Below the pieces are notes generated by a model. It worked only from the letters and a program-made list of their open reading frames with translations, searched no databases and was not told where the DNA came from. A stretch of DNA of 37,259 nt from Acidobacteriota bacterium (GTDB lineage: Bacteria; Acidobacteriota; Terriglobia; Acidiferrales; UBA7541): assembly GCA_003223295.1 (NCBI GenBank), contig QHYM01000116.1:1-37259 (forward strand). The letters run 5' to 3'. Positions 1 through 37,259 of the stretch are shown here, in pieces. Numbering within the stretch: the stretch's first letter is position 1; each line of letters begins with the position of its first letter. Both the position numbers and the translations under genes were made by a program.

Positions 1-272
1 TCAAGGCGGAAGCGTACGTGTTGACGAAGGAAGAAGGCGGGCGGCACACGCCGTTTTTCACGGGCTACCGGCCGCAGTTTTATTTCCGGACGACGGATGT
101 GACGGGCGACGTGAAGCTGCCGCAGGGCGTGGAGATGGTGATGCCGGGCGACAACGTGAGCTGCGAAGTCAGCTTGATCACGCCCGTGGCCTTGGAGAAG
201 GGCCTGCGCTTCGCCATTCGCGAAGGCGGCCACACCGTCGGCGCAGGCGCCGTCACCGATATCATCGAGTAA
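1..272 (+). CDS. tuf: Elongation factor Tu, C-terminal part (cut by window edge)
   Basis: EF-Tu delivers aminoacyl-tRNA to the ribosome as a GTP complex in the cytoplasm. Only the last 90 or so residues are present, read in the frame that starts at base 3. The segment shows the conserved domain 3 stretches [38 protein letters not shown] and [19 protein letters not shown] and ends at TAA (270-272), matching the normal C-terminus of the family. The 5' part, including the GTPase domain, lies outside the window. It is the first visible gene of the tuf-rpmG-secE-nusG-rpl-rpo cluster. A short 6-bp hairpin (282-287/299-304) follows the stop but has no T run, so it is not called a terminator. Confidence 0.97.
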
Positions 273-337
273 TAGCACAGCGGCTGGCTCTGCTTGCCCC
301 AGCCAAGGGCGCCGTCGCGGAGACCGGGAGCTGTCGC

Positions 338-745
338 ATGAACAAACAGGGGCAACACAACTATTCGTTGTTGCGGGACGACTTGAAAGCGCTGGGTGGG
401 CAGTTGAAGAGCTGGGGTCAGGCGTGGGGCCTGAAAGTGAAGAGCACGCCCGCAGAGTTGCACGGAGAGGGCCTGCAGATTTGGAAAGGCCATCAATTGC
501 TCCGGTTGACGATTTGCAGCCCCAAGGAAATGGGTCCGGAAGCAGAGCGTGACTCTGCCTGGGGAATCAAGATCCAGGAGGCGCTCACGGGGGCTGAAGA
601 GCGACTTGGACGATGGCCCGGCGGATGGTGCCGTTACGATGAGGCGAATCACCGCTGGGAAGAGACGCAGGTTTGGCGGTTTGCGGAATCCGTAGTACGC
701 CGGTTCCTGAACTTGAGCGATCAGGCGAAATCGGCGAGTGCTTAG
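338..745 (+). CDS. Conserved-looking small protein of unknown function between tuf and rpmG
   Basis: A 135-residue soluble protein that I do not recognise. It starts at ATG 338 with a GGGAG ribosome binding site about 8 bases upstream. It is rich in tryptophan and charged residues (for example LKSWGQAWGLKVKS and RLGRWPGGWCRY) and has no signal peptide, transmembrane segment or cysteine-pair motif. The C-terminal third (EETQVWRFAESVVRRFL) looks helical. Its TAG stop (743-745) overlaps the Shine-Dalgarno-like AGGAG used by rpmG, so the two genes are probably translated in sequence from one mRNA. The position, inside a cluster otherwise made only of translation and transcription genes, suggests a role in that machinery, but that is inference. 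A long antisense frame also covers this stretch; the ribosome binding site and operon fit favour the plus strand. Confidence 0.65.
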   Translation: MNKQGQHNYSLLRDDLKALGGQLKSWGQAWGLKVKSTPAELHGEGLQIWKGHQLLRLTICSPKEMGPEAERDSAWGIKIQEALTGAEERLGRWPGGWCRYDEANHRWEETQVWRFAESVVRRFLNLSDQAKSASA

Positions 746-760
746 GAGCGAGTGTAAGAC

Positions 761-910
761 ATGCGCGAAACGATCACATTGCAGTGCGGTGAATGCAAGA
801 ACCGCAACTACACCACGACGAAGAACAAGAAGAAGCACAGCGAGCGTCTGGAAACGAAGAAGTTCTGCAATACGTGCCGCAAGCAGACGGCGCACAAAGA
901 AGTGAAATAG
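761..910 (+). CDS. rpmG: 50S ribosomal protein L33
   Basis: A 49-residue basic protein of the large ribosomal subunit. It begins [19 protein letters not shown] and ends with [15 protein letters not shown]. Both CxxC pairs (CGEC and CNTC) are present, so this is the zinc-binding type of L33. Length and sequence are normal for the family. The ATG at 761 is preceded by AGGAG at 744-748, which overlaps the stop of the upstream small gene. The next element is the tRNA-Trp gene, the usual neighbour of rpmG and secE in many bacteria. Confidence 0.95.
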
Positions 911-953
911 TTTTGCTGTTGGAGGAGCTGAAGGGCAGACCGGATTTGAATTC

Positions 954-1028
954 AGGGGAGTCGTCCAACGGCTAGGACTCCGGTCTCCAAAACCGGGTAT
1001 GGGGGTTCGAATCCCTCCTCCCCTGCCA
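954..1028 (+). tRNA. trnW: tRNA-Trp (anticodon CCA)
   Basis: The cloverleaf can be folded by hand. The acceptor stem AGGGGAG (954-960) pairs with CTCCCCT (1018-1024). The D stem is GTCC/GGAC. The anticodon stem CCGGT/ACCGG (980-984/992-996) encloses the loop CTCCAAA with anticodon CCA at 987-989. The T stem GGGGG/CCCTC surrounds TTCGAAT. The discriminator is G1025 and the 3' CCA (1026-1028) is encoded. It sits between rpmG and secE, a widely conserved arrangement. Confidence 0.97.
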
Positions 1029-1114
1029 GAGTTGAGCGTCCGGGCGGAACGGGGCGTGTCCGTCGTGAGCGGCAGCGGGTTGCTTCCGGCCTGGAGCAAG
1101 TGAACGAGGGGAAC

Positions 1115-1405
1115 ATGGCGACGCAGGCGGTAAAAGTGAAGAACGGCGAATCACAAGGCAACGCCATCACCGGAGCAGCAGCCGGCGTAGGCGAAAAAGT
1201 CACCAGCAAGTTCGCTGAAATGAAGGAATTCCTCCACGACACTCGTGTGGAAATGAAGCAGGTCACCTGGCCGAGCCGCGAGGACGTTGTCGCAACCACC
1301 TGGGTCGTCGTGGTGACCGTGGCGTTTTTCGGCGTTTTCCTCTGGCTCGTAGACTTGGGTGTGCAACGCGCCGTACAGGCGATTTTTAAGAAGTTTGGTG
1401 TGTGA
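1115..1405 (+). CDS. secE: Preprotein translocase subunit SecE
   Basis: SecE is the small essential subunit of the SecYEG protein-conducting channel in the inner membrane. The 96-residue product has a variable N-terminus, the amphipathic helix and conserved stretch EFLHDTRVEMKQVTWPSRED (about residues 38-57), then one transmembrane helix rich in valine and phenylalanine (about 60-82). This is the short single-span form. ATG 1115 was chosen over an upstream in-frame GTG at 1100 because GAGGGG (1106-1111) gives it well-placed ribosome binding. nusG follows 16 bases later, the classic secE-nusG pair. Confidence 0.95.
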   Translation: MATQAVKVKNGESQGNAITGAAAGVGEKVTSKFAEMKEFLHDTRVEMKQVTWPSREDVVATTWVVVVTVAFFGVFLWLVDLGVQRAVQAIFKKFGV

Positions 1406-1421
1406 AGGGGAACAGCAACCG

Positions 1422-1955
1422 ATGGGAATGCAGTGGTACATCATCCATACCTACTCGGGCTTTGAAAAGAAAGTCAAAGAGAGCCTGGAGAGCCGCGTGG
1501 CGGCCTTCACTCTCCAGGACAAGATCGGCCGCGTGATGATTCCCATGGAGGAAGTCGTCGAAGTGCGCGGAGGGAAGAAAGTGGTTTCACCGCGCATGTC
1601 CTATCCCGGCTACGTGCTGGTGGAGATGGACCTGGACGAAAACACCTGGCACATCGTGCGTTCGACGCCCCGGGTCACTGGATTCGTGGGCTCGGCCACG
1701 TCGCCTTCGCCGCTAAGCGATGCGGAAGTCGACGCCATCATCAACCGCGTGCACGTTCCGACGGACCGGCCCAAGCCGAGAGTCGTTTTCGAGCGCAACG
1801 AGCAGGTGCGCATCGTTGACGGCCCGTTCGCGAATTTCAACGGCAGCGTCGAGGAAATCGACAACGATCACAGCCGCTTGAAAGTCTCGGTCACGATTTT
1901 TGGCCGCTCGACGCCAGTAGAACTGGATTTTGCAAGCGTCGAAAAACTGGGTTAG
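1422..1955 (+). CDS. nusG: Transcription termination/antitermination protein NusG
   Basis: NusG binds RNA polymerase, suppresses pausing, and links it to Rho or to the ribosome through its KOW domain. The 177-residue product begins MGMQWYIIHTYSGFEKKVKE, the typical NGN-domain start. It contains SYPGYVLVEMDLDENTWH in the NGN core and ends with the KOW domain EQVRIVDGPFANFNGSVEEI (about residues 126-145). Length is normal. ATG 1422 is chosen rather than the in-frame GTG at 1359, which lies inside secE; AGGGG (1406-1410) precedes it. A second ATG two codons on is also possible. Confidence 0.97.
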   Translation: MGMQWYIIHTYSGFEKKVKESLESRVAAFTLQDKIGRVMIPMEEVVEVRGGKKVVSPRMSYPGYVLVEMDLDENTWHIVRSTPRVTGFVGSATSPSPLSDAEVDAIINRVHVPTDRPKPRVVFERNEQVRIVDGPFANFNGSVEEIDNDHSRLKVSVTIFGRSTPVELDFASVEKLG

Positions 1956-2007
1956 CTCAAGCGGCTGGGCGTGAAGAGGTAAACGAAAGAAGGAGTGGGG
2001 CAGGGAC

Positions 2008-2439
2008 ATGGCAAAGAAGATTCAGACGACCATCAAGCTGCAGTTGCCAGCAGGGAAAGCCACGCCGGCGCCGCCGGTGGGCACGGCGCTCGGCCCGCAC
2101 GGCCTGAACATCATGGATTTCTGCAAGCAGTTCAATGCCAAGACGGCGAAAGAACCCGACGGGATGATTTTCCCCGTGCTCGTGACCGTGTACAGCGACC
2201 GCACGTTCACCTTCATATTGAAGACGCCGCCGGCGTCGGTGTTGCTCAAGCGCGCTGCCAATATCGCCAAGGGTTCTGCCGAACCGAACCGCAACAAAGT
2301 GGGCAAAGTGACCAAGAAGCAAGTGGAAGAGATTGCGAAGATCAAGCTGGTCGACCTCAACACCACCAATCTGGACTCCGCGGTGCGCACCGTGATGGGC
2401 ACGGCACGCAACATGGGCCTGGAAGTCGTGGAAGCCTAA
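2008..2439 (+). CDS. rplK: 50S ribosomal protein L11
   Basis: L11 binds 23S rRNA helices 43-44 in the GTPase-associated centre and takes part in factor binding and the stringent response. The 143-residue product begins [20 protein letters not shown] and contains the conserved [20 protein letters not shown] and the C-terminal RNA-binding part with [20 protein letters not shown]. Length and motifs are normal. AAGGAG lies upstream of ATG 2008. rplA follows 36 bases after the stop, the usual L11-L1 pair. Confidence 0.98.
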
Positions 2440-2475
2440 GAAGTTCAAGGCGCCAAGAGGTCGAACGAGGTATAA

Positions 2476-3183
2476 ATGAAGAAGTCAGGGAAACATGTGG
2501 AGAATGCGCGCAAGAAGGTGGAAGCGCGCCCGTACAAGTTCGGTGAAGCGGCCGAGCTTTTGAAGAACCTACATCACACCAAGTTCAACGAAACCGTGGA
2601 GCTGGCCATCAATCTGGGCGTGGATCCCAAGCACTCCGACCAGGTTGTGCGCGGAACCGTGGGCCTGCCCAACGGGCTTGGCAAAACGGTGCGCGTGCTG
2701 GTGATCGCCGGCGGCGAAAAAGTCCGCGAAGCACAGGAAGCCGGCGCGGAGTTTGTCGGCGGCGATGACATCGTGCAGAAAATCATGGAAGGCTGGACCG
2801 ATTACGATGCCGTGATCGCCACGCCGGACATGATGCGCTCCGCCGGAAAACTTGGCAAAGTGCTCGGCCCGCGCGGCCTCATGCCGAATCCCAAGACCGG
2901 CACGGTCACTTTTGAAGTGGCCAAAGCCATCAAGGAAGTGAAAGCCGGCAAAGTGGAATTCCGCGTCGATAAAGCCGGCATTGTGCATTGCGCGATCGGG
3001 AAGATTCAGTTTGACGCGCCCAAGCTGGTGGCAAACGCCCACGCGGTTCTCGAAGCCGTGGTGAAGGCCAAGCCGGCCGCAGCCAAAGGCAAGTACGTCA
3101 AGAGAATTACACTGACCTCGACGATGGGTCCGGGCATCACCATCGACCTGGCCGAAGCGGAGGCGCTGGCAACAGCCGCCTGA
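2476..3183 (+). CDS. rplA: 50S ribosomal protein L1
   Basis: L1 forms the mobile L1 stalk of the large subunit and helps release deacylated tRNA. In many bacteria it also represses translation of its own L11-L1 mRNA. The 235-residue product has the two-domain L1 sequence with [20 protein letters not shown] near the N-terminus, [11 protein letters not shown]-like residues ([16 protein letters not shown], about 136-151) and the C-terminal [11 protein letters not shown]. Length is normal. GAGG (2467-2470) precedes ATG 2476. No obvious L1 target structure was identified by eye. Confidence 0.98.
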
Positions 3184-3211
3184 TCGGCGCTGGAGCGAGC
3201 GGAGTGAATTC

Positions 3212-3778
3212 ATGAAGAAACGCAGCGAAAAACAAGAAGACCTCGACAAGCTGAAGTCGGAGCTCGCGCGGGTCTCGACCGTGATTCTCACCACCTTTCA
3301 GGGCATCAAGGTGGACGAGGACACCAAGCTCCGCCGGGCCGTGCAGGCCGCGGGCGGCAAATACAAAGTTGTAAAGAATACCTTGGCCGAGCGCGCTGGG
3401 GCCGGCACGCCCGCCGAGAACCTGCTCAAGAACCTGACGGGCACGAATTCCATCGCCTACACGGACACCGATCCGGTGGCGCTGGCGAAAGCCATCACCA
3501 AGATTGCCAAAGATGTTCCGGCGTTTCAGTTCAAGTCCGGCGTGGTGGAAGGGCGCGTGGTGTCCATCGCGGACGTCAAGCAACTCGCGAACCTCCCGTC
3601 GAAGGAAGAGCTCATCAGCAAAATCATGTTCCTGCTGAATGCTCCGGCGCAGCGCATCGCCGTCGCGCTCAACGCGCTGCCCCGCAACCTGGCAGTGACC
3701 GTTAATGAAGCCATCAAGGCCAACAAGTTTGGGTCCGATGGGGGCGGCGCAGCACCTGCTCCCGAAGCGGCCCAGTAA
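3212..3778 (+). CDS. rplJ: 50S ribosomal protein L10
   Basis: L10 anchors the L7/L12 dimers to the ribosome at the stalk base. The 188-residue product begins [18 protein letters not shown] and contains [32 protein letters not shown] and a C-terminal helix region that binds L12, then an Ala/Pro-rich tail. Length is slightly above the common 165-180. It lies only 28 bases after rplA, so there is no room for the long E. coli-type L10 leader; control of L10-L12 expression must work differently or lie inside rplA. This absence is seen; the regulatory consequence is inferred. Confidence 0.97.
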
Positions 3779-3815
3779 GTTCAAATTTATAGTTTTGAGA
3801 GGAGAGGAAAGAGTC

Positions 3816-4199
3816 ATGGCGAAAGTCGATACGATCCTGGAGGAAATCAAGGGGCTGACGTTGCTTGAAGCGTCCGACCTGGTGAAGAAGATGGAAGAAG
3901 CCTTCGGCGTCTCCGCGGCTGCGGCGACCGTGGTGGCGGCGGGCGGCGGAGCGGCGGCGGGCGGCGGTGCTGCACCGGCGGAAGAGAAGACGGAATTCTC
4001 CGTCGTGCTTACCGAAGTTGGCGGCAACAAGATCAACGTCATCAAAGCGGTCCGCGAAGTCACCAGCCTGGGCTTGAAAGAAGCCAAGGACCTGGTGGAT
4101 GGCGCACCTAAGACCGTCAAGGAAGGCGTCAACAAGGACGAAGCCGCGGCGATCAAGAAGAAGTTCGAGGAAGCAGGCGCCAAGGTGGAGATCAAGTAG
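3816..4199 (+). CDS. rplL: 50S ribosomal protein L7/L12
   Basis: L12 is the multi-copy stalk protein that recruits translational GTPases. The 127-residue product has the N-terminal dimerisation helix ([20 protein letters not shown]), an Ala/Gly-rich hinge (about residues 35-55) and the globular C-terminal domain with [22 protein letters not shown] 3816 is chosen because a strong purine-rich site (GGAGAGGAAAGAG, 3801-3813) lies just upstream; a longer in-frame reading extends into rplJ and is not used. rpoB follows after an unusually long 233-base gap. Confidence 0.97.
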
Positions 4200-4307
4200 T
4201 TATCGCCTTCAACCAGGTTTCCGGACCGGCGCGGCCTATCGGGGCGAGAGGCTGCGCCAGAGGGCATCAGCTACGCACGTTGAAGCTGGGCATTTGAACA
4301 ACTCCAA

Positions 4308-4325
4308 GCGTTCCGCCGGGAACGC
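4308..4325 (+). promoter_or_regulatory. Hairpin in the rplL-rpoB spacer
   Basis: A perfect 7-bp stem GCGTTCC/GGAACGC (4308-4314/4319-4325) with loop GCCG sits midway in the 233-base spacer between rplL and rpoB. No T run follows, so it is not an intrinsic terminator by itself. In E. coli the same gap holds an attenuator and an RNase III processing site; a similar role here is inference from position only. No convincing promoter was found in the spacer. Confidence 0.35.
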
Positions 4326-4432
4326 CGGTAGCTGTCTGCGCGTTGACTTCGGGCAAGTCTTACAGCGCGGCGGCTATGTGTCTCCTTCGAGTATTTCCGC
4401 ACGTTGCCCGAAAGGGATGAGGTAGATCACGC

Positions 4433-8866
<4,434 letters not shown>

Positions 8867-8868
8867 CG

Positions 8869-8898
8869 CTTTGTAGGGGTGCAGCGCTGCTGCGCCCC
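8869..8898. repeat. REP-like palindrome, copy 1
   Basis: A short leader CTTTGTAG is followed by a GC-rich 10-bp stem with one G-T pair (8876-8885/8889-8898), loop GCT. It begins three bases after the rpoB stop. A second element with the same CTTTTGTAG leader and a different GC-rich stem lies at 16162-16189. The shared leader plus palindrome suggests a small dispersed extragenic repeat family; only two copies are visible here. Confidence 0.5.
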
Positions 8899-8921
8899 AA
8901 CTTGACGCCAAGTTTTTGATT
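8899..8921 (+). terminator. Terminator-like hairpin between rpoB and rpoC
   Basis: AACTTG (8899-8904), loop ACGC and CAAGTT (8909-8914) form a 6-bp stem, which runs into a T-rich stretch (TTTTT at 8913-8917, then GATTTT). The stem is AT-containing and short, so it would be a weak terminator or pause site. Because it separates rpoB from rpoC, which must be made in equal amounts, complete termination is unlikely; partial attenuation or 3'-end processing is the more reasonable guess. Confidence 0.4.
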
Positions 8922-8951
8922 TTGGAAGTTTTCCGTAATTGGGTTCTCAGC

Positions 8952-9007
8952 CGGTCGGATGTTCGGGAAATAAGGACATCCGGCCGCGGCCCCGGTGAAA
9001 GCCGGGG
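8952..9007 (+). promoter_or_regulatory. Tandem hairpins next to the rpoC ribosome binding site
   Basis: Two hairpins lie back to back. The first is a 13-bp stem with two G-T pairs (8952-8964/8974-8986), loop GGGAAATAA. The second is a perfect 6-bp stem CCCCGG/CCGGGG (8990-8995/9002-9007), loop TGAAAG. The 3' arm of the second runs directly into the GGGAGGGAGGAAA stretch that serves rpoC, so folding could affect access to it. Function is inferred. Confidence 0.45.
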
Positions 9008-9022
9008 AGGGAGGAAACAACC

Positions 9023-13225
<4,203 letters not shown>

Positions 13226-13275
13226 GGCTTCGGCGGCGGCTTGATTCAACCAGCCCAATCAGTTCAACCAGCTTC

Positions 13276-13315
13276 AACGGGGTCCGGCCAAACGGTCAGG
13301 GCCCCGTTTCTGTTT
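13276..13315 (+). terminator. Intrinsic terminator after rpoC
   Basis: AACGGGG (13276-13282) pairs with CCCCGTT (13302-13308), enclosing a partly paired inner arm (GGCC/GGTC around AAAC). The T-rich tail TTTCTGTTTC follows at once. It lies 50 bases after the rpoC stop and would end the ribosomal protein-polymerase operon. Confidence 0.75.
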
Positions 13316-13323
13316 CAGAATAG

Positions 13324-13378
13324 TTGTACAGTTATCTTCCAGGAACTCTTATGGGTCGCCTTCATTGCGAAACTGTAC
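13324..13378 (+). promoter_or_regulatory. Weak candidate promoter with flanking inverted repeat
   Basis: TTGTAC (13324-13329) and TCTTAT lie 17 bases apart upstream of the histidine kinase gene, matching the consensus at only 3/6 and 4/6 positions. The inverted repeat GTACAGTT (13326-13333) and AACTGTAC (13371-13378) brackets the candidate -10, which could be an operator. Both are suggestive only. Confidence 0.25.
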
Positions 13379-13461
13379 GAGAGATTCTTACAATGGGAAG
13401 AACTCGCGGCACCGATTCATCGACGTGTATGGCTGACCCGCAAGCCTTCCGTCGCTTTTAG

Positions 13462-16128
13462 ATGAACGACAAAAACCAACACGCGCAACGCGGCAGAGCT
13501 GATTTGCCGCCCCAGGATGCCCGCCGTTCCGCCATTTCCTCGAGCTTCGAACGGTTCGAAAGACGGCAGAATGAGCTTTGGCGGCTCACGTTTTTGATCC
13601 TCTTTTTGTTGGGGCTCGCTTACGCCTGGACCTCCTGGGGATCGATTCGTTCCCAAGCGGTGCGGTTCGAAGCTCTGCCGATTGGTCTCGTTGTGCTGGT
13701 GGCGCTTTTTGGCGCCTACATGTGGAAGAAGACCCGGGAGATCTCCGAGCTGCGCGGGCTTTTGCGGGGCCTCGAAGAGCGCGACGCGCAGCCACCCAGC
13801 GACAAGCAGTTGGACCAGCTCTTCGACATCATCTCGAAGTCTCAGCAAGGCTATCGCGACCTGATTGACTCCTTCGACGATCTCTTGCTGGCCGTCTCCG
13901 TCGACGGAAAGATTCGCGCGGTCAACCGCAGTTTTTCCGACCTCGTTCAAACGCCTTTTCAGGAAATCATCGGCAGGTCGCTCAGCGAATTTGTCGAGGA
14001 GAGCAGCGGCGATGGCCCCGAACTCCTGAAGCGCGCCATGCCGCGCTTTGTGGAACGCCGTCAGTGGACCGGCATCGTTCAGGTCCGGCTAAAGAATCAA
14101 AAGTCGCCCTTTTATTTCGACTGCGTCGCCCACGCCATGTTGCGCGATGACAACGTTCACGGCATCACCGTTCTCGCGCGCGACGTTTCCGCGCTCCGCA
14201 GAAACGAAACCCGCTTCACCGAACTTTTCGAAACCCTCCAGGAAGGCATCTACATCACCACGCCCGATGGCCGGATTCTGGATGCCAACCCTGCCCTCAT
14301 CGGTATGCTCGGCTATGAATCAAAAGAGGACCTGCTCAAACGGCAAGTCCCCGAGATTCTCGTTGACCCCGCGGAACGCAAAGCGCTGATGCAGGAAGCC
14401 GAGACCCAGCCGATGGTCCAGGGCCGCGAGATCACTCTCCTTCGCAAGGACGGCACTTCCGTCGTGTGCCTGAACACCGCCGCTGCCGTTCGCGACAATA
14501 CTGGCAAGGTCGTCCGTTACCAGGGCGCCGTCATGGATGTCACCGAGCGCCGCGAAATCGAGCGCCGCCTCCGCCAGCAGCAGGAGTTTGCCCGTCGTCT
14601 CGTCGACAATTTTCCTGACCTCATCCTCGTGCTGGACACCAACGCCCACTACACTTTCGTCAGCCCGCGCTCGCGCGAGATTCTCGGCTACGAGCCTCAG
14701 GAAATCGCTGTGATGGATTTTGGCAATTGCGCCCATCCCGAGGAGATGCCCGCCGTCAGAGCGCTTTACGACGATATCGTTGCCGGAAGGCAGGTGTTCG
14801 CCTCGCTCGAAGTTCGCGTTCGTCATAAACAAGGCGATTGGCGCCGCATTCTTTTCAATTTCAGCCCGCTCTCCGGTGAAACCGGCGACATCGAAGGCGT
14901 GGTCCTCTCCGGCCGCGACGTCACCGACCTCAAGCGCCTCGAGGAGCAGCTCATCCAGGCCGAAAAGCTCGCCGCCATGGGCCAGATGCTCGCCGGCGTC
15001 GCCCACGAATTGAACAATCCACTCACCGCCGTCCTCGGCGTCACAGAACTCCTCCGCGAACGCGTCGGCACGGACGAATCCTTCAAGCGCCAGCTCGATC
15101 TCACGCATCGCCAGGCCCGCCGCGCCGCGCGCATCGTGCAAAACCTTCTCGAGTTCTCGCGTCCCGCTTCGCCTCTAAAGAAGCTCCTCGACGTCAACAA
15201 TCTCGTCGAGCGCACACTCCAGTTGCACGAACATTCGCTCCGCCGCAACAACATTGAAGTCGACTTCCGCCCCGAGACCAATCTTCCCGGAGTCATCGGC
15301 GACGCCAACCAGCTCATCCAGGTTTTTCTGAATCTTGTCACCAACGCCGAGCAAGCCATCCGCGAAGTCCGCGACGCCGGCCGCCTTCAGATTCGCCCGG
15401 GCCGCAGCGGCAATCGCCTCAGCATCACGTTTCAGGACGACGGCGTCGGCATCCGCCCCGAAGCTCTCCCGCGCATCTTCGATCCTTTTTACACCACCAA
15501 GCGTCCCGGTGGCGGCACTGGCCTCGGCCTCAGTATTTGCATGTCCATCATTCGCGAACACGGCGGCATCATCGAAGCCGAAGCGCTCCCCGTGGGCGGC
15601 ACTGCGTTTACCGTGCTTCTCCCGGCTGCGCCCGCCGAAAAAACCGACGCACCCTCCGCCCTCTCCGAATCGGGCGCTCCCTCCGCCTCCGCACCATCCG
15701 CGAAGGGAGCCGCCACTCCATCCGCCGAAATCCTCAAAGGCCGCAGCGTCCTCGTCCTCGACGACGAAGAAAGCCTGCGCCAGCTCTTGCAGGAAGGCCT
15801 CTCCGCCCAGGGCCTCCGCGTCGACTGCGCCGCCACCGCCGAAGAAGCCCTCGCCCGCCTCGAGCGCTCTTCCTACGACATTCTTCTCTGCGACCTGCAT
15901 CTTTCCGCCAACGGCTTCTTCGTCGACGGCCGCGAAGCCGCCGCTCGCATTCTCGCCGCCGCCGGCGCGCAGAAGCCCGCCGTCGTTTACATGACCGGCG
16001 ATCTCATGGAGTCCGCGCCCGAATCCCCCGGACGCGGCGAACCCTCCTTCTTGCAGAAGCCCTTCCGCATCTCCGAAGTCATTTCCCTCTTCCGCGAAGT
16101 CCTCTCCTCCGAACCGCAGCCCAAGTAA
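13462..16128 (+). CDS. Membrane hybrid sensor histidine kinase with three PAS domains and a receiver
   Basis: An 888-residue hybrid sensor kinase that should autophosphorylate on histidine and pass phosphate to its own receiver. Two transmembrane helices lie at about 42-58 and 72-88, followed by PAS domains at about 130-245, 250-365 and 375-490. The HisKA domain has the phospho-accepting H515 (VAHELNNPL). The ATPase domain has the N box (NLVTNAEQAI, 624-633), G1 (DDGVGI, 659-664), F box (FDPFYTTK) and G2 (GTGLGL, 685-690). An Ala/Ser/Pro linker (722-757) leads to a receiver with D767/D768, phospho-acceptor D811, T845 and K866. All catalytic residues are present. ATG 13462 lacks a good ribosome binding site. 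No separate response regulator is adjacent, so its output partner is unknown. The signal is also unknown. Confidence 0.9.
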   Translation: MNDKNQHAQRGRADLPPQDARRSAISSSFERFERRQNELWRLTFLILFLLGLAYAWTSWGSIRSQAVRFEALPIGLVVLVALFGAYMWKKTREISELRGLLRGLEERDAQPPSDKQLDQLFDIISKSQQGYRDLIDSFDDLLLAVSVDGKIRAVNRSFSDLVQTPFQEIIGRSLSEFVEESSGDGPELLKRAMPRFVERRQWTGIVQVRLKNQKSPFYFDCVAHAMLRDDNVHGITVLARDVSALRRNETRFTELFETLQEGIYITTPDGRILDANPALIGMLGYESKEDLLKRQVPEILVDPAERKALMQEAETQPMVQGREITLLRKDGTSVVCLNTAAAVRDNTGKVVRYQGAVMDVTERREIERRLRQQQEFARRLVDNFPDLILVLDTNAHYTFVSPRSREILGYEPQEIAVMDFGNCAHPEEMPAVRALYDDIVAGRQVFASLEVRVRHKQGDWRRILFNFSPLSGETGDIEGVVLSGRDVTDLKRLEEQLIQAEKLAAMGQMLAGVAHELNNPLTAVLGVTELLRERVGTDESFKRQLDLTHRQARRAARIVQNLLEFSRPASPLKKLLDVNNLVERTLQLHEHSLRRNNIEVDFRPETNLPGVIGDANQLIQVFLNLVTNAEQAIREVRDAGRLQIRPGRSGNRLSITFQDDGVGIRPEALPRIFDPFYTTKRPGGGTGLGLSICMSIIREHGGIIEAEALPVGGTAFTVLLPAAPAEKTDAPSALSESGAPSASAPSAKGAATPSAEILKGRSVLVLDDEESLRQLLQEGLSAQGLRVDCAATAEEALARLERSSYDILLCDLHLSANGFFVDGREAAARILAAAGAQKPAVVYMTGDLMESAPESPGRGEPSFLQKPFRISEVISLFREVLSSEPQPK

Positions 16129-16161
16129 AGTTTTTGTGGCACAGCCATTCCTGGATGTGCG

Positions 16162-16189
16162 CTTTTGTAGCGGCGACTTTACGTCGCCG
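16162..16189. repeat. REP-like palindrome, copy 2
   Basis: Leader CTTTTGTAG (16162-16170) is followed by a perfect 7-bp stem CGGCGAC/GTCGCCG (16171-16177/16183-16189) with loop TTTAC. Leader and architecture match the element after rpoB at 8869-8898, although the stems differ in sequence. It lies 33 bases after the histidine kinase stop and directly before the RHS remnant. Confidence 0.5.
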
Positions 16190-16202
16190 TCTTTCTGTCC
16201 AA

Positions 16203-16512
16203 CTCACGTCGGCAGGTGGAGTTACCTATGCGTACGATGGTGACGGTCGTCGCGTTGAGAAATCCAACGGCAAGCTCTACTGGTACGGCTCAGGCAGCGC
16301 CCCACTCGATGAAACCGACTTTGCTGGCAACACCAATAACTCCAGCTTCTTTGAGTACATCTCCTTCGGTGGCGAACGGCCCGTCACCTCTTCCAGCGGC
16401 AACACTTACAAGTTCACAGGGGCGAACGTGACATGGAATCCGGCCTCGACTATGTCTCGGCACGTCACTACAACAGGGCCTGGGGTCCGGTTTATGTCCA
16501 GAGATTCCCGGA
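16203..16512 (+). pseudogene. RHS/YD-repeat protein remnant with two frameshifts
   Basis: Without a start codon, one frame reads GGVTYAYDGDGRRVEKSNGK, then LYWYGSGSAPLDETDFAGN, YISFGGERPV and TYKFTG, the hallmark of RHS/YD-repeat core proteins. At about 16422 one base is missing (TG-K-ERD becomes GGG GC GAA), and the homology continues in another frame as ERDMESGLDYVSARHYNRAW, the classic end of the RHS core. Near 16478-16488 it returns to the first frame with RFMSRDS (family consensus RFMSPDP). The large N-terminal part is absent and the toxin or variable tip that normally follows is replaced by unrelated sequence. This is a decayed fragment left by recombination. RHS family identity is secure; what the intact gene did cannot be said. 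Confidence 0.85.
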
Positions 16513-16559
16513 GCGGCTTACAACCTAAGACTTACGACTTACCATTCGCCGCGGCGGCC

Positions 16560-17627
16560 TCACTTCTTCGGAGCCGCAGCTGCCTTCGCACCGGCCGCGG
16601 CCTCCACGCCAAAGTCCCAGACATACAGGTTCATGCCATCCGGCAGGATCTCCGCCAGCGCGTACTCCCCTGGAAGCAGCGGCTCACCCAGGGTGAACCG
16701 GAAAACCGTGGGAGCAATCTCCCATCGTTGCAGGGACATGGTCTTGCGGGTTTCCTCGACCTGCTCCCCCATAAACGTCTTGATGGACTCCAACTGCCGC
16801 TTGTTGCCTTTCACCGTGGCCCGCACAAGCTCCACTTCCGGCCCAGACTCTCCCGGCCGGCTGCTCTTCACAATGGGGCTGTTCCGGTCCGGATCAGGAA
16901 GCGCCTCGCGCAAATAAAACTCTAAGTTTGAGTCACTTACGCGGACTTTGGCCCGGCTGCCCGGAATTTCGACGTTGCGTTTGTCCGGCACGATGGGGAT
17001 CGGCGACAGCACCCGCTTCAAAAACTGTTTCTTGTCCGTCTTGACATCCGCTCCCGCCTGCTCGAGTTGCGTCACGTGCTTCCCATCAATGACAAACATC
17101 CCTTCTCCCGGTGGTAGGAAGACGCCGGGCGCCACCTGCAAGCTCGCATCAACGTCCATAACCGTATCAATCCGTTGGGCTTCCTCCTGGGTATGCACCT
17201 TCTTCGCGAACGCATCCTCTTCACTTTTCTCCGCCGCCTCGGCCTTAGCGGTAGCGTCCCAATCCACCAGGGCCGCCGGGATCTCTTCCCACGCCCCCCG
17301 CTCCACGCTGTAATAACGTACGCGCTCGCCGCTCCGCTGATAAGTCCGCACCAACTGGAACGTTCCATCCTTCAGGATAAGCTTCTTCCCCCGCGGCAGC
17401 ACGTATTCGCTTTTCTGCGCGGCCTTGTCCTTGGGTTGGGCCGAAGCGGGGGATTGGGTTTGTGCCGGAGCAGTCGATTGCAACTTTGGCGAAGGGTCGC
17501 TCGCGGATTGCGAGTAGCTTGAGGCTGCTGCGCATGTTCCTAGCAGAAACATCCCAAAGCACATCGCTGCTGCCACGCGTAGGATCCTCACACCAAATTG
17601 GATCCTCGCAAGTGATGGGACTGTCAT
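16560..17627 (-). CDS. Exported protein of unknown function
   Basis: A 355-residue protein, unrecognised. From ATG 17627 it begins MTVPSLARIQFGVRILRVAA, followed by a hydrophobic stretch ending near GTCAAASS: a clear signal peptide. The cysteine there does not sit in a good lipobox, so a type I cleavage is more likely. A Ser/Pro/Gln-rich linker (about 40-75) precedes the compact stretch YVLPRGKKLILKDGTFQLVR and VRYYSVERGAWEEIPAALVD. The remainder is mixed alpha/beta with a Lys/Ala tail. An in-frame start at 17690 would add 21 residues before the signal peptide and is less likely. The gene stands alone and runs toward the RHS remnant. Proteins of this style are common in Acidobacteriota, but that is general knowledge rather than a family match. 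Confidence 0.7.
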   Translation of the reverse strand: MTVPSLARIQFGVRILRVAAAMCFGMFLLGTCAAASSYSQSASDPSPKLQSTAPAQTQSPASAQPKDKAAQKSEYVLPRGKKLILKDGTFQLVRTYQRSGERVRYYSVERGAWEEIPAALVDWDATAKAEAAEKSEEDAFAKKVHTQEEAQRIDTVMDVDASLQVAPGVFLPPGEGMFVIDGKHVTQLEQAGADVKTDKKQFLKRVLSPIPIVPDKRNVEIPGSRAKVRVSDSNLEFYLREALPDPDRNSPIVKSSRPGESGPEVELVRATVKGNKRQLESIKTFMGEQVEETRKTMSLQRWEIAPTVFRFTLGEPLLPGEYALAEILPDGMNLYVWDFGVEAAAGAKAAAAPKK

Positions 17628-17894
17628 AGGCTTTCTCTGTGTAGTGCGATGCATTCGAATCAGCCTGGTTTGCCTTCGATAGGCCAGCATACGCCGACGG
17701 CTTTGCTCCCTGCAACCAGTGCGTCAAAGCTGTCCAAGATGAAGCTACGATAGTGGGAAAAAGGCCGGCTAAGAGAAAGAGTGGCAGCAGGGGGTGCGGC
17801 AAATAATCAAAATAGCCAGCCAAAAGGGATTACTCATAGGCGGTTAGTCGATGGAGGGGCCCAAGAGGATTGGCCCAGGATCAAAAATGGCTCC
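17628..17894. other. Intergenic, no gene seen
   Basis: This part of the 351-base gap (17628-17978) between the exported protein gene and the small HTH-like gene holds no credible reading frame. A weak GC-rich stem (GGG.CCAA/TTGGCCC, near 17857-17878) has no T run. The only clear element of the gap is the terminator at 17895-17935. The promoter of the exported protein should lie near 17640-17720, but no convincing -35/-10 pair was found. Confidence 0.5.
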
Positions 17895-17935
17895 AAAAAA
17901 CACGATGGGCTCTCTAGCGATGCCAGAGAGCCCAT
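17895..17935 (-). terminator. Intrinsic terminator of the small HTH-like gene
   Basis: A perfect 11-bp stem (17905-17915/17925-17935) with a 9-base loop. Read on the minus strand it is followed, after a few bases, by six T residues (plus-strand AAAAAA at 17895-17900). It lies about 43 bases after the stop of the gene at 17979 and is one of the two clearest terminators in the window. Confidence 0.85.
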
Positions 17936-17978
17936 TCGAATCTCGTTTCGAATCTGTTGCAGGGGTTTTATAGGCGAC

Positions 17979-18197
17979 TTAATGGGTGCACTTGGGGAAC
18001 AGAGTCACCAGAACCATGAGGTCAGAAAGCGTAAAGAGCCACTGATCCGCTTTGAAGCCGGCGGCTTCGGCGGCGCGAGCGATGAATCCCAAGTGGCGAG
18101 TCTTTGCGAAGTTGTGGACGTGCTCGACGCAAATGCCGGTCAAGTTGGCAACTTCCGAATCGGTGAAAATCTTCTGGCTGGACTTCACGGTAACCAT
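17979..18197 (-). CDS. Small HTH-like (MerR/excisionase-type) protein
   Basis: A 72-residue protein starting at ATG 18197 behind AGGAG; a longer in-frame reading from 18254 lacks this support. After MVTVKSSQKIF it reads TDSEVANLTGICVEHVHNFA, then KTRHLGFIARAAEAAGF and QWLFTLSDLMVLVTLF. The pattern of a helix with alternating hydrophobics, a Gly-containing turn, then R-x-LG-x-x-R resembles the short winged-helix fold of MerR N-termini and excisionases. That family link is a visual judgement, not a database match. It has its own candidate promoter with an overlapping palindrome and a strong terminator, so it is a self-contained transcription unit. It may act as an autoregulator or a small nucleoid-type protein. 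Confidence 0.6.
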   Translation of the reverse strand: MVTVKSSQKIFTDSEVANLTGICVEHVHNFAKTRHLGFIARAAEAAGFKADQWLFTLSDLMVLVTLFPKCTH

Positions 18198-18243
18198 GAC
18201 CTTGCTCCTGGAATCCAAACTCAATTTTGCTTCACACTTCCTT

Positions 18244-18286
18244 AGATGCTGCAAGCATCTTATTTGTTCCTACGAAATAAGAGCAA
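18244..18286 (-). promoter_or_regulatory. Candidate promoter and palindromic operator for the small HTH-like gene
   Basis: On the minus strand TTGCTC (18281-18286) and TAAGAT (18257-18262) are 18 bases apart, an acceptable but weak sigma70 pair. The -10 overlaps a perfect 7-bp palindrome AGATGCT/AGCATCT with centre GCA (18244-18260). The palindrome would cover the start of transcription, about 50 bases before the ATG at 18197. Autoregulation by the encoded protein is inferred. Confidence 0.35.
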
Positions 18287-18430
18287 TAGTCGTTCCGTTC
18301 CGGAAACAAAAAACCTTCCGGCTAGTACTTTCCCACTAAAACCGCCAAAAATGGGCGTTTTTGCACATATTTTGCTGGAGTTCCGACTGGTACGAAGGCG
18401 GAGCAAAGCGATTCGAAGGGAAGAAATCTT

Positions 18431-18870
18431 CTACTTATACAACGCGGTTACAGTTTTCGGTAGAGCCGCGGCAATTTCCTTCACCTGTTTTGTGTGCCGA
18501 ATTTGATGCGAAGCGATCATTGGAACCACTCGGACAGGTTCATGGTGCCAAGAAGGGGATGGGGCATGTGATATTTTCTTAGGCTTTTCCCTGAAGCCTC
18601 TTCCATGAAAATCCGGGTACGCTCGCGAACTTCGCGGAGGTGGGCCAGCATTTCGTCCTTTTCGCAGACCATCGCGGGATCGAGGGGGATGGGCGTCTTG
18701 CGGGGGATGATGCGCGATTCCACCAGGACCATAGGCAGGTGAAATCGCTTCGAAAGAGGACGGGGCCTCGGCGGGCTTTGCCGCACCCTGCCGGCGTTCT
18801 TGATGATGGCACGCTCGACCTGGATCAGAATGTCCGTCCCACCCTTTCGGGATTTGGCCGTTCGCGGAAC
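18431..18870 (-). pseudogene. DinB-family protein, truncated and frameshifted
   Basis: Read on the minus strand, one frame open from 18870 gives DILIQVERAIIKNAGRVR, SKRFHLPMVLVESRIIPRKT, EKDEMLAHLREVRERTRIFM and YHMPHPLLGTMNLSEWFQ, then stops. The next frame immediately continues MIASHQIRHTKQVKEIAAAL and ends at 18431. Together this is the C-terminal two thirds of a DinB-like four-helix protein (a metal-binding family), including the H-x3-H pair in SHQIRH. One A is missing at the EWF-Q-MIAS junction (near 18515). The N-terminal helix is absent: an in-frame TAG lies just upstream and the neighbouring hydrolase gene ends 17 bases away. Truncation plus frameshift argue for a real pseudogene; the single-base gap alone could be an assembly error. 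Confidence 0.8.
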
Positions 18871-18886
18871 CTAAGTCGACCAAGGT

Positions 18887-20020
18887 TCATTGGCCGACGG
18901 CCAAGGGGCGCACGCGCGTGACGAGTTCCTGTAAGAATTGATCGGAGCGCATGAACACTGCAAAATGCCCACCACCCTTAATCGCTACAAACTCCTTTTG
19001 CGGCGCCTTCATCGCTTCCACATACTGCCGAGCCAGCGCCGCCGCAGTCGTAAAATCCTCCTCGCCTTGAAAAACAAACATGGGAAGGGAAAATTCCAGG
19101 CCTAGTTCTCCCGGTCCCTTGGATTTCAACTGAGGCACGAGTCGCTCTCCACTGAAGAGCTGTCCATCGCCGTCGTCGTTAATATCTTGTACCGACCCAC
19201 CGGGGGCCACCAGGGCAAGCCCAAGCGTCTCAAGCAAGAACTGGTCGGCGCCTTCGAAACGATTCGCCCACTTGCGCTGCACGCCGTAGCCCTCGCCGCT
19301 GGAGTACGGCGGAGGACCGACGCGCTTCAACTCCTCGATAGCCTGCTGGTTTCCACTGGCTTTCGCTTTTTGCAAGAGCGCGTCATACGTCGCGGAATAG
19401 TTGTTCACTTCGTCCGCGACTTGCCCCGTGCCCACGTATGCGTAGAAAAGTTCGGGCCTTGCTCGAACCATTCCCAGGCCAAGAAGCGTGCCGAACGTAT
19501 GAGCGACGACGATGATCTTGTCTTTGCCAAGATGCTTCCGCAGATACTTGGCCAGTTCGATGCCGTCCTGCGTCATACGATCGACGGTCATCGTAGATGC
19601 CACGGCTTGGCCGGACTTCCTGAGCGTTCTGCCCGCGCCCCGCTGGTCCCATTGCACGATGGTGAAGTGCTTTTCCCAGGGAGCGAAGAGCGCGAACGTC
19701 CAGGGATTGGTAACGTCGCCTGGGCCGCCGTGCAAGAACAGAACGACGGGATTGTTGCGATCTTCGCCGCGAATCGTGACCCATTGCTCGATTCCCCCGA
19801 TGGTGATGTAGCTGCGTTCGTCGATGCCCTTTGCGGACGAAATCGCATAGTTCTTTGCGTTGCGAGCTCGCAGAAAAGTAACTAGCTCATCGAACTTGCG
19901 ATATTCCGAGTCCAGGGCTGTGGGTGCAGCGGGTGGCTGCTGGTCCTTGGCAACCTGCCCAAACGTTGCACAATTCACACAGAAAAGCGCGAGGCAACAG
20001 GTAAGGATTGTCCGGAACAT
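18887..20020 (-). CDS. Exported alpha/beta hydrolase (proline iminopeptidase-like, S33) with Thr at the nucleophile position
   Basis: A 377-residue protein starting at ATG 20020 behind AGGAG; it opens with a signal peptide (MFRTILTCCLALFCVNCATF). Family features are the oxyanion motif HGGPG (97-101), WDQRGAGRT, the nucleophile elbow and a cap region, then the acid D322 (QGEED) and H352 (GGGHF). This is the proline iminopeptidase/epoxide hydrolase-like group, acting on peptides or esters in the periplasm. The elbow reads AHTFGT where the family has HSxG[ST]; the codon is ACG (19496-19498), one base from the serine codon TCG. Activity may be lost or changed. Substrate is unknown. It precedes the DinB remnant on the same strand with only about 17 bases between, so the two may once have been cotranscribed. 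Confidence 0.85.
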   Translation of the reverse strand: MFRTILTCCLALFCVNCATFGQVAKDQQPPAAPTALDSEYRKFDELVTFLRARNAKNYAISSAKGIDERSYITIGGIEQWVTIRGEDRNNPVVLFLHGGPGDVTNPWTFALFAPWEKHFTIVQWDQRGAGRTLRKSGQAVASTMTVDRMTQDGIELAKYLRKHLGKDKIIVVAHTFGTLLGLGMVRARPELFYAYVGTGQVADEVNNYSATYDALLQKAKASGNQQAIEELKRVGPPPYSSGEGYGVQRKWANRFEGADQFLLETLGLALVAPGGSVQDINDDGDGQLFSGERLVPQLKSKGPGELGLEFSLPMFVFQGEEDFTTAAALARQYVEAMKAPQKEFVAIKGGGHFAVFMRSDQFLQELVTRVRPLAVGQ

Positions 20021-20324
20021 GCGTGGTTGCTCCTGAACGAACAAGAATTATCGTTGGCTTAGAACTAATAGACATTGGACGCGATGGGTGGGAGTACTCC
20101 TCCGTCGGACCCAGTCTGCCTGCCACATCCATGCTTTCAAAGAAGAATACTCCCAATTCGGCGAAAGGTTACCGACAAGGCTTGTGGCGGTCGGCCGATT
20201 GGCAATGTATATGCGACCGCTTGACTTGGATAATTTGCTGAGCGAAACGGTATCTGACCTGCACTTACCTGAAGGTCCGAAGGATTTGTGAGCGAAACTG
20301 ATCTTGGCCGGCCCAGCAGAATTG
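20021..20324. other. Intergenic region upstream of the hydrolase
   Basis: No gene is seen in these 304 bases. On the minus strand GATAAT (20046-20051) is a good -10 (5/6), about 25 bases before the hydrolase ATG, but no proper -35 lies 16-18 bases further up. GGGAGTA (20089-20095) and TACTCCC (20147-20153) form an inverted repeat 51 bases apart of unknown meaning. No terminator was found for the VOC gene that ends at 20325. Confidence 0.4.
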
Positions 20325-20732
20325 CTAAAGATTAACCGAGGTGCCGCCCCACTCTTCAGGGGTTACGTCGGCGATGGATTGGGTAAAGGTCCAGCGATGG
20401 CCGGCGAAGTCCTCGGCATTGTATTGGCGCTCACCATAAGGGTGGTCGGCGGGCTCGGAGGGGATGCGGGCACCGCATTGGCAGGCATGTTCGCAGTGAC
20501 TGCGTGCGTCGGACACGCGCACAAGTACGAGATGCGTGCTGTCCGACGGTGCCTTTCCTTCGGCGACTACAAGGCATCCGTCACCGAATTTGAGCTGGAT
20601 GCGGTGGTTGCCGATGCGCAGCCGTACGATGAAGCCGAATGCCTTGCAGAGCCAGTCAGCAGCTGCGCTGACATCGGGATAGTGGAGGACAGGAATGATG
20701 GTGCACGGCGGCACGGAACGATTGGAGAGCAT
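20325..20732 (-). CDS. VOC-superfamily (glyoxalase-like) protein
   Basis: A 135-residue protein with one VOC fold: TIIPVLHYPDVSAAADWLCK at the start, LRIGNHRIQLKFGDG in the middle, HLVLVRVSD and the C-terminal HPYGERQYNAEDFAGHRWTF followed by QSIADVTPEEWGG. The ERQY-x-x-x-D-x-x-GHRW ending is characteristic of the PhnB/glyoxalase-like branch whose members are often annotated only as glyoxalase/bleomycin-resistance-like. No specific reaction can be assigned. ATG 20732 has GGAG about 7 bases upstream. It follows gatA by 64 bases on the same strand and could share its transcript, although a functional link is not obvious. Confidence 0.85.
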   Translation of the reverse strand: MLSNRSVPPCTIIPVLHYPDVSAAADWLCKAFGFIVRLRIGNHRIQLKFGDGCLVVAEGKAPSDSTHLVLVRVSDARSHCEHACQCGARIPSEPADHPYGERQYNAEDFAGHRWTFTQSIADVTPEEWGGTSVNL

Positions 20733-20796
20733 ATCAACTCCGAGAGAGTTTCACATGGACTCGTCGAGGGCAAGCTCGCGAGCGCCACGTACAAAC

Positions 20797-22236
20797 TTAG
20801 ACTTCGGGGCCGCCGGCTTGTTCGAATGCATGGGCGAGTTGCAAGACGCGGGCTTCGCCGAAGGGCGGACCGAAGACTTGCAGGCCCACGGGCAGCTTGC
20901 CGTCAATCTTTCCGCAGGGCACGGAAATTCCCGGGACGCCCGCGAGAGATCCCGTAACCGTATAGATGTCGGCAAGATACATTTGGAGCGGGTCGCTGGC
21001 GCGTTCGCCCAATTTGAAGGGTGGAACGGGAGAAGTGGGCGTGAGGATCGCGTCCACTTTGGTGAAGGCATCGCGAAAATCCTGGGCGATGAGCGCGCGG
21101 ACTTTCTGCCCCTTCAAATAGTAGGCGTCGTAGTAGCCGGCGGAGAGGACGTAGGTGCCAAGGACGATGCGGCGCTTTACTTCGGGACCGAAGCCCGCGC
21201 CGCGCGTTTTGCGATACATGGCAAGTAGGGAATCGTCGGGCACGCGCAGTCCGTAGCGCACGCCGTCGTAACGCGCGAGGTTGGAACTGGCTTCCGCGGT
21301 GGCGATGATGTAATACGTGGCGATGGCGTAGTCCGTGTGCGGCATGCGAATTTCGACGAGTTCGCAGCCCAGCTTCTTGAAAACCGCGATACCTGCTTCG
21401 ATTTTTTGCCGGACGCCCGCGTCCATGCCTTCGGCGAAATATTCCTTGGGGATGCCGAGGCGGGGACGTTTCAAGGGCTTCGCCAATTCGGCGCCGTAGT
21501 CCGGGACGGGCACAGTTGTCGAAGTGGAATCGTGGGCGTCGCGTCCGGCGATGGTTTGCAGGATAGCGGCGACGTCGCGCACCTTGGTGGCAAAGGGGCC
21601 GATCCGATCCAGGGAAGACGCAAAGGCGATTAACCCGTAGCGCGAAACACGGCCATAGCTGCCCATCATCGCGGGAATTCCGCAGAAAGAACCAGGTTGG
21701 CGGATGGAGCCGCCGGTATCGGTTCCGAGGGAGGCCACGGCAAGGCCCGCGGCGACTACCGCTGCGGAGCCTCCGCTTGAGCCTCCGGGCACACGGTCGG
21801 GAGCCAGCGGGTTTTTGACTGGGCCGTAGGCAGAGTTTTCATTGGAGCTGCCCATGGCGAATTCATCGCAATTGGTTTTGCCGAGGATGACGGCGCCGGC
21901 GGCCTCGAGGCGCTCGACGGCGGTCGCGTCATAAGGGGGAATGTAGTTTTCGAGTATCTTCGAGCCGCAGGTGGTTTTTGTGCCGCGTGTGCTGATGACG
22001 TCCTTAATGGCCACGGGCACACCTGCCAGCGGCGGAAGCGCCTTGCCTGCTGCCACCAGGTTATCGATGCTGTCGGCTTGCCTTCGCGCGCGGTCCGGGG
22101 TCAGAGCCAGATAGGCATTCAGCTGGAGATTCTTCGCTTCGATGCGTTTGTAGAAGTCGGCCAGCAGTTCGCGCGCGGAGATTTTCTTCGCTGCGAGGGC
22201 GTCTTTCACACCGTCGATGGTCCAGTTGATGGGCAT
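20797..22236 (-). CDS. gatA: Aspartyl/glutamyl-tRNA(Asn/Gln) amidotransferase subunit A
   Basis: GatA is the amidase that releases ammonia from glutamine for GatB, converting Glu-tRNA(Gln) or Asp-tRNA(Asn) to the amidated form. The 479-residue product has the amidase-signature Ser-cisSer-Lys triad: K78 (VAIKD), S153 (PGGSSGGS) and S177 (GTDTGGSIRQ). The glutamine-specificity region (ASSLDRIGPFA) and C-terminal LPVGLQVFGPPFGEARVL are also normal. The ATG at 22236 has only a weak upstream GGGAA. gatC lies upstream on the same strand after a 138-base spacer full of heptad repeats, longer than usual for this pair. gatB is not in the window. Confidence 0.97.
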   Translation of the reverse strand: MPINWTIDGVKDALAAKKISARELLADFYKRIEAKNLQLNAYLALTPDRARRQADSIDNLVAAGKALPPLAGVPVAIKDVISTRGTKTTCGSKILENYIPPYDATAVERLEAAGAVILGKTNCDEFAMGSSNENSAYGPVKNPLAPDRVPGGSSGGSAAVVAAGLAVASLGTDTGGSIRQPGSFCGIPAMMGSYGRVSRYGLIAFASSLDRIGPFATKVRDVAAILQTIAGRDAHDSTSTTVPVPDYGAELAKPLKRPRLGIPKEYFAEGMDAGVRQKIEAGIAVFKKLGCELVEIRMPHTDYAIATYYIIATAEASSNLARYDGVRYGLRVPDDSLLAMYRKTRGAGFGPEVKRRIVLGTYVLSAGYYDAYYLKGQKVRALIAQDFRDAFTKVDAILTPTSPVPPFKLGERASDPLQMYLADIYTVTGSLAGVPGISVPCGKIDGKLPVGLQVFGPPFGEARVLQLAHAFEQAGGPEV

Positions 22237-22251
22237 TCAGAATTCCCGTTT

Positions 22252-22374
22252 TCAGTTCTCAGTCCTCAGTAGTCAGTGTGGAGAATAAATCAGCCATTTG
22301 CCTTTTCTTGCCGGAGCCAAATTTTCCTGCCGGAGTTTCTTTCTTTTGTACTGAAACCGAAGACTGAAAACTGA
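22252..22374. repeat. Inverted clusters of TCAGT heptad repeats between gatC and gatA
   Basis: On the plus strand the motif TCAGT recurs four times at exact 7-base spacing (CAGT at 22253, 22260, 22267, 22274). About 70 bases on, the opposite orientation appears: ACTGA at 22350, 22363 and 22370 plus ACCGA at 22356. The two clusters are imperfect inverted repeats and could pair as a long hairpin in the gatC-gatA mRNA. They lie directly after the gatC stop and before the gatA start. Nature unknown; simple-sequence drift is possible. Confidence 0.55.
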
Positions 22375-22677
22375 CTACCTCTCGATGACCTTGGGGACGC
22401 GAAAATAAGGCGCCTCGGGATCCGGCGCATGCTGCATGACGTCCTCGGCGACGGCGCAGGGGACCACCAGGTCCTCGCGTAGCGTAGCGTCGGCACTCTG
22501 ATCATCAGCAAACACCTGCGCCATGGGCTCTACTTTGGCAGTGTCCAGTTCGTTGAGCTTCCCGATATATTCGAGAATCTCGTCAATTTGCGCGCAGTAG
22601 GTTTCGAGCTCGCTCTCGTTCAAATCCAGGTAAGCCAGCTCCGCCACGCGCAACACGTCTTCTCGGCTAATCTTCAT
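22375..22677 (-). CDS. gatC: Aspartyl/glutamyl-tRNA(Asn/Gln) amidotransferase subunit C
   Basis: GatC is the small structural subunit that wraps around GatA and stabilises the GatCAB complex. The 100-residue product reads MKISREDVLRVAELAYLDLN, then ELETYCAQIDEILEYIGKLN, VEPMAQVFADDQSADATLRED and a C-terminal YFRVPKVIE, all standard. ATG 22677 is chosen because AGGAA lies 8 bases upstream; an in-frame start at 22701 adds eight residues not seen in the family. A candidate extended -10 promoter lies upstream at 22720. Confidence 0.95.
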   Translation of the reverse strand: MKISREDVLRVAELAYLDLNESELETYCAQIDEILEYIGKLNELDTAKVEPMAQVFADDQSADATLREDLVVPCAVAEDVMQHAPDPEAPYFRVPKVIER

Positions 22678-22719
22678 TTTTGAGTTCCTAATTGTTACCA
22701 CTTAGATGGTGAACCCAAA

Positions 22720-22728
22720 ATTCTAGCA
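22720..22728 (-). promoter_or_regulatory. Extended -10 promoter candidate for gatC-gatA
   Basis: On the minus strand TGCTAGAAT gives a TGn extension plus TAGAAT (5/6 to TATAAT). No good -35 is found 17 bases upstream, which is tolerated by extended -10 promoters. Transcription would start near 22713, about 36 bases before the gatC ATG. Confidence 0.45.
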
Positions 22729-22948
22729 CGAGCCTGCCTCAACGCCAGTGGTCGCACACGGGGCCTACTAGTCGCTCGACGACCGGCACGCCTATTCCCG
22801 CGCGGACGGCAGTGCTGGAAAATTGCGCGGAGTAGCCCCGCCTCACTTGCCGCGGCTGCCTTCGGCCCTGTCCATGGCCGATCGAGCAAAGATCTAGCAA
22901 AAATAGTTATGAGTTGGAGTCTCGGGATCGGTATAAAGTCTGAGACAA

Positions 22949-23839
22949 TTGCGGGCTAAAGCGGAATTTCCGGTTTGTATTTTGAGGCGAACGTGTGCTT
23001 TTGCAGGCACGGCTGCGGCGCTCGTGCTGCTCTTGGGCTTTACTGTCCCTGCCACAACCTCAACCCCCTCGAATCCCGCTTATCGTTTGCAGGTTTATTC
23101 CAAAGCGGCTCCGCAACTGCCCGCCACGCAAGATTGGACCCTCGAGTACGAATTCATCGTTCCTCCGCTGCCGACTCCGCGCACTTGGAATTACAAGGTT
23201 GGAACGGTCTATCAGTGGGGAGATGTCGATTTTGACAGCTACGGGAGCAAGGGAAAATACAAGTTATCGGACTACCAGTTCAACCAGATTGTTCCACAGC
23301 TGATTCTGGGGAATGTGCTCGATGGCAACAACGCTGGCTTTGCCCCTGCATGGCACGAGCGCGACACCTGGGGAATCCAAGCGCAATACTATTGGTACAA
23401 CGCGACGACTGCGACGTCCTACGCGCAGGCCGGAAGTATCGTAAATGTAAATCCAGGCGATGAAATCACTACTACGATCAACTTTAACGCCCGGACGGGA
23501 ACCATCGTCGCCAGTATTGCCGACAACAGCCTTTCCGGTTCGGTTGGCGTGAGCACGATCACTATTGCACGGCCATTTCCTAACGACCCGTCGTTGTTCG
23601 CATCGTGGTCAGATTTCTCTAATAGAGCCGCAACGGCAGCGAAGAGTTCCTACGTGATGAGCACGCCGGCAGCAGATGTCGAAACCGACTTCGTAGACCA
23701 GCCGACGATGTGTGGATTGTTGCCGTTCAGGCGAAGGAGAATATCGATTCCCGGCGTCGCTTCGACTCCATCAGCATTCTCAATCCAGCAGCCTAACGGA
23801 TTGACTTGCGCGCAACCGCTGGCGAAGCTTGATTTTTGA
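22949..23839 (+). CDS. Exported beta-rich protein of unknown function
   Basis: About 296 residues, unrecognised. The N-terminus has arginines followed by TAAALVLLLGFTVPATTS, a signal peptide. The mature part is rich in Tyr, Trp, Asn and Thr: WNYKVGTVYQWGDVDFDSYG, WGIQAQYYWYNATTATSYAQ, then VNPGDEITTTINFNARTGTI and VASIADNSLSGSVGVSTITI. The run of aromatic strands followed by PGD-x-x-x-x-x-I-x-x-x-x-x-TGT-x-x-x-x-I-x-D resembles beta-sandwich lectin or eqolisin-like folds, but no catalytic residues can be assigned, so this is only a shape guess. The start is uncertain: the reading begins at TTG 22949 with no clear ribosome binding site, and a TTG at about codon 12 is an alternative. A TATAAA lies nearby at 22932 without a matching -35. 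It converges on ispG. Confidence 0.6.
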   Translation: MRAKAEFPVCILRRTCAFAGTAAALVLLLGFTVPATTSTPSNPAYRLQVYSKAAPQLPATQDWTLEYEFIVPPLPTPRTWNYKVGTVYQWGDVDFDSYGSKGKYKLSDYQFNQIVPQLILGNVLDGNNAGFAPAWHERDTWGIQAQYYWYNATTATSYAQAGSIVNVNPGDEITTTINFNARTGTIVASIADNSLSGSVGVSTITIARPFPNDPSLFASWSDFSNRAATAAKSSYVMSTPAADVETDFVDQPTMCGLLPFRRRRISIPGVASTPSAFSIQQPNGLTCAQPLAKLDF

Positions 23840-23864
23840 CGACCTACCTGTGGGGAATCACCAT

Positions 23865-25145
23865 TTAGTTGGTCACGGACTCGGCGACTTTGCGGGGATA
23901 TTTTTTGGCGATGTAGTTGTCGACGAGGGCTTGGAAGGCGGCGGCGAGTTCGTCGTAGGTGCCTTCGAGGGTGACGTCTTTCTTGCCGTCGATGTACACG
24001 GGGCAGCGGGGGGCTTCGCCGGTACCCGGCAGGCTGATGCCAATGTTGGCGGCCTTGGATTCGCCTGGGCCGTTGACGATGCAGCCCATCACCGCGAGCG
24101 TCATGCTTTCGACGCCTTCGAATTGCGTTTTCCAGATGGGCATCATGTCGCGGATATAGCCCTGAATTGCTTCGGCCAATTCCTGAAATGTAGTGCTGGT
24201 GGTGCGGCCGCAGCCGGGGCAGGCAGTTACGCTGGGCGCGAACGAACGCAAGCCCAGCGCTTGGAGTAATTCACACGCGGCGTAGACTTCTTCGCGGCGG
24301 TCGCCGCCGGGACGCGGGGTTAGCGAGATGCGAATCGTGTCGCCAATCCCTTCGTAAAGAAGGACGCCCAGAGATGCAGCGGACCAGATTTGGCCCTTCA
24401 TGCCCATGCCCGCTTCGGTCAGGCCGAGATGCAGCGGCTGCTCGGTTTTCGCTGAGAGATCGCGGTAAACGGTGATGAGGTCGCGGGGCCGCGAAGTCTT
24501 GCACGATATGATGATTTGGTCGTGACGGAGTCCCGACTCGAGCGCGAGTTCCGCGGACTCCAGCGCGGAAATGACCATGCACTCGTTGATGATCTGTTCG
24601 GAATCTTTGCCAAGGCTTTTGTCGGTGTTCTCCTGCATCTTGCGCATGACCAGCTCCTGGTTGAGGGAGCCACCATTCACGCCGATGCGCACGGGTTTTC
24701 CATTATCTACGGCGACTTTACAGATCGTGGAGAACTGTTCGTCGCGGCGCTGCCCCGCGCCGACATTTCCGGGATTGATGCGATATTTGTCGAGCTGCTT
24801 CGCGCATTCCGGATACTTCGTGAGCAGGACGTGACCGTTGTAATGAAAATCGCCGATGATCGGCGCGCGGCAGGCCACGTCGAGCATGCGCTTCTTGATC
24901 TCTGGCACGGCGGCAGCGGCTTCGGGGACGTTCACGGTCCAGCGCACGATTTCCGAGCCGGCTTCGGCTAGCTCCACCGTTTGTTTGAAGGTGGACTCGA
25001 TGTCGGCAGTGTCCGTGTTGGTCATGGACTGCACGACAATGGGCGCGCCGTCGCCCACGCACACGTGTCCCACCTTCACGCCATAGGTCTTGCGGCGCGG
25101 ATGGCGCGTGGCCGCCGCGTCAAATCCTTCAATTTGGGTAAGCAT
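23865..25145 (-). CDS. ispG: 4-hydroxy-3-methylbut-2-en-1-yl diphosphate synthase
   Basis: IspG (GcpE) is the [4Fe-4S] enzyme that reduces 2-C-methyl-D-erythritol cyclodiphosphate to HMBPP in the non-mevalonate isoprenoid pathway. From ATG 25145 the 426-residue product has the TIM-barrel part ([39 protein letters not shown]) and the C-terminal cluster domain with C309 and C312 ([19 protein letters not shown]) and C355 with E362 ([10 protein letters not shown]). Spacing between the cysteine groups is longer than in E. coli but of a form common in other phyla. An in-frame start at 25238 would add 31 residues unlike the family and is rejected. The gene stands alone between an unknown exported protein and marR. 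Confidence 0.96.
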
Positions 25146-25266
25146 TCTTATCAATTCTAGCCCGAATCCGCCCTGGTGCGAAATCGGCCATTCCTTGCCG
25201 AAACGGGCCCTGGCAAGAGTCCAATATAGGGTTTTCACGAGTTCGCGAGGCGGTTATTCGAAAGAT

Positions 25267-25761
25267 TCAGAAACTTGTGGGCTTTCGGGCCTGAGTGTCT
25301 TTGGAAGGTTCCTCAAAAGCGGTGATGGTATGAGCAAGTTCTTCCAATCCGTTTCGCAAGCCTTTCCATTGCTCCGCACCCACCGTCGTTACAAACCGCT
25401 GCTGGACTTTGCGCCAGGCCGGCAAACTCCGGGCCAGCGCACGTTCTCCTTTACCGGTAATCTTCAGGAAACGCTGCCTCATCTCCGCCCGATTCGAAAT
25501 GGTGATGAGCCCTTCTTTCTGCAACAGCCGCAGGCTGCGTGTGAGCGTCGTGGGGTCAATGATGAGCACCTCGGCAAGCGCTCCGATAGAAACGGGCTGG
25601 CTCTTCATGATGCCGACGAGGATGCTGAATTGCGTCGAGCGCATGCCGCTTTCCTTCAGGGCCATGTCAAACATCCGCGTCACCGCTCGCGCGGTCCTGC
25701 GGAGATTGAAGGTGGCGCAATAGCCCGTTCCGGTTAGGTCCACATTGCCGTTGTGTGACAT
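25267..25761 (-). CDS. MarR-family transcriptional regulator
   Basis: A 164-residue winged-helix repressor of the MarR family, which usually binds palindromes as a dimer and is released by small phenolic or lipophilic ligands or by oxidation. The core reads YCATFNLRRTARAVTRMFD, then STQFSILVGIMKSQPVSIGA, ALAEVLIIDPTTLTRSLRLL, the wing EGLITISNRAEMRQRFLKIT and a C-terminal dimer helix. ATG 25761 is chosen because the longer reading from 25833 would begin inside the promoter and operator. A 22-base palindrome spans its transcription start, so autorepression is likely, together with control of the divergent membrane regulator gene. The ligand is not predictable from sequence. Confidence 0.9.
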   Translation of the reverse strand: MSHNGNVDLTGTGYCATFNLRRTARAVTRMFDMALKESGMRSTQFSILVGIMKSQPVSIGALAEVLIIDPTTLTRSLRLLQKEGLITISNRAEMRQRFLKITGKGERALARSLPAWRKVQQRFVTTVGAEQWKGLRNGLEELAHTITAFEEPSKDTQARKPTSF

Positions 25762-25780
25762 CTTTTCTCGAAATTGCAGC

Positions 25781-25829
25781 TTGACATGTATATGCATGTT
25801 AAAATACATTGGTCTTAGCGCGCTGTCAA
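25781..25829. promoter_or_regulatory. Divergent promoters sharing a MarR-type palindromic operator
   Basis: For marR (minus), TTGACA (25824-25829) and TATTTT (25801-25806) are 17 bases apart. For the plus-strand regulator, TTGACA (25781-25786) and TACATT (25805-25810) are 18 apart. An imperfect palindrome at 25781-25802 (arms TTGACATG and CATGTTAA around an AT-rich centre, 10 of 12 arm positions symmetric when aligned as 12-mers) overlaps the plus -35, the marR -10 and its start point. Its size is typical of MarR operators. Control of both directions is inferred. Confidence 0.65.
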
Positions 25830-25922
25830 GCACGCTCGAACGGATTGCCTGGTGCGGCGTCCTACTGCGAGTGGCCTCAAAAGCAGGTTTGGTCGCTCTT
25901 TCTTGCGACCCAGGGTGGGTTT

Positions 25923-26501
25923 ATGAATACGCAGTGGATTCACGCGCCCGCCCCAGAGCCGCAGCATCATCCGGCTACTGCGGCGCAGGCCCCTATCCCC
26001 ACACCCTACCTCCGCTTCGGCGCCTTTTGTCTCGATTTGCAAAGGGAGAGACTTTTTAAGGACGGCGCGCGCGTCAAGCTCCCGGGCAAAGTGTACCAGG
26101 CGCTGGTTGTGTTGATCGCACAGCCTGGCCAAATCGTCACGCGCGAAGCGTTGCGAATGCGTTTGTGGTCCGCCGGCACCTACGTCAACTACGACGCGAA
26201 CGTCAACACTACGGTCAACAAGCTGCGGCAAATCCTCGGTGATTCCGCGGAGCAACCGAACTTCGTGGACACCATTCCTCGTCGAGGCTACAGCTTCATT
26301 GCGAAGGTCGCATACTTGGACCAATCCCCGCTACCGACTGCGGTGTGTGACAAAAAAAGCGAGGCCATTCCCGCCGAGGAAAACTCCGCAAAAGGCGGAG
26401 TGTCCTTCCTGCGGAAGCCCATCGGTTCCACCTGGTTCATGGCGCTGCTGATCGCCGGCATGCTGCTTGGAGCGGGCCTGGTGTTGTACACGCACCGCTG
26501 A
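25923..26501 (+). CDS. Membrane-anchored winged-helix regulator (CadC/ToxR-type)
   Basis: A 192-residue protein with a cytoplasmic OmpR-type winged-helix DNA-binding domain at about 28-125: LRFGAFCLDLQRERLFKDG, VKLPGKVYQALVVLIAQPGQ, ALRMRLWSAGTYVNYDANVN and the wing region VDTIPRRGYSFIAKV. A short charged linker is followed by one hydrophobic segment (about 165-187, FMALLIAGMLLGAGLVL), leaving almost nothing outside. CadC/ToxR-like proteins with this layout activate transcription from the membrane, but here the periplasmic sensor domain is missing, so the signal must be sensed in the membrane or by a partner. ATG 25923 has a GGGTGGG stretch upstream. It diverges from marR over a shared operator, so it is probably under MarR control. 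A 7-bp hairpin lies inside the linker coding region. Confidence 0.85.
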   Translation: MNTQWIHAPAPEPQHHPATAAQAPIPTPYLRFGAFCLDLQRERLFKDGARVKLPGKVYQALVVLIAQPGQIVTREALRMRLWSAGTYVNYDANVNTTVNKLRQILGDSAEQPNFVDTIPRRGYSFIAKVAYLDQSPLPTAVCDKKSEAIPAEENSAKGGVSFLRKPIGSTWFMALLIAGMLLGAGLVLYTHR

Positions 26502-26512
26502 TTCGTGGCATT

Positions 26513-27094
26513 TCAAAGTGCGCCGCGCAGGCCTAGAGCGTCGGCGTGTTCGCGCATGGCAGCGATACAGAACTTAATGTGTTCTTCGAGAGGGATGCCG
26601 AGCTCTTCTGCACCTTTGCGAACGTCTTCGCGAGAGACACCCTTTGCGAAGAGTTTGTCCTTCATGCGGCGCTTTACGGAATCGACTTCGAGATCGAGGA
26701 TACTCTTCGACGGGCGGACGTACGCGCAGGCGGTGAGGAAGCCCGCCAGCTCATCGCACGCGAAGAGCGTGTGCTCGAGGGCGGATTGGCGGGGCACGTC
26801 GCAATAATCGGCATGGGAGAGAATGGCGCGAACAATTTCTTCCGAGTAGTCCTGTTGGCGCAGGATCTTTGCGCCTTCCGAAGGATGGCCCTGGTCGGGG
26901 GAGTGCTCTTGATTGGGCCAGCGCTCATAGTCGAAGTCGTGGAGCAAGGCGGCGAGGCCCCAGGTCTCTTCGTCGGCGCAGGACTTGCGGGCATAGGCGC
27001 GCACGCAGGCTTCGACGGCCAGCATGTGTTTGCGAAGCGATTCAGATTGCGTGTATTCGCAGAGCAGTTTCCAGGCGTCTTCGCGCGTCGGCAT
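26513..27094 (-). CDS. HD-domain hydrolase
   Basis: A 193-residue soluble HD-domain protein, a metal-dependent phosphohydrolase fold acting on nucleotides or related phosphates. Metal-ligand candidates are H23 (RKHMLAVE), H52-D53 (ALLHDFDYE) and the aspartate in FACDELAGF, with H70 (DQGHPSEG) and H94 (ILSHADYC) nearby. The sequence fits the small stand-alone HDIG-like proteins common in many bacteria; the substrate is unknown. ATG 27094 is chosen because GGGGGGAA lies about 5 bases upstream; an in-frame start at 27115 is poorer. It converges on the membrane regulator gene with 11 bases between stops and diverges from the XRE gene across a purine-rich tract. Confidence 0.9.
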   Translation of the reverse strand: MPTREDAWKLLCEYTQSESLRKHMLAVEACVRAYARKSCADEETWGLAALLHDFDYERWPNQEHSPDQGHPSEGAKILRQQDYSEEIVRAILSHADYCDVPRQSALEHTLFACDELAGFLTACAYVRPSKSILDLEVDSVKRRMKDKLFAKGVSREDVRKGAEELGIPLEEHIKFCIAAMREHADALGLRGAL

Positions 27095-27129
27095 GCCGTT
27101 CCCCCCAGAGAACAAATAGTGTAACGCAG

Positions 27130-27440
27130 AAGAATGGGTAGACAGGAAGTAGAGGAGATATTAAGGAAGCAAAGGAGCGAAAGGAGCAAGGAAAACCGTG
27201 TCACGAGAAAATGGTGCCAGGCAATGCCTAGAGGCGGAAGAGGGAAGAAGCAGGGTCTAGAAGAACCGCCATCGCAATGGGACCGCACGGAAAAGTATCC
27301 ACAAGCTGTACGGGAGTGACTGGTGGGGGCGTACCAGAGTTCGTGGAAGACAGAGGGAGAGGAAGGAGAAGCTGGACGAAAGGACAGCGAAAAGAGGGCG
27401 TAAAGGGGGAAAAGGAACGGAGCAAAATGAAAAAAAGTAC
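27130..27440 (+). other. Purine-rich intergenic tract
   Basis: The 480-base gap between the HD gene and the XRE gene (27095-27574) has no credible gene. For about 300 bases the plus strand is dominated by A and G, with recurring AGGAG, GGAAG and GAAAAG words, quite unlike the rest of the window. Short frames in it are low-complexity Lys/Arg/Glu/Gly readings and are not called. The tract ends at the promoter at 27451. Confidence 0.6.
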
Positions 27441-27450
27441 AAAAATACTC

Positions 27451-27479
27451 TTGACAGAAAAAGGCGCTCGCACGATACT
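27451..27479 (+). promoter_or_regulatory. Sigma70 promoter of the XRE regulator gene
   Basis: A perfect TTGACA (27451-27456), a 17-base spacer and GATACT (27474-27479, 4/6) form the best housekeeping promoter in the window. Transcription should start near 27486, about 90 bases before the GTG at 27575. The leader contains the palindrome GAACGTTC (27514-27521), a possible operator. Confidence 0.75.
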
Positions 27480-27574
27480 CCCATCGCGCCAGTAAGCTGT
27501 CTTCCCCCCGTGAGAACGTTCCGACGTTCCTCTCCTATCCGCACGCCGGAAAAAAGCGTCAGCAAGGAGCACCG

Positions 27575-28342
27575 GTGTCGGCACAAGTGAATAAAGACGA
27601 AATGAACACGCTCGAAATGGACCGGGAAGTGATCCGCTGCAAGACGTGTGGACTGGTACAGTACAGGACGCGCACGGGAAATTGCCGGCGATGCGTGCGC
27701 GCATTACCTCAGCGCCTGGAATTCTTGATTCCCCCGCCCCCGCCGGCGGAGGAAGTGGCGGCTGAGCCAGCCTCGGAGAAGTTCGTCAACCAACAAACCG
27801 TGGAGAACATCGGGCAGCGGATTCGCCAGTTACGCGAATCGCGCTCGATGACCCAAAGCCAACTGCAATCGCGCTCGAAAGTCTCGCGATCGTATCTCTC
27901 GAGAATCGAAAGCGGGCAAATGACGCCCAGTCTCGGCACGCTGGAGAAAATCTCGGAAGCGCTGAATGTGGGGCTGAACCGGTTCTTCATCCCGGAATCG
28001 GACGGCGAAGCGCTGCTGGAGGATCCGTTCATCCAGGGATTGCGACCGTTCCTGCGGCAACTGGATTGGGAACAGTGGCAGTCGATCCTGAAGAGGCTGC
28101 AGGCGATCAGCGACCACGTTCACACGGCACCGGTGAATCTCCGCCCTATCGGTAATCCGGCGCGGCTTCCGCAATCCGCGCCGGCGAATGGCAACGTGAC
28201 CGGACACATCGGAACCGGCCATTCGAATGGCGCTGTGCACGCGCATGTTCATGGGCATGCGCAGGGCTACGCGCTGCAGAGGCCGGGAGCGCCCTTTGGA
28301 ACGCAGAGCAAGCCCGCGTTTCTGAGGCCGGTGGCGCGATAG
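27575..28342 (+). CDS. XRE-family regulator with N-terminal zinc ribbon and His-rich C-terminus
   Basis: A 255-residue DNA-binding protein. It starts at GTG 27575, supported by AAGGAG (27564-27569) at 5 bases; the ATG at 27602 lacks a site. An N-terminal ribbon has C22, C25, C37 and C40 (CKTC and CRRC), probably zinc-binding. A Pro/Ala/Glu linker leads to an HTH_3 domain at about 80-137 (RIRQLRESRSMTQSQL, SRSYLSRIESGQMTPSLGTL). A helical part (about 150-182) follows, then a flexible tail whose residues 211-228 are rich in histidine (AVHAHVHGHAQG). It has its own sigma70 promoter and terminator, so it is monocistronic. Target genes are unknown. The HTH and cysteine motifs are seen; metal binding by either end is inferred. 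Confidence 0.85.
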   Translation: MSAQVNKDEMNTLEMDREVIRCKTCGLVQYRTRTGNCRRCVRALPQRLEFLIPPPPPAEEVAAEPASEKFVNQQTVENIGQRIRQLRESRSMTQSQLQSRSKVSRSYLSRIESGQMTPSLGTLEKISEALNVGLNRFFIPESDGEALLEDPFIQGLRPFLRQLDWEQWQSILKRLQAISDHVHTAPVNLRPIGNPARLPQSAPANGNVTGHIGTGHSNGAVHAHVHGHAQGYALQRPGAPFGTQSKPAFLRPVAR

Positions 28343-28369
28343 CTTCCATTTCGAGCTGAAAGCAATTTG

Positions 28370-28407
28370 ACGCGGCGTAACCTTTCGATTGCGCCGCGTT
28401 TTTCTTT
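28370..28407 (+). terminator. Intrinsic terminator of the XRE regulator gene
   Basis: ACGCGGCG (28370-28377) and CGCCGCGT (28392-28399) form a perfect 8-bp GC-rich stem with a 14-base loop, followed by TTTTTCTTT. It lies 27 bases after the stop. The minus strand lacks a matching T run, so it acts in one direction. Confidence 0.85.
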
Positions 28408-28441
28408 GCAGGAAGGGTTTGTCTTTCGAAATACGAGACGA

Positions 28442-29173
28442 CTACTCGCGGATGACGGAGACCTTGGCTTCCGGAACTTCCAGGCGAATCAGGCGGTGGC
28501 TGGTGTCCAGCAAGAGCAGAATTTCCAGGTCGGCAGAGGTGACCTTGAGGCCTTCGTAGGATTTGCCATCGGCAGTGGTCGAGCCGGTTGAGACCACTTT
28601 CACCGTGCCGGGGGTCAGGTCCTGCGGGATCAGCACCGGGAAAGTTTGTTCTCCGCCCTTGGACCAGTCGTAAATGCGCGCGAGGACGGCGTATTGGTAG
28701 TACAGGTTGTTGTCGAGCACGGCGATCAGTGGAGTGTTGAAAGAGAGATCCTGCTGGAAGGGGCGCGCCCCTTGCATCTCGAGAGTGATGCGGGCGACGC
28801 CGTTGGCGAAGACGATGTGCGCCCCATTGGCTTTATCGGACTTGGCGGTCCACGCGTAACTGATTGGGGCTCCGTCGGATTGCAGCGTAAGCGAGCCGGT
28901 AACTTTGCTGGCAGCGCCCTCGGGAGGTTTAATGTCGGTTGTACCCTTGGCCAGCCAGCCGCCTTCGGCGGGCGCAATCTCAAACTCTTCACGGCCAACG
29001 GTCTGACCGGCGAGTTTAATGGTGAACTTGCCCTTGTCTTGGACGAGGACGCCGCTGGCCGGTGCGGTTTTTTTCTGAGCGGCGAAAGACAAGGCGGCGC
29101 AGGCAGCAAGTCCTAAGGTCAGTCCTATGCAGGCGGTTCTGAAATTCACGGTGTTTCTTACCCCCGTGGACAT
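28442..29173 (-). CDS. Exported beta-rich protein, possible lipoprotein
   Basis: A 243-residue protein, family not recognised. The N-terminus (FRTACIGLTLGLAACAALSF) is a signal peptide with LAAC, which fits a lipobox; type I cleavage a few residues later is the alternative. The mature part alternates hydrophobic and polar residues as in a beta-barrel or beta-sandwich: GKFTIKLAGQTVGREEFEI, then GSLTLQSDGAPISYAWTAK and LDNNLYYQYAVLARIYDW. The hydrophobic-core and barrel-like pattern recalls DUF3108-type periplasmic proteins, an unproven comparison. It is last in the five-gene sigma-factor cluster. Its ATG lies only 6 bases after the aroK stop, so translation is probably coupled. Confidence 0.75.
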   Translation of the reverse strand: MSTGVRNTVNFRTACIGLTLGLAACAALSFAAQKKTAPASGVLVQDKGKFTIKLAGQTVGREEFEIAPAEGGWLAKGTTDIKPPEGAASKVTGSLTLQSDGAPISYAWTAKSDKANGAHIVFANGVARITLEMQGARPFQQDLSFNTPLIAVLDNNLYYQYAVLARIYDWSKGGEQTFPVLIPQDLTPGTVKVVSTGSTTADGKSYEGLKVTSADLEILLLLDTSHRLIRLEVPEAKVSVIRE

Positions 29174-29179
29174 TGTCTC

Positions 29180-29776
29180 TCAGGGGAGAGGTTTCTCAAC
29201 GACGAGATGCGCCTGGTTTCCACCAGAAGCAACAACGCCGAGACGCAGAATCTGGGCGACAATCTCGGCCGGTTCTCCGGAGCTGTCAACACGATAGCCA
29301 GCAAGCTGGTAGGAGGGCAGGCGCTGAGCGTAGAGGGCGCGGAAGCTGGCCTCGTCACGGAACAGCGGACGCCCAGTCATGGTCATGCAGCGGGAAAGCA
29401 GAACTTCGATGGGGGAATCCAGCCAAAGGACCGGAACGCCAGCAGAGCGGAGAAACTCGGGGCAGCCGGGCTGCGCGTAAGTTCCGCCACCGAGCGCAAG
29501 AATGGTTCCTTGTTTGAGTTCGGAAGCGCGGCCGAGCGCGGCGCGGAGCTGGTCGGCTTCGAGCTGGCGGAAATAGGTCTCCCCCAAGCGTTCGAAAATC
29601 TGCGGGATGGGGAGGCCGGCAGATTCCTCGATGCGGTCGTCGAGATCGACAAAACGCCAGGCAAGCTGGCGCGCCAGGAGCGTGCCAACGGTGGTCTTAC
29701 CGGAACCCATGAAGCCGGCGAGGCAAAGAATCGACACACGCGGTGAAAGTCCGCGCGAAGAAGGTGTAGTTGTCAC
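29180..29776 (-). CDS. aroK: Shikimate kinase
   Basis: Shikimate kinase phosphorylates shikimate with ATP in the chorismate pathway. The 198-residue product has the P-loop GFMGSGKTT, the shikimate/Mg site DLDDRIEE, FERLGETYFRQLE with the substrate arginine, ALGGGTYA, the lid with RPLF and the adenine-side YAQRLPSYQLA. All key residues are present. Length is slightly above the usual 170-180 because of a C-terminal extension. The start is GTG 29776 with no clear ribosome binding site; a GTG at about codon 14 is possible. No other aro gene is in the window: it sits between a DUF4097 gene (19 bases upstream) and an exported protein, in a cluster headed by an ECF sigma factor. Confidence 0.93.
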   Translation of the reverse strand: MTTTPSSRGLSPRVSILCLAGFMGSGKTTVGTLLARQLAWRFVDLDDRIEESAGLPIPQIFERLGETYFRQLEADQLRAALGRASELKQGTILALGGGTYAQPGCPEFLRSAGVPVLWLDSPIEVLLSRCMTMTGRPLFRDEASFRALYAQRLPSYQLAGYRVDSSGEPAEIVAQILRLGVVASGGNQAHLVVEKPLP

Positions 29777-29795
29777 GCGAAAGAAGCGCGAAGGG

Positions 29796-30677
29796 CTAGT
29801 CGCGCCTCAAGATTCGGATTGTACCACTGTAGGTGGAGAGTTCGACCTTGGCCAGGCCTGCGCCGAAAGTGCCCCAGAGCCCGCGGAATTTCGACTTGAA
29901 ACGTCCGACGGTGCCGTGGGAATCGGGCTTAAGAAAAGCCGCGGCTTGATTGTCAACCGTGCCCGTGGCGGTCTGCGCTTTGAGATCAAAGGAATCATTG
30001 CCCGAGAAGCGCACTTCCACAAGGCCCTTGCCGCTCTTCATGGAGTAAAGCCCGGTGCGGATGAAATCCCCGTCGAACAGGATATTTCCGAAACTGGTGG
30101 TTGCTTCTACCTTGTTGAGAGCAGGTTGAAGAATCTGGGCCCCACCGCTGACGGACTTGAAATCCAATTTGCCGGCGCATTGCGTGCAGACGAGGGAACC
30201 GCCGGTGGTCTTGACGATGATGTAGCCGGAAACTTCCTTCAGGTGAACATCACCGGCTACGCTCTCGAGGGTCATGTCGCCCATGACCTGCTCCACATAA
30301 ATCAGCCCGTTTTCGGTCTTGAGCTGAAGTTCCGTTTCTTCCGGCACGGTTAATTGCAAGCTGGTTTCGAGATCGAGGGGCTGCGCGGAGGCATCCACGA
30401 TAGTGGCCGTGACGTCAATGCGGTCGCCCGCCTGCTCCATGTCAAAATTAATTTTGTTTGAGTTCTGACTGGCGATTACCGTCACTTCCTGGCTCTTGGA
30501 GGATTTCACCTCGATGCGGCCGTTCGCCACATTTTGAATCACCACGACCGGGCGCCCGGTCACCGCGAAATGCTTTTCGATGCGCTGGCTGGCAGCCATG
30601 GCGGTTGTGCCTGAGCCAAGCACAACTGTGGCGCCAAGAAGCAGGGTGACGCTCCGTCCCATCGACCTGGTACTCAT
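29796..30677 (-). CDS. Exported DUF4097-type beta-helix protein
   Basis: A 293-residue exported protein. A signal peptide (GRSVTLLLGATVVLGSGTTA, cleavage after AMA near 29) precedes a repeating beta pattern with phrases such as VVVIQNVANGRIEVKSSKSQ, LKTENGLIYVEQVMGDMTL, VKTTGGSLVCTQ and LDFKSVSGGAQ, ending VELSTYSGTIRILRRD. The recurrent S/T-x-x-G-x-I/V units are typical of DUF4097 (putative adhesin) right-handed beta repeats, often found next to ECF sigma/anti-sigma pairs. Function is unknown; an envelope role is inferred. Its ATG lies one base after the anti-sigma stop, so translation is coupled. Confidence 0.85.
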   Translation of the reverse strand: MSTRSMGRSVTLLLGATVVLGSGTTAMAASQRIEKHFAVTGRPVVVIQNVANGRIEVKSSKSQEVTVIASQNSNKINFDMEQAGDRIDVTATIVDASAQPLDLETSLQLTVPEETELQLKTENGLIYVEQVMGDMTLESVAGDVHLKEVSGYIIVKTTGGSLVCTQCAGKLDFKSVSGGAQILQPALNKVEATTSFGNILFDGDFIRTGLYSMKSGKGLVEVRFSGNDSFDLKAQTATGTVDNQAAAFLKPDSHGTVGRFKSKFRGLWGTFGAGLAKVELSTYSGTIRILRRD

Positions 30678-30678
30678 G

Positions 30679-31332
30679 TTAGTTAACGCTCCTTCCGCGA
30701 TCCATCATCGCGGCAAGTAATTCCGCTTTTTGCTGATAGGCGCTGTAGAGATACTCGCGCGCCAGTTCGTCCTGCGGCGTATCTTTCAGATGGCGCTCGC
30801 AGTCGGCAATAAAATCGTCAATTTCCTTCAGGTTCTGCTGGAGGGCAGCATCCACGGGGGAAGAAGTGCTCGCAAGGCGCATGTTCCTGACATCTGCTTC
30901 TTGCTGATTCAATTGCTCGAGCATTGCCTGGATACCCGGTGGCGGCGGAGGGGAACCCTGGCGATCATCCACCGGCTGGCGCACCTGCAGAATCGCAGCC
31001 GCCGCAATTAACGCGCCTACAGTCAGGGTGGCTAAAGCGCGGCCGCGGAATAGTTGGACGAAATCACCCAACCAGGAAGCAGGCGATCCTGCCGAAGCAG
31101 CCGCAGGTTCCTTGATGATGCCTTCCAGTTCGAGCTGAGTCCGGAGAGCAACCCAAACACGGGAAGGCGGCTCTACTTCGGCGGGCAATTCGTGGGCGGC
31201 TGAAACGATTGTTTCAAGATCGGCGATGTAACCCTGGCAGTGCCAGCAAGTGACCACGTGCGCCCGCGCTGCTTCCGGCAACGGCTCCAAGCCTTCCTGC
31301 TCAAGAACCTCTTCCACGTCCCTACACTGCAT
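30679..31332 (-). CDS. Zinc-finger anti-sigma factor
   Basis: A 217-residue single-pass membrane protein. The N-terminal cytoplasmic ZAS-type motif is present: C3, H25, C29 and C32 (HVVTCWHC, H-x3-C-x2-C). A transmembrane helix (about 98-117, ALATLTVGALIAAAAILQV) follows a linker with a proline/glutamate stretch. The outer part has PPPPP followed by a long helical region (LEQLNQQEADVRNM, then EIDDFIADCERHLKD) that looks coiled-coil. It should hold the sigma factor encoded just upstream until an envelope signal arrives. ATG 31332 has GGAG about 10 bases upstream. The gap to the sigma gene is 120 bases; the next gene begins one base after its stop. Confidence 0.9.
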   Translation of the reverse strand: MQCRDVEEVLEQEGLEPLPEAARAHVVTCWHCQGYIADLETIVSAAHELPAEVEPPSRVWVALRTQLELEGIIKEPAAASAGSPASWLGDFVQLFRGRALATLTVGALIAAAAILQVRQPVDDRQGSPPPPPGIQAMLEQLNQQEADVRNMRLASTSSPVDAALQQNLKEIDDFIADCERHLKDTPQDELAREYLYSAYQQKAELLAAMMDRGRSVN

Positions 31333-31452
31333 GGTGCTTCACTCCAAACAGACCGCAACCGGGTGCCCGGCTCGTTCTGCTTCCTTCGTCTTCGTTAGGC
31401 CCCAACTCTTGGCGTCACGGAATCGCACACCCTAAAGTACGCCCATTGTAGC

Positions 31453-32064
31453 TCAATCATCGTGCGCCGTCTGCGTTCTTGCGGCGTGGCGTTCCTGCCG
31501 CGCCTGAGCGCGCAATTCTTCCTGCAACAAGTCCCTCAAGCGAGTCCTCGCTTTGTGCAGTTGCGATTTGGAATTTCCCACCGAACAACCCATGATTTCT
31601 GCGATCTCATTGTGCTCGTAACCTTGAACGTCGTGCAACACAAACACCGTCCGATAGCCCGGCGGCAACTTTTCCACCGAGCGTTCCAAATTGACGCGAT
31701 CCACCGCACCGCTCAAGCGCAAATCCGGTGCGCCAATGTCTTTTCTTGGGCCACCTGTTTCTTCGTCGGGCTCCGTCGTTTCTTCGAGTGAGGCCACTGG
31801 AAGCGACTTCTTCCTAAGCCGCATCAACACGACATTGACGGTCATGCGATGCAGCCAGGTTGAGAATGCCGACTCGCCCCGAAATGTCCCGATCTTGCGG
31901 AAAAGCTGCAGAAATGCTTCCTGCATCAAATCTTCCGCGTCGGCCGGGTTATTCACCATCCGCAGACATAAGGCGTAAACCCTGCGGCTGTGCAATTGAT
32001 ACAGCAATTCAAATGCAGGGGCATCGCCCGCCTGGGCCAGCCGGATAGCTTCCGCTTCAGTCAC
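31453..32064 (-). CDS. ECF-type RNA polymerase sigma factor
   Basis: A sigma-70 family ECF factor, about 203 residues from GTG 32064. Region 2 is clear ([58 protein letters not shown]) and region 4 follows a short linker ([40 protein letters not shown]). It should direct RNA polymerase to envelope or stress promoters, under control of the downstream anti-sigma factor. The start is uncertain: the frame is open to a GTG at 32238, which would add 58 residues of non-sigma-like, Arg/Pro-rich sequence. [14 protein letters not shown] looks like the true N-terminus. GTG 32064 has no strong ribosome binding site, but a small upstream frame ends right over it, suggesting coupling. Confidence 0.9.
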
Positions 32065-32161
32065 CGGTTTGGTGGCCTGCCGGGAAGTCGGCGCATTCGG
32101 AGCGCTTGGTCGGTTTCGGGCCAACGGTCCAATTGCGGCGCATCCACCCCGTCGGATGCAC
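32057..32161 (-). CDS. Candidate leader peptide upstream of the ECF sigma gene
   Basis: A 34-codon frame starts at GTG 32161, five bases after AGGAGGT, the strongest ribosome binding site near the sigma gene. It ends at TGA 32059-32057, overlapping the proposed sigma start as GTGACTGA. The predicted peptide (begins [20 protein letters not shown]) is unlike any known protein and need not matter itself; the overlap would allow translational coupling. Only the geometry is seen. If the sigma gene really starts at 32238, this frame is a shadow. Confidence 0.3.
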
Positions 32162-32277
32162 CGAATACCTCCTGGAGTTGTCCTGACGTTCGCCCGCCGG
32201 AGTGAAAGAGACACCCCCAATAAAGCCCTTACTTCCACTAGCTGGTGTTCGAGACTCCTGCGGGCAAGCAGGTAGGG

Positions 32278-32997
32278 TTATTGTCCCGCGAATGCGCCCA
32301 TTCGTCCATGGCGCGGTGCCGCGAAATCGCTTTCGGGCAACAGAGATTGGTCGTGCACGGCTTTCTCAAAATCGCCAAGCTGTCCCGCCGGGAGCACGAC
32401 GAGGAAGGACTTAAACAGCACGATGGTTTCCCGCAGGCAGGTATTGAGGTCATAGTGGCCCGCATCCACATCGTGCCACACGCGCTCGGGGTCAGGGCAT
32501 ACCCCCTCGACGAGATCGCCCGCCAGACGGCGGAAGTCCCGATCCAAGTCTTCGACCATTTCTTCAAGGGTACTGACTTTATGAAGGAATTGAAGGCGAT
32601 GGGAGAAAAGCACCTTGTCCAGTAGTCCGCTTATGCGCGCTGAACGCTGGCCCCTTGGCCCATGATAATTCTGCGGATCCAGCGGGGCGGCGTTCGGTAC
32701 AGTCCCGTAATGCTTGGCATGCTCATGCAGCGCCCGGAGCGTGCCGGTGAGCGGACGGGTAAGCCGTTCGCACAGTTCGGCGCTCATGCTCATGGCACTT
32801 AAGGCTTTACCTAGGAGTCCCGCGAGTTTGAGCTCAATCGCTTCGTTGAGCGAAACGCTGAACATGTTATACAGCAATTCCAGGTGACGTTCGTGGTCAT
32901 AGAATATGTGGGCCTTCTCTTCGGGCAAGCAAGCGCGCCAATCTTGTTGGACACCCCTGCCGCGAGACAAAGGGGGGGGGCGGCTGTGGGCTTTCAA
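32278..32997 (-). CDS. Helical protein of unknown function with C9 tract near its start
   Basis: A 239-residue protein that I do not recognise. TTG 32997 is preferred because GGGAGG lies about 6 bases upstream; an earlier TTG at 33018 and a later ATG (MFSVSLNEAIELK) are alternatives. Apart from a Pro/Arg-rich start the protein is mainly helical and soluble: HLELLYNMFSVSLNEAIEL, KLAGLLGKALSAMSMSAELC, then LDKVLFSHRLQFLHKVSTLE and FKSFLVVLPAGQLGDFEKAV. There are no signal peptide, membrane segment or metal motifs. A run of nine C (plus-strand G9, 32972-32980) lies about six codons into the gene and could cause frame slippage. It is followed by the sigma-factor gene after about 40 bases. Confidence 0.6.
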   Translation of the reverse strand: MKAHSRPPPLSRGRGVQQDWRACLPEEKAHIFYDHERHLELLYNMFSVSLNEAIELKLAGLLGKALSAMSMSAELCERLTRPLTGTLRALHEHAKHYGTVPNAAPLDPQNYHGPRGQRSARISGLLDKVLFSHRLQFLHKVSTLEEMVEDLDRDFRRLAGDLVEGVCPDPERVWHDVDAGHYDLNTCLRETIVLFKSFLVVLPAGQLGDFEKAVHDQSLLPESDFAAPRHGRMGAFAGQ

Positions 32998-33211
32998 GAG
33001 GGGCCTCCCTGGGCACAACGGCCGAAGTATATCAAAGGAGTTTCCATTACCACTACTTCTTTCTGCTGAGTCACCCGGCGATCGTGATGTTTATGCACAG
33101 CGTGTCACAGCCTCTCCCCATACTGTAAAGATTCGAGGCCGCTGTGTGCAAGTCTTTGTTGTATCGGGCAGTGCCTTCCATCTCATTCACTGGATTGACA
33201 TTGCCCGTTTC

Positions 33212-33241
33212 TTGCTCCAAGGACGTTAGCGCCGCTATACT
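33212..33241 (+). promoter_or_regulatory. Promoter candidate for lysS
   Basis: TATACT (33236-33241, 5/6) lies 18 bases after TTGCTC (33212-33217, 3/6). Transcription would start near 33248, giving a leader of about 27 bases to the TTG at 33275. The rest of the 277-base gap (32998-33274) shows no gene. Confidence 0.5.
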
Positions 33242-33274
33242 CGGTCTCCGTCTTCATGGAAAGGATTGTGCTTC

Positions 33275-34837
33275 TTGGAATTCGAGCCACGCGACCAGTT
33301 TGAACAGCGCCAGAAGAAGGTCGCTCAGATTCAGGCGCTAGGCCACGATCCGTATCCACGCGAATTTCGCTGGACGGATACGCCCGCCGCCCTCGTGGAC
33401 AAATTCAGCGGCGCCACCGGGCCAGAGCTGGAAGCAAGCAAACGTGAAGTGCGCGTCGCCGGCCGCATCGTTTCCATCCGACTGATGGGCAAGGCGGGCT
33501 TTGCCCATTTGCAAGGGGCAGGGAAGCGCATCCAGATCTACGTAAAGAAAGACGCGGTAGGAGACAAGGGATTCCAACTGTTCCATCTGCTTGACCTGGG
33601 CGACTCGATTGGGGTACGAGGCCACCTGTTTCGCACCAAGACCAATGAATTGAGCATCTGGGTGGACGAGATTTTCTTCCTGGCGAAGGCGCTGCTCCCC
33701 TTGCCAGAGAAGTGGCACGGACTTACGGATGTGGAGCTGCGCTACCGGCAGCGCTATCTCGACCTCATTGCCAACGAGAAATCCCGCCACGTCTTTGTGA
33801 CACGCGCGCGGATCATCCAGGAGCTGCGCCAGTTTTTCGATGCACGGGGCTATATCGAAGTCGAAACGCCGATGATGCACCCCATTCCCGGCGGGGCCGC
33901 GGCGCGCCCTTTCGTCACGCACCACAACACTTTGGACATCAGCTTGTATCTACGCATTGCGCCGGAGCTGTACCTAAAGAGATTGACCGTTGGCGGGTTC
34001 GACCGCGTTTATGAAATCAACCGGAATTTCCGCAACGAAGGCATCTCCACGCAGCACAATCCGGAATTCACGATGCTGGAGTTTTACGAGGCGTACAGCA
34101 ATTATCGCGACCTAATGGACATGAATGAGAAGCTGTTCGCGCTGCTGGCGAAAAACATCACCGGCTCGACAACCGTGAAGTACGGCGATGCCGAGTTGGA
34201 TTTTTCAAATATGCAGCGGCTCTCCATGCGCGAAGCAATCGTGAAGTATTGGCCGCGGGACGCAGGCGAGGCTCCCACGCTTGAAACACTCGTTTCTTCG
34301 GGAGGCGCGCGGCAGGCGACCGGCAGATATAACGCCTGGGCAAAGAAGAGCGGGGCCCCTTATGCTGCATCAAAAGGGGAATTGGCCGACGGCGAATGGA
34401 CGGGCTTGCTCTTCGAAACCATCGCAGAAGACAAGCTGGTTCAGCCAACAATCTTGTACGACTTCCCCACGGAAATTTCGCCGCTGTCCAAGCAGAAGCC
34501 CGAAGATCCGTCGCTGACCGAGAGATTTGAGATTTACGTGGCGGGAATGGAAGTGGCCAACGGCTTTTCGGAATTGAATGACCCGGCCGAGCAGGAGCGG
34601 CGGTTCCTCGCGCAGATCGCGCAAGGCGGCGAAGAAATGCCCAAGCAGCTTGACCTTGATTATATCCGCGCCCTCTGCCACGGCATGCCGCCAACCGCGG
34701 GAGAAGGGATGGGGATCGACCGTTTGACCATGCTGCTGACGGATTCACCTTCGATTCGAGATGTCATCCTGTTTCCGTTGTTGCGGCCCGAGGCCGGCGG
34801 CGAATCAACTAGCACTTCCGAAGCGCACGGCGCTTAA
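33275..34837 (+). CDS. lysS: Lysyl-tRNA synthetase (class II)
   Basis: LysS charges tRNA(Lys). The 520-residue product has the N-terminal OB-fold anticodon-binding domain (REVRVAGRIVSIRLMGKAGF), motif 1 (FFDARGYIEVETPMMHPIPG), motif 2 (YEINRNFRNEGISTQHNPEF) and motif 3 near the C-terminus (GEGMGIDRLTMLLTDSPSIR). These are the class II LysRS signatures. Length is near the usual 490-510. TTG 33275 is chosen: AAGGA (33261-33265) is nine bases upstream and the reading MEFEPRDQFEQRQKKVAQIQ resembles family starts. A TTG at 33266 overlaps that site and is rejected. The LolC/E permease gene follows after 18 bases, probably in the same operon. Confidence 0.97.
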   Translation: MEFEPRDQFEQRQKKVAQIQALGHDPYPREFRWTDTPAALVDKFSGATGPELEASKREVRVAGRIVSIRLMGKAGFAHLQGAGKRIQIYVKKDAVGDKGFQLFHLLDLGDSIGVRGHLFRTKTNELSIWVDEIFFLAKALLPLPEKWHGLTDVELRYRQRYLDLIANEKSRHVFVTRARIIQELRQFFDARGYIEVETPMMHPIPGGAAARPFVTHHNTLDISLYLRIAPELYLKRLTVGGFDRVYEINRNFRNEGISTQHNPEFTMLEFYEAYSNYRDLMDMNEKLFALLAKNITGSTTVKYGDAELDFSNMQRLSMREAIVKYWPRDAGEAPTLETLVSSGGARQATGRYNAWAKKSGAPYAASKGELADGEWTGLLFETIAEDKLVQPTILYDFPTEISPLSKQKPEDPSLTERFEIYVAGMEVANGFSELNDPAEQERRFLAQIAQGGEEMPKQLDLDYIRALCHGMPPTAGEGMGIDRLTMLLTDSPSIRDVILFPLLRPEAGGESTSTSEAHGA

Positions 34838-34855
34838 CGTATTCTTCCAACAACA

Positions 34856-36082
34856 ATGCGATTCGAATGGTTTGTGGCCCAGCGCTACCTGCGGTCGCCT
34901 TACCGCCCGGCCGTCCTTCGGCTGGTTACGTTGTTTTCAGTGATTGGCGTGGCTGCGGGCGTGGCGACGCTGGTGATTGCGCTTTCCATGAACACGGGAT
35001 TCCGCGAGACGCTCCAGGATCGCTTGCTCGGCGTTACGGCGCACATTTCGCTTGTTCGTCCCGGCCCTGGGGGAATCAAGAACTACGAAGAGGTGGCAGC
35101 GAAACTGGCTGGTACGCCCGGAGTGCGCTCGGTTACGCCGGCTGTATATCAGACGGTATTGCTCTCTTTCGCGGGCCAGGCGCGCGGCGTGGTCACCAAG
35201 GGCGTCGATCCGGAGCGCGAGCGTAAGAGTGACGAGGCGCTGCAACGTGTCGTCGCGGGCAAGCTGGACTTTTCTCCGGACGCGGATGGCATCGACGGGC
35301 TGCTTGTCGGCAAACAGCTTGCCGATGAATGGAAAATCTCACCGGGCGACTACGTCACGATTACAAGCCCTCAGGGAAGGCTGACTCCCTTCGGATTGAT
35401 TCCCCGCACGCGCCGGTTCCGGGTCACAGGCATCTTTGATTCCGGCTTCTACGATTACGATGAGAACTGGTGTTTCATGACTCTTCCTGCCGCACAGGGC
35501 CTGGAGGGTGCGGGCGATTTGGTCAACGTGCTGGAATTCCGTTTAAACCAGCCGGAGCGGGCCGCCGAAATTGCTGAAGAAATTCAGCACGCCGCGGGGC
35601 AGGGGTTCTCGGCTACTACCTGGATGGAAGAGAACCGCGCGCTATTTCGCGCCTTGCGTTTGGAAAAACTGGTCACCGCGATTTTTATTGGACTGATCAC
35701 CTTCGTGGCGGGGCTCAATATCCTGGTGGTTCTCTCCATGACCGTCACGGATAAGGCGCGCGATATTGCCGTGCTTCGTTCGCTGGGTGCGCGGCGCGAG
35801 CAGATTCGAAAGATTTTTCTTTGCCAGGGAATCACGATCGGGGCGGTGGGCACGCTCTCCGGGCTCATCCTCGGTTACGCATTCTCCTTTGTCTCCGGCA
35901 CGTATCATTTGATTCCTCTCGATCCGCAAGTTTATGCGGTCCCTTCTGTGCCCTTTCATCCGAGCCTGTTTGATGGTTTGTGGATTACAGTGGTGGCGAT
36001 GGGGATTTCCATCGGGGCCACGGTTTTGCCTGCGCGCGCGGCGGTCCGGCTCCTTCCCGTGGAAATCCTACGGTTTGAATGA
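34856..36082 (+). CDS. Lipoprotein-releasing ABC transporter permease LolC/LolE family
   Basis: A 408-residue inner-membrane permease of the LolCDE system, which extracts mature lipoproteins from the inner membrane for transfer to LolA. It starts RFEWFVAQRYLRSPYRPAVL, the typical LolC/E N-terminus. The first transmembrane helix is at about 24-46, a large periplasmic domain follows (about 47-270), then three helices near 272-298, 320-345 and 370-395. The coupling region reads MTVTDKARDIAVLRSLGARR. Only one permease gene is visible, as in phyla with a LolF-like homodimer, so lolC and lolE cannot be told apart. ATG 34856 lacks a strong ribosome binding site. It lies between lysS and lolD. Confidence 0.93.
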   Translation: MRFEWFVAQRYLRSPYRPAVLRLVTLFSVIGVAAGVATLVIALSMNTGFRETLQDRLLGVTAHISLVRPGPGGIKNYEEVAAKLAGTPGVRSVTPAVYQTVLLSFAGQARGVVTKGVDPERERKSDEALQRVVAGKLDFSPDADGIDGLLVGKQLADEWKISPGDYVTITSPQGRLTPFGLIPRTRRFRVTGIFDSGFYDYDENWCFMTLPAAQGLEGAGDLVNVLEFRLNQPERAAEIAEEIQHAAGQGFSATTWMEENRALFRALRLEKLVTAIFIGLITFVAGLNILVVLSMTVTDKARDIAVLRSLGARREQIRKIFLCQGITIGAVGTLSGLILGYAFSFVSGTYHLIPLDPQVYAVPSVPFHPSLFDGLWITVVAMGISIGATVLPARAAVRLLPVEILRFE

Positions 36083-36298
36083 GGACCAAAAAGGGCAAAG
36101 AAAGAACCTTATTCTGAGGCAGGTTTGGCGCACCATTTGCTCCTATTCTGCCGAAGAGGCAGGTGGGCAGACCTTGGGGTTTTTCCCTCACCCTGAGCAG
36201 ATGCAAAAGCCCGCCGCAAGCTGTTGAAAACAGAAAGATTAGAAGTGGTTCAATTTGCGAGGAAAGTGCCGTTTTTTCCGCAGGCAAGTGACGGGTCG
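36083..36298. other. Intergenic, no gene seen
   Basis: The permease-to-lolD gap is 344 bases (36083-36426), long for a pair encoding one transporter. This part shows no credible gene, only a few G/A-rich stretches; the clear element of the gap is the hairpin at 36299-36336. No convincing separate promoter for lolD was found. Confidence 0.5.
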
Positions 36299-36336
36299 AA
36301 AAAGGGAAGTGTTTGGGTCATTGTGACTCCCTTTTT
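36299..36336. terminator. Terminator-like hairpin between the permease gene and lolD
   Basis: AAAAAGGGA (36299-36307) pairs with TCCCTTTTT (36328-36336); a bulged A and two further pairs (GT/AC) extend the stem inward. The A and T arms make it look like a bidirectional terminator. Placed inside the transporter operon it may attenuate lolD or mark a transcript end, with lolD then needing its own promoter. Confidence 0.5.
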
Positions 36337-36426
36337 ACGCGCGGTGGTGACGGGACTTCGATTGGGCAAACCGCATCTAATCATCAGGGAGTAGGGCCCG
36401 GCGAGAAGGAAAAACGCAGTGACGCG

Positions 36427-37203
36427 ATGAATTCCGACCCACAACCCGCAAGCAACACGCCGATGAGTGGATCGTCGGCCGCCCGGGTGGTCCTGGAGTC
36501 GCGCGGCCTCAAGAAAACGTACGGAAGCGGCGCAAAAAACATTCCGGTTTTGCTCGATGCCAACTTGACTTTGCGGCAAGGCGAGATGGTGGCGGTCGTG
36601 GCGCCCTCTGGAGCGGGAAAAAGCACTCTGCTGCACTTGCTGGCCGCGCTAGACACGCCAACGAGCGGTACAGTATACTTCGATTCGAAAGCCATTGAAA
36701 CAAATGATGACGCGGCGCTCGGGGAATTTCGAAATCGCGCGGTGGGATTTTTGTGGCAGCGTCATCAGTTGTTGCCGGATTTTACGGCTGCGGAAAACGT
36801 AGCCATGCCGCTGTTGCTGCGCGGCGAGAAATTCACTTCGGCGCTCGAGATAGCGCGGAAGTGGCTCGCGGAGGTCGGACTGGAAAACCGGGCCGATCAC
36901 CGCGCGGGGGAACTCTCGGGAGGGGAACAGCAGCGCGTCGCGATTGCCCGGGCGCTCGTCACCGGGCCGTCAGTGTTGCTGGCGGATGAACCTACGGGAG
37001 ATTTGGACGAGCAGAATGCTTGGGCCATGTTCGAGTTGCTGGAACGGCTGCATCGCGTGCACAAATTGACGTCGCTGATCGCGACGCACAATTTGGCGCT
37101 GGCCGCGCGTTGCGATCGCATTCTGGGGCTGGAACACGGCGTTCTGCTTACCCGCGGGGCTGCGGCCATCGCGGGCGGGGTCCCAGGGGGAGAAGCGAGC
37201 TAA
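36427..37203 (+). CDS. lolD: Lipoprotein-releasing system ATP-binding protein LolD
   Basis: LolD is the ATPase that drives LolC/E. The 258-residue product has Walker A (APSGAGKST), the Q-loop region with LLPDFTAAENVAMPLLL (the LLPDFTA phrase is typical of LolD), the signature LSGGEQQRVAIARAL and Walker B with the catalytic glutamate (VLLADEPTGDLD), then the switch histidine (IATHN). ATG 36427 is taken as the start; the reading is open upstream to 36313 but that part lies in the hairpin region. AAGGA lies about 16 bases upstream, a weak fit. The N-terminal 25 residues are a variable Ser/Pro-rich extension. clpC begins one base after its stop. Confidence 0.95.
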   Translation: MNSDPQPASNTPMSGSSAARVVLESRGLKKTYGSGAKNIPVLLDANLTLRQGEMVAVVAPSGAGKSTLLHLLAALDTPTSGTVYFDSKAIETNDDAALGEFRNRAVGFLWQRHQLLPDFTAAENVAMPLLLRGEKFTSALEIARKWLAEVGLENRADHRAGELSGGEQQRVAIARALVTGPSVLLADEPTGDLDEQNAWAMFELLERLHRVHKLTSLIATHNLALAARCDRILGLEHGVLLTRGAAAIAGGVPGGEAS

Positions 37204-37204
37204 C

Positions 37205-37259
37205 GTGTTCGAACGGTATACAGAGAAAGCGCGTCGCGTCATATTTTTTGCAAGGTACG
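37205..37259 (+). CDS. clpC: ClpC-type ATP-dependent Clp protease ATPase, N-terminus (cut by window edge)
   Basis: Eighteen codons are present from GTG 37205: MFERYTEKARRVIFFARY. This is the highly conserved start of ClpC-type AAA+ unfoldases, which feed proteins to ClpP; the full family continues with the Clp N-repeat. The gene starts one base after the lolD TAA, so the two are likely translationally coupled. With so few residues, a related ClpA/ClpB-type protein cannot be excluded, but this exact N-terminal phrase is typical of ClpC. Confidence 0.85.
   Translation, partial: MFERYTEKARRVIFFARY

Follow-up and report, generated by a model that had tools for sequence, protein, structure and literature searches.

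The marR and winged-helix genes and the region between them

The DNA analyzed here, called the window, is a stretch of 37,259 nucleotides from an Acidobacteriota bacterium (contig QHYM01000116.1), the draft genome of which comprises 6.03 Mb in 481 contigs. A marR gene and a winged-helix gene diverge within it from start codons at 25761 (minus strand) and 25923 (plus strand), with 161 bp between them. In this gap, two promoter-like sites with perfect TTGACA boxes face each other, and there is an imperfect palindrome of 22 to 24 bp. The features of the locus are as follows.

25267-25761, minus strand: marR gene, encoding a MarR-family winged-helix protein of 164 aa with one cysteine (C15)
25780-25803, no strand: proposed MarR operator, a 24-bp imperfect palindrome, CTTGACATGTATATGCATGTTAAA, found in 13/13 pairs
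25781-25786, plus strand: -35 box TTGACA of the winged-helix gene, inside the operator; TTGACA or TTGACT in 13/13
25786-25797, no strand: operator core ATGTATATGCAT (WTGTATATRCAW), one occurrence in 6.03 Mb
25801-25806, minus strand: weak -10 box TATTTT of marR, 17 nt beyond the -35 box, overlapping the operator edge
25805-25810, plus strand: -10 box TACATT of the winged-helix gene, 18 nt beyond the -35 box
25824-25829, minus strand: -35 box TTGACA of marR; TTGACA in 13/13
25867-25874, plus strand: conserved G[CT]GAGTGG in the winged-helix leader, 10/10 aligned members
25923-26501, plus strand: tail-anchored winged-helix gene TA1, 192 aa (Pfam Trans_reg_C, E 3.3e-13); orthologues adjoin marR in 13/13
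26067-26297, plus strand: OmpR/ToxR-type winged-helix DNA-binding domain, residues 49-125 (PF00486, 49.9 bits; cut-off, 26.2)
26430-26492, plus strand: predicted C-terminal transmembrane helix, residues 170-190, with GMLLG at 179-183 (from hydropathy, conservation, and a model)

An earlier note on this DNA had reported a perfect TTGACA in both directions, and we found both (25781-25786 on the plus strand and 25829-25824 on the minus strand). There were 3 promoter-like sites in 2.4 kb, compared with 0.7 +/- 0.9 in shuffled sequences, and both -10 matches in the window are weak (4/6 each). The same note had placed a 22-base palindrome over the plus-strand -35 box and the marR -10/start. It is indeed there, at 25781-25802, with 9 of 11 pairs matching. 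However, when the intergenic region was dinucleotide-shuffled 2000 times, 39 of the shuffles reached this level, 114 reached the best 16-mer level, and 127 reached the best 24-mer level. Judged from the window sequence by itself, the palindrome is marginal and only mildly unusual, which makes it weak evidence.

Within its own 6.03-Mb genome, the core WTGTATATRCAW occurs a single time, at the pair. The full pattern with up to 3 mismatches had one other match (contig C154, 3 mismatches), and the reversed control also had one. A looser 14-mer at 2 mismatches gave no excess over the control in the same genome (15/15 versus 19/19). The pair's neighbors in the window (ispG, an HD protein, an XRE-type regulator, and an amidase assigned by eye as gatA) are mostly housekeeping genes, and there was no obvious target-gene candidate among them. 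The ispG (GcpE) gene is at 23868-25145 on one flank, and the HD-domain protein (26516-27094) and XRE-type regulator (27602-28339) are on the other.

Conservation of the pair, its palindrome, and its MarR protein

The earlier note had named joint conservation of the pair and the palindrome as a check on its interpretation. A search of genome contigs with the single MarR sequence found no relative, and a search with a MarR alignment found 13 loci. In a set of 61 genomes, 13 had a MarR of at least 54% identity, all of them among the 36 of the same genus, and these MarRs have diverged to 54 to 69% identity with the MarR of the window. Alignment A1 holds 12 of the 13 MarRs (G029 out), and alignment A2 holds 11 of the 13 partners (G030 and G002 out). 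Among named records, those that have the closest MarRs are MAGs of Acidobacteria, and several of these carry the label gp2. In all 13 genomes, the winged-helix gene is divergent beside the close MarR, with a gap of 108 to 174 bp by the starts chosen, and facing TTGAC promoters recur, with their -35 boxes 41 to 44 bp apart. The palindrome is also present at every pair. Twelve were found by pattern, and in G002 the right arm is one base shorter. The outcome favors the interpretation in the note, with pair and palindrome conserved together in 13/13 genomes with a close MarR.

The palindrome occupies the same place in all 12 other genomes with the pair. It includes the winged-helix -35 box in 13/13 genomes, and the best marR -10 candidate (4 or 5 of 6 matches) overlaps its right edge in 13/13. 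TATAAC is the winged-helix -10 box in 11 of the 13 genomes; G026 has TATAAG instead, and the window has TACATT. The cross-species operator is 24 bp long, with the ideal form CTTGAnTTGTATATACAAnTCAAG. A sliding-centre control, which covered 12 of the 13 genomes (G002 was omitted for its shorter right arm), gave a mean of 9.5 of 12 pairs at the palindrome centre and 6.2 at the next best centre, against a mean of 3.4 (standard deviation, 1.06) over 95 centres, with the caveat that the genomes are related, so the palindrome columns are not independent. We judge the palindrome to be real because it is conserved across species and not because of the window statistics. By ORF clustering of stretches of differing length, 10 of the 13 loci have an ispG-like gene close to the pair, and 11 have an XRE-type gene there.

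A close MarR and a partner orthologue were both not recognized in the other 23 genomes of the genus. Their best winged-helix match belonged to a second tail-anchored group (TA2; see below) in 14, was of sensor type in 3, and was weaker than E 1e-33 in 6. These genomes are drafts of 55 to 100% stated completeness, so absences may be gaps. With up to 2 mismatches, a 23-base operator pattern was found in the 61 genomes at 12 of the pairs and as two 2-mismatch strays (G013:C108 and G028:C25), with 1 match for the reversed control. When 399 genomes of the class were searched, 14 matched the 24-base pattern. In 12 of these the match was at the pair, and in G228 and G238 it was a 2-mismatch stray; the reversed control gave 3 matches. 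The pair is a well-conserved regulatory pair of one genus, in which the combination is new and the parts are ordinary.

We also analyzed 16 more distant MarR relatives, which were 15 matches with E values of 1e-24 to 3e-11 plus L129 (49% identity). None had a TA1-like winged-helix neighbor in the 3 to 5 kb read. Even so, 13 of the 16 (L030-L036, L038, L131, L133, L134, L135, and L129) have TGTATATRCA, on either strand, directly in front of marR; it was absent there in L130, L037, and L132. The core did not precede any of six weaker MarR matches with E values above 1e-7 (L040-L043, L045, and L046). Because the core precedes 13 of 16 distant marR genes that have no such partner, the operator is most likely MarR's and not the winged-helix protein's. 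These sequence comparisons suggest that it most likely belongs to a MarR clade whose members adjoin different genes, the winged-helix gene being the neighbor in this genus. In L129 (DAHUXF010000074.1), the core is kept at the marR start, and a divergent gene for a 509-aa FAD-oxidoreductase-like protein (by eye) takes the place of the winged-helix gene.

Seven of the 16 (L031, L034, L035, L036, L038, L133, and L134) have a second core, located 427 to 434 nt beyond the point where the MarR match begins. We could assign a target beside it in five. This is a metallo-beta-lactamase-fold gene in L036 (by Pfam) and in L133 and L134 (by eye), and a 4Fe-4S/SCP2-type gene in L034 (Pfam SCP2; for Fer4, one model fell just below its cut-off and another above) and L038 (by eye). 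L031 and L035 are the two without an assignment. Six of the seven relatives with two TGTATATRCA sites have a MosR-like Cys-x-Cys pair.

The MarR of the window belongs to the MarR family (PF01047, 32.3 bits against a cut-off of 24.6; E 9.5e-08), and its AlphaFold2 model has a mean pLDDT of 82. MarR proteins typically, though not universally, bind a palindromic operator in their own promoter. Among solved structures, its best relative is 4fx0 (E 4.7e-19), which the structure search labeled a probable transcriptional repressor protein. We take 4fx0/4fx4 to be MosR (Rv1049), a redox-sensing MarR. C15, the sole cysteine of the window's MarR, aligns with the first of the two cysteines of 4fx0, which are spaced as are Cys10 and Cys12 of MosR. 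This first cysteine is present in all 13 MarRs. However, the position two residues on is S, T, or A in all 13, so that none has the MosR-type Cys-x-Cys at the start of helix 1; one further cysteine occurs elsewhere in 4 of them. By eye, Cys-x-Cys is present in 14 of the 16 distant relatives, the exceptions being L038 and L129. MosR Cys10 and Cys12 are described as forming an intrachain disulfide upon oxidation, and MosR as regulating a secreted oxidoreductase, in the accessible text of PMC5823404. The MarR described here differs from MosR in having only the first cysteine of the pair, and its putative target is a regulator rather than an oxidoreductase. Redox sensing is possible, but a conserved cysteine is no proof of it, and a ligand as the signal is equally possible.

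The predicted tail-anchored winged-helix proteins

In the model of the winged-helix partner, the winged-helix elements extend from residue 29 to 132, a low-confidence linker follows, and a helix spans 170-190 (mean pLDDT, 74.8). Its best structural match was the ToxR-DNA structure 8b4d (TM-score of 0.87, normalized by target), and by sequence ToxR was also the best match, with CadC matched as well. Like ToxR/CadC-type regulators, the partner has an N-terminal OmpR-type winged helix and a single transmembrane helix, the latter predicted from hydropathy and the model. However, it lacks the periplasmic sensory domain of ToxR and CadC, a domain that not every member of the group has. The earlier note had described it in this way, and the description holds across species, because only 2 to 6 residues follow the hydrophobic 19-mer in 12/12 readable orthologues. 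The single helix, predicted at the extreme C terminus with no N-terminal one, is also what characterizes tail-anchored bacterial proteins. In the accessible text of PMC3087755, the only transcription factor named as a tail-anchor candidate is SCO4008, which turned out to be soluble. A word search of the available text of a second tail-anchor paper (PMC6794478) did not find transcription, regulator, ToxR, DNA-binding, or sigma factor.

The mean frequency of the commonest residue among orthologues was 0.81 in the winged helix, 0.70 in the helix region, and 0.43 in the linker. The transmembrane helix carries [GS][MIV]L[LIF]G in 12/12 readable TA1 orthologues and in 16/16 TA2 proteins. G030, which has a run of N in the gene, was excluded from the tail-anchored alignment, the tree, and the helix counts. 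The looser (G/S)xxxG was present in 28/28 tail-anchored proteins read, compared with 3 of 10 sensor-type helices (L006, L010, and L014). We considered whether the motif might be exclusive to tail-anchored proteins and ruled this out, because the sensor-type helix of L014 has GILIG, which fits even the narrower form. The (G/S)xxxG motif is therefore enriched and conserved in tail-anchored helices but not exclusive to them.

The genome of the window encodes a second tail-anchored paralogue (L113; G000:C443, 1791-2438) of 216 aa. It is a member of TA2, a group from which we read 16 proteins of 16 genomes out of a larger number listed. They have in common the motif GML[LI]GA and a DANVNT[TA]VNKLR recognition helix, and 15 to 31 residues follow their hydrophobic 19-mer, more than in the pair's proteins. 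All 13 winged-helix proteins encoded at the pairs carry this recognition helix, whereas three sensor-type relatives lack it; the C443 paralogue and the putatively MarR-controlled protein both have the DANVNTTVNKLR version. A tree built from 45 winged-helix domains united both tail-anchored groups in one clade (98/98). Within it, TA2 had support of 88/84 and the pair's group only 55/0, so the order inside the clade is unsure; the bootstrap of this tree had not converged. Domains for the tree were cut by a simple rule, and a few rows (G028, G013, and G002) start early and end short; the 14 rows labeled long include three short frames (L004, L008, and L009). The C443 paralogue adjoins a DDAH/arginine-deiminase-like gene, an S15-type hydrolase gene, and a typA-like gene (typA by eye). 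Three other TA2 loci (L114, L115, and L116) also have S15-type and typA-like neighbors, with a DDAH-like gene in L114 and L115.

There were 16 winged-helix matches in the window's own genome: 3 response-regulator-like proteins (by eye), 8 long, 3 short, and the 2 tail-anchored ones. Seven of the eight long proteins have a transmembrane helix after the winged helix, and the three short ones have none there. In a search of the 399 genomes of the class, with at most 8 candidates per genome scored, the matches listed outside the genus at E <= 1e-33 were in frames of at least 650 aa, except in G156, where a frame of 150 aa lies at the end of a contig.

A candidate switch and its alternatives

We propose that the pair is a two-gene switch with a single operator. 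In this group of soil acidobacteria, MarR would repress both genes, and the signal that it senses inside the cell would set the level of the partner. We regard this as probable. A MarR dimer is predicted to bind the 24-bp palindrome at 25780-25803, where it would cover the winged-helix -35 box and its own -10/start and so block both promoters at once. A signal, either a small ligand or a change at the lone cysteine, would release MarR and allow transcription of both genes. The partner would then be inserted posttranslationally by its C-terminal helix, leaving the DNA-binding domain in the cytoplasm, and would probably pair through the (G/S)xxxG face of the helix. It may act as a transcription factor at other promoters, perhaps shared with the second tail-anchored paralogue. 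Since it has no sensor domain of its own, its output would be set by the amount that MarR permits. The earlier note had proposed that MarR probably controls both itself and a membrane-tethered partner, and the co-conservation of pair and palindrome, with a core that is unique in the genome, supports that proposal. We infer dual repression from one site as the simplest reading of the promoter and palindrome geometry. Several points count against our reading. The palindrome of the window is marginal when taken by itself, and the winged-helix -10 box of the window (TACATT) is poorer than the TATAAC of 11 other members. Three distant MarR relatives lack the core, the helix motif is shared by some sensor-type helices, small residues have been reported to hinder the pairing of a helix (in the part of PMC8307134 available), and the tail-anchor candidate SCO4008 was soluble.

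It is conceivable that the winged-helix protein itself, and not MarR, binds the palindrome, in which case a membrane protein would autoregulate the pair. The palindrome is located in the winged-helix promoter, and ToxR-type proteins often bind close to the -35 box of their targets. However, direct repeats are the usual sites of OmpR/ToxR-type domains. The operator is also absent from 14 genomes of the genus that have a tail-anchored paralogue but no close MarR, and the distant relatives described above (L129 included) keep the core without a TA1-like neighbor. Therefore, we consider this explanation highly improbable. MarR might instead be an activator, as some MarR proteins are, or it might repress only itself while the partner promoter escapes it. 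The winged-helix leader, which would be about 100 nt long and has a conserved block of its own, would be compatible with this. Even so, the -35 hexamer of the partner is within the palindrome in 13/13 genomes, which is the usual place for exclusion of polymerase, and we think that this alternative is unlikely.

A different question is what the C-terminal helix does. It might be a mere anchor, or the remnant of a longer sensor protein, with no further role for its sequence. Half of the winged-helix matches in the genome have long C-terminal parts, mostly with a transmembrane helix after the winged helix, and [GS]xxxG also occurs in some sensor-type helices; both points speak for this explanation. 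However, the tree places both tail-anchored groups together in a single clade, separate from the remaining winged-helix rows, they have kept both the recognition helix and the helix motif, and the helix region is better conserved than the linker. We find this explanation rather doubtful. A bolder and equally tentative idea is that the tail anchor is a working part. The (G/S)xxxG helix would pair the partner with itself and with the C443 paralogue, and the MarR signal would retune a shared membrane-bound regulon through the ratio of the isoforms. If true, this would be a concentration-driven pair of membrane transcription factors without an extracellular sensor.

Our proposed switch has a known parallel. 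In Vibrio parahaemolyticus, VtrA/VtrC senses bile salts and turns on vtrB, and VtrB carries its DNA-binding domain at the N terminus and a transmembrane helix at the C terminus (PMC4933562 and PMC9977878, as far as their accessible text goes). As would be the case here, a first-tier sensor controls transcription of a second winged-helix regulator with a C-terminal transmembrane tether, and the signal enters at the first tier, as we propose for MarR. The upper tiers differ, because VtrA/VtrC is an activating membrane receptor, whereas the MarR here would be cytosolic and probably repressing, and its gene diverges from that of the partner around a single site that both would share. The targets of VtrB are known. 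For the genes described here, it is the geometry of palindrome and promoters that points to such control of the partner by a first tier. In the literature searched, which covered few subscription journals, we saw no MarR described as controlling a regulator of the ToxR-like or tail-anchored kind, and VtrA-VtrB was the closest case. The earlier note had called the arrangement an unusual two-tier switch. This stands for the upper tier, since a cytosolic MarR above a ToxR-like tail-anchored protein would be new, but the two-tier logic was already known.

If our proposal is correct, the pair would be a clean case of a membrane-bound transcription factor that has its own synthesis, and not a periplasmic signal, as its input. 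It would come with a defined operator at a single site in the genome, and it would draw attention to the tail-anchored winged-helix proteins as a clade that has conserved a transmembrane motif. To our knowledge, few transmembrane regulators of Acidobacteriae have been studied so far. The number of such regulators per genome was above average for Acidobacteriae in a survey (PMC10269533, accessible part).

The conserved block G[CT]GAGTGG in the winged-helix leader was read from an alignment that excluded G002, G004, and G026. It might be bound by the winged-helix protein, or it might be an RNA element. An Rfam scan of 25200-26600 found no match up to E 0.1. A leader peptide of the form MARSxAIxRV(E/A)-stop can be read in G029, G014, G030, and G023, but we rejected it as a general feature because G011 and G017 lack the ATG and the reading stops early in G028 and G013. 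The block is followed by AATAA in most aligned members, and an inverted repeat, ATTCC..GGAAT, flanks it in some.
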